The position numbers were made by a program, and so were the translations under genes. Below the pieces are notes generated by a model that searched no databases, was not told where the DNA came from, and worked only from the letters and a program-made list of their open reading frames with translations. This document shows, one piece after another, positions 1 to 64,000 of a DNA stretch of 64,000 nucleotides (position 1 is its first letter; each line of letters opens with the position of its first letter). Origin of the DNA: Halobacillus yeomjeoni. GTDB lineage: Bacteria; Bacillota; Bacilli; Bacillales; Halobacillaceae. The stretch covers positions 930,001 to 994,000 of the forward strand of contig NZ_JAIVAI010000001.1 of the NCBI RefSeq assembly GCF_020171525.1, in the 5' to 3' direction.

Positions 1-1062
1 AACCGCTTCAAGAATTTCACGGCGTTTTTTCCCTTTGATGGAACCTGTCAATAAAGCCACATTCGCAAGGCCTTCAAACATCCCTTTCAAAGATTGATAA
101 TGTTGTTCGGCGAGGATTTCTGTCGGTACCATGAGTGAACCCTGTTTTCCAGCGGTAATGCTTGCATAGAGAGCAATGGCAGCTACGGCGGTTTTCCCGG
201 AGCCTACATCCCCCTGCAGGAGCCGGTTCATCCGGTATGGACTCTTCATATCTTTCAATATCTCTGCCAAGGAACGCTTCTGCGCCTGAGTCAATTCGAA
301 CGGCAGGGACTGGACGAAATTCGTCAAACGATCGTTATCATAACTTTGTGCATTCCCGGTCGTTGACTCACGGTGGTGCTTTCTCAATAACTGCATCTTT
401 AATTGAAATAGGAGAAATTCCTCATAGATGAACCTCCGTTTGGCGTGCTTGAGCATGATCCGGCTCTCAGGATAATGCATCTGCTTCAATGCCTGCGGTC
501 TTTCCGGGAGTTTATACGTCTTTTGAAGATCTTCTGGTAAAATCTCAGGAATCGCCTCTCCGTACTCATCAATTGCCGATTTGATTATTTTCCGAAGCCG
601 CTGAAGTGAGACACCTTCTTTCAGTGTGTACACCGGCTGAATCGGTTCCTGGCTTTTCGACTCACCTTTTTTGAACTGACTGACGGTGATTTGAAGACGC
701 TGCTGATCCCACTTCCCTGTTACCGTTACGGTATCACCAGGGTTCAACTGTTTTTTAGCAAACGCGCGGTTGAACATGACCGCTTTGACGGCAAACTGCT
801 CGACTTGAAGGGTGAACGTCAGTCTGGACTTTCTTTTCCCGAAATAGCTGAGCGCCGGCTCTGAAACGATCTGCCCTTCGATTGTCGCCTTTTCATTGTG
901 CGTGAGTTCAGTCAACGGTTTCGTTTCATAAGTGTCGTAGCGGAACGGGAAATAAAAAAGCAGATCTTCAATGGTAAAGAGACCCAACTCGTTCAAGTGG
1001 GTCTCGAATTTTTCTCCTACTCCATTTATGTCACTGATCGGTCGGCTTAACACAACATTCAC
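1..1062 (-). CDS. recG: ATP-dependent DNA helicase RecG, N-terminal part (cut by window edge)
   Basis: RecG unwinds and regresses stalled replication forks and branched recombination intermediates. The reading frame is open from a GTG at 1062 to base 1 (354 codons), so the C-terminal helicase half lies outside the window. The start of the protein carries the wedge/OB-fold region (INGVGEKFETHL, then LLFYFPFRYDTYE). Helicase motif I is visible near the cut end as LLQGDVGSGKTAVA, followed by MVPTEILAEQHY. The GTG overlaps the sdaAA stop, implying translational coupling; a second GTG at 1053 is an alternative start. The order sdaAB-sdaAA-recG matches other Bacillaceae. Confidence 0.95.
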   Translation of the reverse strand, partial: MNVVLSRPISDINGVGEKFETHLNELGLFTIEDLLFYFPFRYDTYETKPLTELTHNEKATIEGQIVSEPALSYFGKRKSRLTFTLQVEQFAVKAVMFNRAFAKKQLNPGDTVTVTGKWDQQRLQITVSQFKKGESKSQEPIQPVYTLKEGVSLQRLRKIIKSAIDEYGEAIPEILPEDLQKTYKLPERPQALKQMHYPESRIMLKHAKRRFIYEEFLLFQLKMQLLRKHHRESTTGNAQSYDNDRLTNFVQSLPFELTQAQKRSLAEILKDMKSPYRMNRLLQGDVGSGKTAVAAIALYASITAGKQGSLMVPTEILAEQHYQSLKGMFEGLANVALLTGSIKGKKRREILEAV

Positions 1063-1943
1063 TCTTTCTTCAACGAAATTCCGTACACTTTTGCTTCCAG
1101 TTCTCGACCTGTCGGTGTAGCAGCCAGGCCGCCTTGAGCCGTTTCACGGAAGGCAGACGGCATGCGCTGTCCGACTTTATACATCGCATCGATGACTTCA
1201 TCACAAGGGATACGGCTTGTGACACCGGCAAGTGCCATATCAGCGGCTGTGACGGCATTCGATGCCCCCATGGCATTCCTCTTGACGCAAGGGACTTCGA
1301 CGAGTCCTGCGACTGGATCACAAATCAAACCAAGCATGTTTTTCAAAGTGATCGCCATCGCTTCTGCCGACTGGGAAGGCGTCCCTCCAGCCATTTCAAC
1401 GATAGCTGCCGCCGCCATCCCCGCTGCAGAACCGACCTCAGCCTGGCATCCACCTGCAGCACCGGAGATCGATGCATTGTTCGCGACTACAAAGCCGAAA
1501 GCTCCTGAGGTGAACAAGTAACGGACCATTTGATCACGTGTCGGGTTCAATTGATTTTTAACAGCAAAGAGCGTACCTGGTACACATCCCGCACTTCCGG
1601 CTGTCGGTGTTGCGCAGATGGTTCCCATCGCTGCATTCACTTCATTCGTTGCCACTGCTTTACTGACCGCATCCATCACAAGGTTGCCGGACAATGGCGT
1701 GTGGTTCTTCATGTAATTTTGGATAAGGACCGCATCTCCACCTGTCAATCCGCTGTGGGATTTGACCCCTTTCAATCCATCTTCAATCGCTTTTTCCATG
1801 ACATCCAGATTCTTCTCCATCTGGCCATAGACCTGCTCTCGAGTCATTTGTTTCACTTCCATCTCCTGACGAATCATCACTTCAGAGATTTGAATGTCCT
1901 GACTTTCGGCAAGTTCTACTAACTCCGCTACATTTCGAAACAT
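1059..1943 (-). CDS. sdaAA: L-serine dehydratase, iron-sulfur type, alpha subunit
   Basis: This is the catalytic subunit of the two-subunit [4Fe-4S] L-serine ammonia-lyase, which converts L-serine to pyruvate and ammonia in the cytoplasm. The 294-residue length is normal for Bacillota. Conserved cysteine segments that can hold the cluster are visible: TICATPTAGSAGCVPG, GGCQAEVGSA and LICDPVAGLVEVPCVKRN. It lies 23 bases downstream of sdaAB on the same strand and overlaps recG by four bases, so the three genes form one operon. Identification is from motifs and gene order. Confidence 0.95.
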   Translation of the reverse strand: MFRNVAELVELAESQDIQISEVMIRQEMEVKQMTREQVYGQMEKNLDVMEKAIEDGLKGVKSHSGLTGGDAVLIQNYMKNHTPLSGNLVMDAVSKAVATNEVNAAMGTICATPTAGSAGCVPGTLFAVKNQLNPTRDQMVRYLFTSGAFGFVVANNASISGAAGGCQAEVGSAAGMAAAAIVEMAGGTPSQSAEAMAITLKNMLGLICDPVAGLVEVPCVKRNAMGASNAVTAADMALAGVTSRIPCDEVIDAMYKVGQRMPSAFRETAQGGLAATPTGRELEAKVYGISLKKE

Positions 1944-1966
1944 AAACAGTCTCCTTTTCGAAAAAG

Positions 1967-2629
1967 TTATTCTGATATTTTAGCGACCTGTGTGATATGG
2001 TCGGCGCGTTCTAATTCATTCAATATAGAATCATCGATATTCTGATCCATCTCGATGACCATCAAAGCTTGTTCCCCTTGAGCCTTACGGGATACTTCCA
2101 TTCTTCCGATGTTGATTTGGTGCTTCGCCAAAATGGCTGTTGCAGAAGCGATGGCCCCGTACCGGTCATTATGGATAAGAAGAATGGCAGGATGGCTTCC
2201 GGACAGGTGAAGTTCAAAGCCGTTCAATTCTGTGATTTCAGCTTTTCCTCCACCGATCGAAATACCGACCAACTCCAACTCTCCGTCGTCATCGCCGATC
2301 TTCAAACGGGCTGTATTCGGATGATCCGTGTGAGCATCTTCCTCATGGAAACGCACCTTCATCCCATTACTGCGTGCTGTTTCAAGAGCTTGTGCAATTC
2401 TCTGGTCATAGGTTTCATAATCCAGTAATCCACCGATGATCGCTACATCAGTCCCGTGACCTTTGTAGGTTTTGGCAAAAGATCCATATAAATGGACATG
2501 CGCATATTTCGGTTCACGGCCGAAAAGGTGGCGTGCTGCTCGTCCTATTCTGGCAGCCCCTGCCGTATGTGAACTGGACGGTCCGATCATGACCGGACCG
2601 ATGATATCAAATACAGATCTGTACTTCAT
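1967..2629 (-). CDS. sdaAB: L-serine dehydratase, iron-sulfur type, beta subunit
   Basis: This is the regulatory subunit of the Fe-S serine dehydratase and the first gene of the sdaAB-sdaAA-recG operon. The N-terminus has the family signature IGPSSSHTAGAARIGRAAR. The last ~75 residues (from LHLSGSHPAILLIHNDRYGA) form an ACT domain, the usual site for serine or allosteric binding. Length (220 aa) is typical. A candidate catabolite control site lies about 45 bases upstream of the ATG. Confidence 0.95.
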   Translation of the reverse strand: MKYRSVFDIIGPVMIGPSSSHTAGAARIGRAARHLFGREPKYAHVHLYGSFAKTYKGHGTDVAIIGGLLDYETYDQRIAQALETARSNGMKVRFHEEDAHTDHPNTARLKIGDDDGELELVGISIGGGKAEITELNGFELHLSGSHPAILLIHNDRYGAIASATAILAKHQINIGRMEVSRKAQGEQALMVIEMDQNIDDSILNELERADHITQVAKISE

Positions 2630-2670
2630 TTCACTTCACCGTCCCTTATTCTATGTATCTATATTCTATC

Positions 2671-2686
2671 GAGAAAACGCTTTCTA
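2671..2686 (-). promoter_or_regulatory. Candidate cre (CcpA) site upstream of sdaAB
   Basis: Read on the minus strand, TAGAAAGCGTTTTCTC is a near-palindrome matching the cre consensus except at two outer positions. It sits between a possible -10 (TAAAAT, about 2710) and the sdaAB start, where bound CcpA would act as a roadblock. Repression of serine catabolism by sugars is inference. Confidence 0.45.
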
Positions 2687-2792
2687 GCACAAGGTGATCC
2701 ATACTCATTTTATCACAATCCTTGAAATTACGCTTTTCATTTTTGGAAAACCGCCTTTCACCAAATATTGGTTTCCTTTACTTTTTTAATTT

Positions 2793-3342
2793 GGCTCTGT
2801 TAAAGGGTGGTGTTGATATTTTAAATAATTATCAAATATCCCCAGTATGGGATTAGGTGTCCGGTCCGTTATTTACGCAGAGTATGGGATGGCAGAGAAA
2901 ACAGTCCGCTTTCCGCGGGGGACGCTTGAGCCTCATCGAACTTCGTTCTCCGGGGTCTCACCTTGTTCCTTTTTCCCGCAGGAGTCTACCTGTTTTCCCT
3001 GCCATCCCTTTCGTAGTTGGTGTAACGGACTTCGGTTATGGTCTTTCCGACCTACTACTTTGAGGAGGCTCACGGCACTCCACGGAAAGGGATTCATTCC
3101 CAAGGCCGCCTACACAAATTCTCGGACAGAAAGAGCTGATATGAGCTCACATGTAAAATAACAATACCAAGCAATTACAGAACCTTCGTAAAAAGATTGA
3201 AAACCAAAAGGTACGACATTCTATTTAAATGGTTTTCATTTGTAAATTAAACTTTTTAAATGAAAGTAAAGCATGGTTGAAGCAACTATTCACTCACAAA
3301 AGTCTCAAAACGAATAAATCAACACTAAACTTTAACAGAGCC
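2793..3342. mobile_element. Non-autonomous inserted element (MITE-like), copy A, composite
   Basis: The 550-bp element begins GGCTCTGTTAAAG and ends CTTTAACAGAGCC, an inverted repeat. Flanking octamers TTTAATTT (2785-2792) and TTTTATTT (3343-3350) match at 7 of 8 bases, consistent with a decayed 8-bp target duplication. It contains module 1 (2886-3008), half of module 2 (about 3056-3110) and a degenerate internal end at about 3183. A further 160-bp tail ends in the terminal sequence also seen at the right end of copy D. There is no transposase; the apparent ORFs inside simply read through the palindromes. Confidence 0.8.
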
Positions 3343-3584
3343 TTTTATTTACTGTAAAAATTACACGCTCTATTTCCAACATTCCTTTAAACTTTTACAG
3401 CTGTAACTTGGATGCCTCATTATTTACCTCTATCCTTAGAATAGATTTTCGATCAATACAGAACGTTACGAAGCAGAAACCACTGTTAAAGCGTTGAAAA
3501 AATGTTTGGAAGAGAGTAGAATGGATTCTTGTGGGTTACTCGGTAACCGGGCGGGAGAGGGCTAATTTCATAGAGGAGATTGAA

Positions 3585-4853
3585 ATGCTCAATCAGCAAC
3601 AGAACAAGCTGAGCTGGAAGAAAGAATTCATGGCTGGACTCATCGGATATTTCACGACGGTTTACATCGTAGCCGTCAACAGTCAGATCCTTGAGAGTGC
3701 AGGACTACCGCTTGAAAGCGGGATGGTCGCCACAATTCTTGCCAGTGCAGTCGGCTGTTTGATCATGGCCATATACGCAAACGCGCCTATGGTTCTCATT
3801 CCAGGTATGGGTGTCAACGCACTTTTCGCCTACTCGATCGTAGAAGGTTCAGGCTTGACTTTCCAGCAAGGACTAGCCGTCGTCTTAATTGCTTCCTTGA
3901 TATTTTTGGTTACGGCATTTACAAGACTTGGAGATTGGTTGAAACACGCCATCCCCCAATCGTTGAAACATGCTATAACCGTCGGGTTAGGTTTATTCCT
4001 TACATTGATCGGTTTGGAAAAAGGCGGTCTCGTCGTCCGTGGAGAGCATTCCTTGATTACACTCGGGAATCCTTCTTCAGCAATGGTGATTACAAGTTTG
4101 TTGACCTTGTTCATCGGAATTTTTCTGTTCACACGAAATGTACCAGGGAACTTCCTGGTTACGATGATCATCGGGACGATCATCGCACATTTCACAGGGA
4201 TTCTCGGACAACCTGGTCGAATGATTTCCTTGAGCGAACAATCTTGGGTATTCATGCCTGATTTCAGCGTCATCAGCCAATTCGGCTTTTGGATGGCGGT
4301 CTTTCCGCTTGCGATTGTCCTCATCTTCGAAAATATGGGATTGATCCATGGACAGTTGAACATGCTTCAACAGGAAGATAAATTCAAGCGCTCCTATCAA
4401 GCTACAGCTTTTTCTGCTTTGACCAGCGGCTTTTTCGGGACATCCCCGACCGTATCATCTGCAGAAAGTGCGGCTGTCATCGCTTCAGGAGGGAAATCAG
4501 GAAGAGCAGCGATCACGATGGCTGTTTTATTCATCGGGACACTTTTATTCATCCCTTGGATTTCCATGGTGCCATCGACCGCTATCAGTCCGATTCTGAT
4601 TATCGTCGGTGCATTGATGGTGCAGAACATAAAAGAAATACCGATGGATCAATTATCCGAAACGATGCCGGCATTCTTGATCATCGTCATGATTCCATTC
4701 ACTTATTCCATCGCAGATGGAATGGCATTCGGATTCATCGCTTACCCGATCGTGAAGTTCGCCATGGGCAGACAACGAGAACTGTCAACGCCAGTCGTTC
4801 TTATCGCCATGGTCTTTCTCATTGAATTTATTATGCGAACGCTCGGACATTGA
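3585..4853 (+). CDS. NCS2-family guanine/hypoxanthine (purine) permease
   Basis: This polytopic membrane protein of the AzgA/PbuG branch imports purine bases by proton symport. I place the start at the ATG at 3585 because it follows AGAGGAGAT by four bases; an upstream in-frame GTG (3531) lacks a ribosome site. The protein is 422 residues with about 12 hydrophobic segments. Family motifs include LIPGMGVNALFAYS near residue 70 and the GTSPTVSSAESAAVIASGG stretch in the second half. I looked for a purine riboswitch upstream and did not see one. A strong terminator follows. Confidence 0.88.
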   Translation: MLNQQQNKLSWKKEFMAGLIGYFTTVYIVAVNSQILESAGLPLESGMVATILASAVGCLIMAIYANAPMVLIPGMGVNALFAYSIVEGSGLTFQQGLAVVLIASLIFLVTAFTRLGDWLKHAIPQSLKHAITVGLGLFLTLIGLEKGGLVVRGEHSLITLGNPSSAMVITSLLTLFIGIFLFTRNVPGNFLVTMIIGTIIAHFTGILGQPGRMISLSEQSWVFMPDFSVISQFGFWMAVFPLAIVLIFENMGLIHGQLNMLQQEDKFKRSYQATAFSALTSGFFGTSPTVSSAESAAVIASGGKSGRAAITMAVLFIGTLLFIPWISMVPSTAISPILIIVGALMVQNIKEIPMDQLSETMPAFLIIVMIPFTYSIADGMAFGFIAYPIVKFAMGRQRELSTPVVLIAMVFLIEFIMRTLGH

Positions 4854-4863
4854 TTATAATGAA

Positions 4864-4901
4864 GAAAAAGCTATTTCCGCCAAGGAAATAGCTTTTTCTT
4901 T
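4864..4901 (+). terminator. Rho-independent terminator after the purine permease
   Basis: A perfect 15-bp stem (GAAAAAGCTATTTCC and its complement, 5-base loop) is followed by TTTC-rich sequence. It may also serve the convergent gene at 4900-5289. Confidence 0.85.
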
Positions 4902-5289
4902 ACCACCTGAGGGATATGGTCAAATAACAACAGTCCACACCTTCGTATGTCCCTGTCATTTTCACACGTAATCCATCCGGGTTGTAATGAATATCTGCAT
5001 CTGATTGTATCCCCGCCCCCGTCAACAAATCATCCACTGTCCCCTGATCGTTTTTTTGTGCTGCTTTCATCACTTGTTCTGCAAAATCTTGAGAATCTTT
5101 GACTTTTTGAAGGAATTGATTGGCATCTTGAGTCAGCCGCTGCATCATTGTGACTGAATCCACGAATATCTCGGGATCCACCGGTGGATATTGACGGTTG
5201 TAATAAAAGTATGATTCAGGGCGGAAATACCATGGCCTGAACGGAGCAAAGCCTGGAGCCGTGGAATAACCATAACAAAGGTGGCACAT
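4900..5289 (-). CDS. Hypothetical protein, 129 aa
   Basis: I do not recognise this family. The ATG at 5289 is chosen because GGAAAGGAGGAAG lies just upstream; the frame stays open 41 codons further without a ribosome site. The N-terminus is short, aromatic and proline-rich (MCHLCYGYSTAPGFAPF, then PESYFYYNRQYPPVD). A helical middle (residues ~40-85) and a C-terminus that looks like beta strands follow. There is no signal peptide or transmembrane segment. The Cys and Tyr/Pro-rich head is reminiscent of spore-associated small proteins, but that is only an impression. Confidence 0.65.
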   Translation of the reverse strand: MCHLCYGYSTAPGFAPFRPWYFRPESYFYYNRQYPPVDPEIFVDSVTMMQRLTQDANQFLQKVKDSQDFAEQVMKAAQKNDQGTVDDLLTGAGIQSDADIHYNPDGLRVKMTGTYEGVDCCYLTISLRW

Positions 5290-5489
5290 GTAACTTCCTC
5301 CTTTCCATAATATATATGGAAAGTGTTTAAGAGATATTTCCATAAATGAAGGATTATCATCTTTTCCTTTTAACCCCACACTTTCATCGAATTCCCCTTC
5401 TAAAATCACCATTAATCAAGAGGATTTTCCCACCCGATTAAGCTTTTTGATATTTTTTTGAAAATTTTGTCGAATTTCACTCGAATAAG

Positions 5490-5514
5490 GTTTCAAAAGA
5501 ACCTGACTGGGAAT
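5490..5514 (+). promoter_or_regulatory. Sigma-B-like promoter for the channel gene
   Basis: GTTTCA, a 13-base spacer, then GGGAAT resembles the general-stress consensus GTTTAA-N13/15-GGGWAW. The predicted transcript begins at about 5522, which excludes the upstream start codons and supports the ATG at 5551. Confidence 0.5.
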
Positions 5515-5550
5515 AGCTTAATGTACTACAAAAGTAAAGGGGGAACTCTA

Positions 5551-7101
5551 ATGAATTTCAATTCCATGCAGCAAGAATTCTTCAACTTAGCCGGCAAATT
5601 ACCTGAACTCATTTTAGCCCTGATTGTCCTTCTTCTTGGTTATATCATTGCTAAAGCAGTAGAAGGTGCAGTAAGGAAAGGACTCCGCAAGACCAGTTGG
5701 GATGAGAAACTGTTCCAGCAAAGTGATGAGAAAAGAAACTCGAAGTATTCCAGTGAAAATATCATAGCTAAAGTAGCCTTTTGGCTCGTCATGATTTTCG
5801 CATTTGTATGGTTTTTCAATATCTTGAGTTTAAGCTTCATCGCTCAACCTTTGGTTTCCATGCTTTCTTCGATTACTGGAGCCATTCCGAACATCATCAA
5901 AGCTGCTCTCATTCTCATTTTTGCATACGTCATTGCTTTAATATTGAAGAAATTGATCCAAAGCGGGGGACGTAAAGCGAAGGCTGACAAGTTCTTAATC
6001 AAAACGAAAGCTGTAGAAGATGAAGAATCCGGACAAAAAGCGATTGATGCTGCAGCACAAATCGTCTTTTATCTAGTCTTATTGATTTTCTTACCTGCCG
6101 TATTGGGTGCGCTTCAACTCGAAGGCATCAGCGCTCCGTTCGCAGGAATGTTGAACAGCATCCTGTCATTCATACCTAAATTGTTTGCCGCTGCACTGAT
6201 CTTCCTGATCGGTTATGTAGTCGCTCGTCTTGTCCGAAGTATTTTAAGCAGTTTCCTGAAGAGTATCGGAACTGAGAAGCTTGCTGAAAGATTCAACATG
6301 AACCAAGTGTTCAAAGGCACAACTGTGTCAGATGTCATCGGCATGATCGCGTTCATCCTGATCATGATTCCTGTAACCATCTCTGCTTTGGAGACGTTGA
6401 ATATCCGTGGAATCTCTGAACCAGCCATCAGCATGTTGAACGACATTTTGACGATGCTCCCTGAGATCGCTACAGCTATTCTGTTCATTCTAGTTGGTAT
6501 TGCCCTTGGTAAAATTCTCAAGGGAATCGTTTCTTCTATACTTGACCGTCTAGGCTTCAACAGCCTGCTTCATAAAATGGGTCTCGGAGCCATAGACGAA
6601 GGTGAAAATAAAACAAGTCTTTCAGAAATTGTCGGATACATCGTCCAAATTTTAGTCGTGTTCCTATTCGTAGTCGAAGCGATGCAGATTCTTAACCTGG
6701 CCTTCATGGTAGAATTAGCAACAGGTGTAGCCGCCTACCTGCCATCCGTACTAGCAGCCATCTTGATCATCGGCTTCGGTTTGTGGCTGGCAAATCTGAC
6801 TGCGAACTTACTGGGGAATATCCTACAAAGTTCAACTGGTGCTCCTCATATCCTAAGTCTGATCGCCAAATATGCCATCATCGTATTTGCCGTATTCATG
6901 GCTCTCGATCAACTGGGTATTGCTGAATCCATCATTAACACAGCGTTCATGCTCATCCTGGGTGGACTGGCTTTAGCCTTCGGTCTTGCTTTCGGATTAG
7001 GAGGAAGAGACAAAGCCTCTAAATATTTAGAGAAAATGGATAACCGTCTCAACGAAGTGAATGTCAATCGCACCGATAATAACGACCAGAATAATTTATA
7101 A
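5551..7101 (+). CDS. Mechanosensitive ion channel-type membrane protein with repeated conserved TM helices
   Basis: The 516-residue protein is built from about five repeats of a hydrophobic unit of the type PxxIxAALIFxIGYxVARLVR (for example near residues 25, 120, 215, 310 and 430). This is the conserved-TM-helix family found beside MscS-like channels, and it lacks an obvious MscS beta-domain. The likely role is relief of osmotic pressure, fitting an organism that meets salinity changes. The start at 5551 follows AAAGGGGG. The last ~25 residues are polar. A sigma-B-like promoter precedes it and a strong terminator follows. Confidence 0.8.
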   Translation: MNFNSMQQEFFNLAGKLPELILALIVLLLGYIIAKAVEGAVRKGLRKTSWDEKLFQQSDEKRNSKYSSENIIAKVAFWLVMIFAFVWFFNILSLSFIAQPLVSMLSSITGAIPNIIKAALILIFAYVIALILKKLIQSGGRKAKADKFLIKTKAVEDEESGQKAIDAAAQIVFYLVLLIFLPAVLGALQLEGISAPFAGMLNSILSFIPKLFAAALIFLIGYVVARLVRSILSSFLKSIGTEKLAERFNMNQVFKGTTVSDVIGMIAFILIMIPVTISALETLNIRGISEPAISMLNDILTMLPEIATAILFILVGIALGKILKGIVSSILDRLGFNSLLHKMGLGAIDEGENKTSLSEIVGYIVQILVVFLFVVEAMQILNLAFMVELATGVAAYLPSVLAAILIIGFGLWLANLTANLLGNILQSSTGAPHILSLIAKYAIIVFAVFMALDQLGIAESIINTAFMLILGGLALAFGLAFGLGGRDKASKYLEKMDNRLNEVNVNRTDNNDQNNL

Positions 7102-7111
7102 AATGTTTAAT

Positions 7112-7139
7112 AGCCCAAGCCTTTTGGCTTGGGCTTTTT
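7112..7139 (+). terminator. Terminator after the channel gene
   Basis: AGCCCAAGCC/GGCTTGGGCT stem with a 4-base loop, followed by TTTT. Confidence 0.9.
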
Positions 7140-7163
7140 ACTTGATTTGATAATCATTGAGGA

Positions 7164-7202
7164 GAGCCCTGGACTCATCTCTTCAATTGAGATGAAGGGC
7201 TC
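7164..7202. repeat. Two-part inverted repeat between convergent genes
   Basis: GAGCCCT-ggac-TCATCTC-ttcaatt-GAGATGA-AGGGCTC folds into an almost continuous stem without a T-run on either strand. It lies past the stop of the Spo0E-like gene (minus strand) and may protect its 3' end; the function is unknown. Confidence 0.5.
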
Positions 7203-7236
7203 AGCTCTCACAATCCTTTCAGTAATACCCCTGAAA

Positions 7237-7401
7237 CTATTTTTTCTTATTCGTGATAGAGCGTCTGGTAAGTTCGTTCAATAAGTCATCCAAGGATTGT
7301 GAAACCTCTAACACTTGGGGGTTGTGCGGATCTTCTAAATACAGCTTTTGCATCGTCTGCCGCATTTGATCGATCTGGGCCTCTAGTTCTCTCTCATCCA
7401 C
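7237..7401 (-). CDS. Spo0E-like small regulator (aspartyl-phosphate phosphatase family)
   Basis: The 54-residue protein carries the family motif SQSLDDLLNEL preceded by a short helix and the DPHNPQVLEV turn. Spo0E-family members dephosphorylate Spo0A~P and delay sporulation. The GTG at 7401 is chosen because GGGGGTGAT lies just upstream; the frame runs to a further start at 7455 that lacks a ribosome site. It is one of three such genes in this window (see 32255 and 36448). Family membership is clear from the motif; the target is inferred. Confidence 0.8.
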   Translation of the reverse strand: MDERELEAQIDQMRQTMQKLYLEDPHNPQVLEVSQSLDDLLNELTRRSITNKKK

Positions 7402-7487
7402 ACAATCACCCCCACTTATTATATACAACTTTTTTACTAAAACATCAAAATTCAATATGCTCTATTGGTAAGTTGTTTACCTCCAAG

Positions 7488-7521
7488 AAAGGCTGCCAGA
7501 TCCAATTATCCGGCAGCCTTT
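7488..7521 (-). terminator. Terminator after the YdcZ-type gene
   Basis: AAAGGCTGCC/GGCAGCCTTT, 10-bp perfect stem with T-rich sequence on the minus strand side. Confidence 0.75.
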
Positions 7522-7549
7522 ATATAAAGTCTATGTAGAGTACGGTCCG

Positions 7550-7984
7550 TCATTTCTTCGTATAAAGTAAAATAGCAATCACCATTAAGATCATTCCCGT
7601 AATTCTCTGCCAATCCAGCGGAATCTGTTTCATCCCAAGCCACCCGAAGTGATCGATCATAGAACTTGTGATGATCTGAGCAGTAATTAAAGTAAAGATA
7701 GCCGCCCCTACCCCGATTCTCGGAACGGATAAAACCATCGTGGAAACGAAAAACGCTCCCAACATTCCTCCGATGAGCTGCCATTTGGGAACTTGGAAGA
7801 CATGAATCAAGTTTCCTCTCCCAAAGAACAACATGACGAGAAACAAAGTTACTGTTCCAACTAGAAAGGAAACGAACGCTCCTTCAAAAACTCCTATTTT
7901 CTGTCCGAGTCCTCCGTTAACGGTGGACTGGATCGCAACACCTATCCCCCCGATGAATACGAGAAGTATGATCAACCACTGCAC
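7550..7984 (-). CDS. DMT-family membrane protein, YdcZ type (DUF606)
   Basis: The 144-residue integral membrane protein has four to five hydrophobic helices. It shows the YdcZ pattern: GVAIQSTVNGGLG at the start, PRIGVGAAIFTLITAQIITS mid-protein and a DHFGWLG loop. These half-size drug/metabolite transporter relatives probably act as dimers; the substrate is unknown. Translation starts at a GTG behind GAGGGGGGAG. It appears monocistronic. Confidence 0.85.
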   Translation of the reverse strand: MQWLIILLVFIGGIGVAIQSTVNGGLGQKIGVFEGAFVSFLVGTVTLFLVMLFFGRGNLIHVFQVPKWQLIGGMLGAFFVSTMVLSVPRIGVGAAIFTLITAQIITSSMIDHFGWLGMKQIPLDWQRITGMILMVIAILLYTKK

Positions 7985-8216
7985 AAAGCTCCCCCCTCTT
8001 AACTAACATTAGAAGTTATTGTTGATTTATAACTCCTTTTCATTAACTTAATATAGTTTTCTAATAATCTTCTGTATTACATTCAATGAATCCCCGCCTG
8101 TCTCCTTTATAAAAAATAAAAGAGTCCAGACAATACGGATTAAAGTCATCATACATGCAATTTCCGTTTGTTTCCATTATTGTAAAATAGTACAGAAAAA
8201 AAGGAGGATGTAAACG

Positions 8217-9995
8217 ATGAAAACCGCTCAAAGCATAAATTGGGATTTAGAATCTATTTACCCTGGCGGGGTACAATCAAAAAAATTGGAGGATCAACTC
8301 GCTGATTTAAGTAAAAAAATATCTCAATTACATAAAGAACTTGAAAGCGAACATGAGGTAAATGAACTGGCGGATATTATCCAACAAATCCAGAAGGCCT
8401 CTTCCTACGCCTTACAAATTGATGAATACTGTATTTGTTTATCATCTGATGATATCAAGGATACAAAAGCGATGAAACTGATGGATCGCAGCAATCATCT
8501 TCAATCTCAAATCAAACAGTTGAAATTGGAATTGGAAGACCAGTTGAATGCTCTTTCAGATCCTTCGTGGAAGCGGCTGCTTTCACTGGAAACCATGGTG
8601 CCTGTCAGACATTATTTGATGAGACTTAAGGAAAAAGCAGAAGATCGGTTGCCGAAAGAAGTTGAATCTGCCATCAACCGCCTATCATTGAATGGTTTTT
8701 CTGGTTGGGAGGATCACTATGAACAATGGATTTCCCAAGTGGAAGTTGAAGTGAACCTTGAAGAAGGGCCGCAGCGTTTAAACGCCAATGAAGCTATGAT
8801 CCAGGCGATGCTCTCAAATGACCGTTCCGTGAGAAAAACAACATCCGAAGCTATAGAAGAAACATGCCGAAAGCATGAATCGAACGTCGCATCCATGATC
8901 AACCATTTGGCCGGGTACAGATTAGAGCTTTATTCAATGAGGGGGTGGAGTTTACGGAAAGAATTATGTGATAAGAACAAAATCACTGAACCTTCTTTAA
9001 ACGCGATGATGAACGCCCTTCAAAATCATAAACCTTACACCCAACGTTTTTTAGAGCGTAAAGCCCGTTTATTAGGAATAGAGCAGCTGAGTTATTATGA
9101 TATGCACACGCCTGTATTCCACCAACAAACCAAGGTCACTTTTGATGAAGCAAAAAAGATTATCGTTGAGCAGTTCCATACGTTCAGCCAAGATATGGGT
9201 GAATTTGCAGAGAAAGCATTTGAGGATGGATGGATTGATGCTGAGCCAAGAAAGAACAAACGTTTCGGAGCGTTTTGTGCAGCGATGCCTGTGGAGGATG
9301 AAAGTCGGATCCTTATGTCCTTCGAAGGAAATTATCAGGATGTCGTCACCCTTGCTCATGAACTGGGACATGCCTATCACAACTCGATTCTTCAAAAAGA
9401 GCCGGCTTTCTCCCAAGAACAAGGGACGAGTCTGGCTGAAACGGCATCGACCTTCACAGAAAACCTTGTATTGGATGCAGCTATCGAACGAGCCGGGACC
9501 GAAGAAGAAAAGCTCTCTCTTCTAGAAATGAAAATTACGAATGCTGTTAAATATACAACCTTGATTCCCTCTATGTTTGATTTCGAACAAAAATTTTATG
9601 AATTACGTAAGGATGCAAAAATGAGTCCTGAAGAGCTTTGCAACTTATGCAAATCTTCCGAACAGAAATGGACGAACGAATCTCTAGAGGGTTATGATCA
9701 CTACAAGTGGATGACCGTCCCACATCTTTTTGATACACAAGAACCTTTTTACAATATCCCTTATACGATCGGTTATTTATTCAGCAACAGCTTGTACTCA
9801 TTATCTAAGCATAAAGAAGCTTTCCCTGACTTATACCGTGAAGTGCTCAGAAAAACAGGCTTACTGAGCATCGATCAATTAGGAGAGGAAATTTTACAAT
9901 ACGATTTATCCAATCCGGATTTTTGGAACGAATCCTTATCTCCTCTTGAAGAAGCAATCGATCTATTCCTCTCCAAAACAAATGAATATGCATAA
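8217..9995 (+). CDS. pepF: M3-family oligoendopeptidase F
   Basis: This cytoplasmic zinc metallopeptidase cleaves oligopeptides. The active-site HELGH lies at residues 381-385 inside LAHELGHAYHN, with the downstream helix SLAETASTFTENL supplying the third ligand. The 592-residue length is typical of the Bacillus PepF/YjbG group. The start ATG follows AAAAAGGAGGATG. No signal peptide is present. It sits alone between an AT-rich upstream region and a strong terminator. Confidence 0.93.
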   Translation: MKTAQSINWDLESIYPGGVQSKKLEDQLADLSKKISQLHKELESEHEVNELADIIQQIQKASSYALQIDEYCICLSSDDIKDTKAMKLMDRSNHLQSQIKQLKLELEDQLNALSDPSWKRLLSLETMVPVRHYLMRLKEKAEDRLPKEVESAINRLSLNGFSGWEDHYEQWISQVEVEVNLEEGPQRLNANEAMIQAMLSNDRSVRKTTSEAIEETCRKHESNVASMINHLAGYRLELYSMRGWSLRKELCDKNKITEPSLNAMMNALQNHKPYTQRFLERKARLLGIEQLSYYDMHTPVFHQQTKVTFDEAKKIIVEQFHTFSQDMGEFAEKAFEDGWIDAEPRKNKRFGAFCAAMPVEDESRILMSFEGNYQDVVTLAHELGHAYHNSILQKEPAFSQEQGTSLAETASTFTENLVLDAAIERAGTEEEKLSLLEMKITNAVKYTTLIPSMFDFEQKFYELRKDAKMSPEELCNLCKSSEQKWTNESLEGYDHYKWMTVPHLFDTQEPFYNIPYTIGYLFSNSLYSLSKHKEAFPDLYREVLRKTGLLSIDQLGEEILQYDLSNPDFWNESLSPLEEAIDLFLSKTNEYA

Positions 9996-10001
9996 CCATG
10001 C

Positions 10002-10036
10002 AATCCGCTGTCCCCTCTTGGGCAGCGGATTTTTTA
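10002..10036 (+). terminator. Terminator after pepF
   Basis: AATCCGCTG/CAGCGGATT stem with inner CCC/GGG pairing, then six T residues. Confidence 0.9.
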
Positions 10037-10121
10037 ATTTTGTAGGGTTAAAAATAATATTCATCAGCAATTTGATAATATTTACATGATTTGTATATAT
10101 GTTGTAATTTGTCGAAAACCC

Positions 10122-10149
10122 TTGAATTATTATCTGACAATTGTATAAT
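10122..10149 (+). promoter_or_regulatory. Sigma-A promoter of the AGCS symporter gene
   Basis: TTGAAT, 16-base spacer, TATAAT, about 60 bases upstream of the start codon. The flanks are very AT-rich. Confidence 0.6.
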
Positions 10150-10211
10150 AATAAGCGTGTTATAATTTTCAGAATAAATAAAAAAAACAAAAGAGAGAGG
10201 CGACTGTAAAC

Positions 10212-11642
10212 ATGGAAGGTATTTTGTCTGGAATTATTGATTCATTAAACGGGGTACTATGGGGATATGTACTCATTGCAGCATTACTTGGGATAGGAGT
10301 TTATTTCACGATTGCGTCGAGATTCGTACAATTTCGATTCATTGGTGAAATGATTCGTGTCCTTGCTGAGAAACCTGATTTCGAAGAAGGAAAGAAAAAT
10401 ATTTCACCTTTTAAATCATTCTGTATTGGTGCCGCTACTCGAATCGGTACAGGGAACCTGGCCGGTGTCGCTGTTGCCATCACACTAGGTGGTCCAGGAG
10501 CGGTGTTCTGGATGTGGATTGTGGCACTTCTTGGAGGAGCTACTGCATTCATCGAGAGTACGCTCGCTCAAGTATATAAAATCAAGGATTCTACTGCATT
10601 CCGCGGTGGACCGGCCTATTATATCGAAAAAGGGTTGAAAGCGCGATGGTTGGGAATCATCTTTGCCCTATTAATCGCATTCACTTTCGGATTGATCTTC
10701 AACTCTGTGCAAAGTAACACGATTGCTCTAGCATTTGAAAATGCCTTTGGCATGGATCGATTAGTGATGGGGCTGATCATTACTGCCGTCACCGGCCTTG
10801 TCATTTTCGGTGGAGTTCACCGTATTGCGAACTTATCCAGTGTCATCGTTCCGGTCATGGCTTTATTGTATATTGCAATCGCTTTAGTCGTATTGTTCAT
10901 CAATTTTGCTGAACTGCCGAATGTCATTGGAATTATCGTAGGTTCCGCTTTCGGAATGGAACAAGCCTTCGGTGGTGCCATTGGTGCAGCCATCATGAAT
11001 GGTGTTAAACGTGGATTGTTCTCTAACGAAGCAGGTATGGGTAGTGCGCCGAACGCAGCAGCGACTTCCACTACATCTCACCCTGCCAAGCAAGGTCTGA
11101 TTCAATCACTAGGTGTTTTTGTTGATACGATTCTTGTATGTTCTGCGACAGCATTCATCATCCTGCTTGCTCCTGCTTTCCAATCTGGAGATGTTTCAGG
11201 TATCGAATTGCTGCAAAACTCACTGAACTCTCACATCGGTGGCTGGGCTGGTGTATTCATTGCTCTTGCCATTCTGTTATTCGCTTTCAGTTCCATCATC
11301 GGTTCTTATTATTATGGTGAAACGAACATCGAATTCATTAAAGAAAGTCCAGCTGCAAAGCTTATTTTCCGTCTTGCCACTATGGCCTTCGTTTTCATCG
11401 GTTCCATTTCAAGTCTGAGCCTGGTTTGGAAAATGGCCGACTTGTTCATGGCTCTTATGACCTTGATCAACTTGGTAGCGATTGGACTCTTAGGTAGAGT
11501 AGCTTTCAAGGTATTGAAAGACTATGAAATGCAGCGAAAAGCTGGAAAGAACCCTACATTCGAACCAAGCAAACTAGGTATCACTGAGGCTGAAGCTTGG
11601 GAAGATGAGGAAGAACCTGAACAAGAAAAAGCGATTGGTTAA
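10212..11642 (+). CDS. Sodium:alanine/glycine symporter, AGCS family
   Basis: The 476-residue sodium-coupled amino acid symporter belongs to the AlsT/DagA type. Family signatures include IGTGNLAGVAVAITLGGPGA (residues ~78-97), FRGGPAYYIEKGL (~129-141) and the NEAGMGSAPNAAA loop near residue 273. About ten transmembrane helices are visible, followed by an acidic cytoplasmic tail (EAWEDEEEPEQEK). Substrates are inferred to be alanine, glycine or glutamine. The ribosome site AAAAGAGAGAGG precedes the ATG, and transcription ends at the hairpin at 11682. Confidence 0.92.
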   Translation: MEGILSGIIDSLNGVLWGYVLIAALLGIGVYFTIASRFVQFRFIGEMIRVLAEKPDFEEGKKNISPFKSFCIGAATRIGTGNLAGVAVAITLGGPGAVFWMWIVALLGGATAFIESTLAQVYKIKDSTAFRGGPAYYIEKGLKARWLGIIFALLIAFTFGLIFNSVQSNTIALAFENAFGMDRLVMGLIITAVTGLVIFGGVHRIANLSSVIVPVMALLYIAIALVVLFINFAELPNVIGIIVGSAFGMEQAFGGAIGAAIMNGVKRGLFSNEAGMGSAPNAAATSTTSHPAKQGLIQSLGVFVDTILVCSATAFIILLAPAFQSGDVSGIELLQNSLNSHIGGWAGVFIALAILLFAFSSIIGSYYYGETNIEFIKESPAAKLIFRLATMAFVFIGSISSLSLVWKMADLFMALMTLINLVAIGLLGRVAFKVLKDYEMQRKAGKNPTFEPSKLGITEAEAWEDEEEPEQEKAIG

Positions 11643-11681
11643 TACAAACTTATCGATTAAATGAATCTCTTAAAAGCAATG

Positions 11682-11714
11682 AAAAACGCTCTGATTTTAT
11701 TCAGAGCGTTTTTT
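11682..11714 (+). terminator. Terminator after the AGCS gene
   Basis: AACGCTCTGA/TCAGAGCGTT stem followed by TTTT. Confidence 0.9.
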
Positions 11715-11806
11715 GCATGGATATCTTTCTACCAATTAAGTGGAATGAACTGTACTGCGTGATACACAGTGAAAGATCTTGTAACTTTTCGGCTGAATTA
11801 CATGCC

Positions 11807-12556
11807 TCACTTCGTATTCGTGAATCCTCCATCAATGCGCACCACTTCACCGTTGATGTATTTTGCTTTTGATGTGAGGAGAAATGCTACGAGTTCAGCA
11901 ACTTCTTCAGGTGTCCCCAAACGTCTTTGTGGGATCCCCGCTTCTGCATTCTCTTTCATTTCCGGATTGTTGTCGTAGAATTCTTTTACCATCTTGGTTT
12001 CTGTAGGTCCCGGCGCAATTGCGTTGACGCGCAGACCGTCTTTGGCATACTCCGCCACCATACTTTTCGTCAGACCGATAATTCCATGTTTCGTAGCTGA
12101 ATAAGTGACAACGGAATCCTGGCCGATCACACCAGCACTTGATGCAGTGTTAACAATGGATCCTCCTCCGTTCTTCATCATCACTTCCGCCACATAACGA
12201 ACTCCATAAAGGGCGCCCATCAAGTTTATGCCAACGACCTTCTCGATTTCACTGACTTCTGTGTCGAGATAAAATTCTCCACTGCCCGAAATGCCTGCAT
12301 TATTAAAGAAGTAGTCAATCGAACCAAACGCTTCTACCGTTTTGTCCACATAATTTTTCACTTCTTCAGCGTTTGAAACATCTGCTTTAATAAAGACCGC
12401 ATCCGCTCCTTGCTCCTTTACCAGGTCAACGGTTTCGTGCCCGCCTTCTTCATCAATGTCTACGACTGCAATGTTAATTCCTTCCTCTGCTAAACGAAGT
12501 GCAGTGGCTTTCCCTAACCCGCTTCCGCCACCAGTAATAATCGCAGATTTACTCAT
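11807..12556 (-). CDS. Short-chain dehydrogenase/reductase (SDR)
   Basis: This is a classical 249-residue SDR. It has the NAD(P)-binding TGGGSGLGKATALR at residues 8-21, the NNAG motif near residue 90, a catalytic Ser in NTASSAG, the YSATK active-site pair near residues 153-157, and a C-terminal RIDGGFT. The Asp in AVVDIDEEG after strand 2 suggests NAD+ preference. The substrate cannot be told from sequence. It is a single gene with AGGAGG upstream of the ATG. Confidence 0.9.
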   Translation of the reverse strand: MSKSAIITGGGSGLGKATALRLAEEGINIAVVDIDEEGGHETVDLVKEQGADAVFIKADVSNAEEVKNYVDKTVEAFGSIDYFFNNAGISGSGEFYLDTEVSEIEKVVGINLMGALYGVRYVAEVMMKNGGGSIVNTASSAGVIGQDSVVTYSATKHGIIGLTKSMVAEYAKDGLRVNAIAPGPTETKMVKEFYDNNPEMKENAEAGIPQRRLGTPEEVAELVAFLLTSKAKYINGEVVRIDGGFTNTK

Positions 12557-12900
12557 CTATGTTACCTCCTAGTCGTATATTTACTAGTCGTTACGCTTGG
12601 TATAGTTTTCCCTGAAAGAAGATAATCAAACAGTATAATGTGCAATATTGTCAGGACGATTCTATGGATAGAGTGGATCAGTTCTTTTGGCTGAGCACAG
12701 ATAAATGCTAAATTCGCAGAAAAATTTTACAGACACGACAATAGTATTAAATAAAGCTGACCACTTACAAGAAGTGTTCAGCCTTTATCAATTGTTGATT
12801 TTCACCTCTTAATTTCAACGCCGGCAAAGTGATGTATTTTAATCCATTAATATAAAACGGTTTTTAAATGGTGTATGGTCTCTCAGAATCACACAGAAGA
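12557..12900. other. Intergenic region holding the vmlR-side terminator
   Basis: No gene is seen. An imperfect 38-base hairpin at 12751-12788 (ATAAAG/CTTTAT with inner CACTT/AAGTG) lies about 110 bases beyond the ABC-F stop codon and is followed on the minus strand by TTTAAT; it is probably its terminator. The remainder is AT-rich and would contain the SDR promoter. Confidence 0.55.
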
Positions 12901-14547
12901 CTACTTTCCGTTCATTTCACTAATCATTCGGGTTAGCTCAATGAACCTCTTGTCCAGATCCTCATATTCTTCACTGTTCGGCACTGCCACACTCAGCTTC
13001 CCGAGTACTTCCTGCCTTTCAGTTTCAAGTGTTAATCGGGATTCTTCATGCAATTGACTTGTGCCTGGCTCACCTTGCGCACTCAGCTGTTTAACGACGG
13101 TTTGATTGGAAAACAAGAGCTTCGTATCCGTAATCTTATCAAGGAGGTACCGGTCATGGGATACGACAAGCAAAGTACCTTCATATTGACATAGTGTTTC
13201 TTCAAGTTGTTCCCTGGATGGCAGATCCAAGTGGTTGGTAGGCTCATCTAATAGAAGAACATCCTTCTCTTCCAGAATATACTTCATAAGCTTGCATTTT
13301 ACACGCTCCCCCATACTCATATCACCGAAGGGTTCTGTCCACTGAGATGAAGAGAAACCTAAATGCTTCATCAAATTTCTGACATGCCCTCTTTTTTGAA
13401 ACGTATCTTTATCAAATAACTGTTCGGGGGTTTTTTCAAGAGGCAGATCAAATACTTCCTGAGTTAAATACCCGATATCCGCAGATGGAGAAATCCAGAT
13501 CTCCCCTTTGGAAACAGTCTCTTTTCCTATGATCATATTAAGGAAAGTCGTTTTTCCGCTGCCATTACCCCCTGTAATCGCAACCTTCTCCCCATGCTGG
13601 ATGGTGAAATTGGAATTCTTGAATAGATTCAATTCACCAAACGACTTTTCTAGATCCTTCACTTCTAAAAACCGCTTCCCTTTTTTATTGTTCGATTTAA
13701 AGGAAAACTGAACTTCGTACTCTGGTGAAGGACTGTCCACATTTATTTTTTCCAGCTCTTTTTCAAGTCTTTTTTGTTTTGACTTTACCTGGGCATCCAT
13801 GCGTTTCGCTTTTTTCCGGTAGTATTCCTTTTTACCTTCCTGCTTGGTGGATTGTGCATGCGCTGATTTTGACCACGAAGTCAGCTGATTCATTTGATTT
13901 TCAATTCGTTCTTTCATCTTCTGCTGTTTTTCATATTCACGCTTCTGGGTGAGCCTCTCAGCTTCACGAGCCTCCATGTAGCTTGTGTAGTTGCCGGAAT
14001 GACTTATGAGTTCTCTGTCTTCAATCGACCAGATTTTCGAAGCTGCTTCATCCAAAAAGTAACGATCATGGGACACAAGAATAACGGTTCCTTCAAAGCT
14101 CTTGATTTGTTCGATGAGGAACCGCAAGCTGTTCTCATCCAGATGATTGGTAGGTTCATCCAGCAATAATATATCCGCATCCTCTGCCAGGCCCCTTGCT
14201 AGACGAGCCTTCAACTTCTCTCCACCGCTCAACTCCGAAAATATCCGATCAGGCACCTTCCACTTTCTTAAGAGCGTTTCTTCTGCAGATGTAACATCGC
14301 CGAAATCATAAGATTCGGTTTCTTGAGCAACCATCGTTATCCGCAATTGATCCTGCAGGTGTTTCTTTTGTCCTTCCGATGGTTGGACATCATCATTGAT
14401 CAATTGCAATAACGTGGATTTACCCGCTCCGTTTTTGCCGATGATTCCAATAACATCCCCTTCTTGTACATGCGTGTTTATTTTATGAATTAAGGTTTCA
14501 TTTTCAATTTCCAGTTTCACATTCTGCAGCTTCATGAGTTCTAACAT
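12901..14547 (-). CDS. vmlR: VmlR-like ABC-F ribosomal protection ATPase
   Basis: ABC-F proteins have two ATPase domains and no membrane domain; VmlR binds the ribosomal E site and displaces lincosamides, streptogramin A and pleuromutilins. Domain 1 has GKNGAGKST near residue 37, the signature LSGGEKLKARLARGL and LLLDEPTNHLD. A long charged coiled linker (residues ~185-275, rich in KREYEKQQKMKERIE) carries the antibiotic resistance loop. Domain 2 has GGNGSGKTT near 329 and MSMGERVKCKLM. The 548-residue length and the overall sequence recall B. subtilis VmlR. A ribosome-dependent attenuator precedes it. The exact drug spectrum is inferred. Confidence 0.88.
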   Translation of the reverse strand: MLELMKLQNVKLEIENETLIHKINTHVQEGDVIGIIGKNGAGKSTLLQLINDDVQPSEGQKKHLQDQLRITMVAQETESYDFGDVTSAEETLLRKWKVPDRIFSELSGGEKLKARLARGLAEDADILLLDEPTNHLDENSLRFLIEQIKSFEGTVILVSHDRYFLDEAASKIWSIEDRELISHSGNYTSYMEAREAERLTQKREYEKQQKMKERIENQMNQLTSWSKSAHAQSTKQEGKKEYYRKKAKRMDAQVKSKQKRLEKELEKINVDSPSPEYEVQFSFKSNNKKGKRFLEVKDLEKSFGELNLFKNSNFTIQHGEKVAITGGNGSGKTTFLNMIIGKETVSKGEIWISPSADIGYLTQEVFDLPLEKTPEQLFDKDTFQKRGHVRNLMKHLGFSSSQWTEPFGDMSMGERVKCKLMKYILEEKDVLLLDEPTNHLDLPSREQLEETLCQYEGTLLVVSHDRYLLDKITDTKLLFSNQTVVKQLSAQGEPGTSQLHEESRLTLETERQEVLGKLSVAVPNSEEYEDLDKRFIELTRMISEMNGK

Positions 14548-14595
14548 AACGACCTATCCCTTCTACGTTAGGGAGGATATAATATAAAAATAAAT

Positions 14596-14767
14596 AATCC
14601 TCCCAAATGGTTTTGGAAGGATTAGTCGAATCGCATTTATACTATAGTCCATACCTCATCAACGGCATGACTAAGCATCATATAGAAAAATGGGCAGACT
14701 AATCCTATGTTTTTTCAATCTGAAATATATGATTTCAAATAGTAAAAAAATAAGATTAGTTCTTCAT
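14596..14767 (-). promoter_or_regulatory. Transcription attenuator with micro-ORF controlling the ABC-F gene
   Basis: Four pairing segments are visible in the leader RNA (minus strand). Segment 1, ACTAATCTTAT (14750-14760), overlaps the stop of a micro-ORF encoding M-K-N (14756-14767). Segment 2, ATAGGATTAGTC (14697-14708), pairs with 1 or with segment 3, GACTAATCC (14619-14627). Segment 3 overlaps the 5' arm of a 12-bp terminator hairpin (14596-14623), followed by ATTTATTTTT. A ribosome stalled by drug on the micro-ORF would mask segment 1, let 2 pair with 3 and prevent termination. A second micro-ORF (M-G-G-Q) overlaps just upstream. The mechanism is inferred from the pairings. Confidence 0.8.
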
Positions 14768-14806
14768 TGTCCACCCATCATCCCTTTCTGTTTCAATTGT
14801 CTAAAA

Positions 14807-14836
14807 ATTATAACACTTTATGAGTATGAGGTTCAA
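14807..14836 (-). promoter_or_regulatory. Sigma-A promoter of the ABC-F transcript
   Basis: TTGAAC (14831-14836), 18-base spacer, TATAAT (14807-14812). The predicted start near 14800 gives a ~250-nt leader. The -35 lies six bases past the DUF2200 stop codon. Confidence 0.8.
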
Positions 14837-14841
14837 GTTTT

Positions 14842-15192
14842 TTATGAACGCAATATCTTCTCCATCGCTTTTCCTTTCGCTAACTCGTCGATCAGCTTGT
14901 CCAAATAGCGGATTTCCTGCATCATAGGCTCTTCGATGTCTTCCACTCGTACGCCGCAGACGACGCCTTTGATTTTTCTACGTGATGGATTCATATCAGG
15001 AGCTTCCTCAAAGAAGGTTTCAAAGTCTTTTTTTTCTTCCAGTTGTGTTTCCAACTCTTCCTGGTTGTATCCTGTCAACCAACGGATGATTTCGTCGACT
15101 TCTGATTTCGTACGCTCCTTTTTTTCCGCTTTTTTAACGTAGTGGGGATAGACGCTTGCGAAACTCATCGTATAGATCTTGTGTTTTGTCAT
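14842..15192 (-). CDS. DUF2200 family protein
   Basis: The 116-residue cytoplasmic protein of unknown function is recognisable as DUF2200 by its start ([20 protein letters not shown]), the [13 protein letters not shown] segment and [14 protein letters not shown]. It has a high charge and no membrane segment. The ATG follows GAAAGGAAAG. Element B ends 36 bases upstream of the start, so its promoter must lie within that gap or inside the element. The gene ends just before the promoter of the ABC-F gene; there is no evidence of a functional link. Confidence 0.82.
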
Positions 15193-15227
15193 AAACGATC
15201 TTTCCTTTCATATATTTTTATTTCTTT

Positions 15228-15690
15228 GGCTCTGTTATTGCTTGGTATTGTTATTTCACATGTGAGCTCATATCAGTTCTCTCCGTCCTGGGTTTTGTAT
15301 GAGGCGGCCTTTTAGAATGACTCCCTTTCCGTGGGGTACCGTGAGCCTCCTCAGGCTGCGCCTTCCGGGGTCTCACGATGTACCTTTATCCCACAGGAGT
15401 CTCGCCATTCTAAAAGGCCACCTCTTCAAAATAGGAGGGTCGGAAATTACCGAAGTCCGCTACACCAACTACGAACGGGATGGGAGGGGAAACAGGTAGA
15501 CTCCTGCGGGAAAAAGGAACAAGGTGTGACCCCGTAGAACGAAGTGCAAGGAGGCTGAAGCGTCCCCTGCGGAAAGCGGACTGTTTTCCCTGCCATCCCA
15601 TGCTCTGGATAAATAAAAGACCAGCTCCCCTATCCTTGACGGGGACTATTTACTAATCGTTTAAAATATCAACAAAACTTTAACAGAGCC
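15228..15690. mobile_element. Non-autonomous inserted element (MITE-like), copy B, with perfect 8-bp target duplication
   Basis: The 463-bp element runs from GGCTCTGTTATTG to AACTTTAACAGAGCC. Its flanks are perfect direct repeats ATTTCTTT at 15220-15227 and 15691-15698, proving insertion with 8-bp duplication. It has opposite orientation to copies A and C. Module 2 (15306-15419) is closed by a perfect GGCCTTTTAGAATG/CATTCTAAAAGGCC stem. Module 1 (15477-15599) has arms GGGATGG.../...CCATCCC with some mutations. No ORF resembling a transposase occurs. Confidence 0.92.
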
Positions 15691-15783
15691 ATTTCTTTTA
15701 ATGAAATGAATACTCGCCCCCTGAAAAAGAAGGGTTAGGATTTGAGAAAACGTGCCACCCTAATATAAAGGAGTGTGCCTGCA

Positions 15784-16002
15784 ATGACTGAACAGCAAAT
15801 CAAAGAAGTATTTGAATCATACGGACTTAGTAAAATGTATACCCGTTTTCAAACGCCGTTATATGTGACCGGACTATTTGATGAAGTGGAGGAAGATCAG
15901 TTGGAGGACTTCTTTGATCACTTCGAATTATCACCTGATGTGTTTTTTGACGAATTTCGATTCTGGTTTCAATATTACACTGTCGCACAACGGCATATGT
16001 AG
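15784..16002 (+). CDS. Hypothetical protein, 72 aa
   Basis: Not recognised. This small acidic protein (MTEQQIKEVFESYGLSKMY... then DEVEEDQLEDFFDHF) has an aromatic C-terminus (FRFWFQYYTVAQ) and no signal peptide. The ATG at 15784 follows AAAGGAG with a 10-base gap; an in-frame GTG at 15775 is too close to that site. Strong acidity and helical periodicity suggest a folded cytoplasmic protein. It lies just downstream of element B. Confidence 0.6.
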   Translation: MTEQQIKEVFESYGLSKMYTRFQTPLYVTGLFDEVEEDQLEDFFDHFELSPDVFFDEFRFWFQYYTVAQRHM

Positions 16003-16070
16003 GCCCGCGTTGCCCATTGCATGAAAAGGAAGGCCTTAGTAAGTAGGTCTCTTTCAGGAAAAGTCGTTCA

Positions 16071-16502
16071 TTATCCAGATTGCTTATCGAACCTTTTCAG
16101 CAGGAAATATTGGTTGAACCCCTCGGGGTGATCTTCTATCGTACCAAAAACTTCGTATCCATTCTCTTGGTAAAAGTCTGGTGCCTGGAAACTGAATGTA
16201 TCTAAATAAATGAATCTGCACCCTTTCTTTACTGCCAGATGCTCCATTTTCTCTAAAAGGGCACGACCATAGCCTTTACCCCTCAGCTTCTCATCCACCC
16301 ACAAAAAATCAATGTGCATATGCCGCCAAAACATGTTGGCAGTTATTCCACCTTTGATATTCCCAAGCTTATCTTTAAGGACAAAGCCAACATCTTCATT
16401 TGGGGTCTTGAGCTTGTCAGGAAGCTTTTTCATATTAAAATCGATGAGGTTTTTTCTGATGAAGTCACGATCTTCCTGTTTCCATTGTTCGACTATCTCC
16501 AT
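16071..16502 (-). CDS. GNAT-family N-acetyltransferase
   Basis: The 143-residue acyl-CoA-dependent acetyltransferase has the GNAT acetyl-CoA loop in LWVDEKLRGKGYGRALLEKM (RGKGYG = R/Q-x-x-G-x-G/A) and a C-terminal FYQENGYEVFGTI strand. The start at 16502 follows AAAAAGGAAG with good spacing, better than the ORF's first ATG at 16544. The substrate is unknown; the pattern resembles small-molecule or antibiotic acetyltransferases. It sits next to a run of accessory small genes. Confidence 0.85.
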   Translation of the reverse strand: MEIVEQWKQEDRDFIRKNLIDFNMKKLPDKLKTPNEDVGFVLKDKLGNIKGGITANMFWRHMHIDFLWVDEKLRGKGYGRALLEKMEHLAVKKGCRFIYLDTFSFQAPDFYQENGYEVFGTIEDHPEGFNQYFLLKRFDKQSG

Positions 16503-16569
16503 ATCGGCATTCTTCCTTTTTTGTGAGGAACTGACATGAGTCAATCCTGCAAAATATGTTATCGGGAAA

Positions 16570-16812
16570 TCAGCTATTCTTTCGGCTCAGTTGAGAGAAT
16601 ACGAAAGATATAACTAAACAAATCAGTCCTGAAAGTATCAACCCCAGCCCCGCCTGGAACGGTCCTCCCCCGAAATGGCTGAAGGGGTAGGGGCCATTTA
16701 TTATCCAAATATATCTCTCTGTGTCCCCATGTATGAACCAATATAAAAATATTGGACTGAAAAATAAAATAACTGCCCAGCCCAAAAATAATGAGGACAA
16801 TATTTTGTACAA
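16570..16812 (-). CDS. Possible small membrane protein, 80 aa
   Basis: Unrecognised. Two transmembrane segments are likely: LFLGWAVILFFSPIFLYWF near the start and FQAGLGLILSGLICLVISFV near the end, joined by a polar, aromatic loop. The composition is convincing, but initiation is not: the only start is a TTG at 16812, 18 bases from the nearest GGAGG. The other overlapping frame (16574-16828) has the GGAGG too close. A frameshift near the start is possible. Confidence 0.45.
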   Translation of the reverse strand: MYKILSSLFLGWAVILFFSPIFLYWFIHGDTERYIWIINGPYPFSHFGGGPFQAGLGLILSGLICLVISFVFSQLSRKNS

Positions 16813-16895
16813 TGTTACTATGTTTCAAACCTCCAATCTTTTAAGCCTATCAAAAAAAGAAATGATATTTAACATTTTTATATTTTAGATAACAG

Positions 16896-17339
16896 TTAAT
16901 TCTCACCTTTTAAATCACCATAGTAATCAACAAATTTCTCCAGCTGGTTCAAAGTAGAGGATAAATAGCTTTGATCACTTTCAATCTCAAATTGTAATTG
17001 GTTGTCCTGATCCGGTCTCTCTTGAAAGAATCCCTTCATTATAAAATGACCGAAACTTGTAAAGGAAATTTCTATTCTCAGGTTTGAATCATAATTCGAA
17101 AAAACTACATCCCCTCTTAATTTTTGAAAACACTGCTTTAATTCCTGGTAAAACTCAAATACCTCCCCGGTAGTAAACCACACTTCACTCCGCACATAAT
17201 AATTCCCACTTTTAATTTCAACCACTCCCCTGGCGTCATAACCTCCAAAATGGCTTGTACTATCGGGAAAATCAGGCACTTCTTGTAGTTTTAAGTGAAT
17301 GAACCCTTGTTTCCCTTCCAGAGTAAATTCATTCATCAT
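16896..17339 (-). CDS. WapI-like immunity family protein
   Basis: The 147-residue protein is rich in beta strands and shows the arrangement I associate with the WapI (WapA toxin immunity) family: FTLEGKQGFIHLKLQEVPDF at the start, a YDARGVVEIKSGNYYV strand pair, and a conserved helix GEVFEFYQELKQCFQKLRG. The start is set at 17339, behind GAGAGATGG. The ORF extends to 17408, where it overlaps the NUDIX stop, but that adds an untypical hydrophobic segment. No cognate WapA-like toxin is in the window, so a protective role is inferred. Confidence 0.6.
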   Translation of the reverse strand: MMNEFTLEGKQGFIHLKLQEVPDFPDSTSHFGGYDARGVVEIKSGNYYVRSEVWFTTGEVFEFYQELKQCFQKLRGDVVFSNYDSNLRIEISFTSFGHFIMKGFFQERPDQDNQLQFEIESDQSYLSSTLNQLEKFVDYYGDLKGEN

Positions 17340-17407
17340 ACCATCTCTCTTCTTCAAAAAAATAATCGTAGTACATAAAAGTGGCGAACCGAATATGCCG
17401 ATCAACA

Positions 17408-17872
17408 TTAAGATAAGTATGTATCTATGATAATCTTCGCTCTTGCATCAAGATTGGTTGGTAATTTGTCCAGCATGAAAAATTCCAATTGTACACTTTC
17501 CCCATCCACCATTTTCAGTTCTCCATATGGAGCCAGAGCTTTAAAAATGCTTATGACATTAAACACCTCATCTCCATTCGGATATTGAAAATAAAGGTCC
17601 TCTCCAGACAATAAATCTATGAAAGCAAAATCATCAGCACTTAACCCTGTTTCTTCATAAAGTTCCCTTGCAGCCGTTTGTTCCAACTTTTCTCCAGGCT
17701 CCATAGCCCCTCCGGGTAATCCCCATTCTTCAGTGTCTGAACGTTGCTGTAGGAGAAGTTCATTAGTTTCGTTGAAGACAAGTACAGTAGATCCTGCCAC
17801 GATTAATGGCCTGCTGCCAATTAACTTCCTGATATCTGCTATGTAATTTGAGATAAAAAACACCTCTTCCAT
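17408..17872 (-). CDS. NUDIX hydrolase
   Basis: The 154-residue pyrophosphohydrolase of nucleoside-diphosphate-X substrates has its Nudix box at residues ~53-75: GGAMEPGEKLEQTAARELYE followed by ETG, matching G-x5-E-x7-RE-x-x-EE-x-G. Substrate-deciding residues are not interpretable. It is flanked on both sides by immunity-type genes on the same strand and overlaps the downstream ORF extension, so it is probably co-transcribed. Confidence 0.88.
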   Translation of the reverse strand: MEEVFFISNYIADIRKLIGSRPLIVAGSTVLVFNETNELLLQQRSDTEEWGLPGGAMEPGEKLEQTAARELYEETGLSADDFAFIDLLSGEDLYFQYPNGDEVFNVISIFKALAPYGELKMVDGESVQLEFFMLDKLPTNLDARAKIIIDTYLS

Positions 17873-17890
17873 AAGGTTTGTAGAAAGTAG

Positions 17891-18232
17891 TTATATTGCT
17901 TTCTCATCATAAAAATAACAGCTTAGTGCTTGCGAAACCTCTGTCCATGTGGATCTTTTACAAGCTTTAATCAGTCGCTCTACTTGTCTTTCGATTACAT
18001 GAATATTATAATCCACAGCAATGAATAAGCCTCTACCGATCTCAACTTCATCGGGATGTTCCTTTAATATTCTTTCGAGTCTTTTAGGGCTAGTTACTTC
18101 AAGATGAAATGTTTCTCCACCTTCAGAATGGGCTTCTCCAATATCCATATATATATCAGCTGTAAAATCATCGATTTCTTCTCCGAAATCTACACTGACG
18201 ACTGAAAATGTATTAAGTTCAGGTATAACCAT
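17891..18232 (-). CDS. Immunity protein 8 (Imm8)-like
   Basis: The 113-residue protein has an N-terminal strand pair ending in FTADIYMDIGEAHSEGGETF, then HLEVTSPKRLERIL. It ends with the helical EVGRG-like segment EIGRGLFIAVDYN and a C-terminal Trp-containing helix. This matches the Imm8 polymorphic-toxin immunity family as I remember it; no search was possible. It lies between the SUFU and NUDIX genes with short gaps, suggesting one transcript. Confidence 0.65.
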   Translation of the reverse strand: MVIPELNTFSVVSVDFGEEIDDFTADIYMDIGEAHSEGGETFHLEVTSPKRLERILKEHPDEVEIGRGLFIAVDYNIHVIERQVERLIKACKRSTWTEVSQALSCYFYDEKAI

Positions 18233-18259
18233 TGTGACACTCCCACTACTTTTTTGTAC

Positions 18260-18829
18260 TTAATCTTCTAATAATACACTACTCCTTTGATAATCAACCA
18301 AGTCAGGATCCACTTCCTCAAGCATATTCTCAAAGGCTTCCCATCCATCGGTTCTAACAAATCGAGCTTCACTTGCCATTATAGGTATAAGCCATATCAT
18401 GACTATTGGTACATCTCCACCATCATAAATTTCAAAGCTTTCAGGGAAATACACAGGTATGCTTGCATATAAAGCTTCCAGTTTTGAATCTTTGAATAAA
18501 GAGCCATACGGACCAATCACATCCCCTCTTAAAAGGGCTTGATGATCTTTAAGTAGAAACATCCCAACTTGTTGTAAAATACCAGGGATATTTTCATCTC
18601 CGAAATTTGTATAGCTGACTATAACCAACTCTTGCCTGATTTCTTTACGATTGGTGGATTTCAATAAATGGTCACTCAATCCTATCGTGGTGTAAGTGGA
18701 TGTTCCCTGAAAAGGACCGTCACTATATTTGGCTATCTGAAAGGGGATCTTCTTTCCTGTGCAACCTGTGCTCCACCCATATAAAACGTTGCCCAAGTGT
18801 TCTTCTAAAAAATCTATAAAATCACGCAT
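18260..18829 (-). CDS. SUFU-domain (suppressor of fused) protein, probable immunity protein
   Basis: Bacterial SUFU-domain proteins commonly serve as immunity proteins in polymorphic toxin loci. Residues visible: the N-terminal helix MRDFIDFLEEHLG, PFQIAKYSDGPFQGTSTYTT, GLSDHLL, RQELVIVS and the late VPIVMIWLIPIMASEARFV strand. I choose ATG 18829, directly behind GGAGGGTAT; the ORF begins 11 codons earlier without a site. It is the first gene of the minus-strand group that continues with the Imm8-like, NUDIX and WapI-like genes. Function is inferred from family. Confidence 0.72.
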   Translation of the reverse strand: MRDFIDFLEEHLGNVLYGWSTGCTGKKIPFQIAKYSDGPFQGTSTYTTIGLSDHLLKSTNRKEIRQELVIVSYTNFGDENIPGILQQVGMFLLKDHQALLRGDVIGPYGSLFKDSKLEALYASIPVYFPESFEIYDGGDVPIVMIWLIPIMASEARFVRTDGWEAFENMLEEVDPDLVDYQRSSVLLED

Positions 18830-19049
18830 ATACCCTCCATTAAATTCAATAAGTATGTACAAAATTCATAAATAGATTATCATCTTGTAATTCTTCATCC
18901 ATAACCCCATTTAATATATGAAAAAAGGTTCAGAGCAATCATTTCAAAACTATGAAGAAATTACAATACGTTAACTTCAAGATGAGTTTTACCATCCCCC
19001 CTCACATCAAATCCACCTTGCCTTTCGTTTCAAGCTGATAACTCTAAAA

Positions 19050-19076
19050 AAAGGATGACCTTAGAGGCCATCCTTT
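19050..19076 (-). terminator. Terminator after the subtilisin gene
   Basis: AAAGGATG/CATCCTTT arms with inner CC/GG pairing, followed on the minus strand by TTTTTTT. Confidence 0.85.
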
Positions 19077-19088
19077 CATTACTTCAAA

Positions 19089-20255
19089 TTAATACTGTAC
19101 AGCATCCGCTGCATTGACACGTCCATTCTGGAACAGTGTACCTGTACCTGTCACGTAATCAGCCGTCTCTTCAAGGGCCGTGCGGATCTCAGAAGCACTT
19201 CTTCCTTGTGATGCGAGCAGACCTGCAACACCGGCTACGACTGGAGCAGCCATAGATGTACCGGACATATTCTCATATCCTCCACCAAGGACTGTAGAGT
19301 AAATGCTTACGCCTGGTGCAGCGATATCGACCCATGTTCCATAGTTAGAGAAGTAGGCGATCGTATCATTTTGATCTGTAGCTGCAACTGCAAGAGAGTT
19401 TGAGTAATAAGCAGGGTAGCTAGGTTTTGCTGAACTTTCGTTCCCAGCTGCGGCTACAACGACTGACCCTTTGTTCCACGCGTAGTTCACTGCATCCTTA
19501 AGCGTTTGAGAACCGATCAATCCACCCAGGCTCAAGTTGATGACCTCTGCACCTTGATCCGCTGCGTAACGGATTCCCTGAGCAACATCATCCAGAGAGC
19601 CACTTCCGCTTGCATCCAGTACACGGACCGCCAAAATCGATGCTTCAGGTGCCAGCCCTGCAATTCCCTCTCCGTTGTTCGTCTGTGCGGCTGCGATTCC
19701 TGATACATGCGTTCCGTGGTCGTGCTCATCCATTGGGTCATTGTCATTGGCAGCGAAGTCATAGCCTTTGATAACTTTTCCTGCAAGGTCCGGGTGATTA
19801 TAATCAACGCCGGTATCAATCACAGCCACTTGCACGGACGGATCACTCTGCGTTACATCCCATGCCAGGTCTGCCTCTACTTTTTGAGGGGCATATTGTT
19901 CCGATTCATAGAAAGGATCGTTCGGTGTGTAATTGACGTAAAACATGGAGTTGGCTTCGGCATAATCGACGGCAGGATTTTTTTCAAATGTATCGATTGC
20001 TTCCGTGACTTGTCCAGGTACCTTCACCACTATAAAATCATCGGTCACTTCCAGGACGCTGCCTCCAAGATTCGAAATGATTTCTTTTGCGTATGTAGGT
20101 TTTACAGAGTCTTCAAAATGGACGATCATTTCCTGAGGCGCAAAGGCTTGTTTTTCGGATAATTCCTTTCCATTCAGACTCTCAGCTGATGCAGGTAAAG
20201 CAGACGACATAAGCAGGGTTGCTGATGCAGCAATAGCTGCAAAACGTTTTTTCAT
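19089..20255 (-). CDS. Secreted subtilisin-like serine protease (S8)
   Basis: The 388-residue secreted endopeptidase has a signal peptide at 1-24 (KKRFAAIAASATLLMSSALP, then ASA). An I9-type inhibitor propeptide follows (QEMIVHFEDSV ... AVDYAEANSMF, to about residue 105), then the mature domain. The catalytic triad is Asp in VIDTGVD (~148), His in DHGTHVSG (~180) and Ser in SGTSMAAPV (~334), with the oxyanion Asn in AAAGNESS. The high Asp/Glu content suits a salty habitat. It is monocistronic, with an inverted repeat over its -35 region. Confidence 0.93.
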   Translation of the reverse strand: MKKRFAAIAASATLLMSSALPASAESLNGKELSEKQAFAPQEMIVHFEDSVKPTYAKEIISNLGGSVLEVTDDFIVVKVPGQVTEAIDTFEKNPAVDYAEANSMFYVNYTPNDPFYESEQYAPQKVEADLAWDVTQSDPSVQVAVIDTGVDYNHPDLAGKVIKGYDFAANDNDPMDEHDHGTHVSGIAAAQTNNGEGIAGLAPEASILAVRVLDASGSGSLDDVAQGIRYAADQGAEVINLSLGGLIGSQTLKDAVNYAWNKGSVVVAAAGNESSAKPSYPAYYSNSLAVAATDQNDTIAYFSNYGTWVDIAAPGVSIYSTVLGGGYENMSGTSMAAPVVAGVAGLLASQGRSASEIRTALEETADYVTGTGTLFQNGRVNAADAVQY

Positions 20256-20346
20256 TTTTCCATCACTCCTCTAAAATTTTCCCAGTCAGTTGGTTACTTC
20301 CCGGGTCATGTAGAGGTTTCAACAATAAACGGCAAAGTCCTTCAAC

Positions 20347-20380
20347 ATTATACTAAAATAATGAATATTGACTATATTCA
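20347..20380 (-). promoter_or_regulatory. Subtilisin promoter with overlapping inverted repeat
   Basis: A -10 TATAAT occupies 20347-20352. TGAATAT-tgact-ATATTCA (20362-20380) is a 7-5-7 inverted repeat covering the -35 position, a plausible operator for a repressor or activator of protease synthesis. Confidence 0.45.
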
Positions 20381-20726
20381 GACTATTTATCCTGGTCCTC
20401 CCCCATTTCACCCTGCACGAAATGACTAGTCCAATAGCAGAAATGAACTTTTATATAAACCCCGGGATAACTAATCGTTCCTCCCCTTTTTAATCCTTAT
20501 TTTTACTATTTTCAGGTGAATAGACCTGTCTACGCTCGTAAACTCAAATTTAACAGCATAATGACATTAAATAAAATTGGGCTATTAACTCACTTAATTG
20601 TTCATTAATTAACAATGATACTTTTTTATTCTTTTGTTTCTATTTTTTCTTATATTTTCATCCTTATTTTCGATATAATAATAAGTTAGTAAGAATAATT
20701 TTGATAGAATGACATCGGAGGTACAT
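20381..20726. other. AT-rich divergent intergenic region
   Basis: It separates the subtilisin and TetR genes. No ORF is seen. A TATAAT at about 20675 is a likely -10 for the TetR gene; no clear -35 was found. Confidence 0.4.
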
Positions 20727-21311
20727 ATGACTACTAGAGAAAATATTTTGAAGCATTCCCTTCACGACTTTGCCTTTGAAGGATATGGCGGGGCTTCCAT
20801 GGCTAAGATTGCAGAAAAATCCGGGATAACGAAGTCTACCATTTACAGTCACTTTTCAAGTAAAGAGGATATATATTTGGCAGTTTTAGACCAATTCATT
20901 CATTACAGCGCTCAATTATGGAAAGATGAAAAAAAACGCCTGGAAACCCTACATACAGAAAGTGCTCTGCGTGAGACCTTGTTTAATGTCTATAAGAACG
21001 CTCAACAGAACCGTGCCCTGACCATCTTCTGGCATAAGAGCATGATCAGTCCGCCCGCGAAAATCCAAGCAGAAGTCATGGATAAAATTTCTTTACCAGT
21101 CCAGAATATGAAAGACTTTTTGACTCATGTATTCACAAAAGGAATAAAGAGTGGAGAGATCCCATCGGAACACAACGTTCCCTACTTGGTCAATATCTTT
21201 TTTGGACTTGTCCAATGTATCACGCTAGGTCACATATTTGATGAAAATACGGATCCTGAAAAAATGATTGAGGATATGTTCAATTATTTTTGGAAGGGTA
21301 TTGGAAAATAA
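20727..21311 (+). CDS. TetR/AcrR-family transcriptional regulator
   Basis: The 194-residue regulator has an N-terminal helix-turn-helix (GYGGASMAKIAEKSGITKST, then IYSHFSSKEDIYLAV) typical of TetR, followed by an all-helical ligand and dimer domain. The ATG at 20727 is chosen because CGGAGG lies just upstream; an in-frame ATG at 20709 lacks a site. No efflux gene is adjacent on the same transcript, so the target is unknown and autoregulation is possible. Confidence 0.88.
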   Translation: MTTRENILKHSLHDFAFEGYGGASMAKIAEKSGITKSTIYSHFSSKEDIYLAVLDQFIHYSAQLWKDEKKRLETLHTESALRETLFNVYKNAQQNRALTIFWHKSMISPPAKIQAEVMDKISLPVQNMKDFLTHVFTKGIKSGEIPSEHNVPYLVNIFFGLVQCITLGHIFDENTDPEKMIEDMFNYFWKGIGK

Positions 21312-21312
21312 T

Positions 21313-21346
21313 AGAGCGCAGTGGCAATGACCACAGCGCTCTTTTT
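21313..21346. terminator. Bidirectional terminator between TetR and the aminotransferase
   Basis: AGAGCGC-a-GTGG/CCAC-a-GCGCTCT stem followed by TTTTT on the plus strand. Confidence 0.85.
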
Positions 21347-21363
21347 CATTTACAAATACCGAC

Positions 21364-22686
21364 CTACACCAGACTGGAGTATTTCATTTCTTCAAAAGCA
21401 GTGACAGCTTCTTCAAAAACTCTCAATCCTTCGTCTATTTGTTCTTTCGATACAACCAAAGGAGGGATCATACGGATGACTTCCTGATGTTTGCCGCAAA
21501 GATAGAACAACACACCTCTTTGTAACGACCCATTCAAGATTTCCATCATCCCGTCTCCATCAGGGTCTCCGGTTCCTGCATCGATGATTTCAATCCCGAT
21601 CATCAGACCTACCCCACGCACTTCTCCTATCACGCGGTGTCTGGATTTGATTTCTTCAAGTCTTTCCAAAGCGTATTCACCCATTTGATTTGCATTCGAA
21701 ATCAAGTTCTCTTCTTCCATGACATCAAGTGTTGCAAGCGCTGCGGAACAAGCGATCGGATTTCCTCCAAAGGTCGTTCCGTGACTGCCCATTGGCCATT
21801 GACTCATCAACTCTTTCGAAGCTACCGTTGCACTTAACGGCATCCCCGATGCGATTCCTTTAGCAATAGCCATGATGTCCGGTGTTACACCGAATTTTTG
21901 AGACGCAAACCATTCACCGGTACGACCGAATCCCGTTTGGACTTCATCAAAAATCAAAAGGATACCGTGCCGGTCACAGATTTCCCGGACCTTTTCCAGC
22001 CATGCTGCCGGAGGGATGATGTAGCCGCCTTCACCAAGGACAGGCTCTACAATCATGCATGCCACCTCTTCCGGCGTCACCTGGTGATCGAATAAACGTT
22101 CCGCTTCTTTTTCCAATTGTTGTGCGCAATACGTTCCAATATCCTCACCCGACGGGCATCCTTCTACATCAGCAAAAGGCAGCTGGTACGTCAATCCATT
22201 GGGCTGCAAAAATTTGCGGTACTTACTTTTCGATGTACTTACTCCAAGTGCTCCAAGCGAACGACCATGAAAACACCCGGTAAAGGAAATGACATAAGGT
22301 CGTTGCGTGACGTGTTTAGCCAGTTTCAATCCGCCCTCCACAGCTTCCGTGCCGCTATTGGCAAAAAAGAAACAATCCAATCCTGTCGGAAGCTTTTGTT
22401 GTAAGCGTTCCGCAAGGTGGAGGATGGAATCATACATGATGACACCCGAAGGTCCATGCATCAATTCATCGACACTATTTTTAATCGCTTCTACCACTTT
22501 CGGATGACGGTGACCGGTGTTCGCCACAGCAATTCCAGAAGTGAAATCAAGGTACTTGGTCCCGTCTTCCCCGTAGTAATAACAGCCTTCTTCTTTGACT
22601 ACCGGTAGATTCGGGTGATCTTTCGCCATACTCGGAGCCAGTAATTCGGACATACGTTCATAACGATCTTGAAATGTAGAATTCAT
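21364..22686 (-). CDS. Class III pyridoxal-phosphate aminotransferase (4-aminobutyrate aminotransferase-like)
   Basis: The 440-residue aminotransferase has the fold-type I class III markers: [18 protein letters not shown] near residue 110, [18 protein letters not shown] near 245 and the PLP lysine in [16 protein letters not shown] near 275. The closest general type is GABA or acetylornithine-like transaminase; the donor cannot be fixed from sequence. It is the second gene behind a sigma-54 promoter, 12 bases after the YjiH gene, suggesting transport and transamination of the same amine or amino acid. Confidence 0.88.
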
Positions 22687-22698
22687 ATGTGCTTCCTC

Positions 22699-24096
22699 CT
22701 AAAAAATGAAGTGTGCGACCACAACTATGATCGGCAGAGTAATGATTGTCCTTTGCAGGAAAATGATGGCCAGTTCCAGCACGGATATAGGAATCTTCGA
22801 TTTGATCAAAAGGATTCCGATTTCAGACATATAAATAAGCTGTGTCAATGAAATGGCGGCGATCACGAATCGGGTCAACTCACTTTCAATTCCCGCTCCG
22901 ATGACTGCTGGTAAGAACATATCAGCAAATCCGACAAGCATCGCCGGTGCTGCTTCAGCCGCTTCTGGTATCTGCATCCATTGCAATACCGGTACAATAG
23001 GCATCGATAGATAAGAGAAAAATGGTGTGAATTCTGCGATGATCAAAGCGATCGTCCCAAGCGCCATGACTAGTGGAATCAAAGAGAAATAGATATCCAT
23101 GACGGTTTTGACTCCCTGCACCAACACCTGTTTGACACCACCGGTTGCAGAAGCTTTTTTCAAAGCTTTCTGCATCCCCCATTGGAAGTTGGAAGTTCCT
23201 TCAGGGGTATCTTCAGAAATTCTCTTCCCGGTTCCCTCATAGTATGTATCTGCTTTCTTTGAAAGTGGAGGAATTCTCGGGCAGATCAGCGCTGCTGCAA
23301 GACCTGAAATAGCAACCGTCAAATAGAAGGGAACAAAATACTTTTCCAGACCGATAAAGCTGATGACTACCAAGCTGAATGCAATGGAGTTGATAGAAAA
23401 GTTCGTCGCAATGATCGAAGCTTCCCGTTTCGTGTAATAACCTTCTTCATATTGTTTCGTTGTAATCAATACCCCGACTGTGCCAGCCCCCATCCAAGAG
23501 GCCAGGGCGTCTATCGATGAACGGCCGGGAAGTTTGAATACCGGTCTCATGACATTTCTAAGAAGTGTTCCGATCAGGTCCATCAAGCCGAACTCCATCA
23601 GCAAAGGCATAAACAGCCCCGCAAAAAGGAACCAGGCAGCCAATACAGGAACCAATGCATATAACATCGTCCCTCCTGTGACATCGGATGTGATGATTGC
23701 CGGCCCAAAACTATAGAGCGTCATGACTGCGAAAACAGCCCCGACGATCCTTGTCACAATCCAAAAAGGATGAATGGAAAATAACTGGCTTAAAAAGGGA
23801 TTGCCTGCTAAATTCTTAGGTTTAAAAGCTTTCACCCAAACGGGTACGATCGCTGAGATGATAAGTACAATCGTCATGAACGCAGGGAGGAAAGGTTCAA
23901 GGTATGCTTGCACCGTTTCCGCCATTACCCCTACACCAATCGTTATTTTTCCACCATAAGGAATCGGTAACAAAAACAGCAGGACTCCCAGAAGAGATGG
24001 GATGAAAAACCATAAAAACGCCCGGGTCTTCGATCCTGGACTACCTTTTTCCAATGTACTTCTTGAATCATACACATTTCTTTTTTCAGCTTCCAT
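22699..24096 (-). CDS. YjiH-type membrane protein with nucleoside-recognition (Gate) domains
   Basis: The 465-residue polytopic protein carries the YjiH/Gate arrangement: FLWFFIPSLLGVLLFLLPI near residue 28, SSIDALASWMGAGTVGVLIT near 195, and GFADMFLPAVIGAGIESEL near 390. Function is not established; Gate-domain proteins are transport- or sporulation-related. First gene of the sigma-54 dependent pair, with AAAGGGGAGAAG before the ATG. Pairing with an aminotransferase suggests uptake of an amino compound, which is inference. Confidence 0.82.
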   Translation of the reverse strand: MEAEKRNVYDSRSTLEKGSPGSKTRAFLWFFIPSLLGVLLFLLPIPYGGKITIGVGVMAETVQAYLEPFLPAFMTIVLIISAIVPVWVKAFKPKNLAGNPFLSQLFSIHPFWIVTRIVGAVFAVMTLYSFGPAIITSDVTGGTMLYALVPVLAAWFLFAGLFMPLLMEFGLMDLIGTLLRNVMRPVFKLPGRSSIDALASWMGAGTVGVLITTKQYEEGYYTKREASIIATNFSINSIAFSLVVISFIGLEKYFVPFYLTVAISGLAAALICPRIPPLSKKADTYYEGTGKRISEDTPEGTSNFQWGMQKALKKASATGGVKQVLVQGVKTVMDIYFSLIPLVMALGTIALIIAEFTPFFSYLSMPIVPVLQWMQIPEAAEAAPAMLVGFADMFLPAVIGAGIESELTRFVIAAISLTQLIYMSEIGILLIKSKIPISVLELAIIFLQRTIITLPIIVVVAHFIF

Positions 24097-24194
24097 TCGC
24101 TTCTCCCCTTTATTTTAATTGAATTTATTACAGACGCTTTTTGCTCCCCCCTGCTTTATTTGTTTTTCCATGTTCGTTTACAACCTCAAGGACA

Positions 24195-24231
24195 GTATCC
24201 TCCCTGTCACAGTCGATGGGTGGAAGGATAC
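24195..24231 (-). promoter_or_regulatory. Inverted repeat in the leader downstream of the sigma-54 promoter
   Basis: GTATCCTCCC and GGAAGGATAC pair at 9 of 10 positions across 17 bases. It lies 55-90 bases downstream of the -12 element, where some Bacillus sigma-54 activators (RocR at rocG) use a downstream site. It could also be an RNA hairpin. Confidence 0.4.
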
Positions 24232-24285
24232 GGGTTCTCCTACATTGCTCTTTATAAACAATTAGGTCCCTTACTTATTCATACA

Positions 24286-24301
24286 TGCAAGAACCGTGCC
24301 A
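24286..24301 (-). promoter_or_regulatory. Sigma-54 (SigL) -24/-12 promoter
   Basis: On the minus strand TGGCACGGTTCTTGCA is a perfect match to TGGCAC-N5-TTGCW. It lies between the activator gene and yjiH, oriented toward yjiH, giving a leader of about 175 bases. Confidence 0.92.
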
Positions 24302-24308
24302 CTTTTTA

Positions 24309-25667
24309 TTAATCTACGTTGTACTTTTTCAATTTTCTGACTACGATGGGCTTGCTGATCCCTAAGGCGGCAGCCATTTTGGTCGTTGTCCCATACGTCA
24401 ATTTTGCTTCCATCAATCGTTCTCTTTCTACTTTTTCCAGCGTTTCCTTCAAGGTTTCTTTCTTATTATTCAAATATGAATCACTCTGGTCTTCACCATC
24501 CAAAAGGTAAGAGAGATGTTCTGATTGGATAACCTTATCCAACGTCGTAACGACTAGTCGCTCAATCAAGTTGATCAACTCACGGACATTCCCTTTCCAC
24601 TCCATGGCAAGTAATTGATGTAGGGCTTCACTGCTGAAGACTTTCTCCAGTTTATAACGTTTCATGAATATATTCAGAAACGTATAAATCAAAGGAAGGA
24701 TATCCTCTTTTCTTTCCCTTAACGGAGGTATCGTCAATGGAACAACGTTCAAACGGAAGTACAAGTCTTCTCTGAACTCATTATGTAGGACTGCTTCTTT
24801 CAACTTTTTATTCGTTGCGGTCACGAGCCTGAAGTCAGAATGAATTTCCTTTCTCCCCCCTACGGGATAAAACGTTTTATCTTGAGTCAGTTTAAGGACT
24901 TTCACTTGGTTGGCCATTGAAAGCTCTCCGATCTCATCTAAGAAAAGAGTTCCATTGTGTGCTGATTCTGCAAAACCTTTCTTTCCATGCTTCGATGCAC
25001 CTGTAAAAGCTCCGCCTTCATATCCGAATAATTCCGCTTCGAATAAGCTATCTGGAATTGCACCACAATTGACTTCAATAAAAGGACCTTCGGATCGCCC
25101 ACTCTTAGAATGGATCATTCTGGCCAGCTCGGATTTACCTACTCCTGATTCCCCTAATAGAAGGATATTGACATCAAATCCAGCAACTTGATTCGCAGAA
25201 GCCATCACTTTCTTCATGGCTGCACTTTTGGCAACGAACCACCCTTCACTTTGGTCTTTCAAAAAGTCCAATTCTTTCCGGACTCTTTCAATTTCCGAAG
25301 TCAATTCCTCCATCCCGGCCTTGATTTCCATCAATTCCGTCACATCATGAGAGTAGCTGACGACCCGGGCAATATCCTTATTCTCATCAAAAACCGGGAG
25401 TCCTGTGACGAGTAGCTTGTTCCCTTCAGAAGTCGTTTGAACAAAAGTGACTCTCTCTTTCTTCTCCAGCACTTGTGGAGTTGCCAAAGGTGTGAAGTGC
25501 CCTTCTTTCTCTAACTGATAGACCGACCTCCCCACCCAGTTCTCTGCATTCACGTTGTAAACAGAACCTGTCCCGTGACTCACATTCACTATGATCCCAT
25601 TCGTATCTGTTACAAGAATATCTTCTTTAAGCGAATGTAATAGTACTTTGTACTCTTCATCATTCAA
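24309..25667 (-). CDS. Sigma-54-dependent PAS-domain transcriptional activator
   Basis: The 452-residue enhancer-binding protein has an N-terminal PAS sensor (residues ~8-110), a coiled linker (~112-145), then an AAA+ domain with GESGVGKSE (~172), the sigma-54 contact loop GAFTGA (~217) and Walker B GTLFLDEIGEL. The C-terminal helix-turn-helix is MAAALGISKPIVVRKLKKYN. It very likely activates the -24/-12 promoter just past its stop codon. Translation appears to start at TTG 25667, nine bases after AAAGGAG. The ligand sensed by PAS is unknown. Confidence 0.93.
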   Translation of the reverse strand: MNDEEYKVLLHSLKEDILVTDTNGIIVNVSHGTGSVYNVNAENWVGRSVYQLEKEGHFTPLATPQVLEKKERVTFVQTTSEGNKLLVTGLPVFDENKDIARVVSYSHDVTELMEIKAGMEELTSEIERVRKELDFLKDQSEGWFVAKSAAMKKVMASANQVAGFDVNILLLGESGVGKSELARMIHSKSGRSEGPFIEVNCGAIPDSLFEAELFGYEGGAFTGASKHGKKGFAESAHNGTLFLDEIGELSMANQVKVLKLTQDKTFYPVGGRKEIHSDFRLVTATNKKLKEAVLHNEFREDLYFRLNVVPLTIPPLRERKEDILPLIYTFLNIFMKRYKLEKVFSSEALHQLLAMEWKGNVRELINLIERLVVTTLDKVIQSEHLSYLLDGEDQSDSYLNNKKETLKETLEKVERERLMEAKLTYGTTTKMAAALGISKPIVVRKLKKYNVD

Positions 25668-25683
25668 TGGAATTCGCTCCTTT

Positions 25684-25762
25684 ATTCATTTTTGAATAAC
25701 TTGCTGCTAAATCATTATAAAAAGCGGGTATATGACTGATTCCTGCTTATTCATTTTTGAAT
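25684..25762 (-). promoter_or_regulatory. Two identical palindromes upstream of the activator gene
   Basis: ATTCATTTTTGAAT occurs at 25684-25697 and again at 25749-25762, exactly 65 bp apart. Each is a 5-4-5 inverted repeat. The proximal copy abuts the ribosome site AAAGGAG of the activator gene. Probable binding sites of the activator itself or another dimeric regulator. Confidence 0.6.
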
Positions 25763-25860
25763 GGACTTACTTCATCGTATCATAGAAATCACACTAAATT
25801 CGGAAAATTCCAATAAAAAGTGTTTTTAACATCACAGCCTTCCTTTTACCAAAAAAAAGA

Positions 25861-25880
25861 GACAGCTTATAAAAGCTGTC
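25861..25880 (-). terminator. Terminator after the FAD oxidase gene
   Basis: GACAGCTT/AAGCTGTC stem followed on the minus strand by TCTTTTTTTT. Confidence 0.9.
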
Positions 25881-25888
25881 CCAAACGA

Positions 25889-27217
25889 TTACAATGGCGG
25901 GATACTCTGAGGGAAATGGAAGACGTTATAAAGATCCACTTCTGTCTTCACTTCCCGAAGCCTCTCAAAATTGTCCCCGTAGTACGATGTAGGCCAGTCG
26001 TGTATGGACAAATCCGGCCAATTGACATAGTCCCCTTGGGTGTAGGGTGCCATTTGTTTTCTCAATGCTTCCACCCAGATGACGTTTCTCCTCGCTAAAT
26101 GTTCATGTTTCCAGGTGGAATTGTATTCTTGTGCAATGAGGGCGTTACGATGGAAAAAGGCGGTTTCTGAAGGACGCTTCTCCTGCACGGCACCGGCAAG
26201 TGCCTGCTGCCAAATCACATTGTCTTCATTCGGTGAGTTCTCTAAAAACTTCTTCATGATGGCAATGCCTCTGGGAGGAATCAACTGATGGACGAAAGAT
26301 CCTGATCTTTTGAAGTAAGCAGGTTCATTTCCAGCAGGGTAATTGAAGTATTTGAATGCTCGATTAAATGGCACTTCTGCAACTTTGACAGATCGAGGAT
26401 CCGTTTGTTTAATTAGTGGCTGAATCAATTTGATCAATTCTTCCTTCGGGCCGATATACTGCCCCTCTGCAGTCAATGTATCTTGTTTCTTCGTCTTCAG
26501 TTCAATAGAAGACGTCAGTTTCTCGTCGGTGAATGGTGCCCAAGTCTGCCATGTTTGATACACATCCTCAAAATGATCGAAATCCCAATCCACCGTGAAT
26601 ATCGACACTTCCCCAATCGGTTTTACCTTGAATTTCAAGCTGGTGATGATGCCGAAATTCGCTGCTCCACCACCACGTATTGCCCAAAAGAGTCCAGGGT
26701 GGTTTTTACGATCGGCTGCCACTGCTTTAGCCCCTGTTTTACCATCAGCAAGTACAATCCGGACCTCCTTCAGCAAATCGCAAGTAAGTCCGAACGCCCT
26801 TGATAAGTAACCGATCCCCCCTCCGGTAGTGAGACCGGTCACTCCTACACTGAATTCTGTACCTGCCGGCAGAGCCAGCCGGTGCTTCCAAAGCTTTTTA
26901 TACACACGTTCCAAGTCTGCACCGGGACCGACTTCAGCCATGTCTCCTTCGACATTCACATGGTTGATATCACTTAAATCTATAACCATTCCTTGATCAA
27001 TGGAAGACAAGTTCAAATAACTATGCCTGCCTCCCCGGATTCTGAAAGGGGTTTCCCGTTCACGTGCATAGGTCAAGGCATTGATGACATCCTGTTCATT
27101 TTGACAAAAGACGATGATATCCGGGTATTTCGCATGGAATAAATTCAAGTTTGTTCTTGCTTCTTCATAACCAGGGTCTCCAGGAGTTACAATACGTCCG
27201 GTCAGCTCTGTCTCCAT
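25889..27217 (-). CDS. FAD-binding oxidoreductase with berberine-bridge C-terminus
   Basis: The 442-residue flavoenzyme belongs to the PCMH/VAO group. The FAD domain includes RIRGGRHSYLNLS (residues ~57-69), whose His is the usual covalent flavin attachment point, and VGVTGLTTGGGIGYLSRAFG near 125. The region around SVGVTG lacks the second Cys of bicovalent members. The C-terminus (YVNWPDLSIHDWPTSYYG) is the BBE segment. Substrate unknown; relatives oxidise sugars, alkaloids or nicotine derivatives. No partner gene is adjacent. Confidence 0.88.
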   Translation of the reverse strand: METELTGRIVTPGDPGYEEARTNLNLFHAKYPDIIVFCQNEQDVINALTYARERETPFRIRGGRHSYLNLSSIDQGMVIDLSDINHVNVEGDMAEVGPGADLERVYKKLWKHRLALPAGTEFSVGVTGLTTGGGIGYLSRAFGLTCDLLKEVRIVLADGKTGAKAVAADRKNHPGLFWAIRGGGAANFGIITSLKFKVKPIGEVSIFTVDWDFDHFEDVYQTWQTWAPFTDEKLTSSIELKTKKQDTLTAEGQYIGPKEELIKLIQPLIKQTDPRSVKVAEVPFNRAFKYFNYPAGNEPAYFKRSGSFVHQLIPPRGIAIMKKFLENSPNEDNVIWQQALAGAVQEKRPSETAFFHRNALIAQEYNSTWKHEHLARRNVIWVEALRKQMAPYTQGDYVNWPDLSIHDWPTSYYGDNFERLREVKTEVDLYNVFHFPQSIPPL

Positions 27218-27353
27218 AAGCTCTCCACCTTTTTCAGGACTTTCTGAAGTATATGAAGAAAAGCAACGAAGACATGCACGAAATATTAGACTCCGTGAAA
27301 CGTCAACCGCATGCGCAAATGTGCCCGACCTGTCATCGCTTGATCTAAGTATA

Positions 27354-27818
27354 TTACACCTTCCCCTTCATCCGGATTACTTTACCGTCTAGTTCTGATC
27401 CACAGTATTTCATTTGCATTTTTTTATAAAACTCCAACGCTCTTGAATTGTTCGGGGAAACTCTTAGATGGAATTCTTTCACGTGATGTTTTTGAAAAAA
27501 GTGCAAAGCATACTCGTGAAGCCTTACCCCAAGTCCCATCGACCGTTTTTCAGAAATCAAATAAAATAGATGCACATAACCAATTCTTTCACCTTCATGC
27601 ATCCTGATAGAACACTCGACTTGACCTATCAATCGGTTTTGGTCCCATACTCCGACAAAGCCATCTGGAAACTCTCTGACTTTACCTGCTATCCAAGTAA
27701 GGTATTCATTTTTATCAAATGAAGAGCAATCCCCGAAGCTTTCTATAAATGAGTTCCTCCTGAATTGAAGAATTCTATTCCGATCTCTCTTCAAATCGAT
27801 CGTATGAAATTCAAGCAT
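27354..27818 (-). CDS. GNAT-family N-acetyltransferase
   Basis: The 154-residue acetyltransferase has the acetyl-CoA loop in EKRSMGLGVRLHEYALHFF and the final strand of SPNNSRALEFYKKMQMKYCG. The usual R/Q-x-x-G-x-G reads RSMGLG, acceptable for the family. ATG 27818 is preferred, eight bases after AAAGGAG; the longer ORF starts at GTG 27824. Element C ends only five bases upstream of that ribosome site, so any promoter must be inside the element. Substrate unknown. Confidence 0.82.
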   Translation of the reverse strand: MLEFHTIDLKRDRNRILQFRRNSFIESFGDCSSFDKNEYLTWIAGKVREFPDGFVGVWDQNRLIGQVECSIRMHEGERIGYVHLFYLISEKRSMGLGVRLHEYALHFFQKHHVKEFHLRVSPNNSRALEFYKKMQMKYCGSELDGKVIRMKGKV

Positions 27819-27840
27819 GTGCACTTCTCCTTTATAAAAA

Positions 27841-28312
27841 GGCTCTGTTAAAGTCTGTAGTTGATATTTTAAACGATTACTAAATAGTCCCCGTCTGGAA
27901 TAGGTGTTCGGTCCGTTATTTATTCAGAGCATGGGATGGCAGGGAAAACAGTCCGCTTTCCGCGGGGAACGCTGAGCCTCCTCAAACTTCGTTCTCCGGG
28001 GTCTCACCTTGTTCCTTTTTCCCGCAGGAGTCTACCTGTTTTCCCTGCCATCCCGTTCGTAGTTGGTGTAACGCAACGGATTTCGGTTATGGCCTTTCTG
28101 ACTCTTCTACTTTGAAGAGGCGGCCTTTTAGAATGGCGAGACTCCTGTGGGATAAAGGTACATCGTGAGACCCCGGAAGGCGCAGCCTGAGGAGGCTCAC
28201 GGTACCCCACGGAAAGGGAGTCATTCCTAAGGCCGTCTCCTACAAATTCCAGGACAGAAAGAGATGATATGAGCTCACATGTAAAATAACAACACTAAGC
28301 AATAACAGGGCC
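27841..28312. mobile_element. Non-autonomous inserted element (MITE-like), copy C, with perfect 8-bp target duplication
   Basis: The 472-bp element runs from GGCTCTGTTAAAG to CAATAACAGGGCC. It is flanked by perfect direct repeats TATAAAAA at 27833-27840 and 28313-28320. This is the best preserved copy. Module 1 (27933-28054) has the perfect 19-bp arms GGGATGGCAGGGAAAACAG and complement. Module 2 (28122-28234) lies in opposite orientation with GGCC...GGCC arms. The ends of the element match those of copy B in reverse. No transposase is encoded. Confidence 0.92.
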
Positions 28313-28318
28313 TATAAA

Positions 28319-28356
28319 AAAAGCCCTTCGACTGGTAAAAGAGTCGATGGGCTTTT
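28319..28356 (-). terminator. Terminator after the 86-aa gene
   Basis: AAAAGCCC-t-TCGACT/AGTCGA-t-GGGCTTTT stem. Its T-run on the minus strand is provided by the target duplication of element C. Confidence 0.85.
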
Positions 28357-28361
28357 CATCA

Positions 28362-28622
28362 TCATTGTTGTTCCACTGGATCATCGAAAAGATCAGTGAA
28401 TTTAGCTACATTTTCATAACTGAATTCAAAGGCCATTCTCACTTCACCGAAGCTCGGCTGATAAAAATACCCTTGGACTTCATAACTGCTCTTATTTTCT
28501 CTCACTTTAGTCAAATGGAAGTACCTCTGTACATATTGGGCCATCTCTTCCAATTTCTTATTTCTTACTTTGATCCATTGTTGTTTGAGTTCTTCCGTCT
28601 CAAAATCTGATTCCTTTAACAT
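28362..28622 (-). CDS. Hypothetical protein, 86 aa
   Basis: Not recognised. The protein is charged and mostly helical at the start (ELKQQWIKVRNKKLEEMAQY), then shows a beta-like stretch (YEVQGYFYQPSFGEVRMAFE) and an acidic end. There is no signal peptide. The start ATG follows AGAGGAGTGAG with ideal spacing and the gene has its own terminator, both supporting expression. It lies between element C and a frameshifted gene. Confidence 0.68.
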   Translation of the reverse strand: MLKESDFETEELKQQWIKVRNKKLEEMAQYVQRYFHLTKVRENKSSYEVQGYFYQPSFGEVRMAFEFSYENVAKFTDLFDDPVEQQ

Positions 28623-28779
28623 AGGCTCACTCCTCTAGGGAAAACAAAGATTTGAAGCTTGTTATAAAACTAATGATATAAGACCTTCCTCTTATTTTCA
28701 ACTTCATTTCACAATATTGAGAATATTTATTTGTATGATGATCATTCAAGTGTTATATTCCGTTAAATACCATATACGT

Positions 28780-29375
28780 TTATTTTCTCATCATTTCTCC
28801 AAATTCTTGAAAAGTTGTGTCAGCGAGGTCAAATTGCTCTTCGCTCTTTTCTATTTGGTTTTTATTGCCTCTCTCATATCCCTGTAATACGTTGACCATC
28901 GCCTGGTACTCTTGAGACGCCCCCTCGTAATATTTCATATATAAGGATTTCACCCTGGGATTAAAGTTAGATTAAAGTTCATATCCAAATTTCTTACTTC
29001 AATTACATTATAATAATCCACGATGATGATGACTTCATCTATGATTTCCTTATAAGCAGGGAGGATCTTATCTTTAAGATATTCCAAGTCTTCCGATTCA
29101 ACGTTTTGTGCAGGTATGTGTTTATCATAATCCTCAATGACACTCATTCTCTTATTTTTCAATAATTCCAGTTTGTGACTATGTAATTGTATGTCACTAG
29201 TGAAAAATGCATTCATCCCCTGGGGTAGTTCAGCGTGACTTCTATTATGGTTACCCGTTACTTCACTTTTCTCCATACTTAAACTGACGTTGTTTTCTTG
29301 TATTCTCTCGGTGATGCAGAAAACGAAAAAGAAACTGACGAAAATAGTGATGACCCATACCCCTTTCCATTTCAT
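28780..29375 (-). pseudogene. Frameshifted exported protein of unknown function
   Basis: The first part (29375 to a stop at 28950) begins MKWKGVWVITIFVSFFFVFC behind AGGGGGG, an N-terminal signal/anchor, followed by a helical polar region. Its frame is broken at a near-perfect 11-bp tandem repeat (28959-28980). Removing one unit joins it to a second open part that begins RVKSLYMKYYEGASQEY and ends at 28780; the joined protein would have 194 residues. The total length minus 11 bases is divisible by three. The family is unknown. It may be a fixed mutation or slipped-strand switching. Confidence 0.75.
28959..28980. repeat. 11-bp tandem duplication causing the frameshift
   Basis: GATTAAAGTTA followed by GATTAAAGTTC: two units matching at 10 of 11 bases, located exactly at the frame break. 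Confidence 0.85.
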
Positions 29376-29470
29376 TTCTACCCCCCCTCTAAATGATGTT
29401 AAATCTTGTAGATAATATCGAATTATTATAAATGTAACATACATCACATCATCATTTTTTCAGAAAGAAA

Positions 29471-29496
29471 AAGTGCTCCCAAGTATAGGAGCACTT
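29471..29496 (-). terminator. Terminator after nhaC
   Basis: AAGTGCTCC/GGAGCACTT stem, then TTTTTC on the minus strand. Confidence 0.85.
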
Positions 29497-29531
29497 AAAT
29501 GATAAGAATTTCAGGCGTCTTGCTTCATGCT

Positions 29532-30956
29532 TTACCCTGATTTCGTTTGTTTATAGTTCTCGGAAACACCTTTTTTCTCATCCAGCTTCGCTTTAATGAT
29601 GCTGAATCCGATCAAAGCGAAAAATATTGAAATCAAAGGAGTCGCCAGGTTGAAAAAAGCGTATGGAGCATAAGCAAGGGTTGGAACCCCTAACGTTCCC
29701 GCTACAAAGATCCCTCCGGTGTTCCAGGGGACGAGGACACTAGTGACCGTTCCGCCATCCTCCACAGCACGTGAGAGGTTTCTTCTATCCAATTGATACT
29801 TCGTATACGTCGACGCATACATCCTGGCAGGGATGATGATGGAAATATATTGTTCCGCCATAAGGATATTGGTACTGAAGGAAGTAAGGATCGTGGTCGG
29901 AATCAACGCTTTTGCTGATTTGACCAGCGATGCCATACCGTCCATCATCCGCTCGAGCATCCCGGCCCCTTCAAGTACACCGCCAAAAATCATGGCGACG
30001 ATCGTCAAGGAGATGGTATACATCATACTGCTCAAACCGCCCCGGTTCAGTAGACTGCTGATCATTTCATTGTCTGATTGTATGCTGTATCCATCATACA
30101 AGGTGATAACTGATGTTCCTACAAGATCGCCCTGGATGAAGATTTGACAGAGGAACCCGAGAATGACTCCGAAGCTCAGCGCGGGCAGCGCTGGTATCTT
30201 CAATAAGACAAGACCTATGACAGCCAGAGGAACAAGGAGGAGCCAAGGAGAAATGACGAAATGTTGCTGAAGCCCTTCCATTATTTTTTCTATACTTCCT
30301 CCATTAAGGCTTGAAGAAGAAAACCCACGACCCATCTGGAAGAAGATCACCAAAGCGAGAACGTAAGCCGGGATCGTCGTGTACAGCATATGCTTGATAT
30401 GTTGGAATAACGGTACATCAGCAATTCCTGAAGCCAGGTTTGTCGTATCGGAGAGTGGAGACATCTTATCTCCCATGTACGCTCCTGATATGATGGCTCC
30501 TGCAACCATAGGTTCAGGAATTCCCATACTGATTCCGATCCCCATGCCAGCGACACCGATGGTCGCCATCGTGGACCAGGAACTTCCGATTGAAAGAGCC
30601 ACTACGGTGCAGAGAACCATGATCGATACAAGGAAATAAGCAGGTGAAATGATTTCCAGACCATAGTAGATCAAACTTCCGACAATGCCGCCCCCTATCC
30701 AAGAACCTATGATCAAGCCGACAAGGAGAAGGATGACGATAGCAGGAAGTGATTTATGTATTCCAGTGTAAAAGCTTTTCTCTATCTCATTCCATGAGTA
30801 ACCGAAGACCAATGCGATGATGGATGCTGTAAAAGCTCCCAGAAGCAATGGAATGTGTGGCGCACCTTCAAACTGGATGATGGTGAATCCCATACCGACA
30901 ATCATGATCAATAAGGGTAATAGTGCTACGAAAACAGGCATATGTTTCTTCGACAA
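29532..30956 (-). CDS. Na+/H+ antiporter, NhaC family
   Basis: The 474-residue antiporter exchanges sodium for protons, relevant to salt and alkaline tolerance. It has about 11 membrane helices. NhaC markers are GSSWSTMATIGVAGMGIG near residue 125, GAYMGDKMSPLSDTTNLASG near 155 and LVPWNTGGIFVAGTLGVPTL near 420. The start is set at TTG 30956 (TTG-TCG-AAG-AAA) because AGAGGGG precedes it; the longer ORF from 30992 has no ribosome site. Exact ion/substrate (Na+, or malate-Na+ as in MleN relatives) is uncertain. Confidence 0.9.
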   Translation of the reverse strand: MSKKHMPVFVALLPLLIMIVGMGFTIIQFEGAPHIPLLLGAFTASIIALVFGYSWNEIEKSFYTGIHKSLPAIVILLLVGLIIGSWIGGGIVGSLIYYGLEIISPAYFLVSIMVLCTVVALSIGSSWSTMATIGVAGMGIGISMGIPEPMVAGAIISGAYMGDKMSPLSDTTNLASGIADVPLFQHIKHMLYTTIPAYVLALVIFFQMGRGFSSSSLNGGSIEKIMEGLQQHFVISPWLLLVPLAVIGLVLLKIPALPALSFGVILGFLCQIFIQGDLVGTSVITLYDGYSIQSDNEMISSLLNRGGLSSMMYTISLTIVAMIFGGVLEGAGMLERMMDGMASLVKSAKALIPTTILTSFSTNILMAEQYISIIIPARMYASTYTKYQLDRRNLSRAVEDGGTVTSVLVPWNTGGIFVAGTLGVPTLAYAPYAFFNLATPLISIFFALIGFSIIKAKLDEKKGVSENYKQTKSG

Positions 30957-31236
30957 AAAATCCCCTCTCTTTCTATGTGAATAGATATACACACCATTGT
31001 AAGAAAAATTCTATAAATAATAAACCTTCTCAAGGTCTGCCCCAAATGACCCCGAGCTTAGTCGTTTCACCCAAATGAACGTTGCATGGAATTAAATGGG
31101 ATTAAAACAATGACAAGGTCCTTACTAAACCTATGAATATAATAAAATTCATCCTATTTTCCCCCGCAAAAATATATTATAGTGTGATAGTTTTGAATAG
31201 GTTCATTTCATACATATTTTTGAGGAGGAAGAAAGC

Positions 31237-32169
31237 ATGAAAGCAAAAGGTCTTATTTCATTATCTTTAGCGTTATCTGTGACGCTGTTCCCTTCAATCG
31301 CTGGAGCAGACTCACACACTCACACTCACTCTCATCAGGAAGCTGTCGATTCTCAAGGGAATGAGGTTGAAATCAGCGATGTACTCCCTAAAGCTGAAAT
31401 CGAAAGAAAACAGACATTCGATGTTCCTGCGCTTGTGGAAGAAGCATCCAATGCTGATATTTTGAATGAAAATGGTGTGAAAATCGGTGAGAAAGTCATT
31501 GAGAAAACGAAGGGGAATCTATTGGATCAACTATTAGGTCAAAATGATTCCAAAGAAACTCAGAAAAATCGTGAAGCTGGCTTATGCTTGTTCGGCTGCA
31601 GCGGTGGCGGAGATGATGGTTCCGGTTCCGGCGGAGGCGATGATACTTCCGGTGACCGTACTGCAACCGTTTTGATCGCTGCCGATGAAGAATACCGTGC
31701 AGCCCGCAGTGACTGGCAGACATTCACACAAAACATCGTTGAAAATGCGGATAACGCCTTCGTCCGAGATCATGGCATCGATTTAGAAGTACAAGCCTTC
31801 GCTCAATGGTCTTCAGAAGGAAACAATGCTTCTGAGATTCTTCAAGACCTTGATCAGGATTGGAATGGCCAAGGGTATGACTTCGTTGTCGGGTTCACAA
31901 AAGATTCCAACTTCAACGCTGGCGGAATTGCTTATGTATACCAAAGTTCTCCATACGGAAGTGCTGTCAGTGTCAACCTTGACCAGGGTGCTGAAAATAC
32001 GTGGCGTGCAGCTCAACACGAATTTTCTCACAACTACGGCCTGGGGCATGACGCTCAAGGGAGCGGCATCGAATGTATCATGAATTATGACTACTCTTAT
32101 GAAGTAGACTACTGGGATCAAGAGCACGATGATGAAATTCAAGCGCATAAAGCATGGTACGGCAACTGA
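31237..32169 (+). CDS. Secreted metzincin-type zinc metalloprotease
   Basis: The 310-residue exported protein has a signal peptide MKAKGLISLSLALSVTLFPS ending near AGA. A His-rich stretch (HTHTHSHQ) comes next, then a ~75-residue propeptide, then CLFGCSGGGDDG and a Gly/Asp/Ser linker (~130-146). The catalytic domain has HEFSHNYGLGHD (~266-277), the HExxHxxGxxH zinc motif of metzincins, with a likely Met-turn in CIMNYDY. A free Cys before the linker could act as a cysteine switch, which is speculation. It is monocistronic with GAGGAGGAAG before the ATG. The family within the metzincins is not assigned. Confidence 0.85.
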   Translation: MKAKGLISLSLALSVTLFPSIAGADSHTHTHSHQEAVDSQGNEVEISDVLPKAEIERKQTFDVPALVEEASNADILNENGVKIGEKVIEKTKGNLLDQLLGQNDSKETQKNREAGLCLFGCSGGGDDGSGSGGGDDTSGDRTATVLIAADEEYRAARSDWQTFTQNIVENADNAFVRDHGIDLEVQAFAQWSSEGNNASEILQDLDQDWNGQGYDFVVGFTKDSNFNAGGIAYVYQSSPYGSAVSVNLDQGAENTWRAAQHEFSHNYGLGHDAQGSGIECIMNYDYSYEVDYWDQEHDDEIQAHKAWYGN

Positions 32170-32178
32170 TCAACTTAT

Positions 32179-32209
32179 AAACTCCTTCCATTACGGAAGG
32201 AGTTTTTTT
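32179..32209 (+). terminator. Terminator after the metzincin gene
   Basis: AAACTCCTTCC/GGAAGGAGTTT stem with a 5-base loop and TTTTTT. Confidence 0.9.
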
Positions 32210-32226
32210 GGTTGTCCGTTCCCAAT

Positions 32227-32260
32227 AAATGAAGCCGGGTCCCATGACCCGGCTTCATTT
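32227..32260 (-). terminator. Terminator overlapping the end of a Spo0E-like gene
   Basis: Perfect 14-bp stem AAATGAAGCCGGGT/ACCCGGCTTCATTT with a 6-base loop. It overlaps the last codons of the gene at 32255. Confidence 0.8.
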
Positions 32261-32464
32261 ATGTGCTTTTTGTTTTAAGATGTCTTCGGTCTCTAATTTT
32301 CTCCCAAGTTCGTTCAATAATTCATCCAAGGATTGGGAGACCTCTATGACTCTAGGGTTTGATGGGTTTTCTGAATAAAGTCGGTACATACATCGTCTCG
32401 TTTTTTCTATCTTTTCTTGTAAATTTTCGATACTGATAATTCCACTCCCCACTTGATGTAACAA
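32255..32464 (-). CDS. Spo0E-like small regulator (start uncertain)
   Basis: This member of the Spo0E phosphatase family has the core SQSLDELLNELGRK with the preceding YSENPSNPRVIEV. The longest frame begins at TTG 32464, but a TATAAT at about 32473 would put the transcript start almost on that codon. The only ribosome site, GGGGAGTGG, lies just before codons ATT-ATC-AGT-ATC, so a non-canonical ATT/ATC start near 32440 is possible. A Cys (RRCMYRLY) in the first helix is unusual among the three copies here. Confidence 0.75.
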   Translation of the reverse strand: MLHQVGSGIISIENLQEKIEKTRRCMYRLYSENPSNPRVIEVSQSLDELLNELGRKLETEDILKQKAHK

Positions 32465-32551
32465 TTCTATTATAATTCAAGCGGGAATTCAAAAATTGTA
32501 ATCTGGCTTACATTTTATCTAAACATTGCTTGTTTTCTTGTTAAAAACCAT

Positions 32552-32582
32552 AAAAGACCCAGCAATCTATGCTGGGTCTTTC
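32552..32582 (-). terminator. Terminator after the first S8-SLH protease
   Basis: AAAAGACCCAGCA/TGCTGGGTCTTT stem with a 5-base loop. Confidence 0.85.
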
Positions 32583-32584
32583 CA

Positions 32585-35038
32585 TTATTTCAGAAATGCT
32601 TCAAAGTAACGGCTCATCGCTACTGCGAAATCACCACGTGTCGTGTTTTCCTGTGGCTGGAATTCTGCCTGAATGGTTGGTTCTGTATCGTATGGACCTT
32701 GAGCTACATCAAAATGAGCATTGATGATGTTCAAGTCAAGAGCCAATTGCACATACCCTTTCAAGTGGTCAGGAATTTCAGAAGCATCGTTGATGGCAAT
32801 ACGCTCATCTTTGTATTGGACAGTAACCTCTCCATCAAACGAATCTGCTTGATCTTGCAAACCGAGACTCTGTACTAATGAATAGGCAAGTTCTGCACGG
32901 TTCACATTGTCCTGCCCTTTGAACTTCCCATCTTTCAATACCATGACTCCGTTTTGTGTTTGTGTTTCATCACGGAAAGCTGCTCCCTCAGCTGTTACAG
33001 CAGAAGCAAAAGGCAGCAAATGAGACGGTGCATCAGCAATATCCATAAGTGGAGATTGTTGAATCTCTGCTCCCATGACAAGATATTCAGCTAAATCTTT
33101 TCTTTGCAGCAGTTGGTCAGGTTTGAAGTTCCCTTTGCTATTACCATCAAACAAGCGCTCTTTGACACCGATTTTAATAGCAGAAGCTGCCGGGTGGCCT
33201 TCAACATCATTCAATCCATCAAAACCACTGACCTTTGTAAATGCTAAGCTACCGTTGATATCTTCAGAGAAGGAGACACCGGAAGTAGGGTTCTGCTCAT
33301 CCCCTCTAAGACCTCTGATTTCTGCTTTCCAATCCCCTGGCATAGGAGCATTCACAGAAACGGTACGATCCGTGTAAAGGGTGAACAGCAGGCTGATTCC
33401 AGAGCTGTATTCTGTCCCATCAGGTGCGATCAGGATAAGGTTGACCGGATTACCCGTCTCCCCCATCACTCCTTGAGCGTCAACTTTAGCTACTAAACTC
33501 GTAAGACCAGGTTCTACATTGAATTCATATTGATTGTCTGAAATGAGAGTGGATGGATTATAATCCACTGCAAAACTTTTGCGTTCTGTTTCTGCTTCGA
33601 CATTGCTGTTGAATTCACGATCCATATTCAAAGTGTTCCCGTACGTATCATTGCCAAAAGCCATGTCCACTGCAGCATAAGCATTCAAATATCCAGCTCC
33701 TGCTTCCCAAGTTTCATATCCAGGCATATTCGTTGCTGATGTTTGAATAATCGTTTTTACGTTATCAGGGGATAATGTCGGTTCTGCATCTAACATGAGG
33801 GCTACTACACCTGCAACGTGAGGTGTCGCCATTGATGTACCGCTCATCATTGTGTAGAAAGGTACATGAGCCGGGTCCAATTCTTCTACATCATCAGCTG
33901 CTGCCAATGAACTGACTGGTGCCACCACTCGTGTGGAAATGATATCTACACCAGGAGCTGTAATCGTAGGTTCGTCTGCCCATGTCCACGTTTCTCCATC
34001 CATTTCAAACGTTCCACCAACACCTTTTGTTCCACGGGAAGAAAAGTCCGCAAGTGTTCCATCTTTTTCTCCAGCAGCTACAGAGATGACCCATGGGGCT
34101 TTAGCATATGGATTGTGCGTGTTTTCGCCGGGACCTTCGTTACCTGCCGCAAATAAGACAGTGATTCCACGGTCGTAAGCTTTCTTACTTGCTACATTAA
34201 TCGGGTGATTCGGATCGAAGTCACCTGAGGAGCCCCAGGAATTTGTAATGACACGGATGTTGTATTGAGACTGGTGTGTAATCGCATAATCGAACCCGCC
34301 TATTCCATCCAAGACGAATAGTGCTCCGCCGGATCCGTAACCGATCAAATCTGCTCCTGGAGCAGCGCCTTCATACTTCCCACTGGACATGACACCCGTA
34401 CCGCCGACCGTACCCGCCACGTGTGTACCGTGACCGGAGTTGGTATCTGTATTCGCCACATCTTCCTGGTAAGTAACTGGTAGTAACCCAGGGGACAAAC
34501 TATTCAAGTTGGTCGAACCGAGTACGTTCTGCACCAAATTCTTTTCGAATTCATGATCTTTGTGTGTACCGTCTACTCCACTATCGTTAACGACGACCCC
34601 AATATCTTTTCCGGAAACCGGAAGTCCTCCGTTTTGTTTTCTCATAGAGTCATCCGTGCGCAGCTTATCGACACCTGTAAGTGCGGTCGCGTCAGAATTG
34701 AAATATTCCAGTTTTTCGTTCAAATAAATAGAACGGACTTCTTCATTTGAAGATAAAGCTTCAATTTGTTCTTTGGAAGCTAGTACGCCTGCCATCGGCA
34801 AGCTCTCCAGGGTAAGACCTGTATCTACACCAACGGTTTCAAGAACTTCTGTTTGTTCTGTTGTAGGTGCTCCATCTCCTTTAAACGTAACGATTACCTC
34901 ATAATGATCGGAACTTGTTTTCATCTTCTCCAATAGATCCGGGCCAATCGCAGCTTGATATTGTGCATGAGACGGGGCGAGCCCTCCAAACCCTGCCATC
35001 AAAAGAATGGCTATGACGAAAGCATAAAATATTCTCAT
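32585..35038 (-). CDS. Secreted S8 serine protease with C-terminal SLH-like repeats, paralog 1
   Basis: The 817-residue protein has a signal peptide (MRIFYAFVIAILLMAGFGGL), a propeptide with I9-like DHYEVIVTFKGDGAPT, and a catalytic domain. The triad is Asp in VVNDSGVDGTH (~151), His in SGHGTHVAGTV (~203) and Ser in SGTSMATPHVAG (~400), with FAAGNEGPG as the oxyanion site. A beta-rich domain follows, then three SLH-like repeats from about residue 630 (RLFDGNSKGNFKPDQLLQRK; KFKGQDNVNRAELAYSLVQS; FQPQENTTRGDFAVAMSRYF) that should tether it to the cell wall. Its paralog is at 54642. Confidence 0.92.
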   Translation of the reverse strand: MRIFYAFVIAILLMAGFGGLAPSHAQYQAAIGPDLLEKMKTSSDHYEVIVTFKGDGAPTTEQTEVLETVGVDTGLTLESLPMAGVLASKEQIEALSSNEEVRSIYLNEKLEYFNSDATALTGVDKLRTDDSMRKQNGGLPVSGKDIGVVVNDSGVDGTHKDHEFEKNLVQNVLGSTNLNSLSPGLLPVTYQEDVANTDTNSGHGTHVAGTVGGTGVMSSGKYEGAAPGADLIGYGSGGALFVLDGIGGFDYAITHQSQYNIRVITNSWGSSGDFDPNHPINVASKKAYDRGITVLFAAGNEGPGENTHNPYAKAPWVISVAAGEKDGTLADFSSRGTKGVGGTFEMDGETWTWADEPTITAPGVDIISTRVVAPVSSLAAADDVEELDPAHVPFYTMMSGTSMATPHVAGVVALMLDAEPTLSPDNVKTIIQTSATNMPGYETWEAGAGYLNAYAAVDMAFGNDTYGNTLNMDREFNSNVEAETERKSFAVDYNPSTLISDNQYEFNVEPGLTSLVAKVDAQGVMGETGNPVNLILIAPDGTEYSSGISLLFTLYTDRTVSVNAPMPGDWKAEIRGLRGDEQNPTSGVSFSEDINGSLAFTKVSGFDGLNDVEGHPAASAIKIGVKERLFDGNSKGNFKPDQLLQRKDLAEYLVMGAEIQQSPLMDIADAPSHLLPFASAVTAEGAAFRDETQTQNGVMVLKDGKFKGQDNVNRAELAYSLVQSLGLQDQADSFDGEVTVQYKDERIAINDASEIPDHLKGYVQLALDLNIINAHFDVAQGPYDTEPTIQAEFQPQENTTRGDFAVAMSRYFEAFLK

Positions 35039-35151
35039 CCTCGGTTCCTCCTCTGAATTTTCTTACTATTCATTATCTCTTTACAACGCTCGTTTAGCTA
35101 TTCACTAAAGGTTTTAAATAAGAGACGGAAAAGAACTATATGTACCCCCTC

Positions 35152-35178
35152 CGAAAGTAGTATACGGTACTACTTTCG
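35152..35178 (-). promoter_or_regulatory. Inverted repeat upstream of S8-SLH paralog 1
   Basis: CGAAAGTAGTA-tacgg-TACTACTTTCG, a perfect 11-5-11 palindrome 114 bases upstream of the start. The core AAGTAGTA...TACTACTT also occurs upstream of paralog 2. Confidence 0.7.
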
Positions 35179-35333
35179 CTTCATCTTATCTATTGGTCTC
35201 CTTTATTTCTTTCAGATTTCGTTTACTTCCCAGTAACATCTCGTGTAGAATAAGAGTATATTTCAGAATTTTTTGTCACAAAAAGAGAGATAGTCGCTTG
35301 TTGTTCCAATCCTAATGAGACGGGGGAATCTTT

Positions 35334-35480
35334 ATGAGTGTCGAGAATTTAACGCCTGACTGGGTAGAAGTTGTAAAAACTGCGATGGATTCAGATCGCA
35401 CGAAAGAAGAATTTCAACAATATTTGGACAGCCGTAAAGAGTGTTCAAGTGAATCTTCAAGAGATAGAGAGCATACCTGA
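35334..35480 (+). CDS. SinI-like anti-repressor, 48 aa
   Basis: The sequence LTPDWVEVVKTAMDSDRTKE then EFQQYLDSRK is the SinI/SinR dimerisation motif (xxEWVxLMxEAKxxGxxxEEIRxFL). In B. subtilis SinI binds SinR and relieves repression of biofilm genes. The ATG follows GACGGGGGAATC. A polar Ser/Arg tail follows the motif. No SinR-like gene is in the window, so the partner is elsewhere or is a different Xre protein. It is shorter than common annotation cut-offs. Confidence 0.8.
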   Translation: MSVENLTPDWVEVVKTAMDSDRTKEEFQQYLDSRKECSSESSRDREHT

Positions 35481-35501
35481 GCTATTATCGTTTTAAATGT
35501 G

Positions 35502-35554
35502 AAATGAACAAAAGGGTCCATTCTTTAATTAAGAATGGACCCTTTTGTTCATTT
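35502..35554. terminator. Bidirectional terminator, perfect 24-bp stem
   Basis: Arms at 35502-35525 and 35531-35554 are perfectly complementary (core GGGTCCATTCTT), with a 5-base loop and A/T tails on both sides. It separates the SinI-like gene from the convergent kinase gene. Confidence 0.92.
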
Positions 35555-35558
35555 AACT

Positions 35559-36197
35559 TCAGTATTGACGAATAATCCAATCAGCCTTTTCCAATGGGCT
35601 TATATGGTTAAGATAATAGTCCTCAGCCTTCCAATACCGCATTTGAAATTTACTTATATTCTTTCGGGCTTCCTCGCTTTCTCTTGCAAACCTTTTTTCT
35701 TTTGGACAATCCAGATAAATGAGTTTATCAAAGCTCCCCTTCCATTCAGGTCTTTGTAGAAAAACCCCTTCTATGACCACAATTCCCGGCCTTGGGATTT
35801 TGTATGTGACCGATTGATTCACAGAGTCGAGCTCAATTCGATCCGCATCTTTTAAGCGGTTGAACAGGTTCTTTTTTAAATAGGACACATCCCACTGCAA
35901 TGAATAATATTCATACCATTCCTCATAACCTGTCTGATACCTTCTTTCCTTAGGAACAATATGGTCATCCATATGTATAATCTCATACGGCATGGAATTT
36001 TCTTTATAAACTTCGGCCAGCATTTGTGAAAATGTCGATTTGCCTGAACGGCTGAGCCCATCAATTCCCAAAACCATGGACTTTTCACGAATGGATTCCT
36101 TTAAGATCAATTCAATCGCCTTTTCTCGATCATTAAGCTGTCTTTTTATGAAAGTCCCCTCCCTTCTACAATATCCATTTATTCTATCATTTTCCAT
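35559..36197 (-). CDS. P-loop kinase, uridine kinase-like
   Basis: The 212-residue kinase has Walker A GIDGLSRSGKSTFSQML near residue 45, HMDDHIVPKERR (a uridine kinase-like lid/base segment) and VVIEGVFLQRPEW near 140. It resembles small uridine-kinase family proteins whose substrate is not known. The ATG at 36197 has no strong ribosome site; the good site GGGAGGGGAC lies 14 codons later with no standard start codon after it, so the N-terminus is uncertain. Confidence 0.78.
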   Translation of the reverse strand: MENDRINGYCRREGTFIKRQLNDREKAIELILKESIREKSMVLGIDGLSRSGKSTFSQMLAEVYKENSMPYEIIHMDDHIVPKERRYQTGYEEWYEYYSLQWDVSYLKKNLFNRLKDADRIELDSVNQSVTYKIPRPGIVVIEGVFLQRPEWKGSFDKLIYLDCPKEKRFARESEEARKNISKFQMRYWKAEDYYLNHISPLEKADWIIRQY

Positions 36198-36251
36198 ATT
36201 AAGTTAGATAGTAGAATTCGTTAACCTCTCTCTGTAGATAAATGGAACAAT

Positions 36252-36280
36252 AAAAAACCCCCAAGAAAAATCTCGGGGGT
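36252..36280 (-). terminator. Terminator after the small-gene pair
   Basis: ACCCCC-a-AGA/TCT-c-GGGGGT stem followed on the minus strand by TTTTTT. Confidence 0.85.
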
Positions 36281-36287
36281 ATTTCCA

Positions 36288-36434
36288 TCATCCATTTGCA
36301 GTTCTTGATGCCCATTTAGCAAATCGATTATAAAGCGGCTTTAAGAATACATAATCCATTAGCAAAGCTAAGAAACCGATCCTCCAAATGTTAGCCCGGG
36401 ATGTAAATACACCCCGGGCTTTTAAGTAATTCAT
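36288..36434 (-). CDS. Unknown 48-aa protein encoded directly after a Spo0E-like gene
   Basis: Not recognised and shorter than usual cut-offs. ATG 36434 follows AAAAGG by six bases and lies 14 bases after the stop of the Spo0E-like gene. The product starts MNYLKARGVF, has one hydrophobic stretch (WRIGFLALLMDYVFL) and ends with a basic amphipathic segment (PLYNRFAKWASRTANG), so it may sit at the membrane. Its codons 5-14 lie in a strong hairpin (36393-36420, AGCCCGGG/CCCGGGCT). A terminator follows the stop. Confidence 0.6.
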   Translation of the reverse strand: MNYLKARGVFTSRANIWRIGFLALLMDYVFLKPLYNRFAKWASRTANG

Positions 36435-36447
36435 TATGTACCTTTTA

Positions 36448-36603
36448 TTAAGATAAATGCATATCCATTTTGTGAAGAAGGTTAAGCAATTCGTCCAACT
36501 CCTGAGAGAGTTTTACAACTTCAGGGTTAGTCGGGTCCTCCTTATATAGCTCATAGAGATCCTTTCTGAGTCTTTCTACTTTTTTCTCTAATCCATGCTC
36601 CAT
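36448..36603 (-). CDS. Spo0E-like small regulator, 51 aa
   Basis: The full protein reads MEHGLEKKVERLRKDLYELY with the core LSQELDELLNLLHK, clearly of the Spo0E family (Spo0A~P phosphatase). The ATG at 36603 follows AGGGGGATACG. The DPTNPEVVK segment matches the other two copies in this window. It heads a two-gene transcript with an unknown 48-aa gene. Target and effect on sporulation are inferred from family. Confidence 0.85.
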   Translation of the reverse strand: MEHGLEKKVERLRKDLYELYKEDPTNPEVVKLSQELDELLNLLHKMDMHLS

Positions 36604-36759
36604 TCGTATCCCCCTGCTTCATATGGGATGATTAACGCTTCTATCTTTTTCAATAATTGGAGGGCAAAGAGGAGTTGAAATCTGGATGACTGTGTAACCC
36701 TCGATTGTTTATACAAAAAGAATACCTTGTATGTGAATACCTCTCTTTATCCCGACCTT

Positions 36760-37038
36760 TTAACTACTGCTGACGAGATAAAGATCTTTACAAAGCTTCA
36801 AATTCAAATGACAAAGGATGAACCGGGCATCTTTTTCATTTACATCCATGTCTTTCAACGTCTGAACACAATCTGTACATATCTTTACTGCCAACTTACA
36901 AATTTCATCTGATATTGGTGAACCTTCTTCTACTGTAATTTTTGCATGTTGATAGGCTGCATGGCTTTTCCTTAATAGATACACGCTGTTTAGGAGATGA
37001 GAAGGGTGGTTGTTTGATTGTGAGTGATGATGTGTCAT
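36760..37038 (-). CDS. Hypothetical protein, 92 aa
   Basis: Not recognised. It starts at ATG 37038 behind AGGAGG. The N-terminus is His/Ser/Asn-rich (MTHHHSQSNNHPSHLL); the rest is helical with three or four Cys (ICKLAVKICTDCVQTLKDMD, then LCHLNLKLCKDL). The His and Cys content raises the possibility of metal binding, but there is no family match. The gene is preceded by a leader containing an intrinsic terminator (37068-37104) that belongs to no upstream gene. Confidence 0.65.
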   Translation of the reverse strand: MTHHHSQSNNHPSHLLNSVYLLRKSHAAYQHAKITVEEGSPISDEICKLAVKICTDCVQTLKDMDVNEKDARFILCHLNLKLCKDLYLVSSS

Positions 37039-37067
37039 ATGAATCCTCCTATTTTTTACAATAAAAA

Positions 37068-37104
37068 AAGCCAAAAAAGACCCAGGGAGGATCTTTTTTG
37101 GCTT
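37068..37104 (-). promoter_or_regulatory. Leader terminator (possible attenuator) before the 92-aa gene
   Basis: AAGCCAAAAAAGA/TCTTTTTTGGCTT, a 13-bp perfect stem followed on the minus strand by TTTTT, 30 bases upstream of the start codon. A possible promoter (TTGATT-18-TAAAAT, about 37150-37180) lies upstream of it, so the hairpin would stop the gene's own transcript. Confidence 0.55.
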
Positions 37105-37349
37105 ATGTCTAACTCTATTGTTCAGCTCATTGCTACCAAATTTGTATGAAATTTTAAATCGTTCAAGAAGCGTTAATCAATAGTGAAAAGCTTTTTTTCT
37201 TCTCACCACATATAAAATCTACCACAAATATTTCAAAAATGAAAATGAAAGACCTGCCAAGCAACTTCCATATTATCTTTCATTTTTATGTTTGCTGATT
37301 CCCATTAAGTGGTAAATGCCTTTTAAGACCAATTAAAGGAGTGGATATA

Positions 37350-37655
37350 ATGGAAAATAAAGACCCGAAACAAGCAGCTGCGAACATGCAGGAAGATAAA
37401 AAAGAGGAAATTATGCAAAGCTTCCAGACATTCAAGGACTATTTAGGTGACCAGGTCCATAAAGGTGAAAAACTCGGTTTAGGTGAAGAAGGCCTTACAA
37501 AAGGAGCGAAGCGTGTAGCTGATTATTTAGCAAAGCACGAAGAGCCGAGAAACCGCGAAGAAAAAGTTCTTAATGAAATTTGGAATGTATCTAACAAAGA
37601 AGAGCGTGAACACATCGCTCATGCGCTTGTAAAACTTGCTGATCAAACGAATTAA
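37350..37655 (+). CDS. DUF3243 family protein
   Basis: The 101-residue cytoplasmic protein matches DUF3243 (B. subtilis YmfJ-like): helical start, FQTFKDYLGDQVHKGEKLGL then GEEGLTKGAKRVADYLA, and a C-terminus NEIWNVSNKEEREHIAHALV. ATG 37350 is chosen, eight bases after AAAGGAG, instead of the in-frame GTG at 37341. Function unknown. It is monocistronic with its own terminator. Confidence 0.85.
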   Translation: MENKDPKQAAANMQEDKKEEIMQSFQTFKDYLGDQVHKGEKLGLGEEGLTKGAKRVADYLAKHEEPRNREEKVLNEIWNVSNKEEREHIAHALVKLADQTN

Positions 37656-37662
37656 ATCTACT

Positions 37663-37696
37663 AAAAACCAAGTTCTTATTAGAACTTGGTTTTTAT
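37663..37696. terminator. Bidirectional terminator
   Basis: AAAAACCAAGTTCT/AGAACTTGGTTTTT, 14-bp perfect stem with a 4-base loop, between two convergent genes. Confidence 0.92.
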
Positions 37697-37713
37697 TTTA
37701 ATCAAATACTTTC

Positions 37714-39057
37714 TTACAACATGTGCCCTATATCCGACGCAGCCGTCGGATATGCGAACAACGTTTTCTTCAATTCTTTTATAGGAATATTGAAGCGTAT
37801 GGCAGTTGCAAAATGATTGATGAGCTCATCTGCTTCATTACTGATCAAGTGCGCGCCGACAATTTGATCCAATTCCTCATCGATCAAAATTTTATAAGCT
37901 GCCGTTTGTTCATTGGTCCTTCTATACGTAAACCAATCCCTCGTTTCTGTAAAATCCACACTAACCTTCCGGCCGGATTGGTCTATTTCATTTTCATTCA
38001 TACCTACTGATGCCAGTTTAGGGACGGTGAACACGACTGAAGGTGTTTCCTGGAACTCCAACCGCTTTTTATTCCCTTTCAACATGTTGGAGGCGACGAT
38101 ATGAGATTCAGTACTTGCAACTGGAGTGAGTGGCGGCCCCTCTGTTGCTGCTGCATCGCCTGCCGCATAAATGTGAGGATTGCTGATACTCTGTAAATAA
38201 TCATTGACTACAATCCCCTTTTCATTTGCTTCAATACCGGCTTTTTCTAAATCCATATCCAAAGCCGGGACTCTTCCTGCTCCATGCACGACAAGATCTG
38301 TTTCAAAAGAAACCATTTCACCTTTATGCTCAGCGTGCAAGTGGAATACGCTATTTTCATTGTCCAATGACTTCAATTCGTGATTGAGGTGGATGTGGAT
38401 CCCGATCTCTTTAGATTTTTCCACCAGCATCTCGACCAGATCCGGGTCGAAGTTTTTCAAAGGTTGTGAACCTCTCTGAATAATGTGAACTTCAGACCCT
38501 GCTCTTGCAGCAATATGAGCAAATTCAAAGGAAATATATCCGCCACCAACAAAAACAATCCGATTTGGTAATTCTTCTAATTCTAAGAAATCATCACTAT
38601 AAGTCAAATGTTCACTGCCTTCGATAGGCAATGGAGCTGGCTTCGCTCCCGTAGCAATTAAAATTTTACTACCCACAAGGTCCTCACCTTCGACATTTAT
38701 GCTGTTTTCACCAGTAAAGAAAGCTTTTCCGTGATAAGTATCAATCCCCTGCTCGTTTAAGGATGACTCTTTTTCCTCCGGTATACCTTCTGTGAATGTA
38801 CGCTTGAATTGCATGAGATCTTTCCATTGGATAGAGGATTTTGAATTGATTCCTTTCCCTTCCATACGATTGTTCCAGTCAATCAGTTCGGCTGCCCCTA
38901 CCAATACTTTCTTCGGGTCACACCCTCTCAAGGCACAAGTGCCGCCAAACGGACGATGATCGATCATGGCGACGCTCCACCCTGCCTTTTCACACTTCGC
39001 AGCGGCTACAGACCCAGCGGACCCCGAACCTATGACAATCAAATCATATCGTTTCAT
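37714..39057 (-). CDS. Pyridine nucleotide-disulfide oxidoreductase (class I)
   Basis: This 447-residue FAD-dependent enzyme is of the glutathione/mercuric reductase fold. FAD binding GSGSAGSVAAAKCEKAGW is at residues ~10-28, the redox-active pair is in GGTCALRGCDPKKVL (C-x4-C, ~42-47), NAD(P) binding VFVGGGYISFEFAHIAARAG is near 170, and ASDIGHML closes the dimerisation domain. The final His-Glu pair of classic disulfide reductases is not seen, so the activity may differ (YkgC-like). Substrate unknown. Confidence 0.85.
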   Translation of the reverse strand: MKRYDLIVIGSGSAGSVAAAKCEKAGWSVAMIDHRPFGGTCALRGCDPKKVLVGAAELIDWNNRMEGKGINSKSSIQWKDLMQFKRTFTEGIPEEKESSLNEQGIDTYHGKAFFTGENSINVEGEDLVGSKILIATGAKPAPLPIEGSEHLTYSDDFLELEELPNRIVFVGGGYISFEFAHIAARAGSEVHIIQRGSQPLKNFDPDLVEMLVEKSKEIGIHIHLNHELKSLDNENSVFHLHAEHKGEMVSFETDLVVHGAGRVPALDMDLEKAGIEANEKGIVVNDYLQSISNPHIYAAGDAAATEGPPLTPVASTESHIVASNMLKGNKKRLEFQETPSVVFTVPKLASVGMNENEIDQSGRKVSVDFTETRDWFTYRRTNEQTAAYKILIDEELDQIVGAHLISNEADELINHFATAIRFNIPIKELKKTLFAYPTAASDIGHML

Positions 39058-39264
39058 TCCAAGCCTCCTTTTTCATCATTCTCTTACCTTCATTCCTTTA
39101 CAAACAAAGTTATAAACGCACGTGTCTGCAGACTGATCCGCTCAATTCCATAAATACTCACTTATCCAGAATGCAGTTTAATTTCTTTCATTGATATTAC
39201 GTTAAAACTATGTACTTACCGGGTACACTCCTTGAACAGTTAAACTTAAAAGGAGAGTTATTTA

Positions 39265-40173
39265 ATGAAGAAGATAATAAAGAAAATCGGTATTTTCACA
39301 GCACTGCTTCTATCCATAGTGTTGATCTGGGGTCTGATCGAACCTTATTTGATCAATGTGCAAGAAGAGGAAGCTGAAATTCAAAACCTTCCACCCCAGT
39401 GGGAAGGGGAAAAAATAGCGGTCATCGGTGATTTTCAAGTAGGGATGTGGATGGACAACGAATCAATCCTCCCTAGAGTCGTCGAAAAGATCATAGAAAA
39501 AGACCCGGCATCCGTACTGATCACAGGAGATTATATTTATCATCCAACTAAAGGAAACAGTGAAGAAATGGAGACGGTAATCGATGGATTGCGCCCTCTC
39601 ACAGAAGCAAATATTCCTGTATATGCTGTGCTTGGCAACCATGACTATGCCATGAGTAAAAAAACGAGTGACCCGAATGAAAAGAAAGCTCAACAGGTAG
39701 CTTCTCAACTGCAATCAATCGGAGTAGAAATTCTGCATAACGAAACCACGCCTTTAGAAAAAGGCAACGATACCGAAAGCAGCGCCGAAGACAAGTTATA
39801 CTTGACGGGTGTCGGCGCATTCTGGCCGGAAAAAACGAATGTTTCAAAAGCAATAGATATCCCACCTCAACATGCGCCGAGAATTGTGCTTATGCACAAC
39901 CCTGAAGTATTCGCCAAACTGCCTGCAGGAAGTGCGCCTCTTGCGGTGGCGGGTCATACACACGGCGGCCAAATCAGTGTACCATTCACTCCCCAATGGT
40001 CTTATAAAGATTTACTGGCAAAGGATGAGTCCCATGTGGATGGATGGATTGATGATGAGTATGGAGAGAGAGGAAATCAACTTTATGTGAATCGAGGTTT
40101 AGGATTAAGTGTACTACCTCTCCGGGTTCTTAATATGCCGGAAATCACTATGTTCAAACTTACCTCTTCTTGA
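39265..40173 (+). CDS. Membrane-anchored metallophosphoesterase (YkuE-like)
   Basis: The 302-residue calcineurin-like phosphoesterase has an N-terminal anchor (FTALLLSIVLIWGLI, residues ~11-25). Metal-binding motifs in order are IGDFQVG (D), ITGDYIY (GDxxY), VLGNHDYAM (GNHD) and AVAGHTHGGQI (GHTHGGQ). The active site lies outside the membrane. Relatives hydrolyse phospholipids or UDP-diacylglucosamine-like substrates; the target is unknown. It lies 88 bases before another exported phosphoesterase-associated gene in the same direction. Hexamers at 11-bp spacing upstream resemble a Pho box. Confidence 0.88.
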   Translation: MKKIIKKIGIFTALLLSIVLIWGLIEPYLINVQEEEAEIQNLPPQWEGEKIAVIGDFQVGMWMDNESILPRVVEKIIEKDPASVLITGDYIYHPTKGNSEEMETVIDGLRPLTEANIPVYAVLGNHDYAMSKKTSDPNEKKAQQVASQLQSIGVEILHNETTPLEKGNDTESSAEDKLYLTGVGAFWPEKTNVSKAIDIPPQHAPRIVLMHNPEVFAKLPAGSAPLAVAGHTHGGQISVPFTPQWSYKDLLAKDESHVDGWIDDEYGERGNQLYVNRGLGLSVLPLRVLNMPEITMFKLTSS

Positions 40174-40176
40174 TTT

Positions 40177-40215
40177 TTTACTAAGATTTAACAAAAAAAC
40201 AAAAGCATCCTAACA
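40177..40215 (+). promoter_or_regulatory. Possible Pho box
   Basis: TTTACT (40177), TTAACA (40188), ACAAAA (40199) and CTAACA (40210) are spaced exactly 11 bp apart, followed by a -10-like TAGAAT at 40230. This matches the layout of PhoP sites (TTWACA-N5 repeats), though only two hexamers are close to consensus. Confidence 0.4.
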
Positions 40216-40261
40216 GACTTCCTTCATCATAGAATTGGAAATGATGAAGGAGGTATACATA

Positions 40262-42019
40262 ATGAACAAAAAGAAAGTTTTAGTCCCGGCACTTTTGGCT
40301 ATGATCGCTGCGCCAACCACATCTTTGGCAGCGGAGGATGTCAACAAATACCCTGAGTACTCAAATGGAGATAATCTCACCATCTCTGTCCACGGTCGTT
40401 ATGACAGCGGCGCTGGTCTGGATGAAGGCGGTGCTGAAATTCTGGATTACGATTCCAATACTCAACGAGTTTTCGTTGTAAACGGTGCTGATCAGTCCCT
40501 GGATATATTAACTATCGGAAAAGGCGAAGGCAAGGGCTTGAAGTTACATAAAAAAATCATGCTTTCGAACATAGATTTAGGTACATTCCAACCAGGAGAT
40601 TTGACCAGTGTATCAGTCCACCCGACCGAGCCCTATGTAGCCGTGGCCATTCCTAACAAACAAAAAACCGATAATGGGGTCATTGCGTTCTTCACTACAG
40701 ATGGAGACTTCATCGATTATGAAAAAGCGGGCGCACTGCCTGACATGGTCACATTCACACCTGATGGAAACCAGCTTTTGGTCGCGAATGAAGGGGAACC
40801 TGATGACACTTACTCTACCGACCCCGAAGGCAGCATAACTCTCATGGATGTCAGTAAGGGATTGAAAAACAGAATGGTCGATACCATTGATTTCACGTCG
40901 TTGACCGAGGAACAAATCGATGAAGATGTCCGTATCTACAGTCCAGGTGCTTCCCATGCGGAAGACTTCGAACCTGAATACATACAAGTGACACCCGATG
41001 GGAAAAAGGCTTACGTTTCACTACAAGAAAATAATGCAGTAGCGGAACTGGATTTGGTAGATAAAGAGGTGACCCACATCCATGGCTTAGGATTCAAAGA
41101 TCATTCCCTGGAAGGTAATGGGATTGACGCTTCCAATACATCAAGCTCTATCAACATCCAACCTGCTCCGGTTTTAGGGATGCACCAGCCGGATGGGATC
41201 GCGTTATTCTCGATGGAGGGTGAAAATTATGTATTGACTCCCAATGAAGGAGACGCGCGAGACTATGACGGATTCTCAGAAGAGGTGCGCATCAAAGATT
41301 TGATCGCTGACCCTGATCGGGATATTCATTTAGATGCCAGTTACTACGAAGGATACTCACAAAAAGAGCTGGACCAGATGGTGGAAGATGGATTATGGAA
41401 CGATGACCAGTTGGGAAGGTTGAAAGTTACATCAACAATGGGACAGTCGAAAGACGGAAGCTACCAGGCCTTATACAGCTATGGGAGCCGATCTTTCTCC
41501 GTGTATGAAACAGATGATTTCAGCCGAATCTATGACAGCGGAAATGAATTTGAAAACGTAACTTCAGAAATGCTTCCTGAACACTTCAATGCGAGTAATG
41601 ATACCAACGAAAAGAAAGACAGAAGTGATGATAAAGGCCCTGAACCAGAAACAGCGACCACGGGCGTCATCAATGGTAAAACATACGCGTTTATCGGCTT
41701 GGAGCGTCAGTGCGGAATCATGGTTTACAATGTAGACGAGCCTGAACAGCCGAAGTTCGTCACTTACTTCACGACCCGGGACTTTTCCGCTGAAGATGGG
41801 TCAGTAAAAGGGGACAGCGGACCTGAAGGGTTGAAATTCATTGCTGGAGATCAAAGCCCTACCGGCAAACCTCTATTACTCGTTTCTCACGAAGTAACTG
41901 GTACGACAGTCGCTTATGAATTATCTGAGTCCTTTCCCTTCGCAAGTTTTGAACCTGCACAAGGACTGTTTTCTACCTTCCAATCATATTTGAAAAAAAA
42001 TGTGTTCAAACACCAATAA
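40262..42019 (+). CDS. Exported choice-of-anchor I family protein (beta-propeller-like)
   Basis: The 585-residue protein has a signal peptide (MNKKKVLVPALLAMIAAPTT, ending SLA-AE). It contains repeated beta-blade sequences typical of the choice-of-anchor I family (AEILDYDSNTQRVFVVNG; LTSVSVHPTEPYVAVAIPNK; DMVTFTPDGNQLLVANEGEP; NEGDARDYDGFSEE). Such proteins are often annotated as alkaline phosphatase- or phytase-like because they accompany phosphatases; catalysis is not shown. The ATG follows GAAGGAGG. No sortase or SLH anchor is visible at the C-terminus. Confidence 0.82.
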   Translation: MNKKKVLVPALLAMIAAPTTSLAAEDVNKYPEYSNGDNLTISVHGRYDSGAGLDEGGAEILDYDSNTQRVFVVNGADQSLDILTIGKGEGKGLKLHKKIMLSNIDLGTFQPGDLTSVSVHPTEPYVAVAIPNKQKTDNGVIAFFTTDGDFIDYEKAGALPDMVTFTPDGNQLLVANEGEPDDTYSTDPEGSITLMDVSKGLKNRMVDTIDFTSLTEEQIDEDVRIYSPGASHAEDFEPEYIQVTPDGKKAYVSLQENNAVAELDLVDKEVTHIHGLGFKDHSLEGNGIDASNTSSSINIQPAPVLGMHQPDGIALFSMEGENYVLTPNEGDARDYDGFSEEVRIKDLIADPDRDIHLDASYYEGYSQKELDQMVEDGLWNDDQLGRLKVTSTMGQSKDGSYQALYSYGSRSFSVYETDDFSRIYDSGNEFENVTSEMLPEHFNASNDTNEKKDRSDDKGPEPETATTGVINGKTYAFIGLERQCGIMVYNVDEPEQPKFVTYFTTRDFSAEDGSVKGDSGPEGLKFIAGDQSPTGKPLLLVSHEVTGTTVAYELSESFPFASFEPAQGLFSTFQSYLKKNVFKHQ

Positions 42020-42032
42020 CTCAGTCAAACAA

Positions 42033-42062
42033 TTAAGGCCCCATCATCGGATGGGGCCTTAA
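42033..42062. terminator. Terminator between convergent genes
   Basis: TTAAGGCCCCATC/GATGGGGCCTTAA, 13-bp perfect stem with a 4-base loop. Confidence 0.88.
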
Positions 42063-42069
42063 ACTGTTT

Positions 42070-42216
42070 TTACACAAGATGGATGTTGATAATTTTGGAG
42101 TTCGGGTGTTTCTTCAGGAACATCTGTTTCGCTTTTTGACGGTGGGAGGAATAAATGGTCACATGCCTGACCACACCACTCTTTTCTTGATGATAAATGA
42201 TATACCTTTCAATCAT
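42070..42216 (-). CDS. Unknown 48-aa basic protein
   Basis: Not recognised; too short for common cut-offs. ATG 42216 follows AGAAGGGGATTTC. The product begins MIERYIIYHQEKSGVVRHV and continues with a basic middle (SSHRQKAKQMFLKKHP) and a hydrophobic end (SKIINIHLV). Alternating strand-helix-strand character suggests a compact fold. The stop is just before a terminator shared with the convergent gene. Expression is supported only by the ribosome site and codon pattern. Confidence 0.55.
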   Translation of the reverse strand: MIERYIIYHQEKSGVVRHVTIYSSHRQKAKQMFLKKHPNSKIINIHLV

Positions 42217-42495
42217 AGAAATCCCCTTCTTTTTCTGAGATACAAATGACTCTCTATATTAATCAGGATATTAACAGTAAGAAAAAGAGCTTGGGTTTTT
42301 CGCTCAACAATCTACTATAATCTAACGAAATATCCATTTTTAATTAATATGTCCACATCACTATCCCTTCATACACCTATGCTTTTCAGTCTTCCATATG
42401 AAATTGTGAAAGTTTCGCTTACATACAATTTTCTATTGCATGACCACCTTTCCATGAGGTAAGTTAGACAAGTATGTTTTTTAGGAGGTATCATC

Positions 42496-43113
42496 ATGAA
42501 TCAAACGCAAACGACTCAAAAAATTCAAATGACATCTGCTGACCCTTCCGCTTTCGGGTTGTTCGGATTGGCAATGGTCACACTTGTAGCATCATCAGCA
42601 AAGCTCGGATGGACTGATGGCGTATCCTTCGTTCTCCCATGGGCGATTTTTCTCGGAGGATTTGCTCAATTAATCGCTAGTGTATTAGATGCAAAACATA
42701 ACAATACGTTCGGAACGACTGCATTCGGAGCTTTCGGATTATTCTGGTTAGGCGTAGGAACTTCTTGGTTGATCCAGTACGGGGTCTTCGGAGAAGCTGC
42801 TGCTGCCGCTGCTGATCCAAAACAGCTGGGCATCGCCTTCATCGGATACTTGATATTCAGTATTTTCATGACCATCGGCGCTATGGAAACCCACAAAGTA
42901 TTGTTCATCATTTTTGTACTTATCGATTTCCTATTTATTGGACTGACATTCTCTACATTGGGAATTGCAGAAGAAGCGATGCACCAATTTGCGGCGATCT
43001 CTGAATTCTTGATTGCGATCTTCAGTTTCTATGGTTCAGCTGCAAGCGTCTTGAACACGCATTTCGGAAAGGTCACTCTGCCGGTCGGAAAAGCGTTCGG
43101 CGTATTCAAATAA
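42496..43113 (+). CDS. Acetate uptake transporter, GPR1/FUN34/YaaH (SatP) family
   Basis: This 205-residue six-helix membrane protein imports acetate or succinate with protons. Family markers: DPSAFGLFGLAMVTLVASSA near residue 15, WAIFLGGFAQLIASVLDAKH (helix 2) and NTFGTTAFGAFGLFWLGVG. The ATG follows TTAGGAGG. It is followed by a terminator and then element D. Direct target of regulation not visible. Confidence 0.9.
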   Translation: MNQTQTTQKIQMTSADPSAFGLFGLAMVTLVASSAKLGWTDGVSFVLPWAIFLGGFAQLIASVLDAKHNNTFGTTAFGAFGLFWLGVGTSWLIQYGVFGEAAAAAADPKQLGIAFIGYLIFSIFMTIGAMETHKVLFIIFVLIDFLFIGLTFSTLGIAEEAMHQFAAISEFLIAIFSFYGSAASVLNTHFGKVTLPVGKAFGVFK

Positions 43114-43123
43114 ATGACTGCAA

Positions 43124-43160
43124 AAAAAGCTGGATCCTGATTTAAGGATCCAGCTTTTTA
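43124..43160 (+). terminator. Terminator after the acetate transporter
   Basis: AAAAAGCTGGATCC/GGATCCAGCTTTTT, 14-bp perfect stem. Confidence 0.9.
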
Positions 43161-43164
43161 AATT

Positions 43165-43296
43165 GGCTCTGTTAAAGGCTGGTGTTGATATTTTCTGTTT
43201 TAAAAAAGAATTGAATTCAGTGCAGAGTCGTCGGGGAAGGGGCCGCGCACCTAGAGAGTCTCAAAACGAATAAATCAACACTAAACTTAACAGAGT
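43165..43296. mobile_element. Short member of the same element family (copy D), modules missing
   Basis: The 132-bp element begins GGCTCTGTTAAAGGCTGGTG, almost the same as copy A's left end, and ends ACTTAACAGAGTC. Its last ~38 bases (GTCTCAAAACGAATAAATCA...) are nearly identical to the right end of copy A. The two structured modules are absent. Flanks TTTAAATT and TTTCAGTT match at 6 of 8, so the target duplication is decayed or absent. Confidence 0.75.
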
Positions 43297-43353
43297 CTTT
43301 CAGTTAAAAATCAAGTTAGTAATAAATGTTGATTTTACTTATTCCACAGGAAT

Positions 43354-44286
43354 CTATCGGCCAGAAAAAGTAGATATGAATTGAATAAGAGCCGGGCCTA
43401 ATAAAACGATGAATAAACTCGGAAAGATGAAGAGAACAAGAGGAAAAAGCATTTTGATCGGAGCTTTCATAGCCGCTTCTTCCGCTCTTTGTTTTCGCTG
43501 ATCCCTTACTTCTGCAGACTGGACACGCAACACTTGCACAATCCCTACCCCTAGCTTCTCCGCCTGGATGATACTGCTGATAAAAGACTTGATTTCATCG
43601 GATAAAATCCTCTCTCGAATACCAGACAGCGCTTCCCGTCTTGTTTTCCCAAGCCTGATTTCTTCCAGACACCTTCTGAATTCATACGATAATACACCGT
43701 GTTTTTTCATAACCACTTTGCTGATGGCCCCATCAAATCCCAACCCTGCTTCTAAACTGACTGTCAATAAATCTAAAAAGTCAGGCAGTTCTTTCAAGGC
43801 GTTCTTACTCCGGATTTGTGCTTTCTTTTTCAAATAATAGTGAGGTAGATAATGTGCAAGAGCAACTCCAGCTACTATTAATAGTGCTAATAATAAAGAC
43901 TGCAAGCCAAGTAATACACCATAGACAGTGGTAGCGACCGGAATGAGTAAAAATAAGCCCACCTGGATGATTCTAAAGTCCACCGCCGTCATCCCAAATG
44001 GATTGCCTGCTTTCAATAATTTAACATCTAATTTTTCCGCTTTTTCCGTTGATAACTTTCTTTGAAAAACTCTTTTCAGCTGCTTGAACAAGGCTGAAAA
44101 AATTCCACCGAGAGGATGAGCTCCCTTTGATTCGTTAAGAGCTGACTCCAAGGTGGAGGCCATTTCACCCTCACCCATAAACACAGTTGATAAACGCTTG
44201 TTTATTCGGGAACGCTTTTCAGCCTGATAAACGACTAAACCATAAACAAGTAAAGTGATGAAGAAAAAAAATGTCATATAAATCAC
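43354..44286 (-). CDS. tadC: Tad pilus inner-membrane platform protein TadC (T2SF domain)
   Basis: The 310-residue protein of the type II secretion F family is the second half of the Tad platform. Three to four membrane segments are visible (MTFFFFITLLVYGLVVYQAE at the start; LFPLVLFIFPSLFIVLLGPA at the end). The cytoplasmic T2SF helices include DFLDLLTVSLEAGLGFDGAI and FISSIIQAEKLGVGIVQVLR. Last gene of the operon, four bases after tadB. Naming rests on locus order and domain. Confidence 0.92.
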   Translation of the reverse strand: MIYMTFFFFITLLVYGLVVYQAEKRSRINKRLSTVFMGEGEMASTLESALNESKGAHPLGGIFSALFKQLKRVFQRKLSTEKAEKLDVKLLKAGNPFGMTAVDFRIIQVGLFLLIPVATTVYGVLLGLQSLLLALLIVAGVALAHYLPHYYLKKKAQIRSKNALKELPDFLDLLTVSLEAGLGFDGAISKVVMKKHGVLSYEFRRCLEEIRLGKTRREALSGIRERILSDEIKSFISSIIQAEKLGVGIVQVLRVQSAEVRDQRKQRAEEAAMKAPIKMLFPLVLFIFPSLFIVLLGPALIQFISTFSGR

Positions 44287-44289
44287 TGC

Positions 44290-45252
44290 TTACACCTCAA
44301 TCGTTGTGAGCTTTCGAATCAAGAAGAAACCGATACTGCCGGAGATAGCACCTGCGATAAGCAGCGCAATCCCGACAGGATGCGTGAACAACGTTCCGAT
44401 ATACTCAGGCTCTATAGCAAAAAGAACCAGAGCGAGTATAATCGGAAGTAATCCGATGACAATGCCGGATAATCTACCTTGAGCCGTTAATGTTTTTATC
44501 TGCCTTTGGATTTTCGTCCGTTCGCGAATCGTATCCATGATTTTCTCGAGCACAGTCGCTAAATTCCCGCCGACCTGCCTCTGTATTAAAATTGCCTGGA
44601 TCATAAGGTCCAAATCTTCACTGGGCATTCGATCATATAGGCGGTGTAAGGACTCTTCCATACTGCTTCCGTATTTCATTTCCCTCAGTACCGTCTCCAT
44701 TTCATCTTTGATGGGATTATGCGATTCATCTACGACCGTTTTCAAAGCCTGCGGAAAACTGAATCCTGCTCTCAAAGCCCCGACAATGGTAGAAAGCATA
44801 TCCGGAAGGCCTTCATTGAATTTTTGATAACGAACCTTCTGTTTATTCAAAAGATACCATTTCGGAAATAGAAGCCCTAAGATCGCTCCGACGAAAACGA
44901 ACAATAACTGACCGGTAACCAGATAAAACAATCCTCCACCCATACAGATCGAAAGCCATTGCAGGAGGACGTATTCTTCAGGCTTCAAAGCCATACCGGC
45001 ACGACTTAGAGACTTTTCAAGCTTTGAGTTTTTTTCTTTGGTCAGCATTCTGTCTTTAATGTTTTTTTGAGCCAACTGGATCTGCAGGGCCAACGTGAAC
45101 TTCTTCCGATCAAACCCTTTCTTTTCGTCTTGATCCAAGTACCTCTCCAATCTTTTTTTCATCCGTTTATCTGAAAAAAAGATCATTTGAAAAAGAGCCG
45201 AAAAAAATAAAAAGGTGGAAAATAGAATCATTGCGAGCAGAAACCACTTCAT
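44290..45252 (-). CDS. tadB: Tad pilus inner-membrane platform protein TadB (T2SF domain)
   Basis: The 320-residue protein has an N-terminal helix (FLLAMILFSTFLFFSALFQM), T2SF helices (DMLSTIVGALRAGFSFPQAL; DLMIQAILIQRQVGGNLATV) and a C-terminal pair (ILALVLFAIEPEYIG; ALLIAGAISGSIGFFLI). With TadC it forms the platform on which the ATPase acts. It begins one base from the stop of the ATPase gene, with tight coupling. Confidence 0.92.
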   Translation of the reverse strand: MKWFLLAMILFSTFLFFSALFQMIFFSDKRMKKRLERYLDQDEKKGFDRKKFTLALQIQLAQKNIKDRMLTKEKNSKLEKSLSRAGMALKPEEYVLLQWLSICMGGGLFYLVTGQLLFVFVGAILGLLFPKWYLLNKQKVRYQKFNEGLPDMLSTIVGALRAGFSFPQALKTVVDESHNPIKDEMETVLREMKYGSSMEESLHRLYDRMPSEDLDLMIQAILIQRQVGGNLATVLEKIMDTIRERTKIQRQIKTLTAQGRLSGIVIGLLPIILALVLFAIEPEYIGTLFTHPVGIALLIAGAISGSIGFFLIRKLTTIEV

Positions 45253-46674
45253 TTACCATTCCTCCTCGACAAAGACACTTGCCGGAATGTGTATTCCTGA
45301 AGTCTCAAGCTTGTCATAAAATTTTGGCCGGACCCCGGTCGGAATGAGTTTACCGAAAATCTTTCCTTCTTCGGAAATCCCGGTTTGCTGGAAGGTGAAA
45401 ATGTCCTGTAGAACGATGACATCCCCTTCAAGCCCCTGGACTTCCGTGATGCTGACAATTTTTCTCGAACCGTCTTTCAAACGGGACTGTTGGATAATGA
45501 GGTCGATCGCTCCGGAAATTTGTTCTCGGATCGCTTTCACAGGCAGATCCACTCCCGCTAAGAGGACCATTGTTTCCAACCGGGAAAGCATATCGCGCGG
45601 ACTGTTGGAGTGCCCGGTGGCGAGAGATCCGTCGTGTCCGGTATTCATCGCCTGCAGCATATCCAATGCTTCGGCACCACGCACCTCACCGATGACGATC
45701 CTGTCAGGCCTCATCCTCAAGGAGTTACGTACCAAGTCCCGGATGGTGATGGAACCTTTTCCTTCAATATTCGGCGGACGGGACTCTAAAGATACGACAT
45801 GGTCCTGCCCCAATTGTAATTCGGCTGCATCCTCAATCGTGACGATCCGCTCGTCATCCGGGATGAAATTCGATAAAACATTGAGTGTCGTCGTTTTTCC
45901 AGAGCCTGTCCCCCCACTGACGAAAATATTCAATCGGGCTTTTACACACGCTTCAATAAACACGGCCATCTCTTCACTCAGCGTACCGAACTCCACCAGG
46001 TTTTCAACTGTAAAAGGATCTTTAGAAAATTTCCTTATTGTAAGAGTGGGGCCATTCAGAGCTAATGGCGGGATAATGGCATTTACGCGCGACCCGTCCG
46101 GTAAGCGGGCATCTACCATAGGGCTGCTTTCGTCGATACGCCTCCCTAAGGGAGACACAATCTTTTCAATGATACTCATTACGTGTTCATCATCCCGAAA
46201 CGTGATACGAGTCAATTTCAGCTTCCCGTTCTGCTCACAATAGACGTGATCCGGTCCATTGACCATCACCTCAGATACATTTTCATCGAGAAGTAACGGG
46301 TTGATAGGTCCGAAGCCAGTCAAGTCGTTGATCAACTCGTCTACGATCCTCTTTCTGTCTATACGACCGCGGAAGGCTTCGTCTTCCTTGATGATCTCCA
46401 TAGCCATTCCATCAATTTTCGGAATGATTTCTTCAACGTCTTGATTTTCCTTCATTTCTTTCAATATTTTTTTATGAAGGATGGACTTCAGTTCCTGGTG
46501 TTTATCCACTTTCCGTTCCTCTGGTTTTACAGTTTCTTTAGGTCGTCCTTCACGGAAAGCTGCAATCAAATCCTTCTTCGGTGGTTCTGGATGTTCGATC
46601 AACGATTGACCCTCCAAAACCTCTTCCACTCTCTCTTCAGGTGACGCTTCTTTGATTCGTTTTAAAAGACTCAT
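45253..46674 (-). CDS. tadA: Tad pilus assembly ATPase TadA/CpaF
   Basis: The 473-residue secretion ATPase energises pilus assembly. Walker A is SGGTGSGKTTTLNVLSNF near residue 250; the Asp box is RIVTIEDAAELQL, followed by LRMRPDRIVIGEVRGAEALD and a His box (AMNTGHDGSLATGHSNSP). The N-terminal ~90 residues are a charged domain typical of CpaF. It overlaps the TadZ-like gene by four bases (ATGA). A long antisense ORF across this gene is a codon shadow. Confidence 0.95.
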   Translation of the reverse strand: MSLLKRIKEASPEERVEEVLEGQSLIEHPEPPKKDLIAAFREGRPKETVKPEERKVDKHQELKSILHKKILKEMKENQDVEEIIPKIDGMAMEIIKEDEAFRGRIDRKRIVDELINDLTGFGPINPLLLDENVSEVMVNGPDHVYCEQNGKLKLTRITFRDDEHVMSIIEKIVSPLGRRIDESSPMVDARLPDGSRVNAIIPPLALNGPTLTIRKFSKDPFTVENLVEFGTLSEEMAVFIEACVKARLNIFVSGGTGSGKTTTLNVLSNFIPDDERIVTIEDAAELQLGQDHVVSLESRPPNIEGKGSITIRDLVRNSLRMRPDRIVIGEVRGAEALDMLQAMNTGHDGSLATGHSNSPRDMLSRLETMVLLAGVDLPVKAIREQISGAIDLIIQQSRLKDGSRKIVSITEVQGLEGDVIVLQDIFTFQQTGISEEGKIFGKLIPTGVRPKFYDKLETSGIHIPASVFVEEEW

Positions 46675-47522
46675 TCATAAGACCCTCCCTTCCCTAACTT
46701 GAACCCGAGTAATTTGGAGAGCACATTAGGATTCTTTTCTTTTATGAATGAGATTTCTCTTCTTGAGGTCAATTGTTCAGCCATCCGGAAAAAGGATTTG
46801 GCTATATCCGTCTTACCTTGGTTGATTACAAAAGGGATCCCTATATTCAAAGACTGCGAGGCGACCTGAAAATTATTCGGAATATAGAAAGGGTCCTCAA
46901 TATTCAATATATCTTTCACATCATTTGCTCCGATCACACTTTCCATATCAGCCCGGTTGATGACCAGCTGTACTTTATGACTCAAACCTAATACCTCCAG
47001 TGTTTCGATCAGTAACTTCGTGTTTTTCAAGGTGGCCATTTCTAAATTGGTGACAATCAGGATCTGGTCTGCTTTTTCTATCAAATCAATCGTGTGTTCC
47101 TGTAACCCCACTCCCGTATCGACTACAAGATAGTCCAATTGCTGAAGGAGAAGATCAATGACTCGATTGACACGTTCTTTGGTAACCAAATCGGCGTATT
47201 CCGGACGTTCGGGAGCAGGTAATACTTTCACACCTGATTCATGGGAACATAAATAATTCCCAAGAGAAAACTCATCGATGTTTTCAATCTCTTCCATGAC
47301 ATCTTTCATACTGAAGGTCGATTGAAGATCCAGGGCGAGACCGATATCTCCAAATTGAAAATCTCCATCCAGGATGCCCACTTTGATATTTTTCTTAAAG
47401 AGAGAGATGGCTAGATTCACCGTTAATGTAGTCCTTCCAACCCCACCCTTCGCACTACATACGGCTATCATTTCACCTCTTTTTCTTTTTGAAGGTTGGT
47501 GGTGCATCGTTTCGCCTGTCAT
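46671..47522 (-). CDS. tadZ: Tad locus MinD/ParA-type ATPase, TadZ/CpaE-like
   Basis: The 283-residue ATPase localises the pilus machine to the cell pole or site of assembly. The deviant Walker A is AVCSAKGGVGRTTLTVNLAI near residue 22, with the switch regions GILDGDFQFGDIGLAL and VVDTGVGLQEHT. Many CpaE proteins carry an N-terminal receiver domain; this one lacks it and begins only ~16 residues before the P-loop. It lies between cpaB and tadA. Confidence 0.9.
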   Translation of the reverse strand: MTGETMHHQPSKRKRGEMIAVCSAKGGVGRTTLTVNLAISLFKKNIKVGILDGDFQFGDIGLALDLQSTFSMKDVMEEIENIDEFSLGNYLCSHESGVKVLPAPERPEYADLVTKERVNRVIDLLLQQLDYLVVDTGVGLQEHTIDLIEKADQILIVTNLEMATLKNTKLLIETLEVLGLSHKVQLVINRADMESVIGANDVKDILNIEDPFYIPNNFQVASQSLNIGIPFVINQGKTDIAKSFFRMAEQLTSRREISFIKEKNPNVLSKLLGFKLGKGGSYE

Positions 47523-47533
47523 CTTAATCCCCC

Positions 47534-48241
47534 TTACTCTTTGCTGTCAGACCCCTTGTCCTCATTTTCACCTTTGTTGATTCTCGAGTGGACAGTCAGA
47601 TGTATATTTCCTTTCTCAGATGCTTCGACCAATTTGACCGCATCAGCAGGTTTGAGTTCCAATGTGACGGATGTATATTCTACATACTCTTCCTGATCAC
47701 TCTTCACCTCACTCATCCGCCTTCCGATCGCAAGGACTGTGACGTCAGATAAGATTTGCTTGGAATTAACTTTTTCTTTACTTTCAACAAGTTCCTTTTC
47801 TGAAGCTATGACATCGACGACATCTTCAGGTTCAATCAAGTTCGAAACAGACCTGACCAGATCAACGCCTATGGATACCCCTCGATAGCCTTCTTTGACT
47901 TTTCTTGATACAAATAACTGCTCTTCTTTTGAATCCTTGATACGATGAAGCAATAAAGGTTCATCTGTTTCAATCGCAGCTGTCGCATATTTCCCATCCA
48001 CTTCCTCCAAAGACTTCACAACTTGAGAATGAAGTCCCTTTGTAGGTAGTTGAACCACCTTCAGCTTGTCGGAAGAGATACGTTCATTTTCCAGAATCGT
48101 TGAACTCGCTACGACAACTTCAGTAGTGTTTTCGTTGATAGCTTTTGCTGTATCAAACTGTTTCATATAATTAAAGAATAGAAACGTAGTGACTATGCCC
48201 ATGATCAAGGCTAAGAACAAAATGATCTTGGATCTCATCAT
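47534..48241 (-). CDS. cpaB: Flp pilus assembly protein CpaB (RcpC-like)
   Basis: The 235-residue protein has an N-terminal membrane anchor (KIILFLALIMGIVTTFLFFN) and an SAF domain (TEVVVASSTILENERISSDK and VVQLPTKGLHSQ). A second repeat follows (VSIGVDLVRSVSNLIEPEDV). In Gram-negatives CpaB supports the outer-membrane channel and modifies pili; in this monoderm it likely acts at the cell wall. It lies six bases downstream of the TadG-like gene. Confidence 0.88.
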   Translation of the reverse strand: MMRSKIILFLALIMGIVTTFLFFNYMKQFDTAKAINENTTEVVVASSTILENERISSDKLKVVQLPTKGLHSQVVKSLEEVDGKYATAAIETDEPLLLHRIKDSKEEQLFVSRKVKEGYRGVSIGVDLVRSVSNLIEPEDVVDVIASEKELVESKEKVNSKQILSDVTVLAIGRRMSEVKSDQEEYVEYTSVTLELKPADAVKLVEASEKGNIHLTVHSRINKGENEDKGSDSKE

Positions 48242-48246
48242 TCCAC

Positions 48247-49167
48247 CTACTTCGTCAGTCTTATGTTGTACGCACCTTTATCTACTGCACTTTCATCAGC
48301 AGATCCAGGTCCTGCCAGCTTAATAAACTTACCAGAAACCGATGTATCCTTAGAATTGAAAGGGTCGGTTATGTAAAAATAGGCAAAGCCTTTAACCATA
48401 ACCTCTTTCAATTGATTGGACCGACGGTTATGTTCACTATATACAGGGATAAGCACGACTCTGGAGCAATTTTTTGCCGTTACTTTATTCATGTTTTCAG
48501 CACAACCGTTGACCCTTTCTTGAACGACTTTCTTTGTTTTTCCAGCAATGTTACCCGTTTGTGTTTCGAAGATATCCCCTATCTTCACTTCTTCTTGATA
48601 GCCATATCTGAAGTTTTCTTCATATCTGTCAGCTCCAGGGCCACCCAAGGCTAAAATGCCAAAATTACCATACTCCACACCTTTCGAATCCACTTTCAAG
48701 CTATATTTTTTCCCATATACCAGATTTACGTTCTCATCTATTCCTAAAGGAACAATTCCGACAGCTTTCCCTAACGTCCCTAATTCCGCAGCCGCTTCAG
48801 CATAGACATTTACAGTTTCAATTCCTAATAAAGATGAAAAAGCCAACTTCACTGGTTTATTGACACCTACCCTCAATTCTTTTTCAGGAATAACTGATAA
48901 AATCTCTTTTTGTATGTTGGAATCATGGAGTAACAAGACTTCGTCTACGACTTGACTTATTTTCTCTTGATCATAAGTTAATTCCTGGGCTCCAGATAGA
49001 ACTGCTGCATTCACCGATTTTTGCAAATGACTCTTAGTCATGAATAACATCCCGCCATCTATAGCAGCCCCTGCGATAGTCAGTAATACCATCAAAGAAA
49101 GAGTTGCCAGAACAAGAGCATTTCCTTTTTCTTCATGTAGAAACTTTCTACCTTTCACTTTCTTCAC
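48247..49167 (-). CDS. TadG-like pilus-associated protein
   Basis: The 306-residue protein starts with a TadE/TadG-type N-terminus (HEEKGNALVLATLSLMVLLT, then AGAAIDGGMLFMTK), a single membrane helix followed by an extracellular domain. Two Cys occur in NGCAENMNKVTAKNCSRV and could form a disulfide. It is smaller than VWA-containing TadG proteins and shows no MIDAS motif, so it is a pseudopilin-like minor component. It sits one base after the tadE stop. Confidence 0.82.
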   Translation of the reverse strand: MKKVKGRKFLHEEKGNALVLATLSLMVLLTIAGAAIDGGMLFMTKSHLQKSVNAAVLSGAQELTYDQEKISQVVDEVLLLHDSNIQKEILSVIPEKELRVGVNKPVKLAFSSLLGIETVNVYAEAAAELGTLGKAVGIVPLGIDENVNLVYGKKYSLKVDSKGVEYGNFGILALGGPGADRYEENFRYGYQEEVKIGDIFETQTGNIAGKTKKVVQERVNGCAENMNKVTAKNCSRVVLIPVYSEHNRRSNQLKEVMVKGFAYFYITDPFNSKDTSVSGKFIKLAGPGSADESAVDKGAYNIRLTK

Positions 49168-49168
49168 C

Positions 49169-49552
49169 TCATTCTACCCTTATCGTAGAATCCGTTTGAA
49201 TCTGTAACGGACTTGTGAATATTTGATCAGCAAAAGGGGTCACGGGTTTGAATGGGTAGGACAACTGGACGCTTACATATTCTCCGGATTCCCTACCTGC
49301 TTCCTCTGGAGAAATATCAACAGCTAAAGAAGAAGAATCCTGAAATGAAACATAATTTCTGGCAAACTGCCTCATTTCAGCATCGCCTTCCCCAAGTCCC
49401 CCCAGCCGAACGGTTTCCTGTGCAGCTAAGTGCATATGGGAATAGAAATAAATCAAACGTCCGACATCCACAATTCCGACAAGAAGTAAAAGGAGGACAG
49501 GTAAAACAAGGGCCATTTCAACAAGCGATTGCCCAGACTCATCTTTTACCAT
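49169..49552 (-). CDS. tadE: TadE-like minor pseudopilin
   Basis: The 127-residue protein begins MVKDESGQSLVEMALVLPVL, which contains the Tad prepilin cleavage pattern G|XXXXE (cut after Gly7) and a hydrophobic helix. The remainder is an extracellular domain. It is processed by the prepilin peptidase whose gene overlaps it by seven bases. The ATG follows AAGGAGCTG. Confidence 0.9.
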   Translation of the reverse strand: MVKDESGQSLVEMALVLPVLLLLLVGIVDVGRLIYFYSHMHLAAQETVRLGGLGEGDAEMRQFARNYVSFQDSSSLAVDISPEEAGRESGEYVSVQLSYPFKPVTPFADQIFTSPLQIQTDSTIRVE

Positions 49553-50070
49553 GGGAAGGCAGCTCCTTTCGTGAACAATGTCACAAATGCTCCACCTACA
49601 ATGGCGACTCCGTAAGGATAAGTAGCTGTTAAATCACTACGATCAATACTAAGCGGAACCTTCACTCCGTGTATCAAACTGATGAAAGAGTAAAAAATGC
49701 TTTTCAGCCTGACCACCGCACCTTTTCTGAAAAGCAAAATAAGTATAGCTAATATTCCACCGAGTAACGCCATGTAAAAAGCAGTGATCAATACAAAGGA
49801 CACACCTTTGATCGCCCCTATAACTGACAAAAGTTTGACATCTCCGGCTCCCATTCCTCCCATCAAATAAGGAATGATTAACAGGCCTAACCCAATAAAA
49901 AAGCCACTTAGAGAACCTAATAGACCGGGAAAGCCATTCGTTATTACGTGCAGCAGGAAAGTGACCCCTAGAGTTGGAAAGGTGACGAAATTATATATTT
50001 TCCTAGACTTCAAGTCTGTGCCTGCACAAATAAGTAATACGAGAATCAATAAAATGTCTAGTGTAGTCAA
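49546..50070 (-). CDS. tadV: Prepilin peptidase TadV/CpaA
   Basis: The 174-residue A24 aspartic peptidase cleaves the Flp pilin and pseudopilins at the membrane. The first catalytic Asp is in LICAGTDLKSRKIYNFVT (near residue 18); the second is in the GxGD motif GGMGAGDVKLLSVIGA (near 76). About five or six membrane helices are visible. Translation begins at TTG 50070 behind GGTGAGGG. It is separated from the pilin gene by an intrinsic terminator. Confidence 0.92.
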   Translation of the reverse strand: MTTLDILLILVLLICAGTDLKSRKIYNFVTFPTLGVTFLLHVITNGFPGLLGSLSGFFIGLGLLIIPYLMGGMGAGDVKLLSVIGAIKGVSFVLITAFYMALLGGILAILILLFRKGAVVRLKSIFYSFISLIHGVKVPLSIDRSDLTATYPYGVAIVGGAFVTLFTKGAAFPW

Positions 50071-50094
50071 AATGGATCCCTCACCAATTTGTTT

Positions 50095-50126
50095 TAAAAA
50101 AGCCCTACGTATGTCTACGTAAGGCT
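50095..50126 (-). terminator. Intra-operon terminator between the Flp pilin and prepilin peptidase genes
   Basis: AGCCcTACGT/ACGTAaGGCT stem (50101-50126) followed on the minus strand by TTTTTT. It would end most transcripts after the pilin gene and allow only some read-through into the assembly genes. Confidence 0.78.
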
Positions 50127-50249
50127 TTGTGGACTATTATCGTCTTATTGAAAAAGACTTTGCCTCCCATATTTAAAAGATGCCTTAGGAAAGCTCTAAT
50201 TTGAAAAAGTTAAAAATGAATGATTACGAAATTCAGTTATTATATTTTT

Positions 50250-50426
50250 CTACTTTTCGCGATTCGTTACTGAAGTCTTTACACTCTCAAACATGCTCAA
50301 AATTTCTTCTCGAAGTGTTGCCAAAACACCAACGACAGCAACAGCGATGATTCCCAAAACTAACCCGTACTCTGTCATACCCTGTCCCTGCTCTTCCACT
50401 ACTAAACCTTTTAACTTATCTACCAT
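50250..50426 (-). CDS. flp: Flp-type major pilin, 58 aa
   Basis: This is the structural subunit of the Tad pilus. The sequence has a short basic leader, then EEQGQGMTEYGLVLGIIAVA: the cleavage motif G|QGMTEY (G-XXXX-EY) followed by a hydrophobic helix, and a ~20-residue polar tail. The ATG at 50426 follows AAGGAGG. Below usual length cut-offs and easily missed. It lies between the DUF192 gene and the terminator at 50095. Confidence 0.95.
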   Translation of the reverse strand: MVDKLKGLVVEEQGQGMTEYGLVLGIIAVAVVGVLATLREEILSMFESVKTSVTNREK

Positions 50427-50438
50427 ATTTTTTCCTCC

Positions 50439-50837
50439 TTATATTTTCGTTTTTTCCAATATCGAACCCTCAGGTACTCCAACGTTTGAATGACTGGGTT
50501 GAAAAATCAATCGATGACCGATGTCCGTTCCAGTCTTCATCAGGGTTCCGGCTGGAAGCTCTACCACTGAGTAAGCATCGGCATACCTTTTACCCGTTCT
50601 GCCTGGTTCAAGCTTTTCTTCTACAGCCACGATGACATTGTCTTTATTCAAATACAAAACATCGATCGGGTAATTCATGAAATACGTATGGATGGATCGG
50701 CAGGGTCTGATGTGTAAACCAGAGCCGGAGTCGAGCTTATCGGTGAACATCAAACCACGGAGACGGGTGAAAAAGTGGTAAGCTCCTCTCAAGCTTTCGA
50801 CGATTACTTCTTCATTATCCAGGTTTACAAGTTTCAA
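50439..50837 (-). CDS. DUF192 family protein, first gene of the Tad operon
   Basis: The 132-residue protein carries the DUF192 pattern: FFTRLRGLMFTDKLDSGSGL, RPCRSIHTYFMNYPIDVLYL and RYADAYSVVELPAGTL. Function unknown; DUF192 genes often accompany Tad loci, though this member has no signal peptide. It lies 12 bases before the pilin gene and immediately downstream of the riboswitch terminator. Ribosome site GGGAGGTGAGAGG; start likely TTG 50837 or close. Confidence 0.88.
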   Translation of the reverse strand: MKLVNLDNEEVIVESLRGAYHFFTRLRGLMFTDKLDSGSGLHIRPCRSIHTYFMNYPIDVLYLNKDNVIVAVEEKLEPGRTGKRYADAYSVVELPAGTLMKTGTDIGHRLIFQPSHSNVGVPEGSILEKTKI

Positions 50838-50862
50838 CCTCTCACCTCCCTAAAACTAAAAT

Positions 50863-50890
50863 AACCCCACCTTTACCGAAAGGTGGGGTT
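50863..50890 (-). terminator. Terminator (expression platform) of the cyclic di-GMP riboswitch
   Basis: AACCCCACCTTT/AAAGGTGGGGTT, a 12-bp perfect stem with 4-base loop, then ATTTTAGTTTT on the minus strand. It lies between the riboswitch and the first gene of the Tad operon. Confidence 0.85.
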
Positions 50891-50962
50891 GGTAGGAAAA
50901 AACAAATGAATAGGTTGAGAGGGGAGTTTACAACTTATTCATTCGTTGATCTTCCAAAGACC

Positions 50963-51063
50963 CTGAATCTTTCGGTAACTGGCTGGCTTAGTGAGATGAC
51001 TCACCTTAGCCCCTGTAGCTTTGCGTCACAAGCTTTCACTTGCTCTGCCTTTTCGAGATTCAG
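50963..51063 (-). ncRNA. Cyclic di-GMP-I riboswitch (GEMM-I)
   Basis: The 101-nt element on the minus strand is closed by a perfect 8-bp P1 (CTGAATCT/AGATTCAG). The conserved core reads AAAAGGCAGAGCAA, then GTGACGCAAAGCTACAGGGG CTAAGG, then CCAGTTACCGA. These match the GEMM-I consensus landmarks (GxACGCAAAGC, GGCYTAA-like, GGTTACCG-like). The intrinsic terminator at 50863 is the apparent expression platform. It indicates that cyclic di-GMP controls Tad pilus transcription; whether binding turns it on or off is not determined. Confidence 0.9.
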
Positions 51064-51312
51064 ATGTCTTTACACTTGTCCGTCTGATCTCTTGAATACA
51101 TATTATTGCGAACACGAGAAAAAAGGAATAGGCTAAATGTACTAAAAATACAAAAATCTTAACATATTTACAATTTTCTGTTTGTAGGTCTAAAGACCTT
51201 TTTTTAATAGTTTTCCATAATTTTATAAGAACAAGAATATTTTATTTTTTAAAACTTGTATAAAGAAAAAAACTTTACATTATACAACTGAACCTGGAAT
51301 TTAAACAAAAAA
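51064..51312. other. AT-rich region upstream of the Tad riboswitch
   Basis: No ORF. It must contain the Tad operon promoter; a small palindrome GGTCTTTAGACC lies at about 51187-51198. No confident -35/-10 pair was chosen. Confidence 0.4.
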
Positions 51313-51331
51313 GGGGAGCGATCGGCTCCCC
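51313..51331 (-). terminator. Terminator after glpK
   Basis: GGGGAGC/GCTCCCC stem then TTTTTT on the minus strand. Confidence 0.85.
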
Positions 51332-51337
51332 TCATCA

Positions 51338-52834
<1,497 letters not shown>

Positions 52835-52856
52835 TCATCGCCTCCATTATATTATT

Positions 52857-53696
52857 TTAACTAACTTTTCGTTCTGCTTTATCTGCGGTCGTGGTTCCTT
52901 TTTGCAGTTCAGATTTAGCAGCTCCAACGAGGATGACTGCCATAACTGCACTCAATCCCCAAAAAGAAATCGAGAATTTTCCAAGAAAAATAGCTTGATA
53001 GAATAATGCGCCATACACACCACCTAGAATGGGGCCTACGACTGGAATCCAGGAATAACCCCAATCCGATCCACCTTTACCTGGAATCGGAAGAAGCGCG
53101 TGTGCAATACGAGGTCCCAAATCACGGGCAGGGTTGATTGCATACCCTGTCGCTCCACCTAAAGACATCCCGATGGCAACGATCAACGCTCCCACAATCA
53201 ATGGATTCAAGCCTTCTGTAAACTCATTCGCTCCAATGAACATCAAGCCCATCAGTAACACGAATGTACCGACCATCTCACTCACCAAGTTGGAAAAAGG
53301 ACTTCTAATAGCGGGATCAGTCGAGAACACGGCAAGTTTGGCTCCTTGGTCTTCGGTCTTCTTCCAATGCGGCAGGTAGTTGAAGAACACAACCACTCCT
53401 CCAATGAAGGCACCGATCATTTGAGCTGTCACGTATAAAGGAACCTTAGCCCATGGAAACTCACCCGCTGCAGCCAGTCCTAAAGTAACAGCCGGGTTAA
53501 TGTGTGCTCCAGAGAAGTTACCTACAGCATAAACAGCCATAGTAACAGCCAAGCCCCAGGCGATGGTAATGACTACCCATCCAGCTCCTTCAGCCTTTGA
53601 ATCTTTTAATACAACGCCGCCTACGACGCCTCCACCAAAGATTATAAGAATCATTGTTCCAATTAATTCTGAAGCAAAAATAGACATTGATTTCAC
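52857..53696 (-). CDS. glpF: Glycerol uptake facilitator (aquaglyceroporin)
   Basis: The 279-residue channel has both NPA boxes: SGAHINPAVTLGLAAAGE near residue 65 and GYAINPARDLGPRIAH near 190. The Asp after the second box marks the glycerol-conducting branch. Six membrane helices are visible. First gene of glpFK; its leader carries a terminator hairpin typical of GlpP antitermination and a cre overlapping the promoter. Confidence 0.96.
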   Translation of the reverse strand: MKSMSIFASELIGTMILIIFGGGVVGGVVLKDSKAEGAGWVVITIAWGLAVTMAVYAVGNFSGAHINPAVTLGLAAAGEFPWAKVPLYVTAQMIGAFIGGVVVFFNYLPHWKKTEDQGAKLAVFSTDPAIRSPFSNLVSEMVGTFVLLMGLMFIGANEFTEGLNPLIVGALIVAIGMSLGGATGYAINPARDLGPRIAHALLPIPGKGGSDWGYSWIPVVGPILGGVYGALFYQAIFLGKFSISFWGLSAVMAVILVGAAKSELQKGTTTADKAERKVS

Positions 53697-53724
53697 TCCT
53701 ATTTAATTTTTTATGACAGAAAAA

Positions 53725-53784
53725 AGACACACACTTAACGAGAGTACTTTACATCTTGTAATGTACTCTTTGCAGTGTGAGTCT
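53725..53784 (-). promoter_or_regulatory. Leader terminator of glpFK (GlpP antitermination type)
   Basis: A long stem pairs AGACtCACACT with AGTGTGtGTCT and AGAGTAC with GTACTCT, then TTTTTTC on the minus strand. It lies 30 bases upstream of glpF. In B. subtilis GlpP with glycerol 3-phosphate prevents termination at such leaders. Confidence 0.8.
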
Positions 53785-53819
53785 CCAATTCTCCATCACA
53801 TTGTTAACTTATAGTTTAC

Positions 53820-53848
53820 AATTTACAACACTCTGAAAACGCTGTCAA
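53820..53848 (-). promoter_or_regulatory. glpFK promoter with overlapping cre site
   Basis: TTGACA (53843-53848), 17-base spacer, TAAATT (53820-53825). A perfect cre, TGAAAACGCTGTCA (TGWNANCGNTNWCA), occupies 53834-53847 and overlaps the -35, so CcpA should block initiation when sugar is present. Confidence 0.82.
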
Positions 53849-53980
53849 GGAGATTAATAGACAAAATTAGCTAGTCGTTACTCTTTATCACTTTTTTTCA
53901 TGTAGTAAAGCTTGTATATTCTCTTTTGTGACAAGGGATTCTTCATGTTTCTTCATCTGCCAAACCAACTCAAAAAATAA

Positions 53981-54012
53981 AAAAGAGACTGACATCATAG
54001 TCAGCCTCTTTT
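53981..54012 (-). terminator. Terminator after the DinB gene
   Basis: AAAAGAG-a-CTGAC/GTCAG-c-CTCTTTT stem followed by TTTTT on the minus strand. Confidence 0.85.
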
Positions 54013-54019
54013 AATTCAC

Positions 54020-54490
54020 TTATTGTCCTTTGATTCCACACTTTAATCCTTTAATTACTCCAATATGTTCACTCTCGTGATGAAGAGCGAACAGAATCAC
54101 TTCTCCGATGGTATCCAATTGGAATGGACCCGCCTGGAATGGTTCAGAAAGCTCTTCATCAAGCCGACCTTCGAATGTATTTGATAGACGATCTTTCTGC
54201 TCAGAGAGAAGCTTCTTCAACTCTTCCACTTTCGGAGGTTCAGTCGTCCAATCTTCAGGGCTTGTCCCGCGGGCGAACATTTCATTGTATCCTTCCGGGA
54301 TATGCACATCTTCTCTGGCTAAACGGAAAGCGAAAAACTCTAGAGATACATAGACGTGGCCAAGCTGCCAGCGCAGTGAATTCGGATACCCATTCGGAAT
54401 GATATCCGCATTCTCTTCCGTGATTTTTTCTGCACCCATCAATAAAAATGATCGTGTTATGTCGTACTGTTTCAGAATACTCTTTTCCAT
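54020..54490 (-). CDS. DinB-family protein
   Basis: The 156-residue four-helix protein of the DinB/YfiT metal-binding superfamily has LRWQLGHVYVSLEFFAFRLA (His ligand) in helix 2 and FALHHESEHIGVIKGLK (His ligands) near the end. The start ATG 54490 follows GAGGTG; the ORF extends five codons further without a site. Function unknown; relatives act as thiol transferases or damage-induced proteins. Confidence 0.88.
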   Translation of the reverse strand: MEKSILKQYDITRSFLLMGAEKITEENADIIPNGYPNSLRWQLGHVYVSLEFFAFRLAREDVHIPEGYNEMFARGTSPEDWTTEPPKVEELKKLLSEQKDRLSNTFEGRLDEELSEPFQAGPFQLDTIGEVILFALHHESEHIGVIKGLKCGIKGQ

Positions 54491-54601
54491 TTTTGAACAC
54501 CTCACATCATTTTTTTCTACACTAAAAGATTATCATACCAAGGTTCATAAACACTACTTTTCTTGAAAATCTCCCACCGCTTGAAGTTCAACTATAAATA
54601 A

Positions 54602-54628
54602 GCAGGCCTCTAAGCTGGAGAGACCTGC
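54602..54628 (-). terminator. Hairpin after the second S8-SLH protease
   Basis: GCAGG-c-CTCT/AGAG-a-CCTGC stem with a weak T-rich tail on the minus strand. Confidence 0.6.
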
Positions 54629-54641
54629 ACTAATCCAATAC

Positions 54642-57068
54642 TTAATAATTGTTGTAAAAGCGAGTCATTGCGACCGCGAAATCTCCACGTGTTACTTCAT
54701 TGGATGGCTTGAATGACGCATGGATCGTCGGTTCTTCGTCATAAGGGCCTTGAGTAGAACTGAAATAGACATTCATAATATTAAGATCCACCGCTAATTG
54801 TACATAGCCTTTCAAGTGGGCAGGAACTTCATCCCCATCCTTAACTTGTAGTCTCTCCCCTTTATAGGCGACAGTTAATTCCCCTGAAAAATCCTGAGCC
54901 TGTTGCTGCAGTCCTAAGCTTTGAACAAGGGAATACGCAAGGTCTGCACGCGAGACTTTATCAGAACCACCGAAAGAGCCGTCTTCACGAAGTTTCATGA
55001 CGCCGTCAAAGGAGTAGTCCCCTTTCAACGCTGCTCCGTTCGATAACACGGAATTCACAAAAGCATCGTCATTTCTCTTTTCCACCTGACGTATCCCGGA
55101 ACCCATGACCAAGTAGGAAGCCATTTCTTCTCGGGTAAGCATGTGGTCAGGGTTGAATTCACCACCCTGATGGGCATCAAATAATCGCTCTTCAATTCCA
55201 ACACGGATGGCTTCTGCTGCAGGATGGCCGTCAATATCCCCAAGCCCCGAGATCGTTTGTGCCGTTTTTTGTGTCAACGTACCGACGACTTTTTCAGGTA
55301 AAGCGGCACCTGGGTAGGCACTCACCTCAAGCTTCCATTCTCCTGCCTCCGGCTGATCGACTGTGATCGTATTGACCAGATCGATACTGTACGTTGGATT
55401 GAATCCAGATTCATAGACTTCGCCATTAGGGGCTGTAATGGAAAATACGAGCGGATTTCCTCCCTCTTCTGTGTACGTATCTCCATCGGCGTACATTTTA
55501 GCTACAAGCTGAGCTTGATCTTCCTGCACAGAGAAAGAAATTTCATTTTCAGATGTCGGGCTGTAGTCGATTTCATAATTTTCTCTGATCACATCCATGG
55601 ATGTAGAAGCATGGAAAGATCGATCTTTATTGATCGTCGTACCATAATCTTTTTCTTCATTCATTGCCAGATCGACTGCATTATAGGCGTTCACATAACC
55701 ACTGCCTACTTCATAACCTTCTCTGCCCGGCATATTCGTAGCTGTCTTCCCTATGATTTCTTTCACCTCATTTGGAGATAAAAGCGGGTTCGCCTCGAGC
55801 ATTAAAGCGACCACACCAGCCACGTGCGGGGTTGCCATCGAAGTTCCATTCAGCATCGTGTAATAAGGAAGATGTTCTGCTTCAATATGATCTTTATCCT
55901 TATTCGTATTCAAAACTCCGACCGGCGATAATGTCCGCGCAGAAATAATATCCACACCAGGAGCTGTAACGGTCGGCTCGTCCGTCCACGTCCATGTCTC
56001 ACCGTCTACTTCAAATGTTTCACTGACTCCTCTTGTTCCTCGTGAAGAAAAGTCCGCTAGCGTTCCGTCCTTTTTACCTGCAGCAACTGAAATGACCCAT
56101 GGCGCTTTCGCATATGGGTTATGCGTATCTTCGTCCGGGCCCGCATTCCCTGCTGCGAATAAAACCGTGATTCCCCGGTCGAAGCATTTTTTAGTTGCCA
56201 CGTTCACCGGATCGTCCTTGAAAAAGTCATCATTCGATCCCCAGGAGTTGGTAATGACGCGGATATTGTAACGGCTTTGCTGGGTGATGGCATAATCGAA
56301 TCCCCCGACTAAATCAAGAATCAACACACCACCGCCGGACCCGTATCCGATCAAATCCGCACCCGGCGCCACTCCTTCATATAAACCGGATGAAGCCTCT
56401 CCTGTACCACCAACGGTTCCAGCCACATGGGTTCCGTGACCGGAATTGGTATCGGTATTCGCAACATCTTCCTGGTAGACGACAGGAGCCAGACCAGTCG
56501 ACATCGGCATATTCGTCGTTCCTAAGACGTTCTGAACCAGGTTTTCCCCTAACTCCAGGTCAGGGTGTGTACCGTCGACACCACTGTCGTTTACCACAAC
56601 CCCGATTCCATTACCTGTCACAGGGAGACCTCCGTTGGCTTTTCTCATCCAGTCATCCGTCCGGACTTTGTCCACTCCTGTAAGATGAGTCGCATCTCCA
56701 TTGTAAAACTCGACTTCCCGATTGAGATAAAGAGAACGAACTTCCGGATGGCTGCTCAGCTCTTTGATTTGATCAGCATCCGCAAGCACTCCTGCAATCG
56801 GCAGCGACTGCATCGTCACTCCTGTATCAATACCTAGAGTTTTCAACACATCTACCTGTTGTTTCGTCGGTGCTTGATCTCCATGGAAAGTAACGATGAC
56901 ATTGATCAGACCATCTGTCGTTTCCATTTTCGTTTTCAAATGCTGGTCTACTTCTGCCCTCTCTGTTCCTGATGCAGCACCGATCAGGCCTGCAGGATAG
57001 ATAAAGCTGAATAATAAAACAGCTAACACTAGAATCAATAAGGGGTTATTCTTCGTTTTCACCATCAC
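54642..57068 (-). CDS. Secreted S8 serine protease with C-terminal SLH-like repeats, paralog 2
   Basis: The 808-residue protein is colinear with the one at 32585. It has a signal peptide (NPLLILVLAVLLFSFIYPAG), propeptide (LINVIVTFHGDQAPTKQQVD), and triad Asp in VVNDSGVDGTHPD, His in SGHGTHVAGTV and Ser in NGTSMATPHVAG. A beta-rich domain and three SLH-like repeats follow (RLFDAHQGGEFNPDHMLTRE; SFGGSDKVSRADLAYSLVQS; SFKPSNEVTRGDFAVAMTRF). Paralog similarity is highest in the protease core. A shared inverted-repeat core lies 102 bases upstream. Confidence 0.92.
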   Translation of the reverse strand: MMVKTKNNPLLILVLAVLLFSFIYPAGLIGAASGTERAEVDQHLKTKMETTDGLINVIVTFHGDQAPTKQQVDVLKTLGIDTGVTMQSLPIAGVLADADQIKELSSHPEVRSLYLNREVEFYNGDATHLTGVDKVRTDDWMRKANGGLPVTGNGIGVVVNDSGVDGTHPDLELGENLVQNVLGTTNMPMSTGLAPVVYQEDVANTDTNSGHGTHVAGTVGGTGEASSGLYEGVAPGADLIGYGSGGGVLILDLVGGFDYAITQQSRYNIRVITNSWGSNDDFFKDDPVNVATKKCFDRGITVLFAAGNAGPDEDTHNPYAKAPWVISVAAGKKDGTLADFSSRGTRGVSETFEVDGETWTWTDEPTVTAPGVDIISARTLSPVGVLNTNKDKDHIEAEHLPYYTMLNGTSMATPHVAGVVALMLEANPLLSPNEVKEIIGKTATNMPGREGYEVGSGYVNAYNAVDLAMNEEKDYGTTINKDRSFHASTSMDVIRENYEIDYSPTSENEISFSVQEDQAQLVAKMYADGDTYTEEGGNPLVFSITAPNGEVYESGFNPTYSIDLVNTITVDQPEAGEWKLEVSAYPGAALPEKVVGTLTQKTAQTISGLGDIDGHPAAEAIRVGIEERLFDAHQGGEFNPDHMLTREEMASYLVMGSGIRQVEKRNDDAFVNSVLSNGAALKGDYSFDGVMKLREDGSFGGSDKVSRADLAYSLVQSLGLQQQAQDFSGELTVAYKGERLQVKDGDEVPAHLKGYVQLAVDLNIMNVYFSSTQGPYDEEPTIHASFKPSNEVTRGDFAVAMTRFYNNY

Positions 57069-57169
57069 CCACTCCTTTTATACTGAAATTTCTGATAACT
57101 ATACTTTTCCATTATCCCACCACCACTTCCACAATCCTATCCTGTGAAATGTGTATTTAATGGCGCGGA

Positions 57170-57193
57170 AAGTAGTAGATTGCAATACTACTT
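57170..57193 (-). promoter_or_regulatory. Inverted repeat upstream of S8-SLH paralog 2
   Basis: AAGTAGTA-gattgcaa-TACTACTT, the same half-sites as at 35152 but with an 8-base instead of 5-base spacer. Confidence 0.6.
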
Positions 57194-57205
57194 ATGGCGT
57201 AATAC

Positions 57206-57238
57206 AAAAAAGAGACGCCTATGACAAGGCGTCTTTTG
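57206..57238. terminator. Terminator at the end of the nucleotidyltransferase gene
   Basis: AGACGCCT/AGGCGTCT stem with A and T runs outside; it overlaps the gene's final codons. Confidence 0.8.
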
Positions 57239-58034
57239 ATTCTAAATCTTCTTTTTTCGGAAATTGAACGGCAGTGAGTGCGGCTACATCTTCATAAAGA
57301 GTTTCCAACTCAACTATGGCACGTTCTGGATTCCCCTGGTATAGACCTTCCAACCTCTTTTCGAAATGAAGAGGTTTTATGTTCATCTTTTGAATCGTCT
57401 CGTTCATCCACTTGAAGGAAGGGTGTTGGACATAAAGATGATTCAACCCGAATAAAACTCCGAATAAATTCTTTTGTACTTGATTGATTACATCATAGAG
57501 CATCAACCAGTCTTTCCTGTGAAGCAGTGCATACCGATTGTTCCAACGGTTTCCTAAGTCCATATGGGTTTGTACCATTTGGTAAGCGAGTTCGTTCGGA
57601 TAGATGCTTGATTTCTTTTTGAATTCATCAATGATTTCATGACCATAGAGGCCTTCCCCATCCACGATAGAGGAAACAATACACTGATAATCATAATCGA
57701 TATTGAAATCTTCCACTACACTATGCACGACTTTATCGATCGTCGTCGTCAGGAAGTTGCTGATTTCAAGCTTAATACCCGGTTCAATCCTATAAGACTC
57801 CGACCACTCTTCATCTTCATAGGGGTAATAGGACAATAACTCTCCTTTCAATTGATAGATCGGTGCCTTCCGCTCCTCATCACTTGGAGAAACGGACCAG
57901 AAGATATGTAATTCGATATCTGAAAAATCATCGTCCCATCCTCTACCTACAGATCCAGCCAGTAGAACTGCATCAATATTAGGATTTTGAGTATAGATAG
58001 CTGCCGTTTCTTCTGCAAGTTCTTTTAAGTTCAT
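57219..58034 (-). CDS. Nucleotidyltransferase-domain protein
   Basis: The 271-residue protein has the Pol-beta nucleotidyltransferase motif VLLAGSVGRGWDDDFSDIEL near residue 24-43 (GSxxRGxxDDFSDIE), and a longer helical C-terminal region (HMDLGNRWNNRYALLHRKDW). It resembles uncharacterised aminoglycoside-adenylyltransferase relatives; no substrate can be assigned. The second acidic residue of the pair is Glu. It ends 14 bases after the SDR gene, so they are probably cotranscribed. Confidence 0.78.
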   Translation of the reverse strand: MNLKELAEETAAIYTQNPNIDAVLLAGSVGRGWDDDFSDIELHIFWSVSPSDEERKAPIYQLKGELLSYYPYEDEEWSESYRIEPGIKLEISNFLTTTIDKVVHSVVEDFNIDYDYQCIVSSIVDGEGLYGHEIIDEFKKKSSIYPNELAYQMVQTHMDLGNRWNNRYALLHRKDWLMLYDVINQVQKNLFGVLFGLNHLYVQHPSFKWMNETIQKMNIKPLHFEKRLEGLYQGNPERAIVELETLYEDVAALTAVQFPKKEDLESKDALS

Positions 58035-58048
58035 GGCAATCTCCCTTG

Positions 58049-58594
58049 TTACTGCGGCCTTTTTTCATAGGGTTCTAAGGTCCCTACGATGTATTCTTGT
58101 GCACGTGTCTTGATACCTTCAATGACACCATTTGATATTTCCTCATGTGTCAGCCACCTCGATTTTTCTTCTTCAATGATAAACCCTAAGTAGATCGAGT
58201 GGTGGTTACAATTTGATGGCAAGACTAATGTGTTTTTTTCAAAATATCTACGACTCCCCAAAACTTGATAGAGGTCGTACGAACCCTGATCTTCACTCAC
58301 TAATTTCAATATGAATTCGAGCACTTGGTTATAAGGCGTCCAACTGACCACTTTGGAAACAGGACCGATACGGTCAAGGGCCCGCTTCACTTCTTCTTCC
58401 ACTTTCAAATAGTCCTGATAGTCAACAATCAGCGGATTGATAGATTCAGATTTTTCCAAGAGATCCGTCAACTGCTTATGCTTCTCTCTACTTCTTCCGA
58501 TGACCGATACAGTCGCTCCTTCTTCGGCCAGCCAGCGGCATACACCGGACAACATTCCGGTCCCCCCGATTACGAGGACATGTTCGTTTTCCAT
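58049..58594 (-). CDS. NAD(P)-binding short-chain dehydrogenase-like protein
   Basis: The 181-residue protein has a Rossmann start VLVIGGTGMLSGVCRWLAEE with VSVIGRSREKH after strand 2. The classical YxxxK active-site pair is not clearly present, so it may be an atypical SDR. ATG 58594 is chosen because AAGGAG precedes it; the ORF begins ten codons earlier. Cotranscribed with the nucleotidyltransferase gene. Confidence 0.78.
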   Translation of the reverse strand: MENEHVLVIGGTGMLSGVCRWLAEEGATVSVIGRSREKHKQLTDLLEKSESINPLIVDYQDYLKVEEEVKRALDRIGPVSKVVSWTPYNQVLEFILKLVSEDQGSYDLYQVLGSRRYFEKNTLVLPSNCNHHSIYLGFIIEEEKSRWLTHEEISNGVIEGIKTRAQEYIVGTLEPYEKRPQ

Positions 58595-58799
58595 AGTTTT
58601 ATACTCCTTCCCCAGCACTTCCATAGTCTTCTACTTCTACAATGATTTCTTATTCCCCTTCAGTAAGAATGTAACAACATTTAGTCTGATATTCTCAGTT
58701 TTTGTCATAGAAATCTAAACTTCCCTTACAACCTGTTAATCTTCCCTTTATAGAGCGCTGTTAACCTGAACATGACATACATATGAAGGAGTGATTGTA

Positions 58800-59618
58800 A
58801 TGAAAAAAATCGTATCAGCTGTGCTGACTGCAGCGATGATGGCAGGCCTGTTCTTTCAGCCTGTGGAAACCGTGCAGGCAGAAAAAAATGAAAACAAAGT
58901 ATTGACGATTGCCCACCGCGGCGCATCTGGGTATGCACCAGAGAATACGATGGCAGCTTTTGAGAAATCTGTAGATATGAAAGCAGATTTATTCGAAATC
59001 GACGTGCAGATGAGTAAAGATGGAGAAATTGTGGTCATCCACGACACCACCGTCGACCGAACGACGAACGGCAGTGGAAAAGTAAAAGATCTGACATTGG
59101 AAGAGTTGAGGTCTCTTGATGCAGGAAGCTGGTTCGGAGAGGAGTTTACAGGGGAAAAAATTCCGACTTTGAGCGAAGTACTGGATGAGTATCGCGGAAA
59201 ATCAGGTATCTTGATTGAAATCAAATCCCCTTCTCTGTATCCGGGTATTGAAAAGAAAATTGCTGAAGAACTGAAGGAACGTAAATTACATAAACCGAAC
59301 AATGAAAAAATCATTGTTCAGTCTTTCAACCATGATTCCGTTCAGACGTTCCATTCCATTCTTCCTTCAGTACCTGTTGGCGTTTTAATCGGTTATGATG
59401 AAGCAGGAATTTCAAGCGAAGAGATGAATGAGTTTTCAAGCTATGCCGAGTATGTGAACCCAAGCAAAAAAATGGTCGATGAGGACCTCGTCGACCGCAT
59501 TCATGATCATGATATGGAGATCCACCCTTGGACCGTAAGAGATCGCGATTCTGCAAATGCGCTTCTTGATGCAGGTGTAGACGGAATCATTACGGATTAT
59601 CCTGATTATATCGAATAA
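58800..59618 (+). CDS. Secreted glycerophosphodiester phosphodiesterase
   Basis: The 272-residue enzyme releases glycerol 3-phosphate from glycerophosphodiesters or teichoic acid fragments outside the cell. It has a signal peptide (MKKIVSAVLTAAMMAGLFFQ, cleavage near VQA-EK). GDPD residues are visible in IAHRGASGYAPENTMAAFEK (HRG...PEN), FEIDVQMSKDGEIVVIHD (E, D, HD) and ILIEIKSP. The ATG follows GAAGGAG. Upstream hexamers TTACAA, TTAATC and TTTATA at 10-11 bp spacing weakly suggest phosphate control. Confidence 0.93.
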   Translation: MKKIVSAVLTAAMMAGLFFQPVETVQAEKNENKVLTIAHRGASGYAPENTMAAFEKSVDMKADLFEIDVQMSKDGEIVVIHDTTVDRTTNGSGKVKDLTLEELRSLDAGSWFGEEFTGEKIPTLSEVLDEYRGKSGILIEIKSPSLYPGIEKKIAEELKERKLHKPNNEKIIVQSFNHDSVQTFHSILPSVPVGVLIGYDEAGISSEEMNEFSSYAEYVNPSKKMVDEDLVDRIHDHDMEIHPWTVRDRDSANALLDAGVDGIITDYPDYIE

Positions 59619-59620
59619 AT

Positions 59621-59659
59621 AAAAAGTCTGTTCCTTGCTTACAAGGAACAGACTTTTTT
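59621..59659. terminator. Terminator between convergent GDPD and cupredoxin genes
   Basis: AAAAAGTCTGTTCCTTG and its complement form a 17-bp perfect stem with a 4-base loop. Confidence 0.92.
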
Positions 59660-59662
59660 CTT

Positions 59663-60298
59663 TTATTCCACTACTGTAAATGTCCCTGTCATGCCCGCTT
59701 CTTCGTGGCCGGGAACTGTGCATACAAACTCATATTCACCTGTTTCAGAAGGGATGAATTTAAGTTTCACCGTTTGACCCGATTTCGCATTCATGTGGAA
59801 ACTGTTTTTATGGTGCCCATCGTGATCCCCTGCGGCATGAACTTTAGTTACACCGAACAGTTCATCCAGCATGGACATTGATTCAGGGTGATCCGGCATT
59901 TCCCCTTTATAGGTGATTTCCGCTTTTAATTCAGTAGTAGTCAGATCATGGAACATATCCCCATCATTGATCAAAACCAACTCATATTCGACACCTTTTT
60001 TCAAAGTGATTTCGCTCGGATCGAAACCCATCTCATAAGCTGACACTTCAATCACGTTGTTATTTTCATCGTACATATGTTTTTCTTCATCCGATTGTTT
60101 TGAAGAGTCCTTACTTTTATCTTCAGATTCACCTTTTTCGGTTTCATTTTCTGAACCGGATTCATTTTCAGTCGTTTCGTCCGCCACTTGTTCTTCCGTA
60201 TCTTTTTCTGATACTTGTTCGGAACTACTGCAGCCTACAAGCGCGAACGAGGATATAATTCCTATGAATATGATTAATAAATGTTTATAATTCATCAT
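59663..60298 (-). CDS. Cupredoxin-domain lipoprotein
   Basis: The 211-residue membrane-anchored protein has a lipoprotein signal (IIFIGIISSFALVGC, lipobox LVGC) and a Glu/Ser/Asp-rich linker (residues ~24-70). The plastocyanin-like domain has type-1 copper ligands: His in DMFHDLT, then C-x4-H-x4-M in CTVPGHEEAGM. It also contains an inserted His-rich loop (HAAGDHDGHHKNSFH). It may carry electrons or bind copper outside the cell; it lies beside copper genes. Confidence 0.88.
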   Translation of the reverse strand: MMNYKHLLIIFIGIISSFALVGCSSSEQVSEKDTEEQVADETTENESGSENETEKGESEDKSKDSSKQSDEEKHMYDENNNVIEVSAYEMGFDPSEITLKKGVEYELVLINDGDMFHDLTTTELKAEITYKGEMPDHPESMSMLDELFGVTKVHAAGDHDGHHKNSFHMNAKSGQTVKLKFIPSETGEYEFVCTVPGHEEAGMTGTFTVVE

Positions 60299-60445
60299 GT
60301 TCCCCTCCCTGGTAATAGGTCTAAACTAACCGTATCACAAGGAGAATAAACCCATCAATTTATTATAGTTTCGAAATGAATTTACTCAGCTATTCAATCC
60401 AATCAAGCACTCCGAAGATGCTCAGCACCCATCCTATTCTTTTTC

Positions 60446-60488
60446 AGTACTGCCTGCCATAAATTTAGATATATAAGGAGGCAGTACT
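60446..60488 (+). promoter_or_regulatory. Hairpin sequestering the ribosome site of the 188-aa membrane protein gene
   Basis: AGTACTGCCT (60446-60455) pairs perfectly with AGGCAGTACT (60479-60488). The 3' arm contains the end of AAGGAGG and runs up to the ATG at 60489. The loop is 23 bases and AT-rich. A translational switch or thermosensor is possible. Confidence 0.5.
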
Positions 60489-61055
60489 ATGGGCTATTTT
60501 TTGATCTATTCTATCTTTACAGCGACTTCCATTTCAGTAGCTTCTATGATTTTAGGAAAGAAATTTCTCAAACATCTTAAAGAGCATGAGAGGAAGGTTA
60601 TTGCCATGGTTTCCGGGACAAGTACGACCATGCTTTTAGGGATAAGTCTAGCCGTATTTTATACTGATTATCTATTGTTAGCTACATTGATAGGCATCAG
60701 TTCAGGGCTTTTCCTTGGTGGGTTGAATGGAATCACCCTTGGCTTCATCCCTGCCTTCGAAGGAGCTATGTCAGGCTTTATGGGTGGGATGATGGGAGTT
60801 ATGCTTGGGGCTATGCTTCCACTTGAAGACTCGTATTTATTAGTTCAACTATTCATGGTTTTCGCTTTATGTTCTTTGATGTTGTTTGGCATTTTTTTAA
60901 ACAAGCAGTCAGACAAATCAAATGTGAATAGGAAATGGTTCATTAAACCACTTTTCATAAGCATCCTTATTATTGGATATATGCTCACCGGCAACTATTT
61001 CAGCCAATCAACAATTAATGAAACACCTGTCCAGTCCCACCATCATAAGCACTAA
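60489..61055 (+). CDS. Hypothetical membrane protein, Gly/Met-rich, 188 aa
   Basis: Not recognised by name. Five or six membrane helices are visible, with a Gly/Met-rich pair of helices in the middle (FEGAMSGFMGGMMGVMLGAM) and a His-rich C-terminal tail (QSHHHKH). Met- and His-rich membrane segments are common in copper transporters, and the gene is surrounded by copper genes, so a role in copper handling is a reasonable inference. Start ATG follows AAGGAGG inside a hairpin. Confidence 0.75.
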   Translation: MGYFLIYSIFTATSISVASMILGKKFLKHLKEHERKVIAMVSGTSTTMLLGISLAVFYTDYLLLATLIGISSGLFLGGLNGITLGFIPAFEGAMSGFMGGMMGVMLGAMLPLEDSYLLVQLFMVFALCSLMLFGIFLNKQSDKSNVNRKWFIKPLFISILIIGYMLTGNYFSQSTINETPVQSHHHKH

Positions 61056-61106
61056 TAAATGTTTTGGTCTGGCGGGCCAATGGCCTGAGGGTATATGAAG
61101 CACAAA

Positions 61107-61142
61107 AAAAGAAACCGCAGCTACCGAGCTGTGGTTTCTTTT
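61107..61142. terminator. Bidirectional terminator
   Basis: AAAGAAACC-g-CAGCT/AGCTG-t-GGTTTCTTT stem with outer A and T tails. Confidence 0.88.
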
Positions 61143-61154
61143 CTATTCTTACAT

Positions 61155-61481
61155 TTATGCAATGCTTTTGCATGCATCCGCACACTTGAAGCAAGCTTCC
61201 GCACATTTTTGGCAGTGATCGTGATTATGTTTCTTACATTCATTTCCGCACGCCTCACAAATTTCTGCACAGACGTTCGCGAGTTGGGCTGCGAAAGGAG
61301 TTCCCCTCACTAATGCTTGCTCTAAGTAAGAACAAATATCGGCACATTCCCTATCAAGACGAATACATTGAGCCATCGGATTGATATCATCTTCTTGAAG
61401 ACATGCATCATAACAATGGTTACACGCTTCCATACATTCATGTAAAGCATCAATTACTTTTTGATAGTTTTCATGTGACAT
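61155..61481 (-). CDS. Cys-rich four-helix-bundle copper-binding protein (Csp/DUF326 type)
   Basis: The 108-residue protein stores Cu(I) through many cysteines lining a four-helix bundle. Motifs are HECMEACNHCYDACLQ (C-x3-C-x2-C-x3-C), CIRLDRECADICSYLE, NVCAEICEACGNECKKHNHD and CQKCAEACFKCADACK. The start at 61481 follows AAGGAGG; the larger frame reaching 61694 is not translated. There is no Tat or Sec signal, so it is cytosolic (Csp3-like). Confidence 0.9.
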   Translation of the reverse strand: MSHENYQKVIDALHECMEACNHCYDACLQEDDINPMAQCIRLDRECADICSYLEQALVRGTPFAAQLANVCAEICEACGNECKKHNHDHCQKCAEACFKCADACKSIA

Positions 61482-61641
61482 GAAAAAATTCCTCCTTTGA
61501 ATTTTTGCTACATATTTACAATTTCCTGTGAATGGTATGAATAAACATAAATAACAAAATTCACTTAACATAGGTGTCCTGGGCGAGGAGTACGGAAACG
61601 CTACTAGATTCAATATTTTTATTAGAGAAAAATCAAGTGCT

Positions 61642-62583
61642 CTATTTGACCCTTCCTTTATCAATGATTTTGTCCCAGGTTTCTCCGGAGTCATTTGTAA
61701 TGAAACTATCTCCCTGTACAGTGAAGATCACTAAGTTCTCGATCACCTCTGGATTTTGAGCGACGTACATTACCGCATCTTCTTTCAACTCAGGCAACTG
61801 GATATCTCCGGTTTTTTCACTTCGCCAATCATACTCCTTTAATGAAGGCATCCCATCGTAATGACCATAGAGTAATCGGTCATTTGAAAAATGAAGGCCG
61901 CCAGCTTGTCCAGGTTCAGAGATCAATTCAAACGTCCCACCAGCGTCTTTGCTGAAGAACACTCCTGTTTCAGTAGAGATGGCTAAAGTTTTTTTATCAT
62001 CGGGATGGACAGCAATTTGAAAAATGTTTTTTCCTAAGTTTTCGGCTTTTAACTTTTCCCATGTTTCTCCTTTGTTGAAACTTCGGTATAGACCTTGATC
62101 CATTTCAGAATTAGGCACCTGGTTCAGCACATAAATAGCTTCATTATTATAACCGACGCCCATCGCATGAAAATCGCTTTCTCCTTCAAATCCATAGGAC
62201 GTCAACTCTTTTTCGTTTATGTTCCCTTGTTGAATTCCTATGGGATTCGGGAGATCGCTCGCTTTTCCTGGATGACCGGACGTGTAAAACCCATCCTTCA
62301 CAGCTGCAAATCCCATATAATCATTTTTGTGGAAATCTGATTCCAACCAGCCTTCATTTTTATAAATTTTAATCCCTTCATGGGCAGCAAAAGCAAGAAT
62401 ATCTTTTTCCAAAAACCCTATCCCATGAACATGTTTCACTTTACCATCAAATGCAGATAAATGAGCATTCTCAACTTTTTCGTTTTCCTTCGTATCCGTT
62501 TCACCGGATTCTTCAGAACCGGTGCATCCCGTGATGAATAGAATCATTGTAATTATCAGGAGCACCCACACAGTGTTTTTCAT
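61642..62583 (-). CDS. F510_1955-family beta-propeller lipoprotein
   Basis: The 313-residue lipoprotein has a signal with lipobox (IITMILFITGC). Repeated sialidase/BNR-type strands follow: KVKHVHGIGFLEKDILAFAA, YRSFNKGETWEKL, GVFFSKDAGGTFELI and FITNDSGETWDKI (SxDxGxTW Asp-boxes). The family is annotated as glycosylhydrolase-like, but no catalytic evidence exists. The start ATG follows GAGGAG. It is commonly found next to copper genes, as here. Confidence 0.82.
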   Translation of the reverse strand: MKNTVWVLLIITMILFITGCTGSEESGETDTKENEKVENAHLSAFDGKVKHVHGIGFLEKDILAFAAHEGIKIYKNEGWLESDFHKNDYMGFAAVKDGFYTSGHPGKASDLPNPIGIQQGNINEKELTSYGFEGESDFHAMGVGYNNEAIYVLNQVPNSEMDQGLYRSFNKGETWEKLKAENLGKNIFQIAVHPDDKKTLAISTETGVFFSKDAGGTFELISEPGQAGGLHFSNDRLLYGHYDGMPSLKEYDWRSEKTGDIQLPELKEDAVMYVAQNPEVIENLVIFTVQGDSFITNDSGETWDKIIDKGRVK

Positions 62584-62645
62584 ACCTTTCACTCCTCTTT
62601 GATTAACTTAGTGTAGATAGGAAGGGCGTCCCTCCCATAAAAAAT

Positions 62646-62673
62646 ATACCCTAAGAAAACGATCTTAGGGTAT
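62646..62673 (-). terminator. Terminator after copZ
   Basis: ATACCCTAAGA/TCTTAGGGTAT, 11-bp perfect stem, then ATTTTTTATGGG on the minus strand. Confidence 0.88.
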
Positions 62674-62688
62674 TGCCATCATTGTTGT

Positions 62689-62889
62689 TTACACGACGTC
62701 ATAGCCTTGTTCTTCAATAGCCTCAACCATTTCTTTTTCTGACACATTTTCTGAATAGGAAACTATGACTTCATTCTCAGCAAGGTGAACACTAACGTCT
62801 TCTACACCCTCTAAATTTTTCAAAGCCGTCTCTACTGCGTTCACACAATGTCCGCAGCTCATTCCTTCTACTTTAAATGTCTTTTCCAT
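62689..62889 (-). CDS. copZ: Copper chaperone CopZ
   Basis: This 66-residue heavy-metal-associated (HMA) domain protein delivers Cu(I) to CopA. The metal site is VEGMSCGHCVNAVE (MxCxxC) near residues 8-16; the fold is beta-alpha-beta-beta-alpha-beta. The start ATG 62889 follows GGGAGTG. It lies 25 bases downstream of copA on the same strand; the order copA-copZ matches one common Bacillus arrangement. Confidence 0.95.
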   Translation of the reverse strand: MEKTFKVEGMSCGHCVNAVETALKNLEGVEDVSVHLAENEVIVSYSENVSEKEMVEAIEEQGYDVV

Positions 62890-62913
62890 TTCAAACACTC
62901 CCTGCTTATCTTT

Positions 62914-64000
62914 TTACAATTTCACTCTCTTCAATCGAAGGGAATTACTGACTACACTTACGGAACTGAACGCCATGGCAGCACCGGCGACCCATGGAGC
63001 TAACAATCCGACAGCGGCTACAGGGATACCTGCTGAGTTGTAAGCAAGTGCCCAGAATAAATTCTGTTTGATGTTTTTCATCGTTTTGCGGCTGAGCTGT
63101 ATCGCTTTGGTCAAGTTCTCAAGGTCACCGCCGATAAGCGTGATATCTGCCGTTTCAATGGCAACATCCGAACCGGTACCGATTGCTACACCGATATCTG
63201 CTGTAGCCAGTGATGGTGCATCATTGATTCCGTCCCCTACCATGGCGACTTTTCTGCCACTTTTCTGAAGCTCTTTCACCTTTTCCGCTTTTTCTTCCGG
63301 CAGAACTTCAGCGAAGACTCCTTCAATACCGACTTGGGATGCAATGGCTTCGGCCGTCCGTTTATTATCTCCTGTAACCATATAAACTTCTATTCCATAC
63401 TCTTTCCATTCACGAATCACTTGTTTGGATGTTTCTTTCACTGTATCAGCGACTGCGATATACCCTTCAAGCTGAGAATCTACAGCAATGAACATCGCTG
63501 TCTTTCCTTCGTATTCCAAGTCACTGATGACCTCTTCATATTCTTGATAGGCGATTCCTTCCTGCTCCATCAACTTTCTTGTTCCGACGAGGACAGATTT
63601 TTCATCAACAATCGCTTTGATTCCATACCCTGGAATCGCCTCAAAATGGGACGTTACCTTCATCAATACTTCATTTCTTTCTCCATACTGAACGATGGCT
63701 TCAGCCAACGGGTGTTCAGACGATCGTTCAGAAGATGCTACATACATCAATAAGCTCTCATCGTCTGTATGGAACGCCTTGAAGTCAGTAACGCTCGGTT
63801 TACCTTTCGTCACCGTACCTGTTTTATCCAGTAAAATCGTATCGATTTGCTGAGTACCTTCCAAATATTCTCCGCCTTTAAAGAGAATTCCCTGCTCAGC
63901 ACCTTTTCCTGTCCCTACCATGATTGAAGTAGGCGTAGCCAGGCCAAGCGCACAAGGACAGGCGATGACGAGAACTGCAATGGCTGCTTCCAATGCTTGA
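62914..64000 (-). CDS. copA: Copper-translocating P-type ATPase CopA, C-terminal part (cut by window edge)
   Basis: CopA exports Cu(I) using ATP. The visible 362 codons start inside the membrane domain at [13 protein letters not shown] (the CPC metal site), then [13 protein letters not shown] (phosphorylation Asp), [10 protein letters not shown] (HP motif), [10 protein letters not shown] and [18 protein letters not shown]. The final helices contain [14 protein letters not shown] and the usual end [16 protein letters not shown]. The N-terminal HMA domains lie outside the window; the frame stays open to the edge. Confidence 0.96.

Follow-up and report, generated by a model that had tools for sequence, protein, structure and literature searches.

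What are the two inverted hairpins that lie between genes at one locus of the Halobacillus yeomjeoni genome, how did they come to be there, and is their fold kept by selection as RNA or as DNA? We addressed these questions in a stretch of 64,000 nucleotides (positions 930,001 to 994,000 of contig NZ_JAIVAI010000001.1), called the window hereafter, and in related genomes. All coordinates refer to the window.

The two hairpin modules

A preliminary description had placed two inverted hairpin modules at 27933-28234. The modules are present there and fold far better than dinucleotide shuffles (z of -6.6 for module 1, -5.2 for module 2, and -10.1 for the whole), whereas the interval is too narrow as a unit, because the repeat spans 27841-28312 plus its flanking duplications. 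The core that the modules were said to share was recovered as two inverted copies with 78-nt arms and 81% complementarity. Its pattern, CTTTCCGCGGG..GAGCCTCCTC..GGGGTCTC..CCCGCAGGAGTC, matches three times in the window against none in 100 shuffles, and 73 times genome-wide against none for the reversed control. The reported inner-stem changes between the modules, GCGGG/CCCGC to GTGGG/CCCAC and GGAAC/GTTCC to GGTAC/GTACC, are also found in the sequence.

Module 1 (27933-28054, plus strand) is a type B hairpin with its conserved core at 27956-28033. GAGCCTCCTC is on the plus strand here, and the strand resembling the RNA tsr24 (see below) is the minus strand. Module 2 (28119-28238, minus strand) is a type A hairpin inverted with respect to module 1, with its core at 28139-28216, GAGCCTCCTC on the minus strand and the tsr24-like strand on the plus. 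Perfect pairing of the outer arms had been described for both modules and is true of module 1, whose arms (27933-27951 and 28036-28054) form a 19-bp perfect complement, but not of module 2 in the window copy. There, GGCCTTTTAGAATG requires CATTCTAAAAGGCC and the actual letters are CATTCCTAAGGCC, and the fold has an internal loop at this mismatch. Among the type A modules of the genome, 24 of 39 have outer arms with an exact complement of at least 14 nt and 15 do not. At three other loci (L015, L052, and L055), a type C core is joined to type B outer arms, as if by block exchange, and a single-hairpin element (L073) has non-matching arms from different subfamilies, suggesting recombination within the core.

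The modules lie inside a non-autonomous transposon

When copies within the genome were compared, conservation was seen to continue past both modules as far as GGCTCTGTTA-type ends. Both modules are therefore parts of a larger repeat unit, a 472-bp element at 27841-28312 with flanking 8-bp duplications. Its left terminal inverted repeat is GGCTCTGTTAAAGTCTGTAGTTGATAT (27841-27867, plus strand), with a similar end in other copies, and end comparison gave the right one as GGCCCTGTTATTGCTTAGTGTTGTT in inward reading (28288-28312, minus strand). The target duplication TATAAAAA is identical at 27833-27840 and 28313-28320. Genome-wide, the end pattern has 59 exact matches and its reversed form has none.

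Thirty-six elements with both ends were found among the fetched loci of the H. yeomjeoni genome; these loci (L001-L085) were picked by core or end matches and do not amount to a full census. All 8 flank bases are duplicated in 21 of the elements, 7 in five, 6 in five, 5 in three, and 3 in two. Flanks matching at 7 or more of the 8 positions thus occur in 26 of the 36, compared with 3.6% in mispaired controls. The target duplications are 92% A+T, and the elements are 274-577 bp long. A complete element has two oppositely oriented modules, which both belong to the hairpin superfamily described below. No listed ORF of at least 80 aa lies inside the window copy. The features expected of a MITE were all found: terminal inverted repeats, target-site duplication, and short length with no internal transposase gene. 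The 472-bp unit is a MITE, a non-autonomous transposon, whose ends partly resemble those of ISL3 elements, and the terminal repeats and 8-bp target duplications around the modules explain much of their spread by transposition.

The window holds further sequences with the same ends: an element at 15228-15690 with the exact 8-bp duplication ATTTCTTT, an element or remnant at 2793-3342 with parts of two end types, and a short deletion form from 43165 to about 43310.

The probable mobilizer

The end type GGCTCTGTTAAAG is that of the 472-bp element and would equally be that of any autonomous partner. At 24 of 31 ISL3 loci of the order, the paired ends are flanked by duplications that agree at 7 or 8 of 8 bases, and TGTTG occurs in at least one end in 19 of those 24; the pair at one locus (L257) looks doubtful. 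Examples of ISL3-family ends are GGCTCTATAATATTTGTTGGGG and GGCTCTTCGCTATTTAGTGTTGAA, with 8-bp duplications. One local element end, GGCTCTGTTAAAGTTTAGTGTTGATAT, has GGCTCT and TTTAGTGTTGA in common with an ISL3 end. The GGCTCT and TGTTG blocks are common to ISL3 ends and element ends, but their spacing differs, and GGCTCTGTTA ends were found at none of the 31 ISL3 loci. The element ends GGCTCTGTT resemble IS6-family ends as well; an IS6-family origin was rejected, as PF13610 had no matches in the genome.

The H. yeomjeoni genome has no match to the ISL3 transposase family PF01610, and in two close relatives (G305 and G308) the ends do not occur as pairs at IS distance. In the sample of 299 genomes, ISL3 and the core are negatively associated, the core being present in 37 of 112 ISL3-bearing genomes versus 124 of 187 without ISL3 (uncorrected for relatedness); a positive association of ISL3 with the hairpins was rejected. 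Because of these three results, the mobilizer is something we infer from the ends, and an ISL3-type transposase would be the likely one.

Genomic context and the sites in relatives

The gene adjoining the window copy (28362-28622) was matched in relatives, and 17 loci were inspected on the facing side. The composite 472-bp element is absent from the site in all 17. Fourteen have no core string within 500 bp. In the other three (L231, L232, and L234), the gap is occupied by superfamily hairpins of other subfamilies, lying 94-226 bp from the match, so not every relative has an empty gap. L231 and L234 have alike flanks and different, internally paired stems, as if the stems had been replaced blockwise at one site or the gap were a repeated target.

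At a second site (L049), at least 12 relatives match both flanks. Among the 12 matches listed, three (G301, G289, and G308) have a spacing within 40 bp of the joined-flank length, and the other nine exceed that length by 68 to about 700 bp. No superfamily string lies between the flanks in any of the seven relatives fetched, and the gaps have diverged too much for a single target copy to be read. The absence of the element from the relatives' sites, together with the 8-bp duplications, identifies it as a MITE.

Context was counted for 35 of the 36 elements, omitting one with poor ends (L039). By a simple ORF rule, all 35 sit between genes, at unrelated sites; 24 of the gaps are tandem, 6 divergent, and 5 convergent, which is near random. 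They face 36 gene starts and 34 gene ends. With no bias toward gene ends, nothing links the copies to any one gene. The window copy lies 16 bp upstream of the ORF start of a GNAT acetyltransferase (27354-27824, minus strand).

A hairpin superfamily across the order

The core is present in 161 of 299 sampled genomes and in 68 of 116 genera of the order, with a patchy distribution and 0 to 151 copies per sampled genome. A scan of named genomes gave at least 119 stretches with the core, and the genera among the matches listed include Bacillus, Neobacillus, Peribacillus, Rossellomorea, Halobacillus, Lysinibacillus, Sporosarcina, Pisciglobus, and others. A single Arthrobacter contig with the core may be contamination. 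These counts bear out the earlier remark that similar GC-rich hairpins occur between genes in many Bacillaceae. Two Halobacillus litoralis contigs (L107 and L113) have modules closely resembling types B and D. In a plasmid search we found only partial core matches, in four records of Priestia and Niallia. Among the publications listed as matches, neither titles nor abstract openings name the repeat.

The ends differ between lineages. Of 113 usable modules from other genera, 14 are framed by ends of the GGCTGTTTTCGC type, the GGCTGTGTTAAA type, or the like together with duplications of 7-8 bp, whereas none of 560 mispaired controls is. In the H. yeomjeoni genome, types C and E are without GGCTCTGTTA ends.

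Other sequences have entered the hairpins. An insertion element with ends ..ATGAACGAAACT.. occurs at a fixed point of the core (GAGCCTCCT / CTCGGAC or CTCGAAC), in two subfamilies. This end was seen in five of six contig ends inspected (L059, L066, L067, L069, and L071), always at the same core position, and these five contigs terminate inside the element. The end had no match in the plasmid search. IS110 was tried as the identity of this element and gave 0 matches to PF01548; the coding part lies outside the contigs read, so this result is not decisive. Six loci (L117, L126, L169, L172, L186, and L197) have another palindromic repeat, CGCACGAAG.AAATGCG.. or similar, inserted on the hairpin's 3' side following CCCGCAGGA. 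At two more (L122 and L196), the 3' half is interrupted by a sequence starting with CGGTCGAGTAAGCGGGA, a start that resembles group II intron ends.

Covariation and conservation of the fold

The set used for covariation comprised 154 modules that fit the full pattern (66 from the H. yeomjeoni genome, 2 from plasmids, and 86 from elsewhere); copies that did not fit were omitted. Outer arms paired with their own partners at -19.6 kcal/mol and with cross arms at -10.2 kcal/mol (29 thinned modules). The corresponding values were -7.0 and -4.2 for inner stems (33 thinned modules) and -4.7 and -2.3 for tips (38 thinned modules). In a permutation test of arm, inner stem, and tip pairing, none of 2000 permutations was as good. 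Among 28 thinned modules, paired cells made up 93.6% compared with 83.1% in shuffles, and double-changed cells numbered 79 compared with 27.5. The covariation score was 0.254, compared with 0.077 for shuffles and 0.028-0.069 with the partner slid. Two of the five measures were weaker: pairs with double changes (9 vs 7.4; 31/500 shuffles) and further pair types (26 vs 22; 17/500 shuffles). Covariation beyond the controls, as expected of a structured RNA, was therefore found with two of its five measures weak, and the covariation that had been noted within the single element extends significantly across the order against shuffles, slid partners, and cross arms.

Ranking by corrected mutual information placed largely nested stem pairs at the top, along with some unpaired columns, and several of the top stem pairs lie outside the structure supplied beforehand. 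Invariant core pairs were partly fixed by the search patterns and are uninformative either way. Overall, the stems are lineage-specific and still paired, and the core letters are fixed.

Within the genome, conservation follows the same parts. In the 20 complete two-module copies among the 36 elements, mean pairwise identity was 0.91 and 0.90 in the cores and 0.89 and 0.86 in the ends. The spacer between the left end and module 1 (27868-27932; 0.73), the linker between the modules (28055-28118; 0.74), and the spacer between module 2 and the right end (28239-28287; 0.77) are poorly conserved. The module cores thus do not decay like spacer DNA. The preliminary description had named two outcomes that would refute it, neutral decay and a lack of significant covariation, and the data show neither. 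Outer-arm identity was 0.96 and 0.84 for module 1 and 0.81 and 0.80 for module 2. In the module 1 outer arm, 344 of 356 cells are Watson-Crick pairs, and 10 double-change cells keep pairing versus 11 single-side changes.

From the covariation and the slowly changing cores, we infer that the hairpin fold is under selection. The proposal of selection on a folded RNA or DNA holds to this extent, and of the two, RNA is favored by several observations.

RNA or DNA

On the GAGCCTCCTC strand, inner stems contain 25 A.C against 6 G.T mismatches, compared with 295 to 631 in cross pairs. An A.C mismatch on this strand is a G.U pair on the other. The excess is not significant when distinct contexts alone are counted (7 to 2 vs 46 to 59, p 0.08), and in the outer arms it is weak (149 to 93 vs 2778 to 2287 cross pairs, p 0.04). 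Of 152 modules, only 28 (11 of 66 in the H. yeomjeoni genome and 17 of 86 in others) have GAGCCTCCTC on the strand predicted to fold more stably. If the fold is that of an RNA, both the A.C excess and the asymmetry in folding energy point toward the complement of GAGCCTCCTC as its strand, and both speak for RNA. GNRA tips were dropped as RNA evidence, as they were not clearly enriched (4 of 109 vs 1 of 109).

The RNAs tsr1 to tsr39 are described as identified in S. aureus USA300 (PMC7392542). The model of tsr24 (RF02577) matched module 2 of the window with 18.7 bits (E 0.039) and module 1 with 12.1 bits (E 2), both below its gathering score of 50. Among eight loci of other genera, the sole match at E 0.2 was L128 (24.7 bits, E 0.14). 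Both window matches, the L128 match, and a further one at G000:C2:341720 are on the strand complementary to GAGCCTCCTC. With 60 candidates scored per genome, matches at E 0.01 or below occurred in 9 of 22 genomes of the genus and in none of 14 control genomes, and the H. yeomjeoni genome has one match at E 0.01. The matches in the genus, not each of which is confirmed as a superfamily hairpin, reach at best 38.4 bits, so that none attains the gathering score. In three full-length matches, the core letters are similar. When the whole window was searched against Rfam at gathering scores, no family was found at the hairpin element. That search gave matches to the ncr1575 sRNA (14591-14799) and the c-di-GMP-I riboswitch (50971-51059), both on the minus strand.

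Judging from these sequence comparisons, the fold is most likely kept as RNA on the strand complementary to GAGCCTCCTC.

Proposed explanation and alternatives

With slightly more than even confidence, we favor a MITE moved by an ISL3-family transposase and carrying two covarying hairpins with a selected fold, most likely as RNA. The transposase would act in trans on the 472-bp element. A neighboring transcript would read through the element, and the complement of GAGCCTCCTC in one module would then form a stable ~120-nt hairpin containing a fixed internal motif. The folded hairpin could be bound or cut, by which neighboring genes would be shielded from the insertion. Alternatively, the hairpin could act as a free small RNA, as reported for tsr24 in S. 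aureus. A broader view, which we hold tentatively as a possibility of lesser weight, is that selection follows the hairpin core and not the transposon ends. The core would then be a structured RNA or single-strand DNA module of Bacillales and staphylococci (tsr24), with lineage-specific ends and a fixed-point target for IS elements.

The hairpins might instead act as DNA, extruded as a single strand or as a cruciform and recognized by a transposase or another enzyme, so that only folding copies are mobilized. The position of the modules inside a transposon would fit this, as would the modules without these ends (types C and E). The ..ATGAACGAAACT.. insertion element at the same core position in five of six contig ends, in two subfamilies, indicates that proteins can target the core sequence. 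Inverted repeats are also known IS targets, as reported for IS1272 (PMC5678879). The strand asymmetry in A.C over G.T and in folding energy is, however, unexpected for a DNA hairpin whose strands are equivalent, and we consider this reading rather unlikely. It is improbable in our view that the matching changes are mutational, with template switching or gene conversion between arms or copies repeatedly correcting imperfect palindromes. Long palindromes do undergo correction by such processes. The broken arm in 15 of the 39 type A modules, including the window copy, shows that breaks do occur, and some modules join the arms of one subfamily to the core of another, which means that copies exchange blocks. 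Yet correction should erase fixed core mismatches, and the extra A of CCCGCAGGAG, which the search patterns left free, is kept in 154 of 166 modules. The C.T mismatch GAGCCTCC/GGGGTCTC lies within the search pattern, hence its constancy is not evidence. The lower divergence of the cores than of the linker also speaks against correction. Bidirectional transcription terminators spread by the MITE would suit the very stable GC-rich hairpins and the T- or A-rich target duplications, but the outer hairpins have no directly adjoining T run. This terminator reading, highly improbable, was rejected on the near-random gene orientation around the 35 copies.

If the favored reading, with the fold kept as RNA, is correct, the hairpin would be a very abundant uncharacterized structured RNA module in Bacillales and may explain the origin of a staphylococcal sRNA. 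If it acts as DNA, the hairpin would be a landing pad and a possible mobility signal.

Comparison with known systems

The elements share repeated intergenic palindromes, inverted pairs, and insertions by other IS elements with REP and BIME sequences. REPs are given as 20-40 bp (PMC3733652). The modules described here, at ~120 bp, fall outside that range, and they belong to a larger element bounded by terminal repeats and flanked by 8-bp duplications; identity with REP elements was rejected on module length. Compared by description, Bhal-1, Sta-1, Sta-3, and Sta-4 are likewise stem-loop repeats, of B. halodurans and S. aureus, with lengths of 74-136 bp (PMC2267715). The bcr1-bcr18 repeats of the Bacillus cereus group, also likened by description, are intergenic and structured, and some are MITE-like (PMC3446304). 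The same source reports transcription of 84 of 165 and 62 of 155 bcr copies in two strains; a title cited in it calls bcr1 B. cereus group-specific.

The S. aureus sRNA tsr24 (RF02577) is alike in core letters, nested stems, and strand, with up to 38.4 bits in the genus. It differs in that every match stays below the gathering score of 50 and the outer parts align poorly. With ISL3-like MITEs, the elements share GGCTCT..TGTTG-like terminal repeats, 8-bp AT-rich duplications, and intergenic copies; the differences are a genome without an ISL3 gene and an interior made of a highly conserved, covarying hairpin superfamily that spans the order. Constraint in an ordinary MITE falls on the ends, with filler between them, whereas here the interior holds a fixed core and covarying stems across the order.
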